Shown here: piece after piece, positions 1 through 64,000 of the stretch
Layout of the letters: every line of letters begins with the position of its first letter
Position numbering within the stretch: position 1 is the stretch's first letter
Source: BD2-11 clade cluster bacterium bin43
GTDB lineage: Bacteria > Gemmatimonadota > Gemmatimonadetes > Longimicrobiales > Gaopeijiaceae
NCBI GenBank assembly: GCA_002238605.1
Contig: MPMR01000005.1
Span: forward strand, 62,001 to 126,000
DNA length: 64,000 nucleotides
Direction: 5' to 3'
Notes under the pieces: model-generated
The model's input: the letters and a program-made list of their open reading frames with translations, nothing else
The model's database searches: none
What the model was told of the DNA's origin: nothing
Position numbers and translations under genes: made by a program

Positions 1-12
1 CAGGACAACGCC

Positions 13-1011
13 ATGAAGCACCATCGATCGATCGCCGCCGTTGCCGTCCTCCTCCCGGCGCTCGCCTTCGCCGCCTGCAACCGCGACGCCCCGTCCCTCG
101 AGGATGCCCCCGTGGACGAACCCGCCGCCAGCGTAGCGACTCCCCCGCTTCCCGAGGGCGCCCAGGCTTTCTCCCTCCTCGGCGAGCCGCTGTTCCCCAA
201 CCCGGCGGCGCCGGACATCGCGGCGCAGCAGGCCGAAGACATCGATGTGGCCCGCGCCGACTACGAGGCCGACCCGGACGACGCCGACGCCATCATCTGG
301 CTGGGCCGGCGCATCGGCTACACGGGGCTCTACCGCGAGGCCATCGACGTCTTCAGCGAAGGGATCGAGAAGCATCCCGGGGACGCCCGCATGTACAGGC
401 ACCGGGGGCACCGCTGGATCAGCGTGCGCGAATTCGACCGGGCCATCGAGGACCTCTCCCACGCCGCCGCCCTGGAGGAAGGCGCGCCCGACGAGGTGGA
501 ACCGGACGGCCAGCCCAACGCCCGCGGCATCCCCACCAGCACCCTCCAGTCCAACATCCACTACCATCTGGCGCTCGCGCACTACCTGAAGGGCGATTTC
601 GAAGCCGCGCTCCCGGCCTACGAAGACTACATCGCCGTCACCACCAACCCGGACCAGCTGGTCGCGATATCGCACTGGTGGTACATGGCGCTCCGCCGCC
701 TGGGCCGCGACGAAGAAGCGGCCGCCGTCCTCGAGCCCGTGACCGCCGACCTCGACGTCATCGAGAACACCAGCTACCACCAGCTTCTGCTGATGTACAG
801 GGGCGAGATCGAGGCCGACGAGCTGTGGGACCCGGCGCAGGAGGATCCATCCGGCGTGGCCATCGCCTGCGGCGTGGCGACCTGGCACCTCTACAACGGG
901 CGCGAAGAGCTGGCGGAGGAGATGTACCGGCGCATCCTGGAGGGCTCGGGCTGGGCCGGATTCGGCTACATCGCGGCGGAAGCCGAGATCGCGCGCCTCC
1001 AGGCCGGCTGA
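13..1011 (+). CDS. TPR-repeat lipoprotein
   Basis: Encodes 332 aa. Residues 1-22 form a lipoprotein signal (basic start, hydrophobic stretch, lipobox ending at Cys22), so the protein should be lipid-anchored in the envelope. The body contains helical repeats typical of tetratricopeptide motifs, roughly residues 80-165 and 180-250, for example the segments around 'AIIWLGRRIGYTGLYREAID' and 'YHLALAHYLKGDFEAALPAY'. Such repeats bind proteins; no catalytic motif is visible. The ATG at 13 is directly followed by the signal sequence, so the gene looks complete at its 5' end. It stands alone, with the suf promoter downstream. The specific partner is unknown. Confidence 0.8.
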   Translation: MKHHRSIAAVAVLLPALAFAACNRDAPSLEDAPVDEPAASVATPPLPEGAQAFSLLGEPLFPNPAAPDIAAQQAEDIDVARADYEADPDDADAIIWLGRRIGYTGLYREAIDVFSEGIEKHPGDARMYRHRGHRWISVREFDRAIEDLSHAAALEEGAPDEVEPDGQPNARGIPTSTLQSNIHYHLALAHYLKGDFEAALPAYEDYIAVTTNPDQLVAISHWWYMALRRLGRDEEAAAVLEPVTADLDVIENTSYHQLLLMYRGEIEADELWDPAQEDPSGVAIACGVATWHLYNGREELAEEMYRRILEGSGWAGFGYIAAEAEIARLQAG

Positions 1012-1049
1012 TCCGGCCCTGCAAGCCGGCTGATCCAGCCTTCGATTGC

Positions 1050-1078
1050 TTGACCCTTGGGACGCCCAATTCTAGATT
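1050..1078 (+). promoter_or_regulatory. Putative sigma-70-type promoter of the suf operon
   Basis: TTGACC at 1050-1055 and TAGATT at 1073-1078 are separated by 17 bp, a good match to housekeeping -35 and -10 elements. It lies about 115 bp upstream of sufC and after the stop of the TPR lipoprotein gene, so it is the obvious candidate to drive the six-gene suf operon. Inferred from sequence only. Confidence 0.5.
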
Positions 1079-1086
1079 CCTGAAAC

Positions 1087-1101
1087 CGAGAATCATTCTT
1101 G
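1087..1101 (+). promoter_or_regulatory. Fur-box-like 7-1-7 palindrome in the suf leader
   Basis: The 15-mer contains the palindromic core GAGAATCATTCTT and matches the classical 7-1-7 Fur motif (TGATAAT-N-ATTATCA) at 10 of 14 informative positions. It begins 9 bp after the putative -10, where a bound repressor would block transcription. Iron-responsive control of suf genes is common, so Fur-type regulation is plausible but not proven. Confidence 0.35.
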
Positions 1102-1104
1102 ATT

Positions 1105-1132
1105 ACAGGGGCTCCCGGACGGAGCCCCCTGT
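1105..1132 (+). other. Strong hairpin in the suf leader
   Basis: ACAGGGGCTCC (1105-1115) and its near-complement GGAGCCCCCTGT (1121-1132) are separated by 5 nt, giving an 11-bp GC-rich stem between the promoter and sufC. No T-run follows, so it is not a classical intrinsic terminator. It could stabilise the suf mRNA or act as an attenuator. Confidence 0.4.
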
Positions 1133-1192
1133 CATCTTCCACCCCTGGGCCCCCGCATCTGCGCGGGCCGGAGCCCCTCTCGACCGATAGCA

Positions 1193-1978
<786 letters not shown>

Positions 1979-2007
1979 CGGCGAACGGCCAACCCGCGAG
2001 GTCCAAC

Positions 2008-3423
<1,416 letters not shown>

Positions 3424-3489
3424 CGGGAAGCGACAGGATCACACGCACATTCGCGCCCGCCCGCGGGCGTTGAGCATAAAAGCAACGGC

Positions 3490-4851
3490 ATGTCCCGGAC
3501 ATCGACATTACAGGCTCCCGCCGCGGGGCCGCTGGAAGGAGTGACGGCGACCATCAACGCGGCGGCCGTGGAGCGCCTGGCGGCCGGCGAGCCGGACTGG
3601 CTGGCGCAGCGCCGCTGGCGGGCCTGGGAGGCCTACGAGCGGACCCCACTCCCCACGACCCGGCTCGAGGAGTGGCGCTACACCGACCTGTCGCGCACCC
3701 TCGACCTCGACGCTCTGCGTCCCGCGGCCCCCGGCCCCCGCGGCCTCTCCCCCGACGCATGGCCCGCCGAGCTGCGCCAGGCCATGCGCGAGGACTGGGA
3801 CGCGGCCGGCCATATCGTCGAGATCGACGGGCGGGTGGTGCACACCGACCTCCTGCCCGAACTGGCGGCGCAGGGCGTGGTGCTGGCGTCGCTCACGGAT
3901 GCGGTCCACACCCACGAGGATCTGCTTCGCGAGCACCTGGCGGTCGAAGCGATCCCCCCGGACCAAGGCAAGTTCTCCGCACTCAACGCGGCGCTCTGGA
4001 CCGATGGCGCCGTGCTGTTCGTGCCCCGCAACGTGACCCTGCCGCTGCCCGTTCGCATCACCCGCTGGGTGTCGGATCCGGCGGCGGCCTACTTCACCCG
4101 CACCCTGGTGGTGGGAGAGGGCGGGTCCACGCTCTCGGTGGTTGAGGAGTGCCTGTCGCCGAGTTTCGGGGAGCAGACCTTCTGCCTCTCGGCCACGGAA
4201 GTTCTCGCCGACGACAACAGCGCCACCCATTACGCGTCCCTGCAGCGGATGGGGTTGGGCGTGTTCCACATGGCGCTCTACCGTTCGCTGGTCGGCCGCG
4301 ACGCGCGCACGGATTCTCTGCACGTGACCCTGGGGGCAAGCACCGCGCGGCTGGATCTGAACTCGGAGCTGGGCGCGCCCGGAGCCCACAGCCACATCCT
4401 GGGTCTCTATTTCGGCAACGAGGACCAGCACTTCGACCACTGCACCAGCCAGAACCACGCGGCGCCCCACGCCACCAGCGATCTGCTCTACAAGGGGGCG
4501 CTGGACGACGCCTCGGGTTCGGTGTTCCGCGGCATCATCCGCGTCGCTCCCGGCGCCCAGCGCACCGACGCCTACCAGACCAACCGCAACCTCCTGCTCT
4601 CCGAGGAGGCTTCGGCCCATGCGCTGCCCAATCTCGAGATCGAAGCGGACGACGTGCGCTGCTCGCACGGGGCCACGGTGGGTCAACTCGAGGAGGAGGC
4701 GCTCTTCTACCTGCAGAGCCGGGGGCTGTCGCGGCGTCGGGCCGAACGCCTGGTGGTGCGGGGCTTCCTGCAGGACGTGCTGCGGCGGCGCCCGCCGGGA
4801 GGCGTGACCGAGAAGGTGACGCGGGCCATCGAGGAGAAGCTCCGTGGCTAA
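3490..4851 (+). CDS. sufD: SufD, Fe-S scaffold subunit
   Basis: A 453-aa SufD/SufB-family protein, partner of SufB in the SufBC2D complex. The C-terminal half has the family signature: 'DQHFDHCTSQNHAAPHATSD', then 'FRGIIRVAPGAQRTDAYQTN', 'LPNLEIEADDVRCSHGATVG' and 'LEEEALFYLQSRGLSRRRAE'. The N-terminal third contains the 'RLEEWRYTDL' helix typical of SufD. It starts with ATG at 3490 and sits between sufB and the Rieske gene. Assignment as SufD rather than a second SufB rests on order and the N-terminal motif. Confidence 0.95.
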   Translation: MSRTSTLQAPAAGPLEGVTATINAAAVERLAAGEPDWLAQRRWRAWEAYERTPLPTTRLEEWRYTDLSRTLDLDALRPAAPGPRGLSPDAWPAELRQAMREDWDAAGHIVEIDGRVVHTDLLPELAAQGVVLASLTDAVHTHEDLLREHLAVEAIPPDQGKFSALNAALWTDGAVLFVPRNVTLPLPVRITRWVSDPAAAYFTRTLVVGEGGSTLSVVEECLSPSFGEQTFCLSATEVLADDNSATHYASLQRMGLGVFHMALYRSLVGRDARTDSLHVTLGASTARLDLNSELGAPGAHSHILGLYFGNEDQHFDHCTSQNHAAPHATSDLLYKGALDDASGSVFRGIIRVAPGAQRTDAYQTNRNLLLSEEASAHALPNLEIEADDVRCSHGATVGQLEEEALFYLQSRGLSRRRAERLVVRGFLQDVLRRRPPGGVTEKVTRAIEEKLRG

Positions 4852-4958
4852 CGGTCCCCGGCTGCATCCGCGGCCGCGGGCGGCTCGTCCACGGGCTGCC
4901 GGGCGCGGGGCTTCCGCGCTGCGCGAGGGAGGCGCCGGGCCCGGGGAGGAAAGGGCTC

Positions 4959-5285
4959 GTGTTTAGGAAGAAGCCGGAGTGGCACTGCGTGGCGGATGTG
5001 GATTCGTGCCCTCCGGGTTCGCTGCTCGCGGTGATGGCCGGAGACACCCCCGTGGTGCTGGCGAACGTGGACGGCACCTTCTACGCCCTCCGCGACCGCT
5101 GCTCCCACGCCGACTATCCGCTCTCCGACGGGTCGCTGGACGGCGACCAGGTCGAGTGCATGTACCACGGGGCCCGCTTCGACCTTGCCACCGGACGCGC
5201 CCGGTGCCTGCCCGCGATCCGGCCGGTTCGCTCCTACCCGACCGAGGTGCGGGATGCGGCGGTGTTCGTGCTGGCGGGAAAATGA
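4959..5285 (+). CDS. Rieske-type [2Fe-2S] ferredoxin of the suf operon
   Basis: A 108-aa Rieske protein. The cluster ligands are visible as Cys48-x-His50 and Cys67-x2-His70 ('CSHADYPL' and 'CMYHGARF'). The GTG start at 4959 is chosen because GGAGGA (4945-4950) precedes it at proper spacing and the fold begins at once ('KKPEWHCVADV'). Its stop overlaps the sufS start (ATGA at 5282-5285), indicating translational coupling. Small Rieske ferredoxins occur between sufD and other suf genes in actinobacterial operons and probably supply electrons for cluster assembly; that role is inferred from context. Confidence 0.9.
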   Translation: MFRKKPEWHCVADVDSCPPGSLLAVMAGDTPVVLANVDGTFYALRDRCSHADYPLSDGSLDGDQVECMYHGARFDLATGRARCLPAIRPVRSYPTEVRDAAVFVLAGK

Positions 5286-6559
5286 ACGGTCCTGCGGCGC
5301 CGGCCGGAGCCCGCGCCAGCGAGAGGCGCTCGCGGGCGAACGCCTTCGCCGCCGCGGTCCGGCGCGACTTCCCGGCCCTGCAGCAGGAAGTCAACGGCAA
5401 GCCGCTGATCTACCTCGACAACGCCGCCTCCACCCAGAAGCCCGACGCGGTCATCGACGCGATCGCGCACTACTACCGGCACGACCACGCCAACGTGCAC
5501 CGGGGCATCCACGAGCTGGCGCGCCGGGCGACCGAGGCCTACGAGGGCGCGCGCCGAAAGGTCGCCCGCTTCCTGGGCGCCGCCGACGCCGCCGAGGTGA
5601 TCTGGACGCGCGGCACCACCGAAGCGATCAACCTGGTGGCGAGCGGCTGGAGCCACACCTTCCTCGGCGAGGGCGACGAGATCGTGCTCTCGACCCAGGA
5701 GCACCACTCCAACCTCGTGCCCTGGCAGCTCGCCGCCGCCCGCGCCGGAGCCCGCCTGCGCTACCTGGAGCTCGACGGCGAGGGCCGGCTCCGGCTCGAC
5801 CAGCTCCCGGGGCTGCTCTCGCCACGCACCCGCATGGTGGCCCTCTCCCACGTGTCCAACGCGCTGGGGACGGTCAACCCGGTGGCGGAGATCGCCGAGC
5901 AGGTGCACGCCGCCGGCGCCCTCCTGCTGGTGGACGGCGCGCAGGGCGCCCCCCACCTGCCCGTCGACGTGACGGCGCTCGGTTGCGACTTCTACGCCGT
6001 CTCGGGCCACAAGATGTGCGGGCCCACCGGGATCGGCGCCCTCTGGGGACGGCGCGAGCTGCTCGATCGGATGGAGCCCTACCAGGGTGGCGGCGAGATG
6101 ATCTCGGTGGTCGAGCGCGACCACAGCACCTGGGCCGAGGTGCCCCACAAGTTCGAGGCCGGCACGCCCAACGTGGCCGGGGCGGTGGGGATGGGGACGG
6201 CCGCCGACTACCTCACCGGCATCGGGCACGCCGCGCTCGCCGGGCACGAGCGCACCGTGCTCGAATACGCGCTCGACCGCCTGGCGACCGTCAAAGGCAT
6301 CCGCCTTTTCGGGCCGCCCGCCGCCGAACGCTGCGGGGTGGTGTCGTTCCTGCTCGACCATGCCCACGCCCACGACGTCGCGACCATCCTGGACGCGGAA
6401 GGGGTCGCGGTGCGGGCAGGCCACCACTGCGCGCAGCTGGTTATGAAGCACTTCGGCGTGCCCGCCACCTCGCGCGCCTCCTTCTACTTGTACAACGACA
6501 CCGAAGACGTGGACCGGCTGGTCGAGGGGCTGGACCGGGTGAACGCCATCTTCGGCTGA
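5282..6559 (+). CDS. sufS: SufS, PLP-dependent cysteine desulfurase
   Basis: A 425-aa group II cysteine desulfurase that removes sulfur from cysteine for cluster assembly. The PLP lysine is Lys244 in 'VSGHKMCGPTG'; the persulfide cysteine is Cys383 in 'RAGHHCAQ'. Other family marks are 'YLDNAASTQKP' (44-54), 'EHHSNLVPWQ' (140-149) and 'HKFEAGTPNVAG' (289-300). The N-terminal 28 residues are an Ala/Arg-rich extension. Start ATG 5282 overlaps the Rieske stop. The acceptor should be SufU encoded 25 bp downstream. Confidence 0.97.
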   Translation: MNGPAAPAGARASERRSRANAFAAAVRRDFPALQQEVNGKPLIYLDNAASTQKPDAVIDAIAHYYRHDHANVHRGIHELARRATEAYEGARRKVARFLGAADAAEVIWTRGTTEAINLVASGWSHTFLGEGDEIVLSTQEHHSNLVPWQLAAARAGARLRYLELDGEGRLRLDQLPGLLSPRTRMVALSHVSNALGTVNPVAEIAEQVHAAGALLLVDGAQGAPHLPVDVTALGCDFYAVSGHKMCGPTGIGALWGRRELLDRMEPYQGGGEMISVVERDHSTWAEVPHKFEAGTPNVAGAVGMGTAADYLTGIGHAALAGHERTVLEYALDRLATVKGIRLFGPPAAERCGVVSFLLDHAHAHDVATILDAEGVAVRAGHHCAQLVMKHFGVPATSRASFYLYNDTEDVDRLVEGLDRVNAIFG

Positions 6560-6584
6560 GGCGACAGACCGCGGAAATCGCACC

Positions 6585-7058
6585 ATGACCCAGATCGCCC
6601 TGAGTTCGCTCTACCAGCAGCTCATCCTCGAGCACTACCGCAAGCCGCGAAACAAGGGCCGGCTGCCCGCCCCGACCGTGGTCGTGCACATGAACAACCC
6701 CGTCTGCGGCGACGATATCCAGCTGCATCTGGCGGTGGATGCCGAGCAGCGGGTGACCGCCGCCACCTTTCTCGGCCACGGCTGCTCCATCTCCCAGGCC
6801 TCGGTCTCGATGATGACCGTGCGCCTGAAGGGGAAGACCCTCGACGAAGCGATGGCCCTCGCCGACCGCTTCACCGAGATGATGCACGGAAGCAGGGAGG
6901 CCGCCCGCGACAGGGCGTTGGGCGAACTGCGCGCGCTTCAGGGGGTGAGCAAGTTCCCGGTGCGCATCAAGTGCGCGCTCCTCGGCTTCGACGCGCTGCA
7001 GGAGGCCGCGAAGCGAGTCCGGGCAGCGTCAGCAGCGTCAGAGTCGGACGGAGGATAA
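6585..7058 (+). CDS. sufU: SufU, sulfurtransferase partner of SufS
   Basis: A 157-aa SufU/IscU-family protein. The zinc and sulfur-accepting residues are present: Cys41 and Asp43 in 'NNPVCGDDI', Cys67 in 'GHGCSISQAS' and Cys130 in 'VRIKCALLGFDAL'. The insert between the second and third cysteine is of the long SufU type, which takes sulfur from SufS rather than acting as an IscU scaffold. It is the last gene of the suf operon; the next gene is convergent and starts 31 bp away. No terminator with a T-run is evident between them. Confidence 0.95.
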   Translation: MTQIALSSLYQQLILEHYRKPRNKGRLPAPTVVVHMNNPVCGDDIQLHLAVDAEQRVTAATFLGHGCSISQASVSMMTVRLKGKTLDEAMALADRFTEMMHGSREAARDRALGELRALQGVSKFPVRIKCALLGFDALQEAAKRVRAASAASESDGG

Positions 7059-7089
7059 CGCCGACCGCGCTTCTCCGAATGCCCGGACG

Positions 7090-8334
7090 TCAGGGCTCCA
7101 GCAACACCTTCACCGCCCCGCTCGCACGATGGTTGGCGGCGGCGCCCAGCGCGGTGCGGAACTGTCGCAGCGGGAAGACGTGGGTCACCATCTTCTCCAG
7201 AGGCGTGCCCGTTTCCTCCATCAGCTCGTGCGCGATCGCCATGGTGTGGCGGGTCCCGCCCCGCCAGCGCTCCCGGCCGTACCCCACGTACCCCTTCAGG
7301 TCGAGCTCCCGGGCCCACATCAGTGTCAGGTCGAGCCGGGTCCGGCCCGCGCACCCCAGCATCACCACGCGTCCCCGCGGTGCGGCGAAGCTCAGTGACT
7401 GGGCCAGGCTTCCCGCGCTGCCCACGCAGTCGAAGATCAGCGGAAACCCCCCGCGCTCGAAGACCTCGGGGCCCACGATGGGCTGATACGCCACCGCCCC
7501 GGTGTCGACCAGCGCGTTGCGGGCCTCGAAGCCCGGCGACACCACGTCGGAGGCGCCGAACGTCCGCGCCAGCTCCGCTTCGTGCGGGCGCTTGGTCTGG
7601 CCCAGCAGGAATCCGTCGAAGCCCAGCGCGCGCAAGGCCCAGATGGTGCCCAGCGCGATGGGGCCGCTGCCGATCACCAGCACGGGTTCGTCCGGGTGAG
7701 GGGGGCTGCGGAGCGCGCCGTGCACCCCGATCGAGATCGGTTCGGTCAGGACCGCGCGGCGGTCGGGAATGACGTCCGGAACCGGAAACAACTGGCTCTC
7801 GTGCGCCACCATGCGCTCCCCCCAGCCCCCCGGCAGATCGCCGTGGTAGCCGATGGTGAGCCCGCGTCCCAGGCGGCGGCCGCTCTCGAGCGGGGGACCT
7901 TCCTCCCCCGCCCGCTCGCACGTGGAATGGAGGCCCGCGTCGCAGGACCGGCAGTGGTCCGCCGCGCCAAAGCCGCGCGTGGTACACGAAATCATCGGAT
8001 CCACCACCACCCGCTGGCCCACCTCCACGGCGCGCACCCCGGGCCCCGTCTCCACCACCCGCGCGAGGATCTCGTGGCCGAGCACCGCCGGGAAGGAACC
8101 GAAGGGCTCCATCGACGGGCTGGCGGCGTAGGTCACGTTGCTGATGTCGGATCCGCAGATGCCGCTCTGCAGCACCTCCAGCCCGACCCACGACGGCCCG
8201 GGCAGCTCGGGGACGGGCAACTCCTCGAGCCTGACGCCACCGGCGGCCCCGAAGAGCGCCCAGTCGGTCACCCGGCCGAGCGACTTGGCGATCAGGTACC
8301 CCGGGATCGAAACGTGAAAACAGACGGCGCGCAT
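7090..8334 (-). CDS. Zinc-dependent medium-chain alcohol dehydrogenase
   Basis: A 414-aa medium-chain dehydrogenase/reductase that would oxidise an alcohol with NAD(P)+. Catalytic zinc ligands are Cys60 ('GICGSD') and His87-Glu88 ('LGHE'); structural zinc cysteines lie near 117-139; the Rossmann motif is GSGPIALG at 222-229. It resembles threonine/sorbitol-type dehydrogenases but the substrate cannot be read. It follows the FAD subunit of the molybdenum hydroxylase by about 70 bp on the same strand, so an alcohol-to-aldehyde-to-acid chain with that enzyme is possible but speculative. Confidence 0.88.
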   Translation of the reverse strand: MRAVCFHVSIPGYLIAKSLGRVTDWALFGAAGGVRLEELPVPELPGPSWVGLEVLQSGICGSDISNVTYAASPSMEPFGSFPAVLGHEILARVVETGPGVRAVEVGQRVVVDPMISCTTRGFGAADHCRSCDAGLHSTCERAGEEGPPLESGRRLGRGLTIGYHGDLPGGWGERMVAHESQLFPVPDVIPDRRAVLTEPISIGVHGALRSPPHPDEPVLVIGSGPIALGTIWALRALGFDGFLLGQTKRPHEAELARTFGASDVVSPGFEARNALVDTGAVAYQPIVGPEVFERGGFPLIFDCVGSAGSLAQSLSFAAPRGRVVMLGCAGRTRLDLTLMWARELDLKGYVGYGRERWRGGTRHTMAIAHELMEETGTPLEKMVTHVFPLRQFRTALGAAANHRASGAVKVLLEP

Positions 8335-8406
8335 GGCTGGCTCGAGGCTGGTCGGAAGCAGTTTGGGGGATTGCGGCCTCGGTACGGGTTGGCCGGAAGC
8401 CGGTGC

Positions 8407-9402
8407 TCAGGGCTGGCCCTCCTCTCGCAGCGCCCTGAGCGCCAGACGAACCTGCACCGGCACCATCGCCCGGCGCCAGTCCGCATCGACGATCGCGTTT
8501 TCCAGCGGATGGCACTGGCGGAAGGCCCGCTCCGCGAGCGCCTCGATCACCTCGTTCGAGAGCGGGCGGCCCAGCGCGATGCGGGCCCATCCGGTCAGCA
8601 GCCGCGGCCGGGCGCCCAGCGCGGTCACCACGCCCATGATCTGGCAGGTTCGACCGGAGCGCTGGAAGTCGGCGGAGACGGCCACCGACAGCAGCGGGAA
8701 GTCGATGGAGCGGCGCTGGCGCAGCTTGGTGTACGCCGCGCGGCTGTCGCGCGAGGGGAAGGGAACGCGCACCCGGGTAACGATCTCCCCCGGCTTCCTT
8801 CGGCTGTTCCAGATGCCGTCAGCCAGGAAGAAGTCGTTCAGGCCCACTTCCCGGCGTCCCTCCGGTCCGGCCAGTTCAACGGTCGCGCCCAGCGTCATGA
8901 GCACGGGCGGGGTATCGGCCGAATGCGCGGCCACGCACTTCTTCCCCACGCGGGTGACGTGGCACACATCCCCGTCCTTCTTGAGGCAGTACCCGAGGGC
9001 ATCGCGCCAGAACTCCGTCTGGTTGTAATACGTGCAGCGGGTGTCCAGGCAGATGTTGCCCCCCAGGGTGCCCATGTTGCGCAACTGCGGCCCCGCCACC
9101 TGCCCGGCCGCGGCGGCCAGCGACGGGAACCGGCGCCGCACCTCGGGATGCCGCGCGACCGACGCCAGCGTCTCGGCGCCTCCGATCACCAGGGCGCTGC
9201 CCTCGCGCCGGAACCCCCTCAAGCCGCGGATCTGCTTGAGCGCGATCAGGTGGTCGGGGGTGAAGAGTCGATGCTTCATGTTGGGGATGAGATCAGTGCC
9301 CCCGGAGACCGGAAGCGCCCGGCTCCCCCAGCGGTCCAGCAGCCCCACGGCTTCGTCGACGGTTCGGGGCCGGTGATACCGGAACGGCGGCAGGCGCAGC
9401 AT
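8407..9402 (-). CDS. FAD-binding subunit of molybdenum hydroxylase, 4-hydroxybenzoyl-CoA reductase type
   Basis: A 331-aa FAD subunit (CoxM/HcrB family). FAD-binding motifs are 'PVSGGTDLIP' (31-40) and 'TLGGNI' (112-117). Four cysteines at 123, 139, 147 and 156 have spacing 16-8-9, the same as the cysteines that hold an extra [4Fe-4S] cluster in HcrB of 4-hydroxybenzoyl-CoA reductase; xanthine dehydrogenase and CoxM lack this loop. So it should carry FAD plus [4Fe-4S]. The start ATG overlaps the stop of the DUF1460 gene by one base (TGATG), so it belongs to that operon. The substrate is not known; no aromatic-CoA genes are nearby. Confidence 0.9.
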   Translation of the reverse strand: MLRLPPFRYHRPRTVDEAVGLLDRWGSRALPVSGGTDLIPNMKHRLFTPDHLIALKQIRGLRGFRREGSALVIGGAETLASVARHPEVRRRFPSLAAAAGQVAGPQLRNMGTLGGNICLDTRCTYYNQTEFWRDALGYCLKKDGDVCHVTRVGKKCVAAHSADTPPVLMTLGATVELAGPEGRREVGLNDFFLADGIWNSRRKPGEIVTRVRVPFPSRDSRAAYTKLRQRRSIDFPLLSVAVSADFQRSGRTCQIMGVVTALGARPRLLTGWARIALGRPLSNEVIEALAERAFRQCHPLENAIVDADWRRAMVPVQVRLALRALREEGQP

Positions 9403-10346
9403 CAGCGATCCCCGCCGGCCACGCCCGGAGCCAGGGGCCGGGCAACCATGATCCCGTCCTGGCTTCCGATGCGCTGCACGCGCTGCGAGAGCGGAACCTC
9501 GCTGATCTGGACCGCGGACCCGACCAGGGGGGCATGGAGCAGGAACACGCTGCCGTCGCGCACCAGCGCCAGACCGGTGTGCGCGATGTCGAGGCCCTCG
9601 ACGGTGGACGTGGCTGCGATGATGTCGCCGTCGGCGATGTCCGCAGCCGCGTCCTCGATGTGCTCCTCGCCGATGTAGTAGCGCGGCCGCGCGCTCAGCC
9701 GCGCCTCCGCGCGCGCGATCTCGTCGACCACGCCGGGCTGGGAGAGCTGCCGGTAGGCGTCCGGGTGCGTCGACATGAAGTCGATCGGGGTATCGTCGGC
9801 CATGCCGCCGAGCTCCAGGGAGACGTCGCGCACCAGCCCGCGCGCCTCGTTGTCGGCGATCCACTCCGAGAAATAGTGCAGCCGGCTCGGATAGCCCTCG
9901 AGCTTCCCGCCCCGGTACCGGATCTCGGTAAGCAGGCGCCGGTACTCGTCGCGCAGCATCTCCTCGTTCTCAAGCACGGACGGGTTGTGGAGATGAACGA
10001 GGCGGCCCAGCGCGAGCACGTTCTCGACGAAGGTGACGCAGTCGAGTTCCGTCAGGTTGATGACCAGCCGCTCGGGACCGCCCACCTCCAGTGTCGCGGG
10101 CACGTACGCGGTGCCCACGAAGGTGACCCCGATGCGTGCCATGGTCTCGCCCAGCGGGCGCAGGTGAAGCTCCTCGTCCCAAGCCTGGGCGAGGGCCGAG
10201 CGCACGATGTCCCAGTCCTCCGCCGTCCCCTCGGACATCGCCAGCAGGCGGGCCTCCTCGGCGTCAGACCCGGAATCGCCGGACTCGCAGGATGCGGCGG
10301 CGAAAACGGCTGCGGCGACCGTGGTCCATCGCACCAGGCCGCGCAT
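9402..10346 (-). CDS. DUF1460 (N-acetylmuramoyl-alanine amidase-like) lipoprotein
   Basis: A 314-aa protein with lipoprotein signal (lipobox ending at Cys20) followed by a DUF1460 domain. Members have an NlpC/P60-like cysteine amidase fold acting on muramyl peptides. The likely nucleophile is Cys103 in 'ELDCVTFVEN'; 'LDIAHTGLALV' supplies the His region, and 'YPSRLHYFSEWIADN' is typical of the family. It would act in the envelope. It overlaps both neighbours (large Mo subunit upstream, FAD subunit downstream) by 1-3 bases, so it is co-translated inside a redox operon, which is odd for a wall enzyme. Confidence 0.85.
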   Translation of the reverse strand: MRGLVRWTTVAAAVFAAASCESGDSGSDAEEARLLAMSEGTAEDWDIVRSALAQAWDEELHLRPLGETMARIGVTFVGTAYVPATLEVGGPERLVINLTELDCVTFVENVLALGRLVHLHNPSVLENEEMLRDEYRRLLTEIRYRGGKLEGYPSRLHYFSEWIADNEARGLVRDVSLELGGMADDTPIDFMSTHPDAYRQLSQPGVVDEIARAEARLSARPRYYIGEEHIEDAAADIADGDIIAATSTVEGLDIAHTGLALVRDGSVFLLHAPLVGSAVQISEVPLSQRVQRIGSQDGIMVARPLAPGVAGGDR

Positions 10347-12841
10347 CAACCCACTCCCGCAGTCGCCGCGCCGGCGTGCGCCGATTCCCCGGGCGCGGCG
10401 GCCCGTCGCCGGGGCGGCTTCAGCGACCTCGGGCCCCCGGCGTCCCGGATGGCCTTCCACACGTTCGGCGGCGAGAAGGGCAGACGGTCCATGCGAACTC
10501 CGGTTGCGTCGTAGATGGCGTTGGCGATCGCGGGGATCGAGGAATGGAGCGGGCCCTCGCCCGCCTCCTTGGCGCCGTAGGGCCCCTCCGGATCGATCGA
10601 CTCGACGATCAGCGACTCGATTTCCGGGGTGTCCAGGCTCGTGGGGATGCGGTAGTCGAGGAGCGAGGGCGCGTTGTGGAGCCCGGCGCGCCCCTGCGAG
10701 GCCGTCTTGAAGATATGCTCCTCCATGAGCGCCTCGGCGAAGCCCATGTAGACGGACCCCTCCATCTGGCCTTCCACCAGCACGGGGTTCAGGGCGCGCC
10801 CGCAGTCGTGCGCCACCCAGATCCGGGCCACGTCCACGACCCCGGTCTCGACATCCACCTCGACCTCCGCCACATGGGCCGTGAAGGAGTACGCGGGCGA
10901 CGCGCCGATGGTCCCGCCCCGGTAGTCGCCGTGATTGTCGCGCGGGGTGTTGTACCAGCCGGTGGCCCCCAGCGTGCCGAAGCGCGCCTCGGCCAGGTTG
11001 AACGCCTGCGCGATGGGCATCCGGCGCTCGGTGTCCGGCGCGTAATACGCCCATCCCCCGGCCAGTTGTACCTCGCCCGGACGACACTCCCAGTCGCCGG
11101 CGACGGCCTCCTGCACCTTTCGCCGCAGCTTCCGGGCGGCGTCGATGCAGGCGTTGCCGAGCATGAAGGTGATGCGCGACGAATAGGCGCCCAGGTCCAC
11201 CGGGGTGAAGTCGGTGTCGCCGGCCAGCACGCGCACGTACTCGAGCGGCACGCCCAGCTCCTCTGCGGTGATGTACGCGACCATGGAATCGCAGCCCTGC
11301 CCGATCTCCGAAGCGCCGCTCAGCACCGCCACCCGCCCCGACCTGTCCACCTGCAGCTGGATCGCCGACTGCGGCATCTCGTTGGGATAGACCGGGTAGT
11401 TGGTCCCGGAGATGTAGCACGATCCGGCCACCCCGAGTCCCCGTCCCCGGGGAAGCCGGCGGAAGCGTTCCCGCCAGCCGCTGGCCTTCTCCACCGCGTC
11501 CAGGCACTCCAGGAAGCCGTTCGAGGTGACGCGCAGCTCGTTGACCGTGCGCGTGTCGCTGCCCATGAAGTTGACGCGCCGGAGCTCGATGGGGTCCATG
11601 CCCAGCCTCTCGGCCAGCTTGTCCAGCTGCACCTCGAAGGCGAAGCGCGGCTGCACCGAGCCGTGGCCGCGTTTGGGGCCGCACGCGGGCTTGTTGGTGT
11701 ACACGCGCGTGGAATCGAACCGGTACGCGGGCATGGCGTAGGGCGCGGTGAGCAACTGGCCGGCGTAATACGTGGTCACCAGCCCGAAGGACGCGTAGGC
11801 GCCTCCGTCCAGCACGACCTCCGCGTCCACCGCCTGCAGCCTGCCCTCGTCGTCGGCGCCCGTCCGGTACTTCATGTGGAAGGGATGCCGCCCGCGGTGG
11901 GCGTAGAACACCTCCTCGCGGGTGTACAGGATCTTGACCGGGCGCCCCGTCACCATGGCCAGGCGGGCGACGCAGAACTCCAGGTCGAAGGGCTCGGACT
12001 TTCCGCCGAACGCCCCGCCCACGGGCGGCTGGACGACCCGGATGGTCGCGGGATCCAGCCCCAGCACCGAGGCCAGCTCGCGGTGCAGGTAGTGGGGGAC
12101 CTGCGTGGCCGACCACACCGTCAAACGTCCGTTCTCGTCGTAGCGGCCGATGGCGCAGTGCGGCTCGATGGGCGTGTGGGTGGTGCCCTCGAAGAAGTAC
12201 TCGCCCTCCACCACCACCTCCGCGCCCGCCATGCGCCCGTCCACCTTGCCGAAGCTGAGCTCCACGCGCTTGGTGACGTTGCCGTTCCGCCCCTCCCGGC
12301 GCGGCTCGTGGATGAAGGGACGCTCCTCGCTCCCGTCCGCCGCGAGCGCCTCCTCCGGATCCAGACAGGCCGGCAGTTCCTGGTAATCGACGCGGATGCG
12401 CGACAGCGCCCGGATGGCCGTGTCCTCGTCCACCGCCGCCACCGCGGCAACCCCGTCACCGATGTAGCGCACCCGCTCCACGCACAGCGGGTATTCGTCG
12501 GGCGTCCAGGGAATGATGCCGTATCGGACCGGCATGTCCCGCCCGGTGATGACGGCGTGCACGCCCTCGAGCGCAAGCGCCCGGGAGGCATCGATGGAGA
12601 GGATGCGGGCGTGGGGATGCGGGCTCCGCAGAATCTTTCCGTGCAGCATGCCCGGGAGCGAGATGTCGTCGGTGTATGCCGCCTTGCCCGTGGCCTTGGC
12701 CAGACCGTCCACCTTGCGCTGCGGCTTGCCGATCAGGCGGAAACCGGACCCGCCCCCCGAGTCCGGCTCCGGTGCGTCTCTCGTTTCCGCCCACAGGGGA
12801 AGATCCGCCGGGGCCTGGCCACCTCCCCCGCTATCGCTCAT
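10346..12841 (-). CDS. Molybdopterin-binding large subunit of molybdenum hydroxylase
   Basis: An 831-aa subunit of the xanthine dehydrogenase/aldehyde oxidase family. The N-terminal half has the a/b hammerhead ('KATGKAAYTDDISLPGML'); the Mo-pterin motif GGAFGGK is at 275-281; 'SGASEIGQGCDSM' and 'GAKEAGEGPLHSSIPAI' near the C-terminus include the conserved glutamate that acts as base. It would hydroxylate or reduce a carbonyl or aromatic substrate with the [2Fe-2S] and FAD subunits encoded on either side. Start ATG overlaps the stop of the [2Fe-2S] gene (ATGA). Substrate class is unresolved; the FAD subunit hints at 4-hydroxybenzoyl-CoA reductase-like chemistry. Confidence 0.93.
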   Translation of the reverse strand: MSDSGGGGQAPADLPLWAETRDAPEPDSGGGSGFRLIGKPQRKVDGLAKATGKAAYTDDISLPGMLHGKILRSPHPHARILSIDASRALALEGVHAVITGRDMPVRYGIIPWTPDEYPLCVERVRYIGDGVAAVAAVDEDTAIRALSRIRVDYQELPACLDPEEALAADGSEERPFIHEPRREGRNGNVTKRVELSFGKVDGRMAGAEVVVEGEYFFEGTTHTPIEPHCAIGRYDENGRLTVWSATQVPHYLHRELASVLGLDPATIRVVQPPVGGAFGGKSEPFDLEFCVARLAMVTGRPVKILYTREEVFYAHRGRHPFHMKYRTGADDEGRLQAVDAEVVLDGGAYASFGLVTTYYAGQLLTAPYAMPAYRFDSTRVYTNKPACGPKRGHGSVQPRFAFEVQLDKLAERLGMDPIELRRVNFMGSDTRTVNELRVTSNGFLECLDAVEKASGWRERFRRLPRGRGLGVAGSCYISGTNYPVYPNEMPQSAIQLQVDRSGRVAVLSGASEIGQGCDSMVAYITAEELGVPLEYVRVLAGDTDFTPVDLGAYSSRITFMLGNACIDAARKLRRKVQEAVAGDWECRPGEVQLAGGWAYYAPDTERRMPIAQAFNLAEARFGTLGATGWYNTPRDNHGDYRGGTIGASPAYSFTAHVAEVEVDVETGVVDVARIWVAHDCGRALNPVLVEGQMEGSVYMGFAEALMEEHIFKTASQGRAGLHNAPSLLDYRIPTSLDTPEIESLIVESIDPEGPYGAKEAGEGPLHSSIPAIANAIYDATGVRMDRLPFSPPNVWKAIRDAGGPRSLKPPRRRAAAPGESAHAGAATAGVG

Positions 12842-13347
12842 TCGCCGGTCTCCACTCGGCCGGTCTCCGTTCGCAACACCGCGGCCGCCGACTCTACGGC
12901 ATCGTAGATCTTGGTGTAGCCGGTGCAGCGGCAGAGATTGCCGGCGAGCGCTTCCCGGATCTCCGTCCGGCTCGGGGAATCGTTGCGCTCCAGGAGGGCG
13001 ACCGCCGAGCACAGGATGCCGGGCGTGCAGAACCCGCACTGCGCCGCTCCGTTGAGGTCGAAGGCGTCCTGCACCGGATGCGGCCGCCCCGCGCCGGCGA
13101 GCCCTTCGACGGTGCGAATCTCGCGCCCTTCCGCCTCGAGCACCGGGGTGATGCAGGACAGATGAGGCTCTCCATCGAGGATGACCGTGCATGCCCCGCA
13201 GTCGCCCTTGTCGCAGCCCTGCTTGGAGCCGGTGAGCCCGATGACGTAGCGAAGCGTCTCCAGCAGCGTGTAGTGCGACGGGACGCCCGGTGCGTAGTCG
13301 TCTCCGTTTACGCGCAGGTGAACGATGTAGGTCGTGGCCTTCGCCAT
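12838..13347 (-). CDS. [2Fe-2S] subunit of molybdenum hydroxylase
   Basis: A 169-aa two-cluster ferredoxin subunit. The plant-type cluster is bound by Cys45, Cys50, Cys53 and Cys65 ('GCDKGDCGACTVILDG'); the helical-domain cluster by Cys104, Cys107, Cys139 and Cys141 ('QCGFCTPG', 'NLCRCTGY'). It passes electrons between the Mo site and FAD. It is the first gene of the minus-strand unit: this gene, large subunit, DUF1460, FAD subunit, then the alcohol dehydrogenase. Its stop overlaps the start of the large-subunit gene. Confidence 0.95.
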   Translation of the reverse strand: MAKATTYIVHLRVNGDDYAPGVPSHYTLLETLRYVIGLTGSKQGCDKGDCGACTVILDGEPHLSCITPVLEAEGREIRTVEGLAGAGRPHPVQDAFDLNGAAQCGFCTPGILCSAVALLERNDSPSRTEIREALAGNLCRCTGYTKIYDAVESAAAVLRTETGRVETGE

Positions 13348-13589
13348 GCGAGTCCGTCAGCCTCCTGCTTCTTCCGGGCCGCATCGAGCGCCCCGCGGCG
13401 CGCTCCGATCGGGGTCGCCCGTCGGACAACGCGCGACCGCCATGCACGAAGTAGTACCAGGACTTGAGGCGACAGTTCGCTCCTCGTTACTTTCCGCTCA
13501 TTGGGATGCCCGGGCGGCGATCCGGTAACCGCCATCGCCGACTCCGTGTCCCGTCCCCCGTTGTCCCCCGCGATCGGAGTGATTTCGCG

Positions 13590-14009
13590 ATGCCATACCC
13601 GGAGATGATCGTCGCCCCCATGCGCGCGGAACTCGTCCGCATGGGTTTTCAGGAGCTGCGCACGCCCGACCAGGTCGATGCGCTCGTTGACGGTGAAGAC
13701 CGCACCCTGCTGCTGGTCGTGAACTCGATCTGCGGTTGCGCGGCGGGAGCGATGCGGCCCGGCGTCGCCCTGGCGCTGGAGCACGAGAATCGCCCCGAGA
13801 TCCTGACCACGGTTTTCGCGGGTCAGGACATGGACGCCACCGCGAAGGCCCGCGAGTACATCGCCGGCTACCCGCCGTCGTCCCCCTCGGTCGCGCTGTT
13901 CAAGGACGGCGAGCTCGTGTACATGATGGAACGCCACCAGATCGAGGGGCATTCGGCCTACCAGATCGCCGCCGACTTGGGTAGCGCCTTCGACGAGCAC
14001 TGCGCCTAG
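13590..14009 (+). CDS. BrxA/BrxB-family bacilliredoxin
   Basis: A 139-aa thioredoxin-fold protein of the BrxA/BrxB (YphP/YqiW) family. The redox site is Cys48-Gly49-Cys50 in 'VVNSICGCAAGAMRP', the unusual CGC motif of bacilliredoxins that remove bacillithiol from oxidised proteins. 'YPPSSPSVALFKDGELVYMMERHQIEG' is also typical. The ATG at 13590 gives the normal family length. It implies bacillithiol or a related thiol in this organism (inference). It is divergent from the molybdenum hydroxylase operon across about 240 bp with no other clear feature. Confidence 0.9.
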   Translation: MPYPEMIVAPMRAELVRMGFQELRTPDQVDALVDGEDRTLLLVVNSICGCAAGAMRPGVALALEHENRPEILTTVFAGQDMDATAKAREYIAGYPPSSPSVALFKDGELVYMMERHQIEGHSAYQIAADLGSAFDEHCA

Positions 14010-14067
14010 CTCCTGCTGCACGGCCATCGCCCGGCTGACGGGCGGCCTGCGCCTCAGGGGCGACCCT

Positions 14068-14979
14068 TCAGAGGATCGTCTGTCCCAGCGCGGAGGCGAT
14101 CAGCCCCACCGCCATTTGCGCGGTGCGGTTGCGGGCATCCAGCACGGGGTTGAGTTCCACCACCTCCAGGCTGAGCAGCCGTCCCGACCGGGCCACCTTC
14201 TCGCAGATCAGGTGTCCTTCGCGGAAGGTCAGCCCGCCGGGCACGGGCGTGCCCACCCCGGGCGCGATCATGGGATCGAGGCTGTCCAGGTCGTAGGACA
14301 GGTGGAATCCGGCGGTGCCCGCGCCGGCTCTGGCGATCGCCTCGTCGACACAGGGGGCGATGCCGCGCTCGTCGACTTCCGACATGGTGAACACGCGCAC
14401 GCCGGATGAGATGACCACCTCCCGTTCGGCGGCGTCGATTTCGCGCACGCCGATCATGCTCACGTTCTCCGGCCGCACCGCCGGGTGCCTGTCCGCCAGC
14501 GACCGCAGGACCTGCGGCCCGTGGCCCGTGAGCACCGCCAGCGGCATTCCGTGCACGTTGCCGGAGGGACTGGTCCCGGGCGTGTTCATGTCCGAGTGCG
14601 CATCCACCCAGATGAGCCCGACCCGCTCCCGGCTGCGCCCGTAGAAGCGGCTCACCCCCGCCACGGATCCGATGGCGATGCTGTGGTCACCGCCCAGCAC
14701 GAGGGGCATGCATCCCCGCACCAGCGCATCCTCGACCATGTCCCGCGCGCGGCGGCATACGGACTCGATTTCGGGCAGGTAGCGCGCGTGCAGGTCCTGC
14801 TGGTCGGACCGTTCGGGATCGGTCGCCACCACCGTTCCCATCTCGCGAATGCGGTAGTCCAGCCCTTCCAGCATGTTCCGCAGGCCGGCGATACGGATCG
14901 CGGACGGTCCCATGTCCACGCCGCGCCGCCCGGCGCCGAGGTCCATCTGCACCGACACCAGCGCCAGCTCCTTCACCAT
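14068..14979 (-). CDS. rocF: Arginase (ureohydrolase)
   Basis: A 303-aa ureohydrolase splitting arginine to ornithine and urea. Manganese-binding motifs are GGDHS (96-100), DAHSDMNTP (126-134) and 'SYDLDSLDP' (around 229), all intact, with the arginase-type 'HGMPLAVLTG'. The C-terminal 'SLEVVELNPVLD' is typical. Agmatinase is the main alternative, but length and the 'SPSGNVHGMP' segment favour arginase. Its start overlaps the end of the upstream DUF1707 gene by 7 bases on the same strand. Confidence 0.9.
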   Translation of the reverse strand: MVKELALVSVQMDLGAGRRGVDMGPSAIRIAGLRNMLEGLDYRIREMGTVVATDPERSDQQDLHARYLPEIESVCRRARDMVEDALVRGCMPLVLGGDHSIAIGSVAGVSRFYGRSRERVGLIWVDAHSDMNTPGTSPSGNVHGMPLAVLTGHGPQVLRSLADRHPAVRPENVSMIGVREIDAAEREVVISSGVRVFTMSEVDERGIAPCVDEAIARAGAGTAGFHLSYDLDSLDPMIAPGVGTPVPGGLTFREGHLICEKVARSGRLLSLEVVELNPVLDARNRTAQMAVGLIASALGQTIL

Positions 14980-15686
14980 CCGCGGAGCTCCTTTCGGCGC
15001 GCCTTCCGCGCCAGCTTGCGGCGGCGGGCCGCGTCCTTCGCCCTTTCGCCGGGCAGCCGCGTGCTGACGTCAACGCCACCCATCAGCGCCACCCCGTTGA
15101 CCCGCAACACGGGAGATCCCGGATCCAGGGAGGCCGCTGACGCATCCGCGAGCTCGTCGGGCGTCCGTTCAAACCCTCCCAGGATGCCCGCGCCGCTGCA
15201 TTCGACCTGAAGGCCCGGCGGAACGATGATGTCCACGCCGCCCCACATGGCAAACGCGGTCACCTCGGTGACGCCCGGCCCGAACTCGGCCTCGCGAAAG
15301 TCGAGTTCCACTCCTCCCATCAGCGCGAACGCGTACATCTCGCGGGGCGCAACCCAGGAGCCACCCCGCGTGCTGCCTCCCAGAACGCCCGCCAGGAACT
15401 GCCGGGAAGGCACCCTCTCCGGAGGAACCACCTTCGGGGGGAGCTTCGGGCGCGGGAGGATCGCCGCCTCGCGGCCGCCCCGGTCCGGCTGAGGGAGCGT
15501 GCCGGGGATATCGGCCACCAGCGACGCGAGCTGACGAGCCGTGGTCGCCTGGTGCGCGAGATCGAGACGGCGCTCGAAGTCGCCCATCGACAGGCGATCC
15601 TCGGCGAAACGCTCGCACAGTCGGTCGATGGTGGCCTGGCGCACCTCGCTCAGCCCCCTGCCACCGGCCTGTGGGTCGCTCTTCAT
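14973..15686 (-). CDS. DUF1707 / LiaF-like cell-wall response protein
   Basis: A 237-aa protein. Residues about 12-65 form a DUF1707 domain ('SEVRQATIDRLCERFAEDRL'), followed by a Pro/Arg linker and a C-terminal LiaF/DUF2154-like beta-rich domain with repeated 'ALMGGVELDFREAEF' and 'AFAMWGGVDIIVPPG' units. Such proteins occur in envelope stress systems of Gram-positive and related bacteria. There is no membrane helix, so it should be cytoplasmic or peripheral. It abuts the M20 peptidase gene (stop of that gene directly before this ATG) and overlaps arginase. Confidence 0.75.
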   Translation of the reverse strand: MKSDPQAGGRGLSEVRQATIDRLCERFAEDRLSMGDFERRLDLAHQATTARQLASLVADIPGTLPQPDRGGREAAILPRPKLPPKVVPPERVPSRQFLAGVLGGSTRGGSWVAPREMYAFALMGGVELDFREAEFGPGVTEVTAFAMWGGVDIIVPPGLQVECSGAGILGGFERTPDELADASAASLDPGSPVLRVNGVALMGGVDVSTRLPGERAKDAARRRKLARKARRKELRGW

Positions 15687-16862
15687 CTACCTCCCTCCGG
15701 ACAGAAATCCCCGGCCGAAGTCTTCCAGCACGCGCGCGCACGTCTCGATCTCGTCGACCGCGATCCATTCGTCGGCGGAGTGCGCCTGAGCGATCGAGCC
15801 GGGACCGAAACATACGGCCGGCGTCCCCGACTGGTTCAGAAAGGCGGCGTCGACCCAGGCGGTCATGCCCTCGATGGCCGGGTCCCCTCCGCGGCCAGCG
15901 ATCGCCTTGAGCAATCCCTGCACCAGGGGTGACGCCTCCGGCACCTCGGTGCCCGGTCGCTCCAGCGTCATCCTCAGGGCGGCGCCTGCCCGCGCCTGCT
16001 CTCCCAGCCCCGCCACCACGGCCGCGAGCTCCCCCATCACGGTTTCGGGCGACTCGTGGGGAAGGGTTCGCCGCTCCACCACGACCTCGCAGTGCTCCGG
16101 GTAGACCGACGGGGCGGCTCCCCCGGAGATGGTTCCCGCGTGAATCGACCCCCAGCCCAGCAGAGGATGCGGCGCCCGCTCGAACAGGCTCTCCTCGTAT
16201 TCCGCCATGGCGACGAGAAACTCGGCGGCGTGCAGAATCGCGTCCATCCCCTGATCGGGCCGCGAGCCGTGCGCGGCGCGGCCCGAGAAGCCGGCCTCGA
16301 CCCAGACGAACCCCTTGTGGGCGGGCATGACCGCGAGCCCGGTAGGCTCGCATACCACGGCGGCGTCGGCCCGCACTCCCGATTCGGTGAGCCCGGCCAT
16401 TCCGGTGCTCGCGTGCTCCTCGTCGGCGGTCAGCGCGACGATGAGTTCATTCGGCGGACCCCACCGCGCCAGCGCGGCCGCGGCGCTCAACAGGGCCGCC
16501 ACTCCGCCCTTCATGTCGCACGACCCGCGACCCCACAGGCGTCCGTCCCGAACTTCCGCGCCGAACGGATCGATGGTCATGCCCGCGACACCCACGGTAT
16601 CCAGGTGCCCGTTGAACATCAGGCTCCGAGATCCCTCGCCAATGCGCCCGACCACGTTGGGGCGGCCCCGCTCGGGTTCCGTCAGCGAAACATCGAATCC
16701 CCAGCCTTCGAGCAACTCGGCCGAGCGGGCGGCGATCTCCGCTTCACCGTTCCCCGAGGCCTCGATCCGCGGATTGACGGACGGCACGGCCACCAGGAGT
16801 CGCGCCAGCGCGAGTGCGTCGCCCTCCCGCGCTCGGCTGCGGACGTTCTTCTGCGGGGTCAT
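15687..16862 (-). CDS. M20-family metallopeptidase (ArgE/DapE-like)
   Basis: A 391-aa zinc amidohydrolase of the ArgE/DapE/CPG2 group. Metal-site motifs are visible: 'FNGHLDTVGV' (His, Asp), 'GRGSCDMKGGVAALL' (bridging Asp), 'LTADEEHASTGM' (Glu-Glu pair) and 'AHSADEWIAV' (last His). The dimerisation domain is the middle third. Acetylornithine deacetylase would fit the adjacent arginase, but succinyl-diaminopimelate desuccinylase or another N-acyl amino-acid hydrolase cannot be excluded. It is probably cotranscribed with the DUF1707 and arginase genes. Confidence 0.87.
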   Translation of the reverse strand: MTPQKNVRSRAREGDALALARLLVAVPSVNPRIEASGNGEAEIAARSAELLEGWGFDVSLTEPERGRPNVVGRIGEGSRSLMFNGHLDTVGVAGMTIDPFGAEVRDGRLWGRGSCDMKGGVAALLSAAAALARWGPPNELIVALTADEEHASTGMAGLTESGVRADAAVVCEPTGLAVMPAHKGFVWVEAGFSGRAAHGSRPDQGMDAILHAAEFLVAMAEYEESLFERAPHPLLGWGSIHAGTISGGAAPSVYPEHCEVVVERRTLPHESPETVMGELAAVVAGLGEQARAGAALRMTLERPGTEVPEASPLVQGLLKAIAGRGGDPAIEGMTAWVDAAFLNQSGTPAVCFGPGSIAQAHSADEWIAVDEIETCARVLEDFGRGFLSGGR

Positions 16863-17072
16863 CGCGGAGTCCCGTCCAGGGCCGGATCGTGAGCCCCGAT
16901 GGCATCAGTTTTCAGTGGCTCCGGCCTGATCATTCCCGGTTTTCCGTTTCCAGGCGTCCGCCCCGATTCGCGACAGCGCGCCCGAGGCACGGGAATTGCT
17001 GTCTCCGAGCCGGGTTTGGGGCTCACGGTCGGCGGGGCACGGTTCCTGCTGTAGAATGGCGGCGAAGGCTGG

Positions 17073-17255
17073 TTGGAAAAATGGGATCTGCGACCTGGGG
17101 AGGGGATCATCCGAGTCTTTACCGTTGGCCTGCTGGGTGCCGCTGCCGTGGCTACCCTTATCCTCGTCGGCACCCGGACCCGCCACCGCACGCGGGCTCG
17201 GGATGCCTACCGGCGAGCGCTTACCCCGGAGCAGGTGCGGGAACTGGGCATCTGA
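17073..17255 (+). CDS. Possible small single-pass membrane protein
   Basis: A 60-codon reading frame starting with TTG and encoding one hydrophobic segment (residues about 13-33, 'IIRVFTVGLLGAAAVATLIL') followed by a basic tail and a soluble end 'DAYRRALTPEQVRELGI'. The organisation membrane helix plus Arg-rich tail is typical of small membrane proteins, and the third-position GC pattern is normal. No family is recognised, and the start is uncertain (an ATG is not in frame nearby). Treat as hypothetical. Confidence 0.35.
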   Translation: MEKWDLRPGEGIIRVFTVGLLGAAAVATLILVGTRTRHRTRARDAYRRALTPEQVRELGI

Positions 17256-17344
17256 TCACCTGACGCCCCGATTCCCCGGCGCGTTCCGCTGGTGCGCCCG
17301 CAGGGAGGGGTGAGGGTTCGGCACGGATCGGCCGTCCGGCGCGA

Positions 17345-17578
17345 TCAGCCGAAGTGGTCCTTGTTTTTCTCGATGTAGTTCGTCCACTCCTCCGGGACAT
17401 CCGTGTCCGGGAAGATGGCCTGTACCGGGCACTCGGGCTCACACGCTCCGCAATCGATGCACTCATCCGGATGGATGAGATACTGATCGTCGGTTTCGTA
17501 GATGCAGTCCACCGGACACACCTCGACGCAACTGGCGTCCTTGGTCCCGATGCACGGCTCCGTGATGATGTATGTCAT
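17345..17578 (-). CDS. fdxA: 7Fe ferredoxin ([3Fe-4S][4Fe-4S])
   Basis: A 77-aa ferredoxin. Cysteines 9, 17, 21 and 25 (spacing C-x7-C-x3-C) and 40, 43, 46 and 50 (C-x2-C-x2-C-x3-C) match the seven-iron ferredoxin pattern of Azotobacter FdI, so one cluster should be [3Fe-4S]. The ATG at 17578 is preceded by AGGAGGGA. It is a small soluble electron carrier whose partner is not clear from context; the next gene upstream on the strand is cobalamin adenosyltransferase. Confidence 0.92.
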
Positions 17579-17774
17579 GGTCCCTCCTGAGACTCGGAGT
17601 GCCCCCGGGCATGGCGCATTGCCGCTCTCTCCCCGCGGACCCGCCGAGCGTGGTTCCGGCTCGATATCGCGATAAATGATGCAGGAAGCCGATAGGGGTT
17701 GCAAGGACCACGCCCCTCGCCGGGGCCGCGCTTGCGCCCGGCTGTTGCGTCATGACCTCCCGCGCCGGAGCGGC

Positions 17775-18326
17775 TCACTTCTCCCAGGTCTCGTCCGACA
17801 CGCCGGCAGCGTGGTTCTCGAGCCGCGCCAGCACGAAGAGGAGGTCCGACAGCCGATTGAGGTACGGGAGGATTCCCTCGTCGACGGCTTCCGCCGCGGC
17901 GAGCGCCACGGCGACCCGCTCGGCCCGCCGGCACACGGAGCGGGCGAGGTGCAGCGTCGCGGCGGCCGGGGCGCCGCCCGCCAGGATGAAGTTGCGCAGC
18001 GGGGGCAGGTCGGCGTCCGCTTCGTCCATCCATGCCTCCATCTCGCCGATCCGGTCGACCGGCACCTCCGGCACCGGCGGCCGTTTGCGTCCTTCCGCGG
18101 CCGGCGCAAGGGCCAGGGAGGCGCCGATGGCGAAAAGGTCCCGCTGGATCCGGACCAGCCGGGCGGCGGTGGCCGGAACCCCGGTCTGGCCGCGGGCGAG
18201 CCCGAGGCACGAGCTGAGTTCGTCCACCGTGCCGTACGCGTGCAGGCGGGGATGATCCTTGGCGACCCGGCCGCCGCCCAGCAGGCCGGTGTCTCCCTCG
18301 TCCCCTCGTCTGGTATAGATCTTCAT
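17775..18326 (-). CDS. PduO-type cob(I)alamin adenosyltransferase
   Basis: A 183-aa ATP:cob(I)alamin adenosyltransferase that makes adenosylcobalamin. The N-terminal ATP-binding motif 'YTRRGDEGDTGLLGGGRVAK' (4-23), 'DELSSCLGLAR' and the C-terminal 'CRRAERVAVALA' and 'LNRLSDLLFVLAR' are diagnostic. Length is normal. The start at MKIYTR is chosen because the motif begins at once. It implies use of B12-dependent enzymes; no B12 genes or cobalamin riboswitch are seen nearby. Confidence 0.92.
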   Translation of the reverse strand: MKIYTRRGDEGDTGLLGGGRVAKDHPRLHAYGTVDELSSCLGLARGQTGVPATAARLVRIQRDLFAIGASLALAPAAEGRKRPPVPEVPVDRIGEMEAWMDEADADLPPLRNFILAGGAPAAATLHLARSVCRRAERVAVALAAAEAVDEGILPYLNRLSDLLFVLARLENHAAGVSDETWEK

Positions 18327-18482
18327 GGGACTTGTGCCGGTGACTGGACAAGGCATGATTCGACGCGCTCGCACCGGAGGTCCGTGCACCACGCCGCCCG
18401 CATCCACGGCAGAGTATAATACCGGTGCGCGACCCCTGCTCCGGGCAGAGTGCCGGGAGCCGCACTCCGGGAGGGAGATGTG

Positions 18483-19076
18483 ATGATCGCCGAGCTTGGC
18501 GGCCAGCCCGACGCCGTTCGCGAACAGGCAGCGGCGCTGCTCGTGGACGGCTTCGACGGACATCCGCGGGGATGGCGGGACCTGGAATCCGCCACGGAGG
18601 AGGCGGCGCAAGTCATCCGCCAGGGCTTCGCCTTCGCCGCCCTCGCGGATACACGCCTCCTGGGGTGGATCGGGGGTCTGCCGGAATACGAGGGCCGCGT
18701 GTGGGAGTTGCACCCGCTCGTCGTACGGCGCGAGCACCGTCTTCGCGGGGTCGGGAGGGCGCTCGTAGCCGCATTCGAGGATGAGGCGCGGAGGCGCGGC
18801 GCCCTGACGTTGTTCACGCTCGGCACCGATGACGACGGTGGCCAGACCTCGCTCGCCGGAGTGGACCTCTACGAGGATGTCCCGCGTCACATCGCCGAAC
18901 TGCGGGACCTGGGCAGCGGGCACCCGTTTCTCTTCTATCGCCGCCTGGGCTACGTGGTCACGGGGTGCATGCCGGACGCCAACGGCCCGGGCCGGCCCGA
19001 CATCTACATGTCCAAGCCCGCCGGGCGGGAACGGCGGACGTCAGCGGCCCCGGAGCAAACTCCCGCGGAACGGTGA
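18483..19076 (+). CDS. GNAT-family N-acetyltransferase
   Basis: A 197-aa GNAT acetyltransferase. The acetyl-CoA motif A is 'RREHRLRGVGRALVAAFEDE' (about residues 84-103), followed by 'FYRRLGYVVTGCMPDANGPG' near the C-terminus. Homology to aminoglycoside 6'-acetyltransferase-like proteins is possible, but the substrate cannot be assigned. The start ATG 18483 follows a GGGAG ribosome site. It is divergent from the cobalamin adenosyltransferase gene. Confidence 0.8.
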   Translation: MIAELGGQPDAVREQAAALLVDGFDGHPRGWRDLESATEEAAQVIRQGFAFAALADTRLLGWIGGLPEYEGRVWELHPLVVRREHRLRGVGRALVAAFEDEARRRGALTLFTLGTDDDGGQTSLAGVDLYEDVPRHIAELRDLGSGHPFLFYRRLGYVVTGCMPDANGPGRPDIYMSKPAGRERRTSAAPEQTPAER

Positions 19077-19109
19077 AGCGTCCATCCGTTGCGGGACGAC
19101 CGCAGCCGG

Positions 19110-19361
19110 CTACCTGAGCTTGACGGCCCTCCTTAGGACCTTCGCCTTGTCGATCAGGCTCGTGGCCTTGTCCACGGCGCCCTCGGCTTCGGGGAGGAGC
19201 AGGTCGCGGATGTCGAGCAGCGTTTCCAGGTAGAGCTGGTCGCGCTGGAAGGCGAAGTCCAGCCGATCCATCTCGGCACGGTCGTTCTCGCGTTCGGCCT
19301 TCCCGAAGGCGCTCGTGTAGATGGCCTCCAGATTGCCGACGATGCGGCTGCGATCTCTCAT
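19110..19361 (-). CDS. Small conserved-looking helical protein
   Basis: An 83-aa protein with no recognised domain. It is highly charged and predicted helical ('IYTSAFGKAERENDRAEMDR', 'ETLLDIRDLLLPEAEGAVDK') and ends in basic residues. Its ATG overlaps the stop of the alpha/beta hydrolase gene (ATGA in the transcribed sense at 19358-19361), so it is translated with it. It may be a partner of the hydrolase, but no function can be given. Confidence 0.6.
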   Translation of the reverse strand: MRDRSRIVGNLEAIYTSAFGKAERENDRAEMDRLDFAFQRDQLYLETLLDIRDLLLPEAEGAVDKATSLIDKAKVLRRAVKLR

Positions 19362-20104
19362 CCTGTCTCGATCCGCTTCCGTTCCAGCGCCCGGGCGACC
19401 GCCGGCCGGGTGAGAAACTCCCGTATGCCGCGGCGCAGTTCGTCGAAGTGCCCGTGAAAGTAGTGGTCCGCTCCCGGGATGACGACCGCTTCCACCGGAT
19501 TCCCCAGCTTGCGGGCGAATTCCGCGGCACGGGCGCCCGAACCGAACTCGTCGCGTTCGCCCTGAACGATGAGCACCGGGCAGCGCGCATCCGCCAGGAA
19601 GCCGTAGTCGTGGACGTCGAAGGCGAGCCCCACGCCCACCATGGCCGCGACGCGCGCGTGGCCGGCACCCGCCCTCAGCGCGACCAGCGACCCGAACGAG
19701 AATCCACCGGCCACCAGCGGCAGGCCCGGAAAGAGACGCTCGACGTGCCGCAGCGCCGCGCGCGCGTCCTCGGTCTCGCCGAGTCCCCCGTCGTAGGAGC
19801 CGGTGCTGCGCCCCACGCCTCGAAAGTTGAAGCGGAGCGCCGCCAGCCCGGCTTCGGTCATGGCCTGGGCGGCGCGGTACACGGCCTTGGTGTGCATCGT
19901 GCCCCCGTGCAGGGGATGCGGGTGGCACATGACCGCGGCCCCGCGCGGAGCTTCCCGCGGCTGGCGCAGCACAGCCTCCAGCAGGCCGTGCGAGACGGGT
20001 ATCGGGAGGAAGCCTCCCGTCGATGGAGGGGGCATGGGGAACCGGTTTGTTCGCATGTCGATCGGGGCGGGGCTATTCTGTTCGCCTGCCGAGAGCCGGG
20101 TCAA
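19358..20104 (-). CDS. Alpha/beta hydrolase
   Basis: A 248-aa alpha/beta hydrolase of the dienelactone-hydrolase/YfhR-like type. It has 'VMCHPHPLHGGTM' (oxyanion region), 'LRFNFRGVGRSTG', the nucleophile elbow 'GGFSFGS' and the late acid/base 'GERDEFGSG' and 'PGADHYFHGHF'. The first 16-23 residues before 'MRTNRFPMPPP' may be non-coding; starts at the second or third Met are possible. The substrate is unknown. It is coupled to a small helical gene downstream. Confidence 0.82.
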   Translation of the reverse strand: MTRLSAGEQNSPAPIDMRTNRFPMPPPSTGGFLPIPVSHGLLEAVLRQPREAPRGAAVMCHPHPLHGGTMHTKAVYRAAQAMTEAGLAALRFNFRGVGRSTGSYDGGLGETEDARAALRHVERLFPGLPLVAGGFSFGSLVALRAGAGHARVAAMVGVGLAFDVHDYGFLADARCPVLIVQGERDEFGSGARAAEFARKLGNPVEAVVIPGADHYFHGHFDELRRGIREFLTRPAVARALERKRIETG

Positions 20105-20127
20105 GGGCAGCCGGAGGACCAGGATCG

Positions 20128-20526
20128 ATGACCGTCGAACCGACCGAGTTGGCGAAAGTGGTTAACCGCATGTACTGGGACTCCGACGAGAGCGTCAACC
20201 GGATCGCCGAGCGGCTCGATCTCTCCAAGGGCGCCCTCTACGGCATGATCGAGCCGGCGCCCGCCGGCGGCACCTGCCCCGATTGCGGTTCATCCCTGAA
20301 CTTGGGCAACCGCACGGCCCGTGACCGCGGGCTCGCCGAATGCGCCGCCTGCTCACTTGTCGGCGAGCCGACGGACCGGGTATCATCCCCCGCACCCGCC
20401 GCGCACCCCCCGGAGTGGCCGGCGGTCCGCGAGCCCCGCCGCTGGAGCGGGCGAACGCTGGCCGGTTCCCTGCTTCTCGGAGTGGTCGCGGGGGTGCTGA
20501 TTGCCGGCCTCCTGCGCCGCCGGTGA
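20128..20526 (+). CDS. Membrane-anchored HTH / zinc-ribbon protein
   Basis: A 132-aa protein with three parts: an N-terminal helix-turn-helix-like segment ('SVNRIAERLDLSKGALYGMI', about 22-41), a zinc ribbon with CPDC and CAAC pairs (about 50-75), and a C-terminal transmembrane helix ('GSLLLGVVAGVLIAGLL') ending in arginines. No named family is recognised. The order suggests a membrane-tethered DNA- or protein-binding factor (inference). It is divergent from the hydrolase gene and about 50 bp ahead of the DsbA-like gene. Confidence 0.7.
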   Translation: MTVEPTELAKVVNRMYWDSDESVNRIAERLDLSKGALYGMIEPAPAGGTCPDCGSSLNLGNRTARDRGLAECAACSLVGEPTDRVSSPAPAAHPPEWPAVREPRRWSGRTLAGSLLLGVVAGVLIAGLLRRR

Positions 20527-20575
20527 CGGCGACGCCCCATTCCACACCCACATCAGACGAGATCGTTACCTGACG

Positions 20576-21343
20576 ATGAAGCTACAGCATCCCACGCCGC
20601 CAGGCGGGAATCCGTCCGCCGCACGCCTTCGCCGCGGGGCGCCGCTCCCGCTCGTTCTCGCGCTGGCCACCGGCTGCACGGGCGGGGAGGGCGACGCGAA
20701 CCCCCCCGCGGAGGAGGCATCCACGGAGTCCCTCACCCGGAGCCTCGTCACCACTCCGCCCGAAACGCTCCCCGGAGAGGAGATCGACTTTCCGGGCCTG
20801 GGCTACGACTTCGGAGACCCTGAAGCCACGCTGCGCATCGCCGAACTGAGCGACTTCGGCTGCGGCTTCTGCCGCCAGTTTCACGAAGAGACCTTTCCTG
20901 TGCTCCAGGAGGAGTACATGGACGCCGGAACCGTGCTGTGGAAGTACATCCCGATCGTGACCGGGATGTTTCCGCATGGAGACATGTCGGCGCTCGCGGG
21001 CGAGTGCGCGGGTGAGCAGGACGAGTTCGAACCGATGCTCGAGCGGCTGTACGAGGATCAGGGAACGTGGAAGAACAGCAGCGACCCCATGCCGCACTTC
21101 CTCGGCTACGCCGCCGAGCTGGGGCTGAACTCCGAGCAGTTCGAGTCCTGCATCGTCGAGGAGCGCCCCGGAGACCGCATCGCCGACGGCGGGCGGGCCG
21201 CCCGGGCGCTGGGCCTGCGCGGAACGCCGAGCTTCCTGATCAACGGATTCCCCGTCCAGGGCGCCCTTCCCACCCAGCTCTTCCGCGACATCCTGGACAA
21301 CGAGCTGGCGGCGCTGGCCGAGGCGGCGGGGTCGGGGGACTAA
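20576..21343 (+). CDS. DsbA-family thioredoxin-like lipoprotein
   Basis: A 255-aa envelope protein with a lipobox ('LALATGC') after an Arg-rich start, then a DsbA-type thioredoxin domain: 'AELSDFGCGFCRQFHEETFP' with the CGFC redox pair, and the cis-Pro loop 'RGTPSFLINGFPVQG'. It should make or isomerise disulfides in exported proteins. Length fits the family. ATG 20576 is preferred because the signal begins there. Its stop overlaps the convergent stop of the S51 peptidase gene. Confidence 0.88.
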   Translation: MKLQHPTPPGGNPSAARLRRGAPLPLVLALATGCTGGEGDANPPAEEASTESLTRSLVTTPPETLPGEEIDFPGLGYDFGDPEATLRIAELSDFGCGFCRQFHEETFPVLQEEYMDAGTVLWKYIPIVTGMFPHGDMSALAGECAGEQDEFEPMLERLYEDQGTWKNSSDPMPHFLGYAAELGLNSEQFESCIVEERPGDRIADGGRAARALGLRGTPSFLINGFPVQGALPTQLFRDILDNELAALAEAAGSGD

Positions 21344-22230
21344 CCTCCCGGCCGCCGCTGCACGCGGTCGAGCGGGCGCGGCGTGTTCGCGAGCCGCCGG
21401 GCCTCACGCGTGGCCATGTTGAACCGGTCTCCCGGGGCCAGGAAGTAGAAGTCGCCGCCGGTGTCGATCTGCGCCCCGGTGTCGTAGATGACGACGTAGC
21501 TCTCGCCGATCACCTCGAATTCGTCGCCCTGGACCACGATCGCGGTGTTTTCGTCGATGCCGATGCCCAGGAGGTCGGGCATCGCCTCCATCACCTCGAG
21601 CATGTCGAACTGGCGGTTGCGGCGCAGCAGGTGCTGGTCGACGCCCACGTTGCGCAGGAAGCCGAACCCCTCCTCGTGGTCCCCCATCATGATGGTGTTG
21701 GTCTGCGTGTCCCCGCGGATCAGGTATGATCCCTGGATCGAGGCGCCGGCCGACGAGCCGCCGATGACGCCGCCGCGCTCGAGCACGCGGTGGAGTTCCT
21801 CCTCGGTGCGCGTGTCCAGATAGGAATCCGCGATGCGCCACTGCCTCCCGCCCGGGAACCAGACCCCTCCCGCTTCCTGGATCGGCCGTACGAAGGCCTC
21901 GCTGTCGGCCTCGTCGCGGTCGTTGGTGTGGATCACCGTCAGGTTGGTCGCGCCAGCCGCACGGAACTGGCGCAGGCCGGGGTAGAACTGGTCGTACTCC
22001 GCCGCGCCGCCTGCGGTCGGGATCACGACGATCGGGGCGTCGGGGCCGCCCGCCAGATCGATGAAACGGCGTACGATGCCCAGATCCTGCATGGCGCCCC
22101 CCACCACGACAAGCGAGCCGTTGGCGGGGCCCACCTCCTGGGCCCCCAGCGGCGTCGGCGTGCCGTTTCCGGCGGTCCCCGCGAGGGCGAGGGCAATCCC
22201 GATGGCGATCACGGTTGTGCTCCGGTTCAT
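21340..22230 (-). CDS. Secreted cyanophycinase-like S51 peptidase
   Basis: A 296-aa peptidase S51 protein. A signal peptide (about 1-30, ending 'LGAQE') marks it for export. Catalytic features are the nucleophile serine in 'VIGGSSAGASIQGSYLI', 'WFPGGRQWRIADSYLDT' and 'IGIDENTAIVV', all typical of cyanophycinase/CphB. It would cleave beta-Asp-Arg dipeptides or related isopeptides outside the cytoplasm. No cyanophycin synthetase is seen, which fits a scavenging extracellular form. Convergent with the DsbA-like gene. Confidence 0.87.
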   Translation of the reverse strand: MNRSTTVIAIGIALALAGTAGNGTPTPLGAQEVGPANGSLVVVGGAMQDLGIVRRFIDLAGGPDAPIVVIPTAGGAAEYDQFYPGLRQFRAAGATNLTVIHTNDRDEADSEAFVRPIQEAGGVWFPGGRQWRIADSYLDTRTEEELHRVLERGGVIGGSSAGASIQGSYLIRGDTQTNTIMMGDHEEGFGFLRNVGVDQHLLRRNRQFDMLEVMEAMPDLLGIGIDENTAIVVQGDEFEVIGESYVVIYDTGAQIDTGGDFYFLAPGDRFNMATREARRLANTPRPLDRVQRRPGG

Positions 22231-22354
22231 CTGCGACCTCCTGGACGTCGTCCGCTTCGTGGTTTCCCGATCGTGGCCGGGCTGGCGGGCAACCCGGACT
22301 GGAATCATTCGGTCTGGAGCCCGGTTGCGCCAGCCGCGGGAGCGGACCCGGCGG

Positions 22355-22382
22355 ATTACGCATTTTACGTAAATTGTGTAAT
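22355..22382. promoter_or_regulatory. 28-bp near-perfect palindrome (operator candidate)
   Basis: ATTACGCATTTTAC (22355-22368) and GTAAATTGTGTAAT (22369-22382) are reverse complements at 24 of 28 positions; the centre TTTACGTAAA is perfect. It is an AT-rich island in GC-rich DNA, about 125 bp from the S51 peptidase start and 110 bp from the AraC-type gene start, so it is placed to control one or both divergent genes. Confidence 0.55.
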
Positions 22383-22492
22383 TGCCGACCCTGGAACCGT
22401 CCGGCGCGCGCGCCGCGTCATCGGTTGCTGATAGGGTGCTGATGGCGGGCTAGTACCTTGGTCCGTCACCTTCACCACACCGAGGAAGCGCC

Positions 22493-23365
22493 ATGTCCGG
22501 AGGAAAGCGCCCGCAGTCGCCGTTTCTACTCCTGTCGGTCCCCTACCGGAACCTCGTTCCGCTCACGACGCCAGCCGAGTTCATCAAGCGCGAACGAGGG
22601 CTCAAGGGATCGGCTGTGATCTGGCGCCTGAGGACGGGGGAACTGGCCGACAACCTGACGATCGCGCGCCGCCGGCCGGCGGGCGTTGTCCTGATTCTCG
22701 TTCTTCCGCCCGCTTCTTCGCTGACGACCGAGACCGATCTCCTCCATGTCATCGGGCGATGCAGACCGACAGCCATCGTTCCTCACCACGAGGACATCGA
22801 TCCGGAAGATATGAAGTCTCTCATTCGCCGGCCGCCGACCGACCTCCCGGTCGAGTTCACCGAGTACCTGGCGTGGAGGGGACTGCACGTCGACCGGGGA
22901 ACATGCGACATCATTCGCCGCACGGTCAGGTTGGCAACGCAGCTCACCACGATCGCCAGCCTGTCGCGGACGATCTACCTGTCGCGCCGTGCACTGGGTC
23001 GCCGCTTCGTGTCGAGGGGACTGCCGGTGCCTTCCCACTGGTTGCAATTCTGCCGGATTCTCCACGCGGTCCTTCGGCTTCAGAACTCCTCGCAGAGCCT
23101 GCACTCCGTTGCCTGTGACCTGGGTTATCCCGACGGATTCGCGCTGAGCAATCAGATGAACCGGCTAATCGGAGTCAGGCCCTCGACCGCCCGGCGGTGT
23201 CTGGGTTGGGAGTGGCTGATCGAGTGCTGGTTGCAGAGGGAGAAGGCGATCGGAGCGTTGGCTCATGACTTGCATCAAGGCGGTCCGGCGGCCGGACCGC
23301 CGCGCGCATTCCGTTCCCCTCGAGATTCGGCCCGACGAGCGAGGAAACTGGCCGTTCGGCGATAG
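22493..23365 (+). CDS. AraC-type transcriptional regulator
   Basis: A 290-aa protein. The C-terminal part (about residues 165-240) has two helix-turn-helix motifs of the AraC type: 'ASLSRTIYLSRRALGRRFVS' and 'SLHSVACDLGYPDGFALSNQ' followed by 'MNRLIGVRPSTARR', which matches the second AraC helix and 'G.SP..YR' position. The N-terminal 120 residues match no known sensor. The C-terminal tail is basic and disordered. It has a GAGGAA ribosome site and lies directly ahead of the BTAD ATPase gene, with which it probably forms an operon. Confidence 0.75.
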   Translation: MSGGKRPQSPFLLLSVPYRNLVPLTTPAEFIKRERGLKGSAVIWRLRTGELADNLTIARRRPAGVVLILVLPPASSLTTETDLLHVIGRCRPTAIVPHHEDIDPEDMKSLIRRPPTDLPVEFTEYLAWRGLHVDRGTCDIIRRTVRLATQLTTIASLSRTIYLSRRALGRRFVSRGLPVPSHWLQFCRILHAVLRLQNSSQSLHSVACDLGYPDGFALSNQMNRLIGVRPSTARRCLGWEWLIECWLQREKAIGALAHDLHQGGPAAGPPRAFRSPRDSARRARKLAVRR

Positions 23366-23395
23366 GCCTCCAAGTGACTCCAGCAACAGTGAAAA

Positions 23396-26300
23396 ATGTC
23401 CGATTGGCCTTTCGGGACGGGAAACACGGAAGTCCACCAAGACAATACCCGCCCAACCTTTCGGCTAATGACCTTCGGCGGTCCCAAGTTGATCGCCGGC
23501 CCCAAGACCCATCCGTTGTCTCCTCTGAGAGCGGCTCTGCTCGGCCTGCTCGCGACAGCGCCGGATGACGGCCTGTCCACAGCGCGCGTCATCGCCCTGC
23601 TCTGGAAACCAGGGCCTTCCAGTCGGCTGAGACACCGGGTCAGCCAGTTGATCTATGCGCTGAACCGGGGACTCCCCGAGAAAGTGGTTGTGAAGAGACG
23701 TCACCGCCACTGCGTGAGCAAGGCGATCCCGACGGATTACCAGCTGTTCGAGGCGGCGTTGCGGAATCATCGAACCATGGAAGCCGCGGAACTGGTGAGG
23801 CGCGGCTTTCTCTTGGAGCTGACCAGGCCCCCTTCGGATGCGTTTCTTGAGTGGCTGGACAAGACGAGGCTCGAGCAGCGAGCCCGGACCCGACAGACTG
23901 CTGCCGAACAGTGGACCCGCCTGACCGACCAGGGCCGCTGGAGGCAGGCTGTCGAACCGGCCCGGGCTCTGCTCTTGTTGAACGCCGATGACGAACGGGC
24001 TCTTCGCATGGTGATTCGCGCCGAAGCCATCGCCGGAAGCGTACGCGAGGCCGAGGCCGCCTTCCACAGTTTCGTGGAACGTGCCAAATCGGATAACCGG
24101 GACTGGGTTCCACAAGCGGAGACGCTGTCGCTGGTCGACTACATCCGCAACATGCCTTTTCGCGGCAGCACGAAGTTCGCTGCGCACGCGCTGGACGCGT
24201 CTCCCCTGATCGGGCGCTCGGAGGAGCTCGCCGCCCTTTCGGCCGCGATGCTCCCACGACCCGGAGACGGGTTGCGCCTGGTTGTCATCAGAGGAGAGCG
24301 CGGCACCGGCAAGACCCGGCTTCTCGAGGAATCCCTGGCCACCGATCTGCTGAGCGGCATCCGGACATTGCGCTTGCGGGCGTCGAAAACCGGACGGCGA
24401 GCCTTCCTCAACTCCGTTCTCGATGCCCTGGCATCCTCCGATGTCGGCTCTGACCTGCGCGACCTCGCGGAGCCGTGGCGCGCGGCGCTGCTGGAGTCCA
24501 TCCCGGAGACCCCTTCCGGGACCAACCTCCCTGTCGAACCGCGTGCGGCCGAACCCGACCAGGTCCTCCGGCGATACCCTGAAGCCATCCGTCAGGCGCT
24601 TCTCGCGGTGGCCGGGAATGAGCCCGTCGTCCTCGTCGTTGACGATTGCCACCGGGTCGACGAGGAGTTCGCCGAGGTTCTCCGGTACGTCGTGCAGCGG
24701 TGGCCCTCGCTGCCGCTGGCGGTCACGCTCACGGTAGCGACGGAGAGCTTGCACCGGAAGGATCCGTTCATCCGGCTGCTCGGCGATTCGCTCCATGAAT
24801 GTGAGCTGGCCGAGTTTACCCTCGGTGAACTCACCCGGGAAGCTGCCGCGGAGCTGGTGGACACCGTTGCGGATGGTCGCATTGAGGAGGAAGTGCGGGA
24901 CCGGATCGTCGAGTTGAGCGACCAGAACCCCCTGTTCCTCCTGAAGCTCTCGGAACTGCCTCTGGCCGGGTTGCCCCTGCCGAACCTGGATCCCGACGAC
25001 TTCGTGTCCGTCCCTCAATCCATATCGGATGTCTTTTCGGGGCGCGTGGCGGAACTGGATGATGACACCGAGCGCACTCTTCAGCTTCTCAGTGTCATGG
25101 GGCGTCCCCTGGGCGTCGGCACCTTGTCGAAGCTGAGCGACCGATCACGCGACTCGTGCGTGGACGCACTGGACATCCTGCAGCAGTCCCGGCTGGTCAG
25201 GAGGGCTGCAAGCGGGTTTGCCGTGCGCTACGAACTGATCCGCCATGTGGTCTACGATCGCATGACGGTCGCGCGGCGGACGTGGGTTCATGGTCGCGTG
25301 GCAAGTCATCTTGATGACCCGAACACCTCGGCAACTCCCGCCGAACTGGCGATTCATTACCGTCATGCCGGGATTCCGACCAAGGCGCTGCGGCACGCGC
25401 TGGCCGGAGCCAGTGCCGCCGAGAAGTCCGGTGCCCTCGCAGAGGCGACGACGCTCTTCGCGCTCGCCCGGCGAAATATCCACGATCCCCGGACCCACGC
25501 CCGGATGGCTGAACGCCTTGCTCGCCTCCACTACGTGCGCCGGGACATCGCGGACGGAGCGGATCGGTTGGCCGAGGCAGCGTATGAGCTTCGCAAGGTC
25601 CATCATCACCAGAGCGCTCTTGTCGCGGACATCCAACGCGTCGATCTCCTCGCAGGCAGCGGCTCCTGTTCTCCAGAGGAGGCAGTCGCTCGCATCCGCG
25701 AGTTCGGACGCACCGCAGAGCAGGCGAAACACTGGAAGGCGGCTGCCAGGGCCATTGACATGGAGCTACATATCCACAGGAAGGAAGGAGAGGGCCCTGA
25801 GGCGGACACGCTGGCCGCGCACGCCCGCAAGCTGCTGCGTCAGGTTGAACCAAGGCGGCGCGGTCCCCTCCATGCCAGCCTTGCCCTCCATCATCAGGGT
25901 GACTTCGATGCGGGGCTCGGGCATGCCCGCGAGGCAATCGCCGTCGCTCGCCGGATGCGCGCCCCGGATGAACTGCTGCGAGCCCTGGTGCGCTTCGTCG
26001 CGATTCAAGGCGCAAGGGGACTCATTACCGACCCGGAGGCCGCCTCGGCCCTGGAAGAAGGGGAGTCCCTTGCCAGGGACCATGACGATTTTGTGGAACA
26101 CCACGCCCTGCTCGTCAGCGCAGGTAGCGGATACCGCGCGATCGGGCGCCTCGACCGGGCAAGGAGCTGGTTTGTAAGGGCCGGAGCGGTGCTTGCCAAT
26201 GTCAAGACCTGGGAATCGCATGTTTCCCTGGAATGCAGGCTGGGAGAGCTGGCGCTGGAGGCGAGGAAGCTGGACCAGGCCGCCGCGCATTTTGGCCGCG

Positions 26301-26743
26301 CCCGACTACTCTGGAAGCCCGGAATGGGCCGCTGTGCGGGCATCATCAGCCATTCGGGCGTCGGTCTCACCGCGGTTCGAATGGGAGAACTGTCCCGGGC
26401 CCGCGAGATGGGGGCCCAGATCCCCGAACCACCCGGGAGCTGGTTCGAGGATCCCTGGGTGTTCGCTTTGTTCCAGGCGCACCTGTGCGAGTTGCAAGGC
26501 GTAGCCGGAAACGGGGCGGACGCTGTAGGCAGAATCGCGAGTCATATCGAGGCGTCCCAGCCCGCGAATTGGGCGCGGCTCAAGTTCGAGGAGGCGCTCC
26601 TGCGGCTGCGGCACTCGCTTCCACAGCGCGCCGAGATCGCTCAAACGGCGGCGGACGCCGCCGCCGACCTGGGGATTGACCGCCGGATAACGGCCCTGAA
26701 AGCGGCGCGGCAAAGAGCGCGCAGGCGTGAGATGCCCGGCTGA
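23396..26743 (+). CDS. SARP/BTAD-type regulator with AAA ATPase and TPR domains
   Basis: A 1115-aa protein. Residues about 25-105 form an OmpR-like winged helix ('LSPLRAALLGLLATAPDDGL', 'HRVSQLIYALNRG'); about 110-245 a bacterial transcriptional activator (BTAD) domain; about 270-560 an ATPase with Walker A GERGTGKTR and Walker B 'VVLVVDDCHRVDE'; the rest is TPR-like helices. This architecture is shared by SARP/AfsR and MalT-like regulators that bind DNA and a ligand in an ATP-dependent way. No C-terminal LuxR helix is seen. The ATG at 23396 or the one at 23468 may be the start. It follows the AraC gene by 30 bp. Confidence 0.82.
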   Translation: MSDWPFGTGNTEVHQDNTRPTFRLMTFGGPKLIAGPKTHPLSPLRAALLGLLATAPDDGLSTARVIALLWKPGPSSRLRHRVSQLIYALNRGLPEKVVVKRRHRHCVSKAIPTDYQLFEAALRNHRTMEAAELVRRGFLLELTRPPSDAFLEWLDKTRLEQRARTRQTAAEQWTRLTDQGRWRQAVEPARALLLLNADDERALRMVIRAEAIAGSVREAEAAFHSFVERAKSDNRDWVPQAETLSLVDYIRNMPFRGSTKFAAHALDASPLIGRSEELAALSAAMLPRPGDGLRLVVIRGERGTGKTRLLEESLATDLLSGIRTLRLRASKTGRRAFLNSVLDALASSDVGSDLRDLAEPWRAALLESIPETPSGTNLPVEPRAAEPDQVLRRYPEAIRQALLAVAGNEPVVLVVDDCHRVDEEFAEVLRYVVQRWPSLPLAVTLTVATESLHRKDPFIRLLGDSLHECELAEFTLGELTREAAAELVDTVADGRIEEEVRDRIVELSDQNPLFLLKLSELPLAGLPLPNLDPDDFVSVPQSISDVFSGRVAELDDDTERTLQLLSVMGRPLGVGTLSKLSDRSRDSCVDALDILQQSRLVRRAASGFAVRYELIRHVVYDRMTVARRTWVHGRVASHLDDPNTSATPAELAIHYRHAGIPTKALRHALAGASAAEKSGALAEATTLFALARRNIHDPRTHARMAERLARLHYVRRDIADGADRLAEAAYELRKVHHHQSALVADIQRVDLLAGSGSCSPEEAVARIREFGRTAEQAKHWKAAARAIDMELHIHRKEGEGPEADTLAAHARKLLRQVEPRRRGPLHASLALHHQGDFDAGLGHAREAIAVARRMRAPDELLRALVRFVAIQGARGLITDPEAASALEEGESLARDHDDFVEHHALLVSAGSGYRAIGRLDRARSWFVRAGAVLANVKTWESHVSLECRLGELALEARKLDQAAAHFGRARLLWKPGMGRCAGIISHSGVGLTAVRMGELSRAREMGAQIPEPPGSWFEDPWVFALFQAHLCELQGVAGNGADAVGRIASHIEASQPANWARLKFEEALLRLRHSLPQRAEIAQTAADAAADLGIDRRITALKAARQRARRREMPG

Positions 26744-26809
26744 CACCCGGAATCCGCCAGCGGGTGCGCCAGCGCGAGGACGGCGCTGTCGGCCGCGGGC
26801 CGACCGCCG

Positions 26810-28405
26810 CTACCGGAACAGATCCCGGCCCGCGACGTCCGCCGGCGCCGGGATGCCCGCCAGCGCGGCCAGGGTGGGCGCCACGTCCACCGTGCCCACG
26901 CGCGCGTCCGAACGGCCCGGCCGCACCCCCGCGCCCAGGAAGATCAGCGGCACGTGGCGGTCGTGCCGGTACGGCGATCCGTGGTTGGTTCCGCCCCCGG
27001 TGTATTCCACCGTCCCGAGGGTGAGCCGGATCTCCAGGTGGACGCCGTAGCGGTGCAGGGGCCCCGGCATGCGCCCGGCGAAGTACGAGTTCTGCTGCAG
27101 CCGGATCAGCGAGTCGGGGGAGGGTTCGCCGGCGAGCTCCGCCTCGGTGATGGCGTCGGCCACGAAATCCAGTTCCTCCAGCACCACCGCGACCCGCTCC
27201 TGCTCCGGGCTCGACACAGGTCCCGTCCCGTCCGGGAACGCCTCGCGCACCAGCCGGGCGGCGGCCCGAAAGTCCCTGCCGCCCACGCGGCCCCCCGGCT
27301 GCCCCAGTTCCTGCAGGTATTCGGGCACCGGCTGTACGCCGTGGTCCGAACTGAAGGCCAGCACCCACCGGCCTGAACCGATCTCGTCGTCCAGGAAGCC
27401 GAAGAACTCGCCGAGCAGCCGGTCGAGGCGCAGAAGCGTGTCGAACTGCTCCACGCTGAGCGGCCCGTAGCGGTGCCCCACATAGTCCACCTGGGAGAGC
27501 GACACGCTCAGGTAGTCCACGATGCCGTCGTCTCCCATGCCCAGCTCCTGCACCGCGGCCATCGCCAGCGCCAGGGTCGCCGCGTCCACCATGGGCCGCT
27601 CCGCCATCCACTCGTTGAATCCGGCGGGCGACGACGCGTCGCCTTCCTGGTCGAATCGATGCGGAAAAGTCGTGTGGATTCCGTCGGCCTCGTAGGGGGC
27701 CCGGTCCCCGCGCGGCACGATCCGTTCCAGGCCGGGAGGGATGGTGCTGGACCAGACCGAGTCGGAAAGCAGGCGCGCACGGGCGTCCCGGTTGAAGTCT
27801 TCGAGCCAGTCGGGAACGGCCGGCCGATACCAGGTCGAGGTCACGTAGCGTCCCTGTTCGGCATCGAGCCAGTAGACGTGGCCGGGCGCCCTTCCGGCCA
27901 TCGTGATCGCCGCCCGGTCCTTCTTGGAGACCGACACCACATGCGCCCCGGAGTCGGCGTTCAGGACCCAGTCCGCCATGCCGCCACGCTCCAGGTTGCG
28001 GGGCGAGCGACCCGGGCGCTCGGGGATGCCGACGATGGCGGCAAGGCTGTCGGCGACGGCGTAGACGTAGGTCGGTTCGCCGGCCTGGTCGAACTCGAAC
28101 CAGTCGTTGGCGACGATCCCGTGCGTTTTCGGGTAGACGCCCGTCGAGAGGGTCGCATGCCCCGCCGCGGTCTCGGTCACGCCATGGTCGTGAGCCGCGT
28201 TGTCGAAGCGGAATCCTTCGTCGAGCAGCCTGCGAAGGCCTCCCGAATAGTGCTCGTCGTAGCGCTCCAGGAGGTCCGGGATGAGCTGATCCACCACCAC
28301 CGTCACCATCAGGCGCGAAGCGTCCTGGGGCTCGGTACCGCCGCACCCGGCCGCCGGGAGGAGCAGGAGTAACGCGACGAGTGGGCGCTGGATGGGACGC
28401 AACAT
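26810..28405 (-). CDS. PafA-like alkaline phosphatase lipoprotein
   Basis: A 531-aa alkaline phosphatase superfamily protein. The start at MLRPIQ is chosen because it opens a lipoprotein signal (lipobox 'LPAAGC'). The enzyme core shows 'VTVVVDQLIPDLLERYDEHY', the Thr-nucleophile region 'VTETAAGHATLSTGVYPKTH' and metal motifs 'AFSSDHGV' and 'NHGSPYRHDRHVP'. This resembles PafA-type phosphate-irrepressible monoesterases. It should release phosphate in the periplasm or at the surface. No pho-box was recognised upstream. Convergent with the BTAD gene. Confidence 0.88.
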   Translation of the reverse strand: MLRPIQRPLVALLLLLPAAGCGGTEPQDASRLMVTVVVDQLIPDLLERYDEHYSGGLRRLLDEGFRFDNAAHDHGVTETAAGHATLSTGVYPKTHGIVANDWFEFDQAGEPTYVYAVADSLAAIVGIPERPGRSPRNLERGGMADWVLNADSGAHVVSVSKKDRAAITMAGRAPGHVYWLDAEQGRYVTSTWYRPAVPDWLEDFNRDARARLLSDSVWSSTIPPGLERIVPRGDRAPYEADGIHTTFPHRFDQEGDASSPAGFNEWMAERPMVDAATLALAMAAVQELGMGDDGIVDYLSVSLSQVDYVGHRYGPLSVEQFDTLLRLDRLLGEFFGFLDDEIGSGRWVLAFSSDHGVQPVPEYLQELGQPGGRVGGRDFRAAARLVREAFPDGTGPVSSPEQERVAVVLEELDFVADAITEAELAGEPSPDSLIRLQQNSYFAGRMPGPLHRYGVHLEIRLTLGTVEYTGGGTNHGSPYRHDRHVPLIFLGAGVRPGRSDARVGTVDVAPTLAALAGIPAPADVAGRDLFR

Positions 28406-28698
28406 CGGAAGCCGGACTCCGTAAACGCGTGGTCTTGATCTGGCAGCCCGCAGACCTTCCCGCCCGCGGTGCTCTCGCGGATTCCTCGGCGGACTGCTAG
28501 TGAGATCGCTCATTCCGCGATCGAGGGCAACCGTCGCGGGCGCCTGTTCCGCGGCGCCTGCCACGATCCAACGGACGAACATGGTGATTTCGTGCGCCGG
28601 GGGGCTTTGCGGGCCTGCGCCTGTGCGCGTGTCCGTCGCCCGCGCCGTCGTCCCATCCCGCCATTCCTCCGCCCGGGGTCTTCCGCTTGCTTGTAACC

Positions 28699-29247
28699 AT
28701 GCAGCTGACGCGCAGCGAACTGATCCACGACCGCTCTCGCCGGAGTCTCCGGACCGTCTACGGCGACCTCGCCCGCGAGGCCCGACGCATCGACGCGGCC
28801 GTAGATCGGATCCGGCTCTCCGGCCTCGATCTCGCCTACGAAGCGCTGGCCTCCGTGGAGGAACTGCGCGTGCTCGTCACCGAAATCAATGCGGCGACGC
28901 TCAAGTTCGAGGCCGAGGCGATTCTGGCGGATGCTCAACGCGCCGACAACCTGCGGGTGGTCATGCGCCTGCTCGCCGAAGAGCGCCTCCGGGTTCGCTG
29001 CGCGCCCCTCCTGGACTGGGCGCCCAACTTTTCCGTTTTCGCCGATCCAAACGGACGCTGCAATCTCTTCCTGGGCGTCCACTGGTTCCAGATTCCCTAC
29101 CCCTCGCGCGGTCCGGCGCTCGCCGTGGTTCACAGGGGCGGGGAGGCCGGCGGAGTGCGGGCGCGATTTCAGGAGATGTGGGACCTGGCGCACGACATCG
29201 GTCCGGCGCTGCGCGGCGTCTTCGAGGCCGCCGAGCGCGCAACTTGA
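28699..29247 (+). CDS. Hypothetical protein
   Basis: A 182-aa protein without a recognised family. The first half is helical and charged ('LRTVYGDLAREARRIDAAVD', 'SVEELRVLVTEINAATLKFE'); the second half contains a short beta-rich segment 'NFSVFADPNGRCNLFLGVHW'. There is no signal peptide or membrane helix. The start ATG 28699 lies next to an in-frame TTG at 28687. The tRNA-Asn promoter -35 overlaps its stop codon. The 290 bp upstream, back to the phosphatase start, hold no other supported feature. Confidence 0.65.
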   Translation: MQLTRSELIHDRSRRSLRTVYGDLAREARRIDAAVDRIRLSGLDLAYEALASVEELRVLVTEINAATLKFEAEAILADAQRADNLRVVMRLLAEERLRVRCAPLLDWAPNFSVFADPNGRCNLFLGVHWFQIPYPSRGPALAVVHRGGEAGGVRARFQEMWDLAHDIGPALRGVFEAAERAT

Positions 29248-29271
29248 CACGCCGGGTAGGCTTAAGATACG
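29244..29271 (+). promoter_or_regulatory. Promoter of tRNA-Asn
   Basis: A perfect -35 TTGACA (29244-29249) overlaps the stop codon of the preceding gene. A weak -10 (GATACG, 29266-29271) follows after 16 bp, 24 bp upstream of the tRNA. Placement supports transcription of the solitary tRNA-Asn. Confidence 0.45.
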
Positions 29272-29295
29272 GTTGCTGGCTACTGGAGGCGGTCT

Positions 29296-29368
<73 letters not shown>

Positions 29369-29547
29369 CTGGGAATTCTCCAACGTTGGTACTGGGCGCC
29401 CATATGTGCGGGGCCCCGGAGGGCGGCGGCCCCCGGGGCCTCGTCATGTCCGGCTCCCGACCGGCTGGCGAGTGCGTCGCTCGGACCGGTGGGCTGGCCG
29501 GGGAATCCGGGCGGCCGACGCGGTAGCGAGCGAAGCGTGCGCAGCCC

Positions 29548-30702
29548 TCAGGGTCGGTAATTGAAGAGCAGGGATCCGCTGTAGCGCTCGAAATAGGCGT
29601 CACCGATCTCCGTCTCCGCCCGTGTCCAGCCAACTCGGAAGGTCCCGGTGACGGCGTCGGTGAGGTACTTGCTGACGCCCATGTACACCTGCGACGCATT
29701 GTCCGCTTCTTCACCCGGAATCAGACGGATGAACTCCGTTTCGGTCAGATAGTCCTTCGCGGTCAACACCGCCGTGATGTTGAGCCTCAGGTCCGCGGGA
29801 AGGAGGGTCGACACCTCGGCGTTCACCGAAACTGCGTTGTATTCGGTCCGGCTCGCGTTGGACCTGTTGATCGTGCCCTGGATGCCGACCCCCGCGGTGA
29901 TCCCGGACGACTCGAACCCGTCCGATGACTCGAGCCCGTCATACTGCCAGAGCGCGCCCAGCTGATAGGCCTGGTCCCGGCGGAAGGGGTCCGGGAGATA
30001 GCCGGTGCCCTGTTGCGGATACCGGAATTCGGTGAACGATCCGTAGAACCGCATCGTCAACCTCGCCGCGTTCCACATCCGCCCCTGCGCGGCACCCAGC
30101 TCGAATCCGATCTTGTTGCGGTCGAGCAGATCGAGTTGCGGCACGATATCCTGGGCGTTGTAGTCGGCTCGGCCGCCCTCGATGCTCACATCCCAGTAGG
30201 TTCCGCCAATTTCCCGTGTCTGGAAGCGCGCCGCCCCTTCGTAGTTCGCGTAACCCGGCTCCAGGAACAGGGGAGTAGGCGTGCGGTCAGCCACATCGCG
30301 GCCTCCTGCTCGCCCGCTGAACTGCAGGACGCCGTCGTTCGTCGTCGTGCGGAACACGGCGTCGATGACCCCGCTCGCAACGCGGGGCGCATAGTCGCGC
30401 AGCTTGAAGCCGTACGCGTCGAACTGTCGGACACCGCCATCCAGCGTGACGGTGAGACCGTCGAACCCGTTGGGGCTCGAGCTCAGAACGGCTCGGACCC
30501 CCAATTCGGCGCTCGTCGCCCAGGCCTGATCCACGCTGTCGACCACGGCAAGCGTCACGGACGGAATCCCGCCGCGATACCGTTCCACATGCGTCCCACC
30601 GGTAAAGACCAGGTCCGTCACGCGCGCCTGGGCGGAGAGCGTCGCAGCCGATCCCGTCCCCATCAGGACGACGAGCACCGCGATTCGGAGGGAGCGGCTC
30701 AT
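29548..30702 (-). CDS. Beta-barrel outer-membrane protein
   Basis: A 384-aa exported protein. Residues 1-25 are a signal peptide ending in 'ATLSAQA'. The mature part alternates hydrophobic and polar residues in short strands ('GLTVTLDGGVRQFDAYGFKL', 'AARLTMRFYGSFTEFRY') and ends with the strand 'YSGSLLFNYRP', as expected for an outer-membrane barrel. No enzyme or porin family is recognised. Its ATG overlaps the stop of the coiled-coil gene (ATGA), so the two are translated together and probably cooperate in the envelope. Confidence 0.75.
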   Translation of the reverse strand: MSRSLRIAVLVVLMGTGSAATLSAQARVTDLVFTGGTHVERYRGGIPSVTLAVVDSVDQAWATSAELGVRAVLSSSPNGFDGLTVTLDGGVRQFDAYGFKLRDYAPRVASGVIDAVFRTTTNDGVLQFSGRAGGRDVADRTPTPLFLEPGYANYEGAARFQTREIGGTYWDVSIEGGRADYNAQDIVPQLDLLDRNKIGFELGAAQGRMWNAARLTMRFYGSFTEFRYPQQGTGYLPDPFRRDQAYQLGALWQYDGLESSDGFESSGITAGVGIQGTINRSNASRTEYNAVSVNAEVSTLLPADLRLNITAVLTAKDYLTETEFIRLIPGEEADNASQVYMGVSKYLTDAVTGTFRVGWTRAETEIGDAYFERYSGSLLFNYRP

Positions 30703-31592
30703 GCGGTCTCCTCCCCCCCGATCCGCCGGCGAAACTCCTCCGCTCGCGCCATGGCAATGTTCCGCCTCTCGATCACGAACTCCCTGGACTGTTGCAGTTC
30801 CTCGAGGCGCTGCGACAACTCTTCGCCACCGATCAGGTCTTCCGCATTGTCGGAGTTCGCGTCCAGACGTCCCACGAGCACACGAAGGTCGCCGAATCGG
30901 GAGAGATCCGCTCCGAAATCCCGCACCATGCGCGCATGACGCTCCCGTTGTTCGAGCAGCTCGATCTGGGCGTCGATGTCGTCCAGCACCAGTCCGTAAC
31001 GCGCTACCTGCCCATCGAGGAGATCCGCCTTGGCTCTGATTTCGTCCCGGGTGTCTCCCGGCTCGATGTTGATTTCAGGAAACGGATCGTCATCGATCTC
31101 GATGGGGCGTTCCAGCTGGTCGGCCTCGTTGGTCAGGACGTCGATCCGGCGACCGATGAGGTCACGCGCGCGTGCATCCGGCGCCTGTGGAAGCTCCTCG
31201 AACAACTCGCCCAGTTCGTCCAGCACGCTCAACAGGTAGGAGCGCCGGGCCTGGTCCAGACGTCCCGCGGCGGTAGCAAGATCCCGGTTGCTCTGTTCCA
31301 GCTGCCGACCCAGGTCCTGGTAGATGGCGAGGGCACGCTCGTAGCGCGCCTGGTCACCGGACTGACGAGCCTCGATGGCCTCGTCCAGGGCGTCGGCGAC
31401 CAGGTCATTCGCGAGATCGCGGGCGCTGAGGGCGGCATTGTGCGCGCTCTCCGCCGCATGATACGCGGAGCGCTCCACATCCTGCGATGTTGCGGCGGAG
31501 GGAAGGACGGCGCACAGAGCCGCGGCCAGGGCCACCAGTCGGAGCAGGCCCGCCGGCTTCCTTCCCTTGCCCTGTGCGGCCGATAGGGCCAT
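30699..31592 (-). CDS. Periplasmic coiled-coil protein
   Basis: A 297-aa protein with a signal peptide (to about 'PSAATSQD') and then nearly continuous helix with heptad repeats, for example 'ARYERALAIYQDLGRQLEQS' and 'EELSQRLEELQQSREFVIER'. It has a short acidic linker ('PIEIDDDPFPEINIEPGD'). It resembles periplasmic spacer or tether proteins but matches no named family. It sits 13 bp after the response regulator and overlaps the outer-membrane barrel gene, so it may be controlled by, or signal to, that two-component system. Confidence 0.7.
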   Translation of the reverse strand: MALSAAQGKGRKPAGLLRLVALAAALCAVLPSAATSQDVERSAYHAAESAHNAALSARDLANDLVADALDEAIEARQSGDQARYERALAIYQDLGRQLEQSNRDLATAAGRLDQARRSYLLSVLDELGELFEELPQAPDARARDLIGRRIDVLTNEADQLERPIEIDDDPFPEINIEPGDTRDEIRAKADLLDGQVARYGLVLDDIDAQIELLEQRERHARMVRDFGADLSRFGDLRVLVGRLDANSDNAEDLIGGEELSQRLEELQQSREFVIERRNIAMARAEEFRRRIGGEETA

Positions 31593-31605
31593 GACCCGCC
31601 TCGGG

Positions 31606-32994
31606 TTACGCTTCGATACCGTATTTCTCGAGCTTGTAGTAGAACGCACTCGACTTGAGTCCCAGCAGTCTGGCCGCCTCTGCCTTGACGCCCCCCGCCC
31701 GCTCGAGAGCCTGTCGGAGAAGCCTCTCCTCAATACCCTCGACCACCTCGTTCAGGTTCTTTCCGCCCTCGGGCAGGTCGTCCGTCCGCGGCACGAGGTC
31801 CCCGGCGTTCATCGCAGGCAGATCCCCGGCATCGATGGTGGGCCCGTCCGCAAGCAGGAGTGCTCGCTCGATCACGTTCTCGAGCTCGCGAACATTCCCC
31901 GGCCACGCGTAGCGGGCCAGCCGGTCCATCGCTTCCGTCCCGACCCTGCCGACCTGCGAGTTGGTGCGTTTGCGCAGCTTCGCGATGAAGTGGTCCGCCA
32001 GGAGAGGGATGTCCTCGACCCGGTTCCTCAGCGGCGGCAGCACGATCGGGACGACGTGCAGGCGGTAGAAGAGGTCCTTGCGAAAATCGTCGCCGGCCAG
32101 GAGTTCGTCCGCGGGGGTGTTGGTCGCCGCGATGATGCGCACATCCACGGGAATCGTCTTCTCTCCCCCCACGCGCTCGAGTTCCCGCTCCTGGATCACG
32201 CGCAGGAGCCTGACCTGCGTCATGGTGGAGATGGTGGCGATCTCGTCGAGAAAGATGGTCCCGCCGTCGGCGAGTTCGAAGCGCCCGCGCCGCCTCCGGT
32301 CCGCGCCCGTAAACGCACCCTTCTCGTGCCCGAACAGCTCGGAGTCCAGCAGGCTCTCCGCCAGAGCTCCGCAGTTGACGCGGACAAAGGGACCCTCCTT
32401 GCGCGTCGAGCTGGCGTGAATGGCGCGGGCTACGAGTTCCTTGCCCGTGCCGGATTCCCCGTAGATCATGACCGTCGACTCGCTGGGAGCCACCCGGGTG
32501 ATCCAGTCGTACACCTGCTTCATCGCGGGCGCCTCGCCGATGATCTGCCCGTAGCGGGCCTCGGTCTGCTCCTTCAGCGACGTGTTCTCGATCCGCAGCG
32601 CCACGTTCTCCCGGCGCAGCTCGTCGCGCTCTTCGCGCTCCCGCAGCAGGCGTCCCACCTTGACCGCGAACTCCTCGGGAGAGAACGGCTTGGTGATGAA
32701 GTCGACGGCCCCCAGCTTCATCGCCTCCACGGCCCTGTCCACGGTGCCGAATGCCGTGATCATCATCACATCGGTCTCCGGCGCCTGCGCCCTGATCCGC
32801 CGGAGCACTTCGATTCCGTCCATGCCGGCCATTCTGAGGTCGGTGACGACCAGCTCGGCGCCATGCTCGCTGAGCAGATCCAGCCCCTGCTTGCCGTTCT
32901 CGGCCGAATAGGTCCGGTGGCCGTGTTTGCGCAGCAGCAGCTCGAGGCCTTCGCGGATCGTATCGTGATCGTCGATGATCAGCACTCGCGCCAT
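31606..32994 (-). CDS. Sigma-54-dependent response regulator (NtrC family)
   Basis: A 462-aa three-domain regulator: receiver with phospho-acceptor Asp52 ('VVTDLRMAGMDG'), AAA+ sigma-54 activation domain with Walker A GESGTGKE (179-186) and the sigma-54 contact loop GAFTGA (226-231), and a C-terminal Fis-type helix-turn-helix ('VKAEAARLLGLKSSAFYYKL'). It should activate sigma-54 promoters when phosphorylated by the kinase encoded upstream. The start at MARVLI is chosen since the receiver begins there. All key residues are intact. Confidence 0.95.
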   Translation of the reverse strand: MARVLIIDDHDTIREGLELLLRKHGHRTYSAENGKQGLDLLSEHGAELVVTDLRMAGMDGIEVLRRIRAQAPETDVMMITAFGTVDRAVEAMKLGAVDFITKPFSPEEFAVKVGRLLREREERDELRRENVALRIENTSLKEQTEARYGQIIGEAPAMKQVYDWITRVAPSESTVMIYGESGTGKELVARAIHASSTRKEGPFVRVNCGALAESLLDSELFGHEKGAFTGADRRRRGRFELADGGTIFLDEIATISTMTQVRLLRVIQERELERVGGEKTIPVDVRIIAATNTPADELLAGDDFRKDLFYRLHVVPIVLPPLRNRVEDIPLLADHFIAKLRKRTNSQVGRVGTEAMDRLARYAWPGNVRELENVIERALLLADGPTIDAGDLPAMNAGDLVPRTDDLPEGGKNLNEVVEGIEERLLRQALERAGGVKAEAARLLGLKSSAFYYKLEKYGIEA

Positions 32995-33141
32995 GACACC
33001 AGCCAGATGAGCCCGCAGGGGGCGGTAGGAGGAAGGGGAACACGGGCCGGAGCCCGGGGACACCGATGGCGCCGAGCCCGGGATGGGAACGCCGCTCGAT
33101 TGCCGGGCGACCGGCCGGCAGGCATGGACCGTGCGCGGGCG

Positions 33142-34644
33142 CTAGTGGTCATTCGCTTCGCTGCGCGCGACCGGGAACACCTCCGAGCCCGGCAAATATA
33201 GACGGAACTCCGCGCCATTCCCAGAAGCGCCGTCGCCCGCGACCAGTTCGACCCGGCCGTCGTGGGCCCGTGCCACGCCGGCCACGATCGCGAGCCCCAG
33301 GCCTGCGCCCCGTTCCTTGCTGGTCACGAAGGGCTGGAAGATGCGCCCTTGCAGCGACTCCGGCACACCCGGCCCGTTGTCGCGCACGGACACGATGACT
33401 TCGCCGTTGCTGAAGGTACCCTTGAGCCTCACCCGGTCACCGGCGTCGGCCGCGTTGCGCAACAGGTTCAGAACCATGCGCTTGACCTGCCCGGAGTCCG
33501 CTACCACCTCCAGCTGCGCATCCGGCAGATCGACCTCGAGGCTGCCGCCCCTCGACGCGAGTTCCGTCGCAACCAGCTCGGCCGCCTCCTTGAGCGGACC
33601 CCGGATGTCGTGCAGCGTCGGCTGCGGCGCCCGGGGGCGGGCGTACACCAGGAAGTCCGTGATGATGCTGTTGAGGGCATCCACTTCCGCCTGGATCTTT
33701 CGGAAGAGCCGGGCGCGTTCCTCCGGATCGGCGCTGTCGGCCGCGATGGAAGAGAAGAGCTTCAGCCCGCCCAGGGGATTCCGGATTTCGTGCGCGACCT
33801 GAGCGAGCATGAGCCGGAGCTGCTCGTCCCGCTGAATGATCCCCAGGCGCATGCGTTCCATGGCCCGCGAGAGACGGCCGATCTCGACGCCCGCCTCCAC
33901 CTCGACCGACCGGGTGATCCGGCCCCGCTGGATGCGAAGCGCGACCCGGCTGAGCCGTTCCAGAGGCTCGGCGATGCGGGCGGCCAGGCCGATGGCCACG
34001 AGAACCGAGAGCACGACCGCGATCGCGGAAGCGATGAGGACCGACCGCCGCAAACTTTCCAGGGGCGCGAGGTAGTCCGCGCGCATGAGCACCGCCAGGG
34101 CGACGTCGGAGTCCTCCAGCCGCGCGAAACCGTATTTGTAGAAGCGGCCGTCCGTGCCCGTGAAGCGCGTCGAGGTTGCCGATCCGTCCTCCCAGAGTCC
34201 GCTCAGGTCGTAGGCCGAGAAGATGGCAACCGAGGTCCCGATGATCGGAAGGGAGTCGGCCGATTCCGTCGAAACGATGGCTGTGTAGGAGGGGGTCCGA
34301 TCGATGGTTCCCCCCCCACCGGGCACCGTGCCTTGTCCGGGAGAGGCCGGACTCTCGCGGCGAATGATCCAGGCCGCGTCCACATATCCGCGGTCGACCA
34401 GGCTGCGCAGGCGATCGTACGCCTCCCTCCAGAAGAAATTTCCTTCGTCTCCGCGGCCGAGAAGGAGCAGATTGGTCGCGTCGAGCCCGGTCTCCGCCGC
34501 CACCCCCGCGGTGACCTCCAGCTTGTCGTCCAGCTCGTCCTCCAGCGCCCGACTGGTCACCGAGTAGGCCATCCAGCTGCTGGTCGCCGTAAAGATGACC
34601 GCGAAGGCCACCAGCACCAGCACGTACAGGCGTCGAAGCGGCAC
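33142..34644 (-). CDS. Sensor histidine kinase
   Basis: A 500-aa membrane kinase: helix about 7-28, a periplasmic sensor region of about 165 residues, second helix about 200-222, HAMP linker to about 270, HisKA with His285 in 'VAHEIRNPLGG', and an ATPase domain with 'NLLRNAADAG', 'DNGPGVPES' and 'GAGLGLAIV'. It phosphorylates the sigma-54 response regulator encoded 150 bp downstream. The sensor domain resembles no named family by eye. The stimulus is likely envelope-related given the coiled-coil and barrel genes after the regulator (inference). Confidence 0.93.
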   Translation of the reverse strand: MPLRRLYVLVLVAFAVIFTATSSWMAYSVTSRALEDELDDKLEVTAGVAAETGLDATNLLLLGRGDEGNFFWREAYDRLRSLVDRGYVDAAWIIRRESPASPGQGTVPGGGGTIDRTPSYTAIVSTESADSLPIIGTSVAIFSAYDLSGLWEDGSATSTRFTGTDGRFYKYGFARLEDSDVALAVLMRADYLAPLESLRRSVLIASAIAVVLSVLVAIGLAARIAEPLERLSRVALRIQRGRITRSVEVEAGVEIGRLSRAMERMRLGIIQRDEQLRLMLAQVAHEIRNPLGGLKLFSSIAADSADPEERARLFRKIQAEVDALNSIITDFLVYARPRAPQPTLHDIRGPLKEAAELVATELASRGGSLEVDLPDAQLEVVADSGQVKRMVLNLLRNAADAGDRVRLKGTFSNGEVIVSVRDNGPGVPESLQGRIFQPFVTSKERGAGLGLAIVAGVARAHDGRVELVAGDGASGNGAEFRLYLPGSEVFPVARSEANDH

Positions 34645-34720
34645 TGTCGAGATCTCCGTTTGCGGTTTGGCTCCGGCTCGGGAGCACGCTCTCCGGTTTC
34701 GCCCGGCCTAGGGCCCCATT

Positions 34721-35722
34721 TCACAGCCCACAGGGCACCCGCTCCAGGTCAACCTCGCTGAATTGAATCCTCGAAGCCGTCCGTGGCGCGACGATGAGGT
34801 GGAAGGGCGTTTGCACCACCGCCGCGGGCGAACAGAAATCACCCGGGGCGAACTCCACGAGCTGTATGATCGCACCGTCGCGCACAGGCAGGATTTCCCT
34901 GATCTCCAGCTTGCTCCCCGCTTCCTGGCGGGCGCCGTCCGCCGCGACCACCACCATGTCCGCGGACCAGTCGATGTCGGGCGCTGAAGCCCCATCGCCG
35001 TGCCACCCCCAGAAATCCCCCCAGTCGTCCGGTGCATCGCGGGCGCCCGGTCCTCCGAAAAAGGCCCGGGAGGCCAGTGCCGGTTGACCGGGCTTTTCCC
35101 CCTGGTCGAGGGTCGCGAACGGGATGCTCAGGTTGTAGACGCTGGTGGCGGAGTCTCCAAGGGTACGGTCGTGCACGAATTTCGACACCTGGATCACCCG
35201 ACTGGCGTGCAGGTCGGGCCCGGATCCGGCGGGATTCAGTGATCCGAGCGGCCCCTGCGCACACCGGGTCCAGCTTCTCTCCTCGCCCCGGATCTCATCC
35301 TGAATTCGCAGAGTTATGCGGGCTTCGTCCTCACATGGCGGATCAAGGTTCGGATCGAGGTCCTCAATGAAGAGATCCAGTCCGGCCGCGCCGTGGATCT
35401 GGGTGACCAGCGTGGCGTAGGCTGCGGCGAACGCCGCCGGGAGCCCCGGACTCGCAATGGTGGCCTCGCTCCCGACCACCCCCCGGTAGGCAATCGACTC
35501 GAACAGTTGCCAGGCACCGGTCGACCGCCAGGTGAGAACCTGACGCAGCTCTCCGTTGCCGGGGGACGGGAGAAACTGTCGCGGAGTCGCGACCTCCACG
35601 ACCATCTGACCGGTTTGGCCAAAGCGCAGCATGGGCGGCGCGACGCCGTTTTCCTCGCACGCGGATACCGCAGCCGCCAACATGGCCGTCCAAACCCATG
35701 GAACCCCGAACTTCCTCGTCAC
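34721..35722 (-). CDS. Hypothetical lipoprotein
   Basis: A protein of about 333 aa with no recognised family. A GTG start at 35722 gives a clean lipoprotein signal ('TRKFGVPWVWTAMLAAAVSAC'-like, lipobox AVSAC); an in-frame start at 35779 would add 19 residues before the signal and is less likely. The rest is rich in short strands and has four scattered cysteines. It precedes the kinase gene on the same strand by 76 bp and might be a sensory accessory, but this is only position. Confidence 0.65.
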   Translation of the reverse strand: MTRKFGVPWVWTAMLAAAVSACEENGVAPPMLRFGQTGQMVVEVATPRQFLPSPGNGELRQVLTWRSTGAWQLFESIAYRGVVGSEATIASPGLPAAFAAAYATLVTQIHGAAGLDLFIEDLDPNLDPPCEDEARITLRIQDEIRGEERSWTRCAQGPLGSLNPAGSGPDLHASRVIQVSKFVHDRTLGDSATSVYNLSIPFATLDQGEKPGQPALASRAFFGGPGARDAPDDWGDFWGWHGDGASAPDIDWSADMVVVAADGARQEAGSKLEIREILPVRDGAIIQLVEFAPGDFCSPAAVVQTPFHLIVAPRTASRIQFSEVDLERVPCGL

Positions 35723-35870
35723 ACAGATACCCCTGTCAGCCTCTTCGCTGGTTTGACGATGCCGAACCGGCAGCATCAATATACGGCGCTAGCCGCTTTC
35801 CGCCCCTGTTGCCCCGCCGCGGGAGGGGGCGCGTGATCGATCCCCGGGCCCTCCCGTGCCAAGGAGCCGC

Positions 35871-36458
35871 ATGGACACCCGCGACCGCCTGCTTGCCCTG
35901 CTCATCAAGCGATCCCTCCGGGTTGGCCGCTTCACGCTCGCCAGCGGTATCCGCTCGACGTACTACGTCGACGCGCGAGCGACGACCATGACCGCCGAGG
36001 GGCAGGCACTCGTCGGCCGGGTATGCCTGAGTTACCTCCGGCGCGCCGGTCTGGATCCCACACACGTCGGCGGTCTTACGATGGGCGCCGACCCGATCTC
36101 CTTTGCCATCGCCCGCCAAAGCTGGGAGGAGGGCCGGCCCATGGACGCGTTCTCCGTCCGCAAGGACGCGAAGGAGTACGGCACGCGGCGCAGGGTCGAG
36201 GGCGGGCTTCCGACAGATGCGCGCGTTGTGGTCGTCGAGGATGCCATGACCACCGGCCGGAGTACGCTCAAAGCCATCCGGGCGGCCGAGGAGCACGGCG
36301 CCCGGGTTCTCGCCGTTCTGGCGCTCGTCGATCGTGAGGAAGGGGCCCGCGAGCGCATTGCGGCCGAAGGCTATGCGGTGACAACCGTGTTTCCTGCGAG
36401 TGAACTCCTGGCCGCGCGCGAAAAGCGGGCTGGCGCCGAGTCGCAGACGCCGGGTTAG
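35871..36458 (+). CDS. pyrE: Orotate phosphoribosyltransferase
   Basis: A 195-aa type I phosphoribosyltransferase that joins orotate to PRPP in pyrimidine synthesis. The PRPP loop is 'VVVVEDAMTTGRST' (119-132); 'LASGIRSTYYVDAR' (23-36) and 'DAFSVRKDAKEYGT' (92-105) are the OPRT-specific orotate and PRPP contacts. Start ATG 35871 follows AAGGAG closely; an upstream GTG at 35856 is in frame. It is convergent with dnaN and not in a pyrimidine operon here. Confidence 0.93.
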   Translation: MDTRDRLLALLIKRSLRVGRFTLASGIRSTYYVDARATTMTAEGQALVGRVCLSYLRRAGLDPTHVGGLTMGADPISFAIARQSWEEGRPMDAFSVRKDAKEYGTRRRVEGGLPTDARVVVVEDAMTTGRSTLKAIRAAEEHGARVLAVLALVDREEGARERIAAEGYAVTTVFPASELLAAREKRAGAESQTPG

Positions 36459-36509
36459 CATCGCCCGAAGTCCGCCCAACCCGATTTCAGCCCATCGGCG
36501 GGGGCGGTT

Positions 36510-37625
36510 TCAGTCGAGCAGTCGGAGGGGCATCACCAGGCAGAGGTAGTCGATCGCGTCCGCGTCCTCCGCGGGCACCGGCTCGACCGTTGCAGCACGC
36601 TCCGGCGCCTTGAATCCCAGCCGCACATCATCCGTGGGCATGTGCTGCAGCACCTCGATCAGATAGCTGGCGTTGAACCCGATTTCGAGGTCGTCGCCCT
36701 CGTATCCGAGATCCACTTCGTCGTAGCCCTCGCCCAGATCGGGAGTACTCACGCTCAGGTTCATCCGGCTACCGGAAAAACTGAGCTTGATCCGGTGCGT
36801 CTGATCGCTCGCGACAACGTCCATCCGCTTCACGGCCGCAAGCAGGCTGTCCTTGTCGACCACCGCGAACTTGTCGTTGTCCTTGGGGATTACCTGCTTG
36901 TAGTTGGGGTAGGTGCCGTCGATCAGCCGCGTGAACACCTCGGTCGCCCCCGAACGAAATCCGAGAAAGTTGCCGTCACGGCCCAACTCCAGTTCATCCC
37001 CTTCAGCGAAGAGCCGCTGAACCAGCCTCAATGCCGAGGGGGGAACGATGAGGTTGGAGGCCGCGGGCCCGGACGACTCGGTCTTCACCGTCCTCCTCGC
37101 GAGCCTGTGGCCGTTGGTCGCCACCATTCTCATCTCGTTCCCCCGCAACTCCCAGAGCACCCCGCTCAGGATTGGCCGGCTCTCCTCGCTCGAGACCGCG
37201 AAGGACGTGTTGCGGATGAGCGACAGGAGATCGGCCCCGGACGTGGTCCATGCCTGGTCGAAGTCCAGATGGGGCGACGACGGGAAATCATCAGCTGGCA
37301 GACCGTTGAGCTTGAAGCGGCTCTTGCCGCAGACCAGCTCCATCTGGCTGCCCAGCGTACCGGCCAGCACCGGGCGGTCGGGAAGCGCCCGCACGATCTC
37401 CTGGATCTTCTTCCCCGGGACCGTCAACGAACCTGCCTCCTGAACCTCCGCGGGGACGCGGGTTCGAACCGTGACATCCAGGTCCGTGGCCGTGATCCAG
37501 AGGCCCTCCTCGGTTGCGTCGAAGAGAATGTTTGAGAGAACCGGCAGCGTGGTTCGGGCCGGGACGGATTGGGAGACTGCCGTGAGTCCCTGGTACAGGT
37601 TCTGGCGAGTCAGGGCAAGTTTCAT
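36510..37625 (-). CDS. dnaN: DNA polymerase III beta subunit (sliding clamp)
   Basis: A 371-aa clamp protein that encircles DNA and holds polymerase III. The three clamp domains are evident ('MKLALTRQNLYQGLTAVSQS' at the start; 'RLIDGTYPNYKQVIPKD' in the middle; C-terminal 'CLVMPLRLLD', the peptide-binding-pocket end). Length is normal. It lies downstream of dnaA on the same strand, separated by 296 bp that contain the origin-like features. Confidence 0.97.
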   Translation of the reverse strand: MKLALTRQNLYQGLTAVSQSVPARTTLPVLSNILFDATEEGLWITATDLDVTVRTRVPAEVQEAGSLTVPGKKIQEIVRALPDRPVLAGTLGSQMELVCGKSRFKLNGLPADDFPSSPHLDFDQAWTTSGADLLSLIRNTSFAVSSEESRPILSGVLWELRGNEMRMVATNGHRLARRTVKTESSGPAASNLIVPPSALRLVQRLFAEGDELELGRDGNFLGFRSGATEVFTRLIDGTYPNYKQVIPKDNDKFAVVDKDSLLAAVKRMDVVASDQTHRIKLSFSGSRMNLSVSTPDLGEGYDEVDLGYEGDDLEIGFNASYLIEVLQHMPTDDVRLGFKAPERAATVEPVPAEDADAIDYLCLVMPLRLLD

Positions 37626-37921
37626 GTGGATCGGGTCCTGGAGAATTGAGTTGCGTTCTTGAGCGAATCCACGAGAGGTAGTTCGGGTTCTACCCTTACA
37701 TAGCTAATAAGTAGTAGTAGTAGGGGCTGTGGAGTTGTAGACAATGCCTCGCTCCCGTCCGGGTAACCTGCTTCACCCCAACGGTCTCGGGAATGGAGGG
37801 ATGCCGTGGATTCCGGTTGCAAAAGAGCATCCGGTTTTCCATGAATCCACAACGGGGGCCTCGGGAGCGGAGCAAGCCACGAAGTTTCCCCGGTTGTTCC
37901 CCACGGTTTGCACATGGGTCT
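37626..37921. other. dnaA-dnaN intergenic region, candidate oriC unwinding region
   Basis: No gene fits in these 296 bp. It holds a DnaA-trio-like run (37709-37723), two DnaA-box-like 9-mers beside it (37728-37736, 6 of 9; 37736-37744, 7 of 9) and another at 37843-37851 (GAATCCACA, 7 of 9). The dnaN-proximal side (37691-37725) is locally AT-richer than the surroundings. In Bacillus subtilis the unwinding element also lies between dnaA and dnaN. Assignment as origin is inference; boxes are weak. Confidence 0.5.
37709..37723 (+). promoter_or_regulatory. DnaA-trio-like element
   Basis: Five consecutive triplets AAG-TAG-TAG-TAG-TAG fit the DnaA-trio rule (5'-[T/A]A[G/A]-3'). They are followed by a short GC-rich step (37724-37727) and DnaA-box-like sequences, the same order as in the B. 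subtilis unwinding system, with an AT-rich flank on the other side. Confidence 0.55.
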
Positions 37922-46889: not shown

Positions 46890-47803
46890 GCGTTGCTTCG
46901 AACACTCGACTCGGGCGCGGCCTGGGCGCCCTTCTTGGGGATCATCTTGATCGACCGGTGGAAGGCGAGGTCGCCGGCCTGGCGCTGGATTCCGTGGTGC
47001 CCAACCCGTTCCAGCCCCGTCGTGAGTTCAAGGAAGAGGAAATCCGGGAACTCGCGGCGTCGATCAGGGCAAACGGATTGCTCCAGCCCGTTCTCGTCAG
47101 ATCCGCGCCGGTGCCCGACCAATGGGAGCTGGTAGCGGGAGAACGCCGATTCCGAGCTGTCACAAGGCTTGGATGGAGCGAAGTGCCGGCCATCGTGCGC
47201 GACGTAGATGACGAAACCATGCTCGTGCTGGCGCTTGTCGAGAACCTCCAGCGCCGCGACCTCGGCGCGCTGGAGGAGGCTGAGGGCTACAGGGTGCTTG
47301 TGGACAAGTTCAAGCGCACACAGGAGGATATCGCGCTGGCTGTCGGAAAGAGCCGTGCCGCGGTGACCAACATCCTCCGTCTTCTGAAGCTTCCCGCTGA
47401 AGTCCGGCAGCTGCTCGCGGAAGAAAAGCTCACGCCGGGACACGCGCGGGCACTCCTCGCCATCGACGACCAGGAATGGGCGGCGGAACTGGCTCGAATG
47501 GCGGTCGAGGGCGGTTGGTCGGTCCGCAAACTCGAGGAGACCGTGCGCACCCGGCCGACGCGCCCGGCTCCCAATGAAGATGCTCCGGACGACCGCAAGC
47601 GCCGGACCCGGCCGTCGCAAGCGGTGGACCCGGTGTTGAACGCGTTGCAGGAGGAGTTGCGGGGCGCGCTCGGGACACGAGTAGTCGTTCGACGGCAGAG
47701 GGGAAGCAAAGGCCGCATCGAAATCCCCTTCCACGACGATCAGGATCTTGAACGCGTGTTCGCCCTCGTGTCCGGCCGGGAGGTCTCGGATCTTCTGGAA
47801 TAG
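46886..47803 (+). CDS. parB: ParB (Spo0J), parS-binding CTPase
   Basis: A 305-aa ParB. The N-terminal ParA-contact peptide 'RLGRGLGALLGD' is followed by the CTP-binding part with GERRFRA ('LVAGERRFRAVTRLGW') and 'LVENLQRRDLGALEEAEGYR'. A helix-turn-helix ('TQEDIALAVGKSRAAVTNIL') binds parS; the C-terminal 50 residues should dimerise. Its probable targets are the two sites inside mnmG. Confidence 0.97.
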   Translation: MSVASNTRLGRGLGALLGDHLDRPVEGEVAGLALDSVVPNPFQPRREFKEEEIRELAASIRANGLLQPVLVRSAPVPDQWELVAGERRFRAVTRLGWSEVPAIVRDVDDETMLVLALVENLQRRDLGALEEAEGYRVLVDKFKRTQEDIALAVGKSRAAVTNILRLLKLPAEVRQLLAEEKLTPGHARALLAIDDQEWAAELARMAVEGGWSVRKLEETVRTRPTRPAPNEDAPDDRKRRTRPSQAVDPVLNALQEELRGALGTRVVVRRQRGSKGRIEIPFHDDQDLERVFALVSGREVSDLLE

Positions 47804-48542
47804 GACATCTCGAAACCGCCGACTGCTGACGGTTGTGCTCCTGGCCGAGGGGTCGGCGAATGCCCGCAACTATGAGTTGACCGTGACGCATGCCGTGCTG
47901 GTTTCGCTTGCCCTCATCGGACTGATTTCCGCGGGCTACGTGGCCGGCGTTGCAGTGACCACGCATCGTGTGGACATCCTGTCGGACTCGCTTGCGGTCC
48001 AGGCGGAGGGGATTCAGGCGCTGAGCACGCACATCGACACGGTCGAAGCACGCTATCTGCGCATCGCCGAACTGTTTGGTGCCCGCGCAAACGCGCTGTC
48101 GGACCTTTGGCTTCCTCCGGTGGGGCGCGACGGAAACTCCGGTCGGTCGGTCGCGGACGAAACCAGGCCCACCAGCTGGCCCCTGACCGAAAGGGGGTTC
48201 GTGACCCAGGCCCTGATTGAAGGCGTGGTGGGCGAACACCCAGGCCTGGACATCGCCATACCTACGGGCTCGTATATCCGCGCCGCGGGTGGGGGCCTCG
48301 TACTCGAAGCAGGAGAGGATCCCCTCTACGGGCGGTTTGTACGCCTTGACCACGGCGACGGATACGGCAGCTTGTATGCGCATGCATCCGCGACGTTTGT
48401 CGAGACCGGGGACCTGGTGCGGCAGAACGAGGTCATCGCGTTGAGCGGCTCGACGGGCAGATCGACGGCTCCGCACCTTCACTTTGAAATCCTTCGAAAC
48501 AATGAACCTGTCGATCCGTTGACAATCCTTGACCAACCTTGA
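47748..48542 (+). CDS. M23-family (LytM) envelope endopeptidase
   Basis: A protein of up to 264 aa. A membrane helix ('AVLVSLALIGLISAGYVAGV') precedes a coiled region and a LytM peptidase domain with zinc motifs His-x3-Asp ('HPGLD') and His-x-His ('HLHFEI'), so the enzyme should be active on peptidoglycan crosslinks. The start is unclear: TTG at 47748 lies inside parB, while GTG at 47835 gives a shorter form that begins at the family's typical 'VLLAEG' strand. It precedes the bactofilin gene, a common pairing in envelope-shape modules. Confidence 0.88.
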   Translation: MNACSPSCPAGRSRIFWNRTSRNRRLLTVVLLAEGSANARNYELTVTHAVLVSLALIGLISAGYVAGVAVTTHRVDILSDSLAVQAEGIQALSTHIDTVEARYLRIAELFGARANALSDLWLPPVGRDGNSGRSVADETRPTSWPLTERGFVTQALIEGVVGEHPGLDIAIPTGSYIRAAGGGLVLEAGEDPLYGRFVRLDHGDGYGSLYAHASATFVETGDLVRQNEVIALSGSTGRSTAPHLHFEILRNNEPVDPLTILDQP

Positions 48543-48605
48543 AGGGTTGCCGGAACCCCTCGATTTCCGTGGCTCGTTTCAACTACCAGTAAGGGAAACA
48601 ACAGG

Positions 48606-48992
48606 ATGAGCAAACAGCGCCCCGCTTCGCCCCCCGCGTCTCCAGACAACACGATTTCGATCATCGGACCCGGGATGACCGTAGTGGGTGATTGCAAGAC
48701 CAAGGGGACCATCCGCATCGAAGGCAGGGTCGAGGGGGGAGTGGAGGCCGGAAAGGCTGTTGTCGTCGGGAAGGACGGAATGGTCGTCGGCGACATCTCC
48801 ACCCAGGACGCGGTCATCTCGGGAAGGCTCAAGGGTACCCTGAAAATCGGTTCGCGCCTGGAGCTCCAGTCATCCTGCGATGTCGACGGGAATATCGACA
48901 CCCGCCGCATCGTGCTCGAAGAGGGCGCAACGGTCAACGGAACCGTCAAGATGGGAAGCCGAGGCGCCAAGCCGCCCTCTACCCGGGAATGA
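48606..48992 (+). CDS. Bactofilin
   Basis: A 128-aa bactofilin (DUF583). The core (about 15-112) is a right-handed beta helix seen as repeating 'GKAVVVGKDGMVVGDISTQD', 'AVISGRLKGTLKIGSRLELQ' turns; both termini are Pro/Ser/Lys-rich and disordered. Bactofilins polymerise without nucleotide and scaffold wall enzymes, often M23 peptidases, as encoded just upstream. In some bacteria bactofilins also position ParABS, which is also adjacent. Confidence 0.95.
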   Translation: MSKQRPASPPASPDNTISIIGPGMTVVGDCKTKGTIRIEGRVEGGVEAGKAVVVGKDGMVVGDISTQDAVISGRLKGTLKIGSRLELQSSCDVDGNIDTRRIVLEEGATVNGTVKMGSRGAKPPSTRE

Positions 48993-49103
48993 GCGGTGAG
49001 CAGGATGCCCACGCCCGGGGAATCATCGAGTCCTGGCTCCACCGGATTTGGAAGCACCGGGAATCTCGACCGGAGCTGCCTTTCCCCACCTCTCCGCCGT
49101 TGT

Positions 49104-49213
49104 CGTGGAAAACCTCTGAAGTCACTATAATATCGACTCTTCGGAAGGTATATCCACGCTCCCCGCAGAGCGTGTTATCCACGCCTCTGTCGTTTTCCAC
49201 AGATCGTGGAAAC
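49104..49213. promoter_or_regulatory. Cluster of DnaA-box-like sequences with a TATAAT
   Basis: Five candidate boxes lie in 110 bp: 49104-49112 CGTGGAAAA (7 of 9), 49150-49158 ATATCCACG (7), 49175-49183 TTATCCACG (8), 49193-49201 TTTTCCACA (8) and 49205-49213 CGTGGAAAC (6). An exact TATAAT sits at 49126-49131. The density is far above the background seen elsewhere in the window. Confidence 0.5.
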
Positions 49214-49248
49214 CCTTTGGGCGCACGTTTCGGCGCGGGGGAGTTCAT

Positions 49249-50034
49249 ATGCAAGGTGCCAGGACGAACGAGGGCCGGGGGATGAAGCTGAAAGCGCTCG
49301 TTGAGTATGTCGACGAATACCTCCGCGTGCCCGGCTTCCCGGACTACCCCAACGCCTACAACGGACTCCAGGTTCAGGGGGCGGCCCGGGTTGGCAGCAT
49401 CTGTGCCGCGGTGGATGCCAGTGAAGCCGCCATCAACGCCGCCGCCGAGCGCGGAAGCGATCTCCTGCTCGTGCACCACGGGCTCTTCTGGGATGGCGCG
49501 GCTCCCGTAACCGGCAGACGTTTTCGGAAGCTGTTCGCCCTCCTCCGCAACGAACTGGGTCTTTACTCGGCTCATCTGCCGCTGGACGCACACCCCGAGG
49601 TCGGCAACTGCGCCTTGCTCGCCCGCGCTCTGGACATCGAAATCGAGAAGGGATTCGGCTCCTACCAGGGCGTGGATGTGGGCTGGATCGGGACGACCTC
49701 GGAGACACGCAAGGCCCTCGGCGACCGGTTGGCGGAGTCACTACAAGTGACAGTCCGACTTATAGATGGCGGACCTGACCAGATACACAGGGTCGCCGTT
49801 GTGACGGGTGCGGGCGGGTCCATGATCGCCGAGGCGGCGGCGTCCGGCGCCGATGCCCTCGTGACCGGGGAAGGGGCGCATCATACGTACTTCGATGCGA
49901 TGGAATACGGCATCAACGTTTACTATGCGGGCCATTACGCCACCGAGACGCTCGGGGTGCGCGCGCTCGCCTCCCATCTGGAGGCGCGCTTCGGCATTCC
50001 CTGGGAGTTTCTGGATTATCCGACGGGCATGTAG
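49249..50034 (+). CDS. Nif3-like dinuclear metal-centre protein (DUF34)
   Basis: A 261-aa Nif3/YqfO-family protein. Metal-binding segments are visible: 'LLLVHHGLFWDG' (His pair), 'LYSAHLPLDAHPEVGNC' and the C-terminal 'GEGAHHTYFDAMEYGINVYY' with 'AGHYATET'. Biochemical roles proposed for the family include GTP cyclohydrolase-like activity, but no general function is settled. An internal ATG at 49282 with GGGGG before it may be the real start, giving 250 aa. It sits just downstream of the DnaA-box cluster. Confidence 0.88.
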   Translation: MQGARTNEGRGMKLKALVEYVDEYLRVPGFPDYPNAYNGLQVQGAARVGSICAAVDASEAAINAAAERGSDLLLVHHGLFWDGAAPVTGRRFRKLFALLRNELGLYSAHLPLDAHPEVGNCALLARALDIEIEKGFGSYQGVDVGWIGTTSETRKALGDRLAESLQVTVRLIDGGPDQIHRVAVVTGAGGSMIAEAAASGADALVTGEGAHHTYFDAMEYGINVYYAGHYATETLGVRALASHLEARFGIPWEFLDYPTGM

Positions 50035-50232
50035 GTCCCGCCGGGCATGGCCCCGGGCCTCGCCTCGACGGCTCAGGCCGTTGCGCATCGGAGGAGGAGG
50101 TACCCATGATCGCACGGGGCCTCAACAGGTGTTTGTCGCAATCCTTCCTGGCGTGCGCCATGCCCGGGAGGATGGGCGACCCTGTCCAGGGACCCGGCGC
50201 CGGAAGCCGATGACCGAGAAGCGAGGCACATC

Positions 50233-50991
50233 ATGAAATGCCCACAATGCGGCGTGGACGCCGCCGGCAAGTTCTGCGCGGAATGCGGGGCGGCCATCCG
50301 TGAGCCGTCGTGCCCCTCCTGTGGGGAGACGGCCCCGGCGGGCGCGTCGTTCTGCATCTTCTGCGGCACACCCCTCCGGCGCCGCCGGCCGGCGGCGGCC
50401 AGCGCGGGCGGCAGGAGGGTGCTGTGGGCCAGCGGCGTGTTCGCCGGCGTATTGATCATCGGCGCCGGGTACTGGGCGCTGGAACGGGATGATCCGGGCG
50501 ATGCTCCGCCCCCCGACCCCGCGGCGGGCCTGGTGCCCGCTGCCGGCGCGCCTCCGGATCTGAGCTCCATGACGCCGCGGGAGGCCGCGGATCGGCTGTA
50601 CGATCGAATCATGCGGGCCGCGTCCGCCGGGGACACCGCCGAGGCGCTGGCATTCCTGCCGATGGCCCTTGACGCCTACGACCTGACGGTCCCTCTGGAT
50701 GCGGATGGCCACTACCACGTGTCCCTGCTGCACGCTCTGGGCGCGGACTACGAGATGGCGCGGGAGGCGGCCGAGCGGGCGCTGGCCGACACGCCCAACC
50801 ACCTGCTCCTCCTGGGCGCGGCGGCGCGGGCGGCCGCCGAACTCGGCGACGATGACCGAGCCAACGGCTATTACGCTCGATTCCGGGAGGCGTGGGACAG
50901 CGAACAGGCGCGCGGGCTCGAAGAGTACTCCATGCACGCCATCCCGCTCGCGGAGATGAGGGAGGCGGCAGAGGCGCGAGCCGGTGGGTAG
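50233..50991 (+). CDS. Zinc-ribbon, membrane-anchored TPR-like protein
   Basis: A 252-aa protein. Two zinc ribbons open it: CPQC/CAEC (3-20) and CPSC/CIFC (27-44). A basic linker and a membrane helix ('VLWASGVFAGVLIIGAGYWA', about 64-83) follow. The rest is helical with TPR-like repeats ('DGHYHVSLLHALGADYEMAR', 'PNHLLLLGAAARAAAELGDD'). No named family is recognised. It may be a membrane-tethered adaptor. Confidence 0.72.
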   Translation: MKCPQCGVDAAGKFCAECGAAIREPSCPSCGETAPAGASFCIFCGTPLRRRRPAAASAGGRRVLWASGVFAGVLIIGAGYWALERDDPGDAPPPDPAAGLVPAAGAPPDLSSMTPREAADRLYDRIMRAASAGDTAEALAFLPMALDAYDLTVPLDADGHYHVSLLHALGADYEMAREAAERALADTPNHLLLLGAAARAAAELGDDDRANGYYARFREAWDSEQARGLEEYSMHAIPLAEMREAAEARAGG

Positions 50992-51042
50992 TGCCGAAGA
51001 ACGTCGGCCGGCACTGCAGTCGGTCAGGAGCATCGGCCCCTC

Positions 51043-52218
51043 GTGATCGACTCCCCCCTGGCGCTGCTCGCGACCATTGCGGGCGTGGTGGTGCTCGCCC
51101 TGTGGCTGGAGCGTCGCCGGGTGCCGGGGCTCTGGAAGCTGGGAGCCACCCTGCTCGCGATCGCCATCGGCGGAGTTCTCTCCAACGTGGGGCTCGTGCC
51201 CCCGGCTTCGCCCATCTACCAGGCCATCACGGGCACCGTGACCGACCTGGCCATCGTGTGGCTGCTCCTCGCGGTCAACCTGGCCGACCTGCGGAAGGCG
51301 GGCGGGGCCATGCTGGTCGCGTTCGGCATCGCGGTGGTGGGCACGGCCCTGGGGGCGTTTGCGGGGGCGTTCCTGTTCGGAGGCGCGATCGGCGAGGAGA
51401 CGTGGAAGCTTGCGGGGGCGCTCACGGGAACGTATTCGGGAGGATCACTGAACTTCACCGCGGTAAGCCGGGCAGTCGACATGTCCGATGCCCTCTTCGT
51501 GGGCGCCACCGCCGCGGACAACGTCGTCACCGGACTCTGGCTGGCGGCGTGCGTGGTGCTGCCCCGGTGGATCGGGCGGTACTACCCGGCGCCGCCATCA
51601 TCACCAGACGCCCCGCCGGCCTCGCCCTCGAACCACCCCGGCCGCGATCCCGATCTTTCCGACGACGAATCCGCGCATCCGCTCTTCGCGGGCGCCTCGG
51701 TTTCCACTCATCAGCTGGCGATTCTCGTCGCGGCAGGGCTCGCGATCATGATCGCGTCGCGGGTCCTCGCGACCGTCACCCCCGCAATCAACCCGGTGCT
51801 CTGGCTCACCACCCTGGCCCTTGCCACGGGCCACGCCATGCCATCCGGCGCGAAACGAGGCGCGCTCCAGCTCGGCAACCTCGCACTGCTGTTCTTCTTC
51901 GTGGTGATCGGCGTCTACTCCCGGATCGCGGAAGTGCTTGCCGTGGGTGTCCAGGTGCTCTTCTACGCCCTCTTCGTCGTCGCCGTCCACGGCGTGCTGG
52001 TCTTCCTGGCGGGCCGCTTCCTGCGCGTGGACATCGGCACGCTGTGCGTGGCTTCCCAGGCCTCGGTGGGAGGACCCGGAAGCGCACTGGCGGTAGCGGT
52101 AGCCGGAGGCTGGCGATCGCTCATTCTGCCCGGCATTCTGGTGGGTCTGCTGGGCTACGCCCTGGGCACGTACGCAGGGATGGGCATCGCGCAGGCGCTG
52201 CGGGGATTCGGCTTCTAG
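51043..52218 (+). CDS. DUF819 family membrane protein
   Basis: A 391-aa integral membrane protein starting with GTG. About ten hydrophobic segments are evident in two halves separated by a Pro/Asp-rich loop (about 185-215). 'LTGTYSGGSLNFTAVSRAVD' and 'FVGATAADNVVTGLWLAACV' are typical of the DUF819/YjcL family, which is thought to transport small ions or amino acids; the substrate is unknown. It stands between the zinc-ribbon gene and lipA. Confidence 0.85.
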   Translation: MIDSPLALLATIAGVVVLALWLERRRVPGLWKLGATLLAIAIGGVLSNVGLVPPASPIYQAITGTVTDLAIVWLLLAVNLADLRKAGGAMLVAFGIAVVGTALGAFAGAFLFGGAIGEETWKLAGALTGTYSGGSLNFTAVSRAVDMSDALFVGATAADNVVTGLWLAACVVLPRWIGRYYPAPPSSPDAPPASPSNHPGRDPDLSDDESAHPLFAGASVSTHQLAILVAAGLAIMIASRVLATVTPAINPVLWLTTLALATGHAMPSGAKRGALQLGNLALLFFFVVIGVYSRIAEVLAVGVQVLFYALFVVAVHGVLVFLAGRFLRVDIGTLCVASQASVGGPGSALAVAVAGGWRSLILPGILVGLLGYALGTYAGMGIAQALRGFGF

Positions 52219-52429
52219 AGCTGCCCCGCACAGGTGCGCTCCGTTGCCGTAGAAAGCGTCTGGGTTTTATCATTCCAAGCTACGCAACGGGACGCGCGCA
52301 TCGCGCCGGACCCCGAGATAAAGACCCTTCGCGGGCCCGCGTTGCCGGCGGACCTAAACCAGCCAGGACTGCGATCCCGGGGGCCGATCCGGGTCCGGCT
52401 CAAGGGAACGAGCGACGGAGAACTCGAGG

Positions 52430-53551
52430 TTGAGCCAGCCCCTCAAAGCCTGGAAAGGATACGCGCCGGCGCGCAAGGACACGGGCACCGTCACGCCCAA
52501 GGGCTCTTCCCGCATCCGCGCGCACGATGGCCTCGCCACCATATCCCCGAGCGACCGCAAGCCGTCCTGGCTGAAGGTGCGTTCTCCCGGGGGACCGAAC
52601 TACCTGCGGCTGAAGCGCCTCATGCGCAGCCAGGCGCTTCACACCGTGTGCGAGGGGGCGGGCTGCACGAACATCGGCGAATGCTGGGAGGCCGGCACCG
52701 CCACCTTCATGATCCTGGGTGATGTCTGCACGCGCGCGTGCAAGTACTGCGCTGTCGCCCACGGACTGCCGACCGTGCTGGACCGGGACGAACCCCGGCG
52801 TGTCGCGGATACCGTGGCCGCAATGGACCTCGAGCACGTCGTGATCACCAGCGTGAATCGCGACGAGCTGTCGGACGGCGGGTCCGGCATCTATGCAGAG
52901 ACCATTCGCCGCATCGGCGACCGCCTTCCCGCATGCTCGGTCGAGGTGCTGATCCCGGACTTCAAGGGCGACGAAGACGCCCTGGCGACGGTTCTGGCCG
53001 CTCGACCGGCGATCCTCGGGCACAACCTGGAGACCGTCGAACGGCTTCACCCGGAGGTGCGCCCGGGAGGCCGCTACTGGCGCTCGATCTCCTTCCTCGG
53101 AGCTTCCAAGCGCCTCGCGCCGCACATCCTGACGAAGACGGGCATCATTCTGGGGATGGGGGAGCGCGCATCCGAGATCCGGCAGGCGATGAGCGACCTT
53201 CGCGAGGCCGGTGTCGACATTCTCACCTTGGGCCAGTATCTCCGTCCGTCGCTTCAGCACATCCCCGTTGCCCGCTGGGTGACGCCGGAGGAATTCGAAG
53301 ACTGGAAGCGGATCGGCGAGGAGGGATTCGGCTTCCGCCACGTGGAGTCGGGTCCCCTGGTCCGCTCCAGTTTTCATGCCAAGGACCAGGCGCGCCAGGT
53401 ATCCGCCGGCGCAGCGGGTTCGATTCGGCACGTGCAGGAGGCCGATCTTCCCGCGCCCGCTGAGGTGCCGGGGCTCAGGCTGGTGCAGATCGAGACGAGG
53501 CGTTCCGCGAGAGACGGAACGGAGGGAGGCGAGGTGGCACATGCCCGATAG
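52430..53551 (+). CDS. lipA: Lipoyl synthase (radical SAM)
   Basis: A 373-aa lipoyl synthase that inserts sulfur into octanoyl-proteins. The auxiliary cluster cysteines are Cys74, Cys79 and Cys85 ('CEGAGCTNIGECW'); the radical SAM cysteines are Cys100, Cys104 and Cys107 ('CTRACKYC'). The C-terminal serine motif reads RSSF instead of the usual RSSY, keeping the serine ligand. TTG 52430 is the start. It overlaps pdhA by 11 bases, so the enzyme is made with its substrate complex. The C-terminal 50 residues are a poorly conserved tail. Confidence 0.95.
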   Translation: MSQPLKAWKGYAPARKDTGTVTPKGSSRIRAHDGLATISPSDRKPSWLKVRSPGGPNYLRLKRLMRSQALHTVCEGAGCTNIGECWEAGTATFMILGDVCTRACKYCAVAHGLPTVLDRDEPRRVADTVAAMDLEHVVITSVNRDELSDGGSGIYAETIRRIGDRLPACSVEVLIPDFKGDEDALATVLAARPAILGHNLETVERLHPEVRPGGRYWRSISFLGASKRLAPHILTKTGIILGMGERASEIRQAMSDLREAGVDILTLGQYLRPSLQHIPVARWVTPEEFEDWKRIGEEGFGFRHVESGPLVRSSFHAKDQARQVSAGAAGSIRHVQEADLPAPAEVPGLRLVQIETRRSARDGTEGGEVAHAR

Positions 53552-54605
53552 CGCCGTGCGGGACGCATCCAGGTCCGCCCCTCCGCCTTTCATCGAAGGC
53601 TTTCCGGCCGAACAGGTGCTTCGCTTCCTGCGCGAGATGCTCATATACCGGCGATTCGAGCAAGAGGCGGAGGAGGCATACGCGATCGGCAAGATCGGGG
53701 GCTTCTGCCACCTGCATACCGGGCAGGAAGGGGTGGCGCTGGGCTTCATCGGGCCGCTTCGCCCCGACGACTATGCCCTTTCGGCCTACCGGGAACACAC
53801 CCTGGCGCTCGCCAAGGGCATCTCCGCGCGCGCGGCCATGGCCGAGTTGTACGGGCGGGCGGGCGGCTGTTCCGGCGGCAAGGGCGGCTCGATGCACCTC
53901 TTCTCCGCGAAGCACAACTTCATGGGCGGATGGGGCATCGTCGGGGGCCAGATTCCGCTGGCGACCGGTCTGGGCTGGGCGATCCGCTACCGCGGGGAGG
54001 ACCGGGTCTGCGTCTGCTTCCTGGGCGACGCGGCCGTCAACCAGGGCTCATTCCACGAGTCGCTCAACATGGCGGCCATCTGGAAGCTGCCGGTCATCTA
54101 CGTCGTCGAGAACAACGGGTATGGCATGGGGACGGCGTTCAACCGCGTGACCACGACCCCCATGGTCGAAAAATCGCGGGCGCACGGTATTCCCGCGCAC
54201 TACGTTGACGGCCAGGACGTGCTTGCGGTCTGGCGGCTGATGGAAGACCTGCTGGAGCAGGTGCGCGACGGCGCCGGACCCCAGTTCGTGGACGCCGAAA
54301 CGTATCGCTTCAAGGGCCATTCGATGTCCGATCCGGTGTCGGGCACGTACCGCAGCAAGGAGGAGGTCGAGTCGCGGGTCCGCGAAGACGACCCCATCGC
54401 CCATGTGCGCGATCTCCTGATCCAGAGCGGGCATCTCACGCGCGAGGGCCTCGAGCGCATGGACGAGGAAGTACGCGAGCTGGTCGCTGACGCCGCCGAC
54501 TTCGCGGACCGCTCGCCGCTCCCCTCCGACGACAGCCTCCACGAATTCGTCTACAGCGACATGGACGTGCACGGCAGGCTTTTCTTCGATGGGCGGGGAG
54601 GCTGA
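53541..54605 (+). CDS. pdhA: Pyruvate dehydrogenase E1 alpha subunit
   Basis: A 354-aa E1-alpha. The thiamine diphosphate motif runs from 'FLGDAAVNQGSFHESLNMAA' to 'VVENNGYGMG'. 'FCHLHTGQEGVALGFIGPLR', 'GGCSGGKGGSMHLF' and the loop 'RFKGHSMSDPVSGTYRSKEE' are typical of pyruvate rather than branched-chain enzymes. ATG 53541 is chosen as family N-terminus. It oxidatively decarboxylates pyruvate together with pdhB. Confidence 0.94.
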   Translation: MPDSAVRDASRSAPPPFIEGFPAEQVLRFLREMLIYRRFEQEAEEAYAIGKIGGFCHLHTGQEGVALGFIGPLRPDDYALSAYREHTLALAKGISARAAMAELYGRAGGCSGGKGGSMHLFSAKHNFMGGWGIVGGQIPLATGLGWAIRYRGEDRVCVCFLGDAAVNQGSFHESLNMAAIWKLPVIYVVENNGYGMGTAFNRVTTTPMVEKSRAHGIPAHYVDGQDVLAVWRLMEDLLEQVRDGAGPQFVDAETYRFKGHSMSDPVSGTYRSKEEVESRVREDDPIAHVRDLLIQSGHLTREGLERMDEEVRELVADAADFADRSPLPSDDSLHEFVYSDMDVHGRLFFDGRGG

Positions 54606-54606
54606 G

Positions 54607-55587
54607 ATGGCGGTCATGACCTACCGGGACGCCCTCAACGAGGCGCTCGCGGAGGAGATGGAGCGCGACGACTCCGTTTTCCTCATGGGCGAGGAAGTCG
54701 CCGAGTACGATGGCGCCTACAAGGTGTCCCGGGGCCTGCTCGAGCGCTTCGGCGACGCACGGGTGGTGGACACGCCGATCAGCGAACTCGGCTTCGCCGG
54801 ACTGGGCGTGGGCGCGGCCATGGCCGGGCTCCGGCCCGTCATCGAGTTCATGACCTTCAACTTCGCGTTCCTGGCCCTCGACCAGGTTATCAACAACGCG
54901 GCCAAGACCCACTACATGACCAACGGGCAGCTGCACGTGCCCATCGTCTTTCGCGGACCCAACGGGGCGGCCCTGCAGCTCGCCGCGCAGCACTCGCAGG
55001 CGTGCGAGTCCTACTATGTTCACGCCCCGGGGGTCAAGCTGGTGAATCCGGCGACGCCGTCGGATGCCAAGGGCCTGCTCAAGGCCGCGATTCGCGACGA
55101 CGATCCGGTGGTCGTGATGGAGTCCGAGATGCTCTACAACGCCCGCGGCGACGTTCCCGAGGGCGAGCACTTCGTACCTCTGGGCGTAGCCGATGTGAAG
55201 ATGGAGGGTACGGACGTCACGATCGTCTCGCACGGGCAGATGGTCCATGTGGCGCTTCAGGCGGCCCGCATGCTCGAGAAGGAAGATGTTTCCGCCGAGG
55301 TGCTCGACCTGCGCTCGCTGCGTCCCCTGGACATGGAGGCGATTCTGCGCTCCGTCCACAAGACCAATCGCGCGGTCTACGTGGAGGAAAGCTGGCCGTT
55401 CGTGGGCGTCGGCGCACAGATCGTCGCGCTGATCCAGGACGAGGGCTTCGACGATCTGGACGCGCCGGTGCAGCGGATCACCCAGGCGGACGTGCCCATG
55501 CCCTACGCCAGGAATCTGGAGAAGCAGTCGAAACCGGACGCGGCGCGGGTCGTGGACGCGTGCAGGAAGGTTCTCTACCGCAACTGA
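54607..55587 (+). CDS. pdhB: Pyruvate dehydrogenase E1 beta subunit
   Basis: A 326-aa E1-beta. It shows 'RDALNEALAEEMERDDSVFL', 'GEEVAEYDGAYKVSRGLLER', 'GPNGAALQLAAQHSQACESY' and 'ESWPFVGVGAQIVALIQDEG', all family hallmarks. ATG 54607 is preceded by GGGGAGG; an ATG at 54589 inside pdhA is in frame. It follows pdhA without gap and precedes pdhC by 58 bp. Confidence 0.95.
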   Translation: MAVMTYRDALNEALAEEMERDDSVFLMGEEVAEYDGAYKVSRGLLERFGDARVVDTPISELGFAGLGVGAAMAGLRPVIEFMTFNFAFLALDQVINNAAKTHYMTNGQLHVPIVFRGPNGAALQLAAQHSQACESYYVHAPGVKLVNPATPSDAKGLLKAAIRDDDPVVVMESEMLYNARGDVPEGEHFVPLGVADVKMEGTDVTIVSHGQMVHVALQAARMLEKEDVSAEVLDLRSLRPLDMEAILRSVHKTNRAVYVEESWPFVGVGAQIVALIQDEGFDDLDAPVQRITQADVPMPYARNLEKQSKPDAARVVDACRKVLYRN

Positions 55588-55645
55588 CCCTGGTCGCTCC
55601 ATCCGACGCGTGGCAAACACCGATCCGACCACCCGAGGCTAGTCG

Positions 55646-56974
55646 ATGGCCACCAAAGTGCACATGGAAGCCCTCTCGCCCACCATGGAAGAGGGGCAGG
55701 TCGTCAGGTGGCTCAAGGCGGAGGGTGACCGGATCGCGGCCGGCGAACTGCTGGCCGAGATCGAGACCGACAAGGCGACCATGGAACTCGTTGCGCGCGG
55801 CGACGGCGTGTTGCGGGCCATCCTGCTGAACCAGGGACAGACGGCGCCCGTGGGAGACGTGATCGCCGTCATCGCGGCCGATGACGAAGATGTGTCGGAC
55901 CTGGTGGCGGCGGCGGCCCCGGCTTCGACGGCATCCCCGGCCACGGAGACCGAGGAGGAGCCTGTTCGGGCGGCAGCGCCTTCATCAACGGCTCCCACCA
56001 GCACGCCACCTCCCGGCACACCGCCTTCAACCACGCCGCCAGGTGGCCCGCAGCCCGCACCGCCGGTGGTCCAGGCGACCCTTCCGGCAGAGCCGGCTGC
56101 CGAGGCCCGCAAGGACGGTGAACGGCTGAGGGCGTCACCCCTCGCCCGCCGCCTGGCCCGGGAGGCCGGGCTCCGCCTGGAGGCGGTCGTGGGGTCCGGG
56201 CCCCGGGGCAGAATCGTCAAGCGGGACATCGAGGCCGCGCTGGCCGCCGGGACGGCGACGGCTCCCGCGCCCAGGCCGGACGTCCCGGGCGAGGATTTCG
56301 TGGACGTCCCGCTCACGCAGATACGCAAGACGATCGCGCGCCGGCTGGTCGAGTCCCTGGGGCCAGTGCCGCACTTCTTCCTCACGGCCGATGTCGACAT
56401 GGCCCGGGCAACCGAGCTGCGCCAGCAGTTCAACGAGCTCGAGCTTGGCGCGCGCATCTCCTTCAACGACATCGTCATCAAGGCGACGGCGCTTGCGCTG
56501 GCCCGCCATCCCGAGTGCAACGCGTGGTGGGGTGGCGATCACGTCCGCAGACACAACCGCGTGCACATCGGCGTCGCGGTGGCCATCGACGACGGTCTCA
56601 TCACTCCGGTGGTGCGGGATGCCCATGCGCGCCCGATCGCCGAAATGTCGAACGAGGTGAAGGAGCTGGCGGCCCTGGCGCGAGCGAAGCGGCTGACGCC
56701 GGAGCAGTACACGGGATCCACCTTCTCCATCTCCAACCTGGGGATGTTCGGGATCGAGCAGTTCACCGGGGTCATCAACCCGCCCGAGGCTGGAATCCTG
56801 GCCGTGGGCGCGGTCGAGGATCGGCCGGTGGCGGCCGATGGTCAGGTCGTAGTGCGTCGTCGCATGCGCATGACGATGAGCTGCGACCACCGGATCATCG
56901 ACGGGGCCCAGGGCGCGCGCTTCCTCGCCACGCTGAAGGACATCCTGGAGAAACCGTTGAGCGTGCTGCTCTAG
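55646..56974 (+). CDS. pdhC: Dihydrolipoamide acetyltransferase (E2)
   Basis: A 442-aa E2. One lipoyl domain (1-80) has the lipoylated Lys43 in 'IETDKATMELVARG'; a Pro/Thr/Ala linker follows; the E1/E3-binding domain is at about 155-190 ('ASPLARRLAREAGLRLEAVV'); the catalytic domain ends with 'MSCDHRIIDGAQGARFLATL' carrying the active His and Asp. It is made next to lipA, which lipoylates it. No E3 (dihydrolipoamide dehydrogenase) gene follows. Confidence 0.95.
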   Translation: MATKVHMEALSPTMEEGQVVRWLKAEGDRIAAGELLAEIETDKATMELVARGDGVLRAILLNQGQTAPVGDVIAVIAADDEDVSDLVAAAAPASTASPATETEEEPVRAAAPSSTAPTSTPPPGTPPSTTPPGGPQPAPPVVQATLPAEPAAEARKDGERLRASPLARRLAREAGLRLEAVVGSGPRGRIVKRDIEAALAAGTATAPAPRPDVPGEDFVDVPLTQIRKTIARRLVESLGPVPHFFLTADVDMARATELRQQFNELELGARISFNDIVIKATALALARHPECNAWWGGDHVRRHNRVHIGVAVAIDDGLITPVVRDAHARPIAEMSNEVKELAALARAKRLTPEQYTGSTFSISNLGMFGIEQFTGVINPPEAGILAVGAVEDRPVAADGQVVVRRRMRMTMSCDHRIIDGAQGARFLATLKDILEKPLSVLL

Positions 56975-57040
56975 CAGGCCCGCAGACGAACTCCGCCCGG
57001 CGTTTGCGCGGGTCCGTCCCAGGGGCCGCCAGAGTTCCCG

Positions 57041-57601
57041 TCAGCCGGAAGCGGGTGCCTTCTTCAACCTGTCGAAGAACTTCGCCCGCGCTTTCGCGAC
57101 CTTGGGCGCCACCACCGCGCGACAGTATCCCTGGCCCGGATTGCGAGCGAAGTAGTCGCGGTGATAGGCCTCGGCGGGGAAGAACCGACCGGCCGGAACC
57201 AGCTCGGTCACGATCGGCGAACGCCACACTCCCTCGTCCTCGAGCCCCGCGATCACCTCGCGTGCCACCCCTTCCTGCTCCGCCGAATGATGGAAGATGG
57301 CCGAACGGTACTGGGTGCCCACGTCGGCTCCCTGGCGGTTCAGGGTGGTGGGATCGTGAATCGTGAAGAAGACCTGGAGCAGCTCCCGGAACGAGATCTC
57401 GTCCGGCGAGAACATGATGCGGACCACTTCGGCGTGCCCGGTGGAACCGGTGCAGACCTGCTGGTAGGTCGGCTGGCGCACGTGTCCGCCGGCGTACCCC
57501 GAGTCCACCCGCCGCACGCCCCGCAACTCCAGGTATACCGCCTCCAGGCACCAGAAACATCCCCCGGCCAGCGTCGCGGTCTCGAGCCCCTTCTCGCTCA
57601 T
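57041..57601 (-). CDS. msrA: Peptide methionine-S-sulfoxide reductase MsrA
   Basis: A 186-aa MsrA that repairs oxidised methionine. The catalytic motif is GCFWCLE with Cys15 (nucleophile) and Cys18; a further cysteine in 'PGQGYCRAVVAPK' is a resolving candidate. 'VDSGYAGGHVRQPTYQQVCT' and 'YRSAIFHHSAEQ' are typical. No MsrB is fused or adjacent. Convergent with pdhC. Confidence 0.96.
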   Translation of the reverse strand: MSEKGLETATLAGGCFWCLEAVYLELRGVRRVDSGYAGGHVRQPTYQQVCTGSTGHAEVVRIMFSPDEISFRELLQVFFTIHDPTTLNRQGADVGTQYRSAIFHHSAEQEGVAREVIAGLEDEGVWRSPIVTELVPAGRFFPAEAYHRDYFARNPGQGYCRAVVAPKVAKARAKFFDRLKKAPASG

Positions 57602-57785
57602 CTCGATCGGTCGCCTCCTTCAAGAGCCGTCTGCTTGCAGCTATTATTCGCCGCACTCGTTCCCTCCCCGCGCCCGTGATCGCGGACGGATCCTTCCTGG
57701 AGAGGTTGCCGTGCTGCCGGAAGCCGTGAAGATGACCGCAGAGCGTCAGCGCTACAAGGGGACTTGTGCGCAGGGAGGATTGTGG

Positions 57786-59111
57786 ATGGGCGGAGGACGC
57801 CTGCGCGCCCCGTGCCTGATGGCGGCGGCCATCGTCATTCCGGTGCTCTGGCTGGCTGGCTGCGCCGCCGTGCAACAGGCGCCCGCAGGCGGCGGATCGG
57901 TTGGGGCGGCCACGACCGTCGAGTCGGGCCCGGCCGGCGGCCGCAACGACCCCCGCCATCTCGCCAAGCCCTACGTGGTGGTGGTGTCGTTCGATGGTTT
58001 TCGGCACGACTACATCGAGAGGTTCGACACGCCCAACTTCGACCGCGTGGCGGCCGGGGGCGCTCGCGCCGATGGGCTGATCCCGGTTTTCCCTTCGCTG
58101 ACCTTCCCCGCACACTACTCCATCGCAACCGGGCTCTATCCGGGAACCCATGGGCTGGTCGCCAACACCTTCCATGACCGGGAACTCGATCGCACCTATT
58201 CCCTCTCGGACCGGGAGACCGTGGAGGACGGGGAATGGTACGGAGGAGAGCCGATCTGGGTGACCGCGGAGAAGCAGGGCATGGTGAGCGCGGCCTTCTA
58301 TTTCGTCGGATCCGAAGCCGACGTACAGGACATTCGGCCCAGTTACTGGAAGCGCTTCGACCCGATCATTCCTAACCAAGTGCGCGTCGATACGGTCCTG
58401 ACCTGGCTCGCCCTTGCCGAGCAGGAGCGACCCCATCTCGTCTCCCTGTATTTCGCCGAAGCCGACTACGCCGGACACCGGTTCGGCCCCGGCGAGAGCC
58501 CGGAACTGGCACAGGCGGTCGCGCAGGTGGACCAGGCGCTCGGACGTCTCCTGGACGGTCTGGATGAACTTCCCCACGGCGACCAGGTCTTCGTCCTGCT
58601 GGTCTCCGACCACGGTATGAGCGAGGTCCTTTCCGAGGGGCACTACGCGGTCGACGAAATCGCGGACCTGTCCGGGGTTCGGCTGACGTCCGACGGAACC
58701 GTGGGCATCCTGTTCGTGGAGGGGGGCGAGGAGCGCATCGAGGAACTGCGCACACAACTCGACGAGGGGATGCCGGAGGCGGAGGTCTACCGGCCCGGCG
58801 CAGCTCCAGAGCGACTTCGCCTCAAAGGTCATCCTCGCTTCGGGGATCTGGTGATCGTTCCGGAGGAGGGGTACACGATCGGCATCGGACCTCGCCGGGG
58901 CAGCAGCCGGGGGATGCACGGATGGGATCCCCGGTTCCGGTCCATGCACGGCATCTTCCTTGTTAAGGGGCCCGGCATCGAGGGGGGCACGCGGCTTCCC
59001 CCGATCGAAGGGGTGGACATCTATCCCTTCATGGCCCGGGTGCTCGGTCTCCAGCCTGCCGACGGAATCGAGGGCGATCCGGAGGCGCTGGCGGGGTTGG
59101 GTCGCCGTTAG
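57786..59111 (+). CDS. NPP-type nucleotide pyrophosphatase/phosphodiesterase lipoprotein
   Basis: A 441-aa alkaline phosphatase superfamily enzyme. ATG 57786 is chosen because it opens a lipoprotein signal with lipobox LAGC at Cys26 and has GGGAGG upstream; in-frame starts at 57711 and 57732 would bury the signal. The NPP motifs are 'VVSFDGFRHDYIERFDTPNF', the Thr-nucleophile 'PVFPSLTFPAHYSIATGLYP', 'LYFAEADYAGHRFGP', 'VLLVSDHGMSEV' and 'MHGWDPRFRSMHGIF'. It should cleave nucleotide or phospholipid phosphodiesters outside the cytoplasm. Confidence 0.9.
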   Translation: MGGGRLRAPCLMAAAIVIPVLWLAGCAAVQQAPAGGGSVGAATTVESGPAGGRNDPRHLAKPYVVVVSFDGFRHDYIERFDTPNFDRVAAGGARADGLIPVFPSLTFPAHYSIATGLYPGTHGLVANTFHDRELDRTYSLSDRETVEDGEWYGGEPIWVTAEKQGMVSAAFYFVGSEADVQDIRPSYWKRFDPIIPNQVRVDTVLTWLALAEQERPHLVSLYFAEADYAGHRFGPGESPELAQAVAQVDQALGRLLDGLDELPHGDQVFVLLVSDHGMSEVLSEGHYAVDEIADLSGVRLTSDGTVGILFVEGGEERIEELRTQLDEGMPEAEVYRPGAAPERLRLKGHPRFGDLVIVPEEGYTIGIGPRRGSSRGMHGWDPRFRSMHGIFLVKGPGIEGGTRLPPIEGVDIYPFMARVLGLQPADGIEGDPEALAGLGRR

Positions 59112-59220
59112 GCGCAGCCTCCGAGCCGCTTTCGGGGGCACCTCGGAGGTGTGAGAATTCGGGCCTGGCACCACGGGGCCGGGGGGCCGGTGGAGGTCCG
59201 TTTTTTCTGCCGACCTCCGC

Positions 59221-59249
59221 TTGACACGCTTCGCGGGATTGCTTTACCT
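59221..59249 (+). promoter_or_regulatory. Promoter of the tRNA array (tRNA-fMet)
   Basis: A perfect -35 TTGACA (59221-59226) and TTACCT (59244-59249) 17 bp apart lie 12 bp before the tRNA-fMet gene. Confidence 0.5.
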
Positions 59250-59261
59250 TTCGCTTCTCGT

Positions 59262-59335
<74 letters not shown>

Positions 59336-59343
59336 CTTGAAAG

Positions 59344-59365
59344 CGCCGCCGAATGGCGGCGTTTT
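59344..59365 (+). terminator. Intrinsic terminator after tRNA-fMet
   Basis: Stem CGCCGCC / GGCGGCG with loop GAAT followed by TTTT (59362-59365). It ends the initiator tRNA transcript, separating it from the rest of the array. Confidence 0.75.
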
Positions 59366-59575
59366 CCACGTAGCAGGACGGTTTGACGCAGGCAACAACA
59401 CAGGAGACCGAGGCGAAGATCATGCCGGAAGCGACCGAAATCCGTCGGCCGTGGGCCTTCCAGAGGCCGGGCCGCGCGCGGGCGCTTCGCTGGTTTCCGT
59501 CCGATACGTGGTCGAGCCCTCGCGGGCGGGGAAGCGGGACTCGCCGGTAGCCCCCGGCAGACTCCCGACCCAGCC

Positions 59576-59606
59576 GCCCGCACCGAAAAGGTTCGGGCGT
59601 TTTTTT
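59576..59606 (+). terminator. Intrinsic terminator abutting tRNA-Phe
   Basis: GCCCGCACC (59576-59584) and GGTTCGGGC (59590-59598) form an 8-of-9 bp stem with loop GAAAA, followed by a T-rich run that ends at 59606, the base before tRNA-Phe. No confident gene lies between this and the previous terminator. Confidence 0.7.
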
Positions 59607-59679
59607 GGCCAGGTAGCTCAGTTGGTAGAGCACGCGACTGAAAATCGCGGTGTCGGCGGTTCGATTCCGCCCCTGGCCA
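59607..59679 (+). tRNA. tRNA-Phe (GAA)
   Basis: Acceptor GGCCAGG pairs with CCTGGCC; anticodon loop CTGAAAA gives GAA; T arm GGCGG-TTCGATT-CCGCC. Discriminator A. It begins directly after the T-run of a terminator. Confidence 0.96.
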
Positions 59680-59722
59680 TCTACCGGCTCACCGGCCGGA
59701 GGATGGCCGGGTGTGTGCGCGG

Positions 59723-59795
59723 GGGTCCGTAGCTCAACTGGTAGAGCACCGGTCTCCAAAACCGGGGGTTGGGGGTTCGAGTCCCTCCGGGCCTG
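59723..59795 (+). tRNA. tRNA-Trp (CCA)
   Basis: Acceptor GGGTCCG pairs with CGGGCCT (two G-T pairs); loop TCTCCAA within CCGGT/ACCGG gives anticodon CCA; discriminator G, as expected for Trp. Confidence 0.95.
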
Positions 59796-59811
59796 TACAA
59801 CTGGGGGGAGA

Positions 59812-59883
59812 GCCCTCATCGTCTAACGGCTAGGACACCACTCTTTCAAGGTGGCGGTCGGGGTTCGATTCCCCGTGAGGGCG
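59812..59883 (+). tRNA. tRNA-Glu (TTC)
   Basis: Acceptor GCCCTCA pairs with TGAGGGC; loop CTTTCAA gives TTC; T arm CGGGG-TTCGATT-CCCCG; discriminator G. Confidence 0.96.
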
Positions 59884-59913
59884 TTTGGAAGGACGCGCCA
59901 AGAGCGCGAAACA

Positions 59914-59987
59914 GGGGCTGTAGCTCAGTTGGTTAGAGTGCCGGTCTGTCACACCGGAGGCCGCGGGTTCGAGTCCCGTCAGCCCCG
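59914..59987 (+). tRNA. tRNA-Asp (GTC)
   Basis: Acceptor GGGGCTG pairs with CAGCCCC; anticodon stem CCGGT/ACCGG around loop CTGTCAC gives GTC; discriminator G. Confidence 0.96.
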
Positions 59988-60028
59988 CTTGTTTGTTTCT
60001 TGACAAATCGGGTCATCGGCGAAGGATC

Positions 60029-60101
60029 GGGGCCGTAGCTCAGTTGGGAGAGCGCCTGAATGGCATTCAGGAGGTCAGGGGTTCGATTCCCCTCGGCTCC
60101 A
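60029..60101 (+). tRNA. tRNA-Ala (GGC)
   Basis: Acceptor GGGGCCG pairs with CGGCTCC, including the G3-T70 wobble that marks alanine tRNAs; loop ATGGCAT gives GGC; discriminator A. Confidence 0.96.
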
Positions 60102-60130
60102 TGGCGCAGTCTGTTCGCGAAGGCGAGCGA

Positions 60131-60215
60131 GCTCGGATGGCGGAATTGGTAGACGCGCAGGATTCAGGATCCTGTGGGGGTTAACCCCGTGAGGGTTCGA
60201 GTCCCTCTCCGAGCA
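60131..60215 (+). tRNA. tRNA-Leu (CAG)
   Basis: An 85-nt class II tRNA. Acceptor GCTCGGA pairs with TCCGAGC; stem CAGGA/TCCTG with loop TTCAGGA gives CAG; the long variable arm GGGGTTAACCCC is evident; discriminator A. Confidence 0.96.
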
Positions 60216-60264
60216 TGACAGGCCGCGGCGGCAAGCGGCGGCAGCGTTTCGATGGAGGACATTT

Positions 60265-60348
60265 GCCCACGTGCTGGAATTGGTAGACAGGCTGGTTTGA
60301 GGGACCAGTGTCGGAAACGGCGTACAGGTTCGAGTCCTGTCGTGGGCA
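60265..60348 (+). tRNA. tRNA-Leu (GAG)
   Basis: An 84-nt class II tRNA. Acceptor GCCCACG pairs with CGTGGGC; stem CTGGT/ACCAG with loop TTGAGGG gives GAG; variable arm around GTCGGAAACGGC; discriminator A. Confidence 0.95.
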
Positions 60349-60400
60349 CTTGCCGGCCATCAACGGTCGGCCTTCCTTGCCGAAGGCGGTCGGCAAATCA

Positions 60401-60474
60401 GCGCCCGTAGCTCAATTGGACAGAGCGCTTGACTACGGATCAAGAGGTTGGGGGTTCGAGTCCTCCCGGGCGTA
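60401..60474 (+). tRNA. tRNA-Arg (ACG)
   Basis: Acceptor GCGCCCG pairs with CGGGCGT (one G-T); stem CTTGA/TCAAG with loop CTACGGA gives ACG, which needs A34-to-inosine editing by TadA. Discriminator A. Confidence 0.96.
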
Positions 60475-60519
60475 TTCCCCTCCGGGGGAGGTGAAGGCCA
60501 GGACCTGTTTTCCGGCCGA

Positions 60520-60593
60520 GGGCGCGTAGCTCAGCTGGTTAGAGCGCTACGTTGACATCGTAGAGGTCAGAGGTTCGAGTCCTCTCGCGCCCA
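60520..60593 (+). tRNA. tRNA-Val (GAC)
   Basis: Acceptor GGGCGCG pairs with CGCGCCC; stem CTACG/CGTAG with loop TTGACAT gives GAC; discriminator A. Confidence 0.96.
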
Positions 60594-60630
60594 TGCGCCG
60601 ACGCGGCATCCGTGGAGGCGAGCAGGGGCA

Positions 60631-60703
60631 GGGGCCGTAGCTCAGTTGGGAGAGCGCAGCGTTCGCAACGCTGAGGTCAGGGGTTCGATTCCCCTCGGCT
60701 CCA
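60631..60703 (+). tRNA. tRNA-Ala (CGC)
   Basis: Acceptor GGGGCCG pairs with CGGCTCC with the G3-T70 wobble; loop TTCGCAA gives CGC; discriminator A. Nearly identical to the tRNA-Ala (GGC) gene outside the anticodon arm, suggesting duplication. Confidence 0.96.
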
Positions 60704-60746
60704 TTCCCGGTTGGCCGGCGAGATTCGCGAGGCGGTCGGTATGGTC

Positions 60747-60819
60747 GCCACCATAGCTCAGCTGGTAGAGCACGTCACTCGTAATGACGGGGTCGTCGGT
60801 TCGAATCCGACTGGTGGCT
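60747..60819 (+). tRNA. tRNA-Thr (CGT)
   Basis: Acceptor GCCACCA pairs with TGGTGGC; stem CGTCA/TGACG with loop CTCGTAA gives CGT; discriminator T. Confidence 0.95.
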
Positions 60820-60863
60820 TGCCGCTTGCCAGCCGGCCTGGCGAGCGTAAAATTGGGATTGGA

Positions 60864-60936
60864 TGCCCCGTGGTGTAACTGGCAACACGTCTGACTCTGG
60901 ATCAGAAGAGTCCTGGTTCGATCCCAGGCGGGGCAA
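60864..60936 (+). tRNA. tRNA-Gln (CTG)
   Basis: Acceptor TGCCCCG pairs with CGGGGCA, with the weak T1-A72 pair used by glutaminyl synthetase; stem TCTGA/TCAGA with loop CTCTGGA gives CTG; discriminator A. Confidence 0.95.
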
Positions 60937-60940
60937 TATC

Positions 60941-61026
60941 GGAGGGGTGGCCGAGTGGCTTAAGGCGGCGCCCTGCTAAGGCGTTGACCCGAGAGGGTCT
61001 CGTGGGTTCGAATCCCACCCCCTCCG
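60941..61026 (+). tRNA. tRNA-Ser (GCT)
   Basis: An 86-nt class II tRNA. Acceptor GGAGGGG pairs with CCCCTCC; stem GCGCC/GGCGT with loop CTGCTAA gives GCT; long variable arm CCCGAGAGGG; discriminator G. A 15-nt hairpin and then an inverted copy of its own 3' end follow. Confidence 0.96.
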
Positions 61027-61362
61027 CTTGCGGGCGAAGCCCGCGATCAGAGGGGGCGTGATTCGAACCCGGGGTTCGAGCCTCCGGTGCTTCGCATCCT
61101 CGGCTCACCTTCGGCCCGGCTGGCGCCGGCCTCGGTTGCGAATCCCGCGGGCAGATATCACCGGGCACGGTCGCGGGCCGCTATCCGAGTCCAGGATTGA
61201 GGTTGCCGGTCGGGCATCTCGTCCTGGGTTCTGAGGCCCCGGCTTCACTTCGTTCCTTGGGCGGGTTGCTTCTGACCTCGCGTCAGATATGCTCCGCTGC
61301 GGTCAAGCCGGCCGTGCTTCTCTCACCGGTTTCCCTGCAGGTTGTAGTGGCCACAATTGTTC
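61027..61362 (+). other. 336-bp gene-free spacer with tRNA-Ser-derived element
   Basis: No credible gene. It holds a tight hairpin GCGGGC-GAA-GCCCGC (61030-61044), the structured element at 61048-61152 and a degenerate second copy from about 61178 to 61290 (shared 'TTGAGGTTGC' block at 61197-61206, then decayed). Reading frames over it are by-products of tRNA-like sequence. Confidence 0.6.
61048..61152 (+). repeat. tRNA-Ser 3'-end-flanked structured element, copy 1
   Basis: A 105-nt unit. Its left end (61048-61069) is an inverted copy of the 22-nt 3' end of the upstream tRNA-Ser (19 of 22); its right end (61134-61152) is a direct partial copy with one extra G. The interior shares a 41-nt identical block (61078-61118) with copy 2 and forms two hairpins, one with stem GGCC(C)GGC/GCCGGCC. 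Confidence 0.7.
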
Positions 61363-61446
61363 GGACGGGTGGCCGAGTGGCTTAAGGCGCACGATTGGAA
61401 ATCGTGTGGGCTCACGCCCACGTGGGTTCGAATCCCACCCCGTCCG
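61363..61446 (+). tRNA. tRNA-Ser (GGA)
   Basis: An 84-nt class II tRNA. Acceptor GGACGGG pairs with CCCGTCC; stem CACGA/TCGTG with loop TTGGAAA gives GGA; variable arm GGGCTCACGCCC; discriminator G. Its last 22 nt reappear inverted 20 nt downstream. Confidence 0.96.
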
Positions 61447-61465
61447 CTGACGGCGGAGCCGCCCT

Positions 61466-61568
61466 CGGACGGGGTGGGCTTCGAACCCAGGGTTGAGCCT
61501 CCGGTGCTTCGCATCCTCGGCTCACCTTCGGCCCGCTGGCGCGGGCCTCGGTTGCGAATCCCACCCCG
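61466..61568 (+). repeat. tRNA-Ser 3'-end-flanked structured element, copy 2
   Basis: A 103-nt unit, the best preserved. The left end (61466-61487) is the inverted 3' end of tRNA-Ser (GGA), 21 of 22 identical; the right end (61550-61568) is a direct copy with one inserted G. Left and right ends pair as a long stem closing two hairpins; the stem GGCCCGC/GCGGGCC (loop TGGC) differs from copy 1 by compensating changes. Confidence 0.75.
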
Positions 61569-61589
61569 GGTGAGATACAACGGGACACG

Positions 61590-61694
61590 GTAGGCGGCCG
61601 GTCTTCGAACCTAGAGTTGAGGTTGCGGGCGCTTTGCGTCCCCGGCCCGCCTTCGGCACCGCTGCGCGGCCACTCGGCTGCGAATCCCACCCCG
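61590..61694 (+). repeat. tRNA-Ser 3'-end-flanked structured element, copy 3
   Basis: A 105-nt unit in tandem with copy 2. The right end (61676-61694, continuing to 61697) again copies the tRNA-Ser 3' end (CGAATCCCACCCCGTCC exact); the left end keeps only the CTTCGAACC core (61603-61611). The interior is diverged but keeps GC-rich hairpins (GCGGGC ... GCCCGC). Confidence 0.65.
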
Positions 61695-61826
61695 TCCTTG
61701 GTTCGGACGAGCTGGAGGCTTGGGAGGGCGAATCCTAGGCCCTTTCCGCCGGGGGAATCACCTTGCCGGGTGGGTGGAGCACCTGCCAATTGTTTGCATC
61801 GCCGTCTACGGGCGGCACCCACATTT

Positions 61827-61900
61827 CGGGGCGTGGCTCAGTCCGGTAGAGCGCTGCGTTCGGGTCGCAGAGGTCCCCGGTTCAAATCCGGGCGCCCCGA
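61827..61900 (+). tRNA. tRNA-Pro (CGG)
   Basis: Acceptor CGGGGCG pairs with CGCCCCG; stem CTGCG/CGCAG with loop TTCGGGT gives CGG; T arm CCCGG-TTCAAAT-CCGGG; discriminator A. Confidence 0.96.
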
Positions 61901-61957
61901 TTGAAGAACAGTTGGAGAAGATTCTCCGTCCTTGAGCCGATCGGCCCGGTTTCGTCC

Positions 61958-62040
61958 GGAGGCGTAGTCTAATTGGTAAGGCACCGCACTCGAAATGCGG
62001 CGGGCGAAAGCCCTTGGGGGTTCGAGTCCCCCCGCCTCCG
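61958..62040 (+). tRNA. tRNA-Ser (CGA)
   Basis: An 83-nt class II tRNA. Acceptor GGAGGCG pairs with CGCCTCC; stem CCGCA/TGCGG with loop CTCGAAA gives CGA; variable arm GGGCGAAAGCCC; discriminator G. Unlike the other two tRNA-Ser genes it is not followed by a tRNA-derived element. Last tRNA of the array. Confidence 0.95.
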
Positions 62041-62146
62041 CTGCCATTCCGGTGTCCGTCCCCGCGCCCTCCCATGACCGGTCGGGGCGACGATCATCAC
62101 GGTCGCAGCTGGCACATGGGCATCTGATCGCCGGGAGGTCCAGGCC

Positions 62147-63004
62147 ATGCTCGGGCTCGATTTCATCGCCCATCCCCTGTCAGGCACGCCGTTCGGGACC
62201 GCGCTCGAGTTGTGCCTGGTGCTCGCGCTGGTGGCCTGGCTCCTGTCCGTGATCACCCGCGAGGTCTCCTGGATCGACCGCCTCTGGTCCATTTGTCCAC
62301 CGGTCTACTGCCTGATCGTGGCGTTTGCGCTGGATTTCAACTCGCCGCGCGTGAATCTCATGACGGTGCTTGCGGTCCTGTGGGGCATCCGCCTGACCTA
62401 CAACTTCGCCCGCAAGGGCGGGTACCGGCCGGGCGGGGAGGACTACCGGTGGGCGCACGTCCGCAAACAGTATGGTCCGGTGGGCTTCCAGCTGCTCAGC
62501 GTCACCTTCGTCCATCCCGGCCAGATGCTGCTCATCTGGCTGTTCACCTCCCCGATCCACCGCGCCTGGCAGTTCCCCGACGCGCCGCTCGGCTGGTTTG
62601 ACTACCTGGCGGCGGCTCTGTTCCTGACCCTGCTTATCGGCGAAACCTTTGCCGACAGGCAGATGTGGGACTTCCAGCAGGACAAGAAGCGACGGATTGC
62701 CAACGGCGAAGACGTCCGGCAGCCGTTCATGACCAACGGGCTCTATCGGTACTCCCGGCACCCCAACTACTTCTGCGAGATCGCCCTGTGGTGGGTGTTC
62801 TACCTGTTCGGGGTCGCCGCCTCCGGTGAATGGCTGCACTGGACGGGGCTTGGCTGCATCGGCCTCACGCTGCTGTTCATTCCGTCCCTTCGCATGACTG
62901 AAGCGATCTCTGCGGAAAAGTATCCCGGCTACCGTGACTACCAGGCGGCCGTCCCGGCGTTGATCCCGCTGCCTCGGAAGGACAGGGCAAAGGCTGCCGG
63001 TTGA
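62147..63004 (+). CDS. DUF1295 membrane protein (steroid 5-alpha-reductase-like)
   Basis: A 285-aa integral membrane protein with about six hydrophobic segments. The C-terminal region 'MTNGLYRYSRHPNYFCEIAL' and 'SAEKYPGYRDYQAAVPALIP' is the hallmark shared by DUF1295, steroid 5-alpha-reductases and isoprenylcysteine methyltransferases. It may reduce or methylate a lipid substrate, but this cannot be decided. ATG 62147 lies about 100 bp after the last tRNA, with GGGAGG upstream. Confidence 0.87.
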   Translation: MLGLDFIAHPLSGTPFGTALELCLVLALVAWLLSVITREVSWIDRLWSICPPVYCLIVAFALDFNSPRVNLMTVLAVLWGIRLTYNFARKGGYRPGGEDYRWAHVRKQYGPVGFQLLSVTFVHPGQMLLIWLFTSPIHRAWQFPDAPLGWFDYLAAALFLTLLIGETFADRQMWDFQQDKKRRIANGEDVRQPFMTNGLYRYSRHPNYFCEIALWWVFYLFGVAASGEWLHWTGLGCIGLTLLFIPSLRMTEAISAEKYPGYRDYQAAVPALIPLPRKDRAKAAG

Positions 63005-63121
63005 GCTGAAACCGGCGACGTCCCGGGATCCATCTTCCGCCCGGTGCCCCCTCCGCTCGCCCCGCCCCTGCTCCCGGCATAACTTGCCTGTTCGGGTCAA
63101 TTCGTTACCGGGAGGTGCCTC

Positions 63122-64000
63122 ATGTTCGTAACCGACGACTCCAAGCTTGCCATCAGCCTCGCCATGGTACTCGTTCTCGCAGCAGGGGCCTGTGCTCCGG
63201 CCGACGGCGGAGGGGACGAATCCGCGGAGGCGGAAATGGCCGATCCCGCCGCCGTGACCGATCCCGCCATGGCCGGCGATCTGCCCAACCCCACGTCGGA
63301 GGTCATCACCGGCTTCGGACCGCTTCCGGATGACAGGGAGTGGGGGTCCACCGCGGGCGTGGACATCGGGCCGGACGGGCAGCTGTGGGCCTACGACCGC
63401 TGCGGCGGCAACGCGCTCACCGACGGCTGCGGCACCTCCGACGTGGATCCCATCCTCAAGTTTGACCGGGAAACCGGCGAGGTGCTGACCAGCTTCGGGG
63501 CCGGGCTCTTCATCCTCCCCCATGGACTGCACGTGGATCAGGACGGGAACGTCTGGGTCACCGACTCATCGGGTGACGCGGAGCAGACCAAGGGCCATCA
63601 GGTCTTCAAGTTCAGCCCCGAGGGCGAGATCCTCATGACGCTGGGGACGCGCGGTGTCGCCGGGGATGGTCCGGATCACTTCAACCAACCCTGCGATGTC
63701 ATCACCACGCCCGAAGGCTACATCTTCGTCTCCGACGGCCACAGCGGCCAGAACGAGAACGTTCCTCCCGGCGCGACCGGTCGCATCGTGAAGTTCAGCC
63801 CCGAGGGCGAGTACATGATGGAATGGGGCCAGATCGGGACCGGACCCGGGGAATTCCGGACGCCGCACGCGTTGGAGATGGACTCCCAGGGTCGCCTCTT
63901 CGTGGCGGACCGCGGCAACCACCGCATCCAGATCTTCGACCAGGAAGGCAACCTCCTCGACACGTACCACCAGTTCAGCCGCATCAGCGGGCTTTTCATC
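63122..64000 (+). CDS. NHL-repeat lipoprotein (partial, runs off the window)
   Basis: At least 293 aa, open at the window end. The signal peptide ends in a lipobox ('LVLAAGAC', Cys24). NHL beta-propeller blades follow, for example 'GLHVDQDGNVWVTDSSGD', 'QVFKFSPEGEILMTLGTRG' and 'ALEMDSQGRLFVADRGNHRI'. The pattern resembles peptidyl-alpha-hydroxyglycine alpha-amidating lyase-like proteins, but no catalytic role can be claimed. ATG 63122 follows GGGAGG. Confidence 0.85.
   Translation, partial: MFVTDDSKLAISLAMVLVLAAGACAPADGGGDESAEAEMADPAAVTDPAMAGDLPNPTSEVITGFGPLPDDREWGSTAGVDIGPDGQLWAYDRCGGNALTDGCGTSDVDPILKFDRETGEVLTSFGAGLFILPHGLHVDQDGNVWVTDSSGDAEQTKGHQVFKFSPEGEILMTLGTRGVAGDGPDHFNQPCDVITTPEGYIFVSDGHSGQNENVPPGATGRIVKFSPEGEYMMEWGQIGTGPGEFRTPHALEMDSQGRLFVADRGNHRIQIFDQEGNLLDTYHQFSRISGLFI

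Follow-up and report, generated by a model that had tools for sequence, protein, structure and literature searches.

A conserved cluster of DnaA-box-like sites beside nif3, outside the likely core origin, as a candidate DnaA sink in one order of Gemmatimonadota

The locus examined here raises the question of why a gap between a bactofilin gene and nif3 should hold a dense group of DnaA-box-like sites, and whether that group is the origin of replication, a site that sequesters the initiator, or a promoter for nif3. Within the 64,000-nt stretch of contig MPMR01000005.1 that was analysed (the window), five such 9-mers were found at 49104-49213, of which two match the reference box (TTATCCACA) at 8/9 positions, two at 7/9, and one, scored by eye, at 6/9 (Table 1). 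This confirmed the starting observation of the sequence-only reading, namely five boxes and a TATAAT hexamer within 110 bp. The scores presuppose that the DnaA of this genus has the common specificity; the DnaA of this genome has the usual three Pfam domains. The cluster sits at the 3′ end of a parA-parB-M23-bactofilin block. The nif3 ORF downstream could open at 49249, but its Pfam match starts only near the MKL at 49282, as do the matches to nif3 of relatives. At the cluster itself, no sigma-70-like promoter pair was detected on the forward strand, and an Rfam search returned no match. An RNA element was considered and rejected; the window copy folds strongly (z = -5.05 as DNA and -3.76 as RNA), which reflects the inverted boxes, and six relatives do not fold in this way (RNA z = -0.14 to -1.78).

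Table 1. Coordinates of the features discussed, numbered from the first nucleotide of the window.
Feature	Position	Strand	Remarks
dnaA-dnaN gap, likely core oriC	37626-37921	-	Conserved in 9/9 genus genomes; contig GC-skew minimum nearby
BUS-like module	37705-37744	-	TTGTCTACA (37736-37744), ACTCCACA (37728-37735), GC spacer, DnaA-trios CTACTACTACTACTTATTA (37705-37723)
Single DnaA box TTTTCCACA	39398-39406	-	About 95 bp upstream of dnaA; in 9/9 genus genomes
parS-like sites (two)	45404-45419, 45454-45469	+	3′ end of mnmG, beside parAB
parA	46086-46889	+	Upstream of M23 peptidase, bactofilin and cluster
parB	46886-47803	+	Upstream of M23 peptidase, bactofilin and cluster
Bactofilin gene	48606-48992	+	PF04519
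DnaA-box-like site TTTTCCACG	49104-49112	-	7/9; position kept in 7/7 genus members as CGTGGAMAA or TGTGGACAA
TATAAT hexamer	49126-49131	+	In 1/7 aligned genus members
DnaA-box-like site ATATCCACG	49150-49158	+	7/9; not conserved in genus
Putative DnaA box TTATCCACG	49175-49183	+	8/9; TTRTCCACG in 6/7 genus members
Putative DnaA box TTTTCCACA	49193-49201	+	8/9; TTTTCCACR in 6/7 genus members
Weak box-like site GTTTCCACG	49205-49213	-	6/9; inverted partner of the 49193 box; not conserved
nif3 (DUF34/NIF3)	49282-50034	+	PF01784

Several other features of this neighbourhood were recorded. Both parS-like sites read TGTTTCACGGGAAACA, with CGGG at the centre in place of CGTG; the assembly holds one further, weaker match, on contig C25, and many relatives have TGTTTCACGTGAAACA without a mismatch close to where mnmG ends. 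The interval between mnmG and parA, which often holds rsmG, is occupied here by an ORF (44953-45873) without a Pfam match, whose product contains LVGVLVGEGHFGGDG, reminiscent of a LAGLIDADG endonuclease. Among relatives outside the genus, many of genomes G011-G057 (e.g., G014:C1:1846914-1848599) have open frames of 600-900 aa with two separate DnaA-ATPase-like matches (~40% and ~35% identity), which are possible tandem DnaA paralogues.

The cluster is the densest spot for boxes in the window. With up to two mismatches allowed, four boxes fall within 110 bp, whereas 60 dinucleotide-shuffled versions of the window gave three at most; the count at one mismatch or fewer (two boxes) was reached by 2 of the 60 shuffles and is not significant alone. 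Across the 4.47-Mb assembly, the motif TTWTCCACR occurs 44 times, compared to 29 for its reversed control. Three of the 44 sites lie within 98 bp at the cluster and form the only triple within 100 bp in the assembly, where about 2e-5 triples would be expected by chance; elsewhere there is one other close pair. The refuting condition named in the sequence-only reading, that such clusters are common in the genome, was therefore not borne out for TTWTCCACR. A scan with TTNTCCAC gave 338 matches, with positions for the first 100 of them, so that the rarity holds for TTWTCCACR and clusters of weaker boxes may occur elsewhere.

Conservation was assessed in families of the same order (f1-f3), the same class (f4-f8), and the same phylum (f9), as well as in named relatives collected via nif3. 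The latter are nearly all MAGs labelled Gemmatimonadetes or Gemmatimonadota; the closest nif3 relatives (~89% identity) include MAGs titled Gammaproteobacteria, which are probably mislabelled. Some genomes are shared between loci L031-L110 and the loci with G handles, and the two sets are not independent. Bactofilin lies 50-450 bp ahead of nif3 in 46 named loci, whose 250-bp target windows contained on average 1.72 boxes (at most one mismatch) versus 0.021 in 2661 control windows. The bactofilin-nif3 gaps of same-order relatives thus retain boxes at roughly 80-fold the local background density, and the conservation in relatives that the sequence-only reading had proposed to check was found. 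At least one box was present in 36 of the 46 loci and at least two in 26; in 30 loci the count was above that of all control windows from the same locus, and in nine it tied. The remainder of the 80 named loci comprised two that were left out (less than 250 bp upstream) and a non-adjacent group of 32, with boxes in four.

When a slightly wider box definition was applied to the 42 of 44 genomes of the order in which both gaps could be read (in the other two, the dnaA locus was too short to show dnaN), at least two boxes were found in the nif3 gap of 31 and none in that of six. The eight genomes of the genus among these have three to four boxes in the nif3 gap and zero to one in the dnaA-dnaN gap, in agreement with the earlier view that the boxes here are the better ones. 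Seven genus members were aligned and inspected visually: the box at 49104 is retained in 7/7 and those at 49175 and 49193 in 6/7 each, and those at 49150 and 49205 are not kept. Sampled genomes of f4, f5, f6, f7, and f9 (n = 14) have at most one box each near parB-bactofilin or nif3. As the cluster is missing from these families and from some genomes of the order, it is not universally needed. Two genomes of the same family, G033 (L134/L219) and G031 (L201), have no box before nif3 and four and six boxes, respectively, in the dnaA-dnaN gap; it is possible that they lost the distal cluster. One Gemmatimonadota MAG (L073, 16325-16464) has three copies of TTATCCACA within 50 bp, ~6.4 kb downstream of nif3.

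The boxes are linked to a position and, in family f8, not to nif3. parB lies at most 6 kb upstream of nif3 in 69 of the 78 named loci with enough upstream sequence, and among these 69, at least one box was found in 41 and at least two in 30. Because the loci were collected via nif3, their linkage to nif3 is biased, and searches based on parB served as a counter-check. In all five f8 genomes searched, no nif3 follows the parB block within the region retrieved; a convergent atpC is found there instead, and the tail-to-tail gap before it carries a tandem box pair (TTTTCCACAGTTATCCACA or TTGTCCACAGTTGTCCACA) in all five. An M23 match was found in 5/5 of these genomes and a bactofilin match in 3/5. 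A nif3 promoter cannot explain the pair in f8, as the pair is present without nif3; it consists of only two boxes and may have evolved independently. In f1-f3, parB and nif3 occur within ~3 kb of each other wherever they are on one contig, and the position of the cluster and nif3 are therefore inseparable inside the order.

These data bear on the proposal that the cluster is a DnaA-controlled promoter, in which DnaA bound on either side of the AT-rich spacer would repress or activate nif3 and couple it to replication. The cluster precedes a gene in most genomes, so this part of the sequence-only reading stands as a possible role; in f1-f3 the boxes lie directly 5′ of nif3, often reaching its start, and they stay with nif3 even where no bactofilin match was found (L048/L144, L073, L210). 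A palindrome in the spacer of many genomes also speaks for this reading, and excerpts of a B. subtilis study describe DnaA as appearing to repress several promoters, including that of the trmE-noc operon (PMC4447404). Against this, the TATAAT occurs in one of seven genus members, a word search of the spacers found no shared promoter-like word besides the palindrome (the rest being coding words, start-codon words, and a minor AAGTTGT), the f8 pair exists without nif3 in a tail-to-tail gap, and the eight sampled f4 and f5 genomes have nif3 adjacent with at most one box. We consider a promoter role unlikely, if worth keeping in mind.

The palindrome spans 25 bp (window 49118-49142; consensus TAAGTCGTTG-N5-CAACGACTTA) and is found between the boxes in many relatives, with copies at L010 2329, L016 2364, and G169:C1:20712 and 20763; in outgroups it lies between mnmG and parB. 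At first it appeared to be an origin-specific element, an idea that was dropped when whole-genome counts showed dispersed copies in Gemmatimonadota (14 versus 4 reversed-control matches in G169, and 10 versus 2 in G035). In the genome studied here it is not enriched (5 versus 5 for the reversed control). Scores of the palindrome PWM within these gaps are partly circular, since the gaps also served as its training set.

The dnaA-dnaN gap differs from the cluster in its architecture. In all nine genus genomes, TTGTCTACA (TTATCTACA in one) is followed in tandem by ACTCCACA, a GC spacer, CTACTACTACTACT, and AT-rich DNA, and the DnaA-trio CTACTACTACTA is unchanged in 9/9. This order of box, spacer, and trio is that of the basal unwinding system (BUS) as given in the consulted sections of two papers (PMC8287927, PMC5295017). 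Runs of at least three CTA/TTA trios (strict test) were found in 25/51 dnaA-dnaN gaps and 0/49 bactofilin-nif3 gaps, against 1/1960 background windows. A box followed by a 12-mer with at most three mismatches to CTACTACTACTA (relaxed test) was found in 46/51 dnaA-dnaN gaps and 0/49 bactofilin-nif3 gaps, two of the latter 49 not being scorable, against 3/240 in the background. The definition of a BUS used here, one or more boxes and then at least three trios within ~16 bp, is stricter than the NAN rule stated in the same source (PMC8287927, in part); no bactofilin-nif3 gap (0/49) and 46/51 dnaA-dnaN gaps contained such a module. In addition, a single box upstream of dnaA (Table 1), whose sequence is the same as that at 49193, probably serves dnaA autoregulation, and its conservation suggests that this sequence is a real DnaA site.

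GC skew points the same way, within limits. Over 204 kb around the window, the cumulative minimum falls at window position 37449, 0.2 kb from the dnaA-dnaN gap and 11.7 kb from the cluster, which does not coincide with the switch. G014, a single contig, has its minimum (3126440) next to the dnaA-dnaN gap; apart from small wobbles, its coarse skew changes sign twice, once at 3.00-3.24 Mb and once around 1.0-1.2 Mb. The minimum of G035 is flat and 15 kb beyond its dnaA-dnaN gap, at neither site, so this genome gives no help in placing the origin. The skew argument is further limited by a change in gene orientation close to dnaA. At four-fold degenerate sites, the skew of the genes from dnaA to the cluster is above both flanks in G000 and G014 and intermediate in G035, a pattern that does not separate the two sites. 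Taken together, the dnaA-dnaN gap is the likely candidate for the core oriC.

Could the cluster nonetheless take part in initiation? Bipartite origins are known, and as in those of B. subtilis and H. pylori there are two DnaA-box regions here, one of them with the unwinding element; DnaA at the cluster would loop to the dnaA-dnaN module and aid unwinding. Two box regions flank the dnaA-to-bactofilin block in many genomes of the order, and because the core boxes of the genus are weak, help from strong boxes is conceivable. However, the published bipartite origins, in the portion of the source available, extend up to ~2 kb with dnaA as the spacer (PMC4285127), as opposed to the 11.4 kb that separate the cluster from the unwinding module here (49104 minus 37705). 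The second region is absent from some same-order genomes, and how many boxes one gap has shows no correlation with the number in the other (Spearman 0.17, p = 0.29, n = 42). A split origin of this kind seems to us improbable. Still less credible is that the cluster is itself the main oriC, the site of unwinding and helicase loading. Its boxes match the consensus better than those of the dnaA-dnaN gap in this genus, its spacer is AT-richer, and the coarse skew of G014 places the origin in this neighbourhood, but the trio modules occur in dnaA-dnaN gaps and in none of the nif3 gaps, and in both G000 and G014 the cumulative skew reaches its minimum next to the dnaA-dnaN gap. The BUS tests and the skew minimum nearly exclude this reading, and the suggestion that the cluster is the real DnaA assembly region was given up. 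A chance group of box-like words, to which the two non-conserved boxes and the unexceptional one-mismatch density might point, is contradicted by the ~80-fold enrichment across the order and the rarity in the genome, and can hardly be entertained.

The explanation we favour, with chances of being right that we judge to be about even, is that the conserved cluster serves as an accessory site for DnaA binding, separate from the core origin, and probably sequesters DnaA; of the three roles first proposed, a titration site appears to fit best. The titration idea was originally put forward for E. coli datA and has been proposed for B. subtilis DnaA-box clusters. Judged by their match to the consensus, the strong and partly inverted boxes of the cluster would be occupied before the weak boxes of the dnaA-dnaN gap, such that free DnaA would fill the sink first. 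Since the cluster is close to the origin, it would be replicated almost immediately after initiation, and this early copying would double the DnaA sinks and delay re-initiation. The distribution of good boxes in the genus, at the cluster rather than at the core, is the arrangement that a titration scheme would need. Compensation between the boxes of the two gaps was also considered and was rejected for want of a correlation across the order.

Among known systems, the closest likeness is to the B. subtilis DnaA-box clusters outside oriC (DBCs), which are also intergenic DnaA-box groups outside the unwinding region; several intergenic boxes outside the unwinding site and denser than background, the mark of an extra-oriC DnaA-box cluster, are what we found. 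The B. subtilis trmE/jag region lies near the origin, within a yidC-mnmE-mnmG-parAB block comparable to the one here; the present cluster instead occupies the opposite end of its block, following parB-M23-bactofilin. As reported, B. subtilis DnaA is bound in a region upstream of trmE that lies downstream of jag (PMC4447404), and removal of six DBCs leads to early initiation (PMC5295017). In contrast to the dispersed DBCs, the cluster is a single site as judged by TTWTCCACR. E. coli datA and DARS1/2 are likewise non-coding DnaA-box groups at a conserved position away from oriC. The cluster differs in lying far nearer to the origin. datA depends on IHF and has its role in the hydrolysis of DnaA-ATP; it comprises five DnaA boxes and an IHF site (PMC4585315).

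Our search of the openly accessible literature, which covered the phylum or bactofilin combined with origin terms, found no study of DnaA boxes in Gemmatimonadota and none of such a cluster. A paper on chromosome architecture in the phylum placed origins by Ori-Finder, and its accessible text does not mention dnaA (PMC11237797). A more far-reaching reading, which we regard as doubtful, is that one order of Gemmatimonadota has an origin whose functions are divided over ~11 kb. A weak-box trio module would lie between dnaA and dnaN, and a site with strong boxes, for assembly or as a sink, would be fixed at the end of the parAB-bactofilin block; DnaA loading, partition, and the bactofilin cytoskeleton would thereby be coupled in a single conserved block. 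For Gemmatimonadota, the analysis supplies a specific candidate for oriC, along with another conserved site of DnaA boxes. A sink this near the origin that persists across many genera would offer a natural way of testing initiator-titration models beyond E. coli and B. subtilis.

Follow-up and report, generated by a model that had tools for sequence, protein, structure and literature searches.

tRNA-Ser trailer repeats in Gemmatimonadota that share the layout of the tyrT/RtT repeats of Escherichia coli

Introduction

In Gemmatimonadota, a number of tRNA-Ser genes and some tRNA-Pro genes are directly followed by folded repeat units of about 100–190 nt that contain two or more hairpins and end in a copy of the 3′ end of the tRNA gene upstream. 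By analogy with E. coli, these units are reasonably likely to represent tRNA-trailer repeats of the tyrT/RtT type in another phylum, with a copy number that would change via the copied tRNA end. So far, work on the tyrT repeats and the RtT RNA has dealt mainly with enterobacteria. Their layout is now seen in a further phylum, at all four Ser isoacceptors and a Pro tRNA, with ends that suit each tRNA and a covarying core in common. This provides many natural replicates, with which functional RNA, selfish DNA and mutational debris can be tested against one another as explanations of tRNA-trailer repeats, and gives comparative material that is absent for the E. coli case.

The units were recognized in a stretch of 64,000 nt (hereafter the window; positions 62,001 to 126,000 of the forward strand of contig MPMR01000005.1, assembly GCA_002238605.1) from BD2-11 clade cluster bacterium bin43, a member of the Gaopeijiaceae. 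The genus of this bacterium is referred to below as the window genus.

Organization of the Repeats in the Window

A tRNA array of 17 genes is located at 59262–62041 of the window. Repeats follow tRNA-Ser (GCT) and tRNA-Ser (GGA), and are absent after tRNA-Ser (CGA) at 61958–62041. All the features described here are on the + strand. The tRNA-Ser (GCT) gene (60941–61027; ARAGORN; Rfam tRNA, 59.5 bits) is the source of the copied 3′ end of the first unit, and directly 3′ of it lies a spacer hairpin, GCGGGC-GAA-GCCCGC (61028–61045); on inspection of their sequences, relatives have a hairpin with other letters at this place. The left arm (61048–61070), which was delimited by repeat search and comparison with relatives, is the acceptor/T-arm 3′ end of tRNA-Ser in inverted orientation. 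It is followed by an interior (61071–61133) containing a P2 hairpin (GAGCC...GGCTC) and a P3 hairpin (GGCCGGC/GCCGGCC type), and by the right arm, termed D (61134–61146; GGTTGCGAATCCC).

The tRNA-Ser (GGA) gene (61363–61447; ARAGORN) is likewise followed by a spacer hairpin (61448–61464), which forms the inner part of inverted repeat I1, and then by a left arm (61466–61488) in which GGAC matches the GGA acceptor (GAG in the GCT and TGA units), the P2 hairpin (61489–61528), the P3 hairpin (61530–61547) and D (61550–61568), a direct copy of the 3′ part of the tRNA (repeats I6 and D6). A diverged second unit consists of a left arm and interior at 61600–61675 (repeat D8; 81% to unit 1) and a D at 61676–61697 (CGAATCCCACCCCGTCC; repeat I5) that is identical to tRNA-Ser (GGA).

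Most of this arrangement had been noticed in an earlier, sequence-only reading of the window. The inverted copies that it reported were recovered as pair I2 after GCT (arms 61004–61035 and 61039–61070, 84% complementary) and pair I1 after GGA (arms 61423–61454 and 61458–61489, 88% complementary). Its direct copies start at 61134, 61550 and 61676, the last two being 126 nt apart; all are present, with the qualification that D after the GCT gene has diverged in its acceptor part. The interior block said to be shared by copies 1 and 2 comprises 41 identical nt within a 46-nt match at 96%, and the change in the interior hairpin, GGCTGGCGCC versus CGCTGGCGCG, is as described. The second unit after GGA (~61600–61697) has a badly decayed left arm, and tRNA-Ser (TGA), on a different contig of the same genome, is followed by a further two units.

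The stretch between the GCT unit and tRNA-Ser (GGA), at 61223–61345, resembles the stretch at the same place in two other genomes (G003, locus L045; G004, locus L049), and is possibly a second conserved spacer block.

Distribution in the Genome, the Genus and the Phylum

In the host genome (4.47 Mb, 65 contigs), copies of a tRNA's own 3′ end were found downstream of three of the 47 distinct tRNA genes, those for tRNA-Ser GCT, GGA and TGA. Nine of ten same-genus genomes carry the element, always directly 3′ of tRNA-Ser GCT, GGA or TGA; the tenth is 67% complete, and the nine are those with readable tRNA-Ser downstream regions. A BLAST search with the interior of the window-genus units gave no match in other genera, where the units downstream of tRNA-Ser genes have the same plan but a different interior. 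Such same-plan units occur widely among the other genera of the family, after Ser and some Pro genes, and are also present in a second family belonging to the class.

A test for copies of the own 3′ end covered all tRNA genes in 82 loci from other genomes. Copies were present for Ser TGA (21 of 59 genes), Ser GCT (3 of 18), Ser GGA (2 of 20), Ser CGA (2 of 18) and Pro CGG (4 of 20), and none was detected after about 130 tRNA genes other than Ser and Pro; a control using the 3′ end of a different tRNA gave one match in the same loci. This single control match, the confinement to Ser and Pro in other genera and the small proportion of tRNA genes with such copies in the host genome indicate that the repeats are not due to chance. 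A pattern representing a tRNA-Ser 3′ end that occurs twice was run on 395 genomes from the phylum and matched in 40, belonging to two families (f1 and f7), some of these matches being merely adjacent tRNA-Ser genes, and no match was obtained in families f2–f5 or with a reversed control pattern.

A dispersed element of the MITE or SINE kind had been among the suggestions of the sequence-only reading. The dispersal away from a parent gene that characterizes MITE, REP or SINE elements is not seen, as every full-length match lies behind a tRNA-Ser gene in this genome and in three near-complete relatives, the single-contig genomes G080 and G034 and the two-contig genome G082, and that suggestion finds no support.

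A genome-wide pattern scan detected 15 loci, 10 of them in relatives. The five others, four without a tRNA gene and one with a tRNA-Ser nearby, were taken as chance matches, because a 22-base pattern as loose as this, with a gap of variable length, should match a few times in a collection of this kind. A plasmid search returned tRNA-sized matches only.

Three records titled as Gammaproteobacteria (VXNP01, JAPPHB01 and VYDD01) fall in the same genus as genomes titled as Gemmatimonadetes (JAJDXG, JAJEBS, JAJDVR and JAJDYN), and are probably mislabelled.

Unit Anatomy and Fitting of the Ends to the Local tRNA

The plan of the unit is common to the 69 units collected for anatomy: it starts just after the tRNA and ends at D, with hairpins in between. 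D usually begins at the T-arm ATCC and extends as far as the discriminator base. The start takes several forms. In the window genus and in genus g25, it is acceptor/T-arm sequence in inverted orientation; in family f7, the 5′ half of the T-arm is copied in direct orientation, in some units together with part of the variable arm; and some units include both. Many f1 units, at Ser and Pro tRNAs alike, have the skeleton TTCGAGCCGAG – hairpin – GAGACGACCGAG – hairpin – GGTCAATCC. The window genus has an interior of its own, common to its loci with different tRNA ends (Ser GCT, GGA and TGA). Most D copies after GCT and TGA in this genus are devoid of the acceptor part, and the left arms still match their own tRNA even where D has lost it.

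The correspondence between arms and local tRNA extends to single bases. In the window genus, the left arm matches the acceptor of its own tRNA better than that of the other Ser type at 20 of 20 occupied loci, a score that depends on one diagnostic base at three orthologous loci. In g25-type units, a T in D is matched by A at left-arm base 7 (GCT-type CCCACTCCC) and a C in D mostly by G, and in the four GGA units of the g25 genus with G at the corresponding place of D, left-arm base 4 is C or T. The arms of a Pro unit (L026) carry the T-loop variant of that tRNA, TTCAA. The ends of the unit are fitted to each tRNA, and the folded core is common to the units and apparently conserved as RNA.

Reduced and irregular forms were also observed. 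In the tRNA-Ser TGA units of G003 and G010 (L051, 693–860; L052, 721–890), both interior hairpins are lost, leaving a 62-nt left arm:D hairpin. Very short units of 62–73 nt, mostly consisting of the left arm:D hairpin, are found in L029 (Ser GCT and Pro), L182, L210 and L213/L228 (Pro), and may be the simplest form of the element. Tandem duplication after tRNA-Ser CGA occurs in L025 and L029; in L025, a direct copy lies ~166–188 nt downstream, the tRNA 3′ end and a terminator-like hairpin being duplicated in the absence of the usual core. In G001, a tRNA-Ser TGA gene seems to be split by ~83 nt (L047; G001:C482:1562–1741) with a 12-nt overlap at tRNA positions 19–30, which appears to be an insertion or an assembly error.

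Folding and Covariation

RNAalifold returned no structure on the divergent cores, and stems were therefore read by landmark and counted on genus-level alignment. In 18 g25-type units, P1 (left arm:D), P2 and P3 yield 442 standard-pair cells; 1000 shuffles, made on related sequences with kinship ignored, average 411 and never exceed 423. Several pairs of P2 and P3 have changed on both sides, and the two stems together contain 20 G-U versus 4 A-C cells, nine of the 20 G-U cells coming from one base pair. A structure formed only in DNA would give equal numbers of both, as each G-T of one strand corresponds to A-C in the complement. The excess of G-U thus supports the idea that the tRNA-sense RNA is what folds.

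Base pairs at the base of P3 differ as pairs between genera (GACC/GGTC, GAGC/GCTC, GATC/GATC and GGCC/GGCC), in a landmark count that includes some misparsed rows. In the window genus, hairpin 1 alternates among GAGCC/GGCTC, GAGGC/GCCTC and GAGGT/ACCTC, and hairpin 2 shows a C-G/G-C exchange. The variable cells of these hairpins contain ~7 G-U versus 2 A-C, numbers that leave out P1 and two largely fixed G-U columns and are too few to stand alone. The sequence-only reading had supposed, from the copies in the window, that a folded nucleic acid is maintained, and had proposed a comparison of relatives at their tRNA-Ser loci. That comparison found the unit in other genomes with paired substitutions in its stems, and the covarying stems in two separate genus groups, together with the asymmetry of G-U over A-C, sustain the supposition.

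These data bear on the idea that the units are a mutational by-product, in which template switching and slippage at the near-palindromic T-arm leave inverted and direct copies to drift, and the compensating changes in hairpins result from quasi-palindrome correction, one arm being repaired from the other. Such a process would fit the order of inverted and then direct copies, the arms that follow the local tRNA and the existence of decayed and shortened copies. It is quite improbable, however: it does not account for a non-tRNA interior that is common to Ser GCT, GGA and TGA loci and can be aligned between genera and with Pro units, and it leaves the restriction to Ser and Pro and the G-U excess (20:4) without explanation.

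Gain and Loss of Units

Comparison of occupied and unoccupied sites shows where the unit is joined to its surroundings. At tRNA-Ser GGA, G004 is unoccupied, and in G009 the same downstream flank starts right after D. At tRNA-Ser GCT, G269 is unoccupied and G277 has one unit, with an identical 31-nt flank after D. As the flank continues directly after D in occupied sites, the tRNA 3′ end is the exact point at which the unit was either gained or lost. Units are also arranged in tandem in varying number, including two identical 131-nt units after Ser TGA in G080, three units after Ser TGA in G277/L243, tandem units after Ser CGA in L222 and two units after GGA in G066.

Integration of tRNA-targeted elements likewise repeats the 3′ end of the tRNA in direct orientation and restores the tRNA gene. 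The unit could be selfish DNA, namely a minimal integrative element or an att-site remnant inserted by recombination at the tRNA T-loop/3′ end; the repeats would then be of the kind left by islands at tRNA genes and ssrA, and the folded core would be a recognition structure or a single-stranded DNA structure. Direct repeats running from the T-loop to the 3′ end, precise insertion with unoccupied sites, tandem units and one interior common to loci with different tRNA ends are all consistent with such an origin. Even so, we consider it unlikely: the units are too short for an integrase gene, and the ends match different tRNAs, unlike what would be expected from a single attachment site. In addition, a search of viral contigs for the patterns found no comparable unit, matching only two adjacent tRNA-Ser genes, and the wobble asymmetry favours RNA over a strand-symmetric DNA hairpin.

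A Putative Small RNA Released from the tRNA Trailer

In the RtT-type reading, recombination or slippage between D and the 3′ end of the tRNA would add or remove units, always leaving an intact tRNA gene. The unit would be transcribed as the trailer of the tRNA precursor and its RNA would fold into a junction closed by left arm:D, after which tRNA 3′-end processing would free a small RNA with its end at D, as in the annotation of RttR in E. coli. Judging from this analogy, the RtT-type unit is probably released as a small RNA during tRNA processing. A processed small RNA had been one of the options of the sequence-only reading and is the best fit among them, as the annotated 3′ end of E. coli RttR is the CCA end of the repeated tRNA tail. 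The putative RNA would most likely either regulate in trans, a role that has been proposed for RtT, or influence the maturation of its own tRNA.

Some observations point the other way. The end of the RNA would not be strictly conserved, given that most window-genus D copies after GCT and TGA have no acceptor part. The interiors resemble RtT weakly, most alignments scoring no higher than shuffled sequence (median Z 0.6, best 4.0). The very different interiors between genera and the cut-down units (G003/G010 TGA; 62–65 nt in L029 and L182) suit neutral turnover as well as function.

An effect on the tRNA might also be exerted in cis, by a switch on its maturation, another option of the sequence-only reading: pairing of the left arm with the acceptor strand and T-arm would block folding or 3′ processing until the left arm is taken up by D. 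That the inverted copy can pair with the tRNA itself, as already envisaged from the window, is borne out in folding prediction: the predicted pairing between the tRNA 3′ end and the trailer is 0.73–1.00 in most occupied f1 loci and 0.26 in the unoccupied G004, with lower values in L220 (0.65) and in the f7 unit L222 at Ser CGA (0.36). A readout of the acceptor stem was near zero even at the unoccupied site and was discarded as uninformative. The left arms that match their own tRNA despite a reduced D would suit a switch as well. However, the pairing is an equilibrium prediction that takes no account of modifications, proteins, co-transcriptional folding or kinetics, and the same calculation with D added does not release the tRNA. 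Moreover, units of the sister family often have no inverted acceptor part. We regard a cis switch as very improbable, and release of a small RNA remains the preferred reading.

Comparison with Known Systems

Rfam scans assigned no family to the element. With RF00391 (RtT; cut-off 45 bits), the best score in eight related genomes was 18 bits, below threshold, and two full-length matches of 17.8 bits in G277 are its tandem tRNA-Ser TGA units; 10 loci searched at E ≤ 5 and positions 55000–64000 of the window searched at E ≤ 1 gave no RtT match. Matches to the sX4 sRNA (RF02223) in L223/L139 reached 47–52 bits against a gathering threshold of 70, mainly by aligning the tRNA-Ser body, and this candidate was rejected together with other weak sX4, mir-3179 and plastid matches, which were below threshold and driven by tRNA or hairpins.

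Genomic islands at ssrA in Dehalococcoides (PMC3146451) resemble the present units in the T-loop boundary, the direct repeat of the 3′ end, tandem stacking and the intact gene. Such islands at tRNA/ssrA genes differ in carrying genes including a recombinase, for which the Gemmatimonadota units, at ~100–190 nt, have no room, and the units are distinguished by a conserved fold and an inverted arm. The 3′ external transcribed spacer of E. coli leuZ, an sRNA sponge, is similar in being a tRNA trailer with a possible regulatory role. To our knowledge, the leuZ spacer has no repeat structure and no copied tRNA end.

The closest counterpart is provided by the tyrT/RtT repeats, and the statement of the sequence-only reading that no described family fits has to be withdrawn in terms of layout. 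E. coli MG1655 has three 178-nt tandem repeats after tyrV and one further unit after tyrT, and all four score 133–138 bits with RF00391. In each unit, a spacer, a left arm GGGGAAGGAT and the repeated 5′ half of the T-arm (AAGGTTCGA) are followed by hairpins and then by AATCCTTCCCCCACCACCA, which is the tRNA-Tyr 3′ end; the annotated RttR RNA ends at the copied CCA. RtT is present in 4,655 of 5,426 genomes, with one to nine copies per E. coli genome that has any. Bosl and Kersten (1991; cited in PMC4986893) reported RtT as an RNA that is freed from tRNA transcripts and affects the stringent response.

As in Gemmatimonadota, the E. coli unit is located directly 3′ of a tRNA gene and ends with a copy of its 3′ end, which in E. 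coli agrees in 19 of the last 20 nt; it also has an inverted left arm, a copy of the T-arm 5′ half, hairpins between these and D, and a tandem arrangement with varying copy number. The differences are that the E. coli units follow Tyr rather than Ser and Pro tRNAs and include a copied CCA, whereas no CCA is encoded in the tRNA genes considered here. By layout, as read from sequence, the Gemmatimonadota units and RtT are of the same kind, their common ancestry being unproven. A wider proposal, which we put forward tentatively and hold to be rather doubtful, is that both belong to one widespread class of tRNA-tailored RNA elements, in which a conserved folded core would be re-fitted with the 3′ end of any tRNA gene upstream of it (Tyr, Ser or Pro), released by the tRNA processing of the host and varied in copy number via the copied end.
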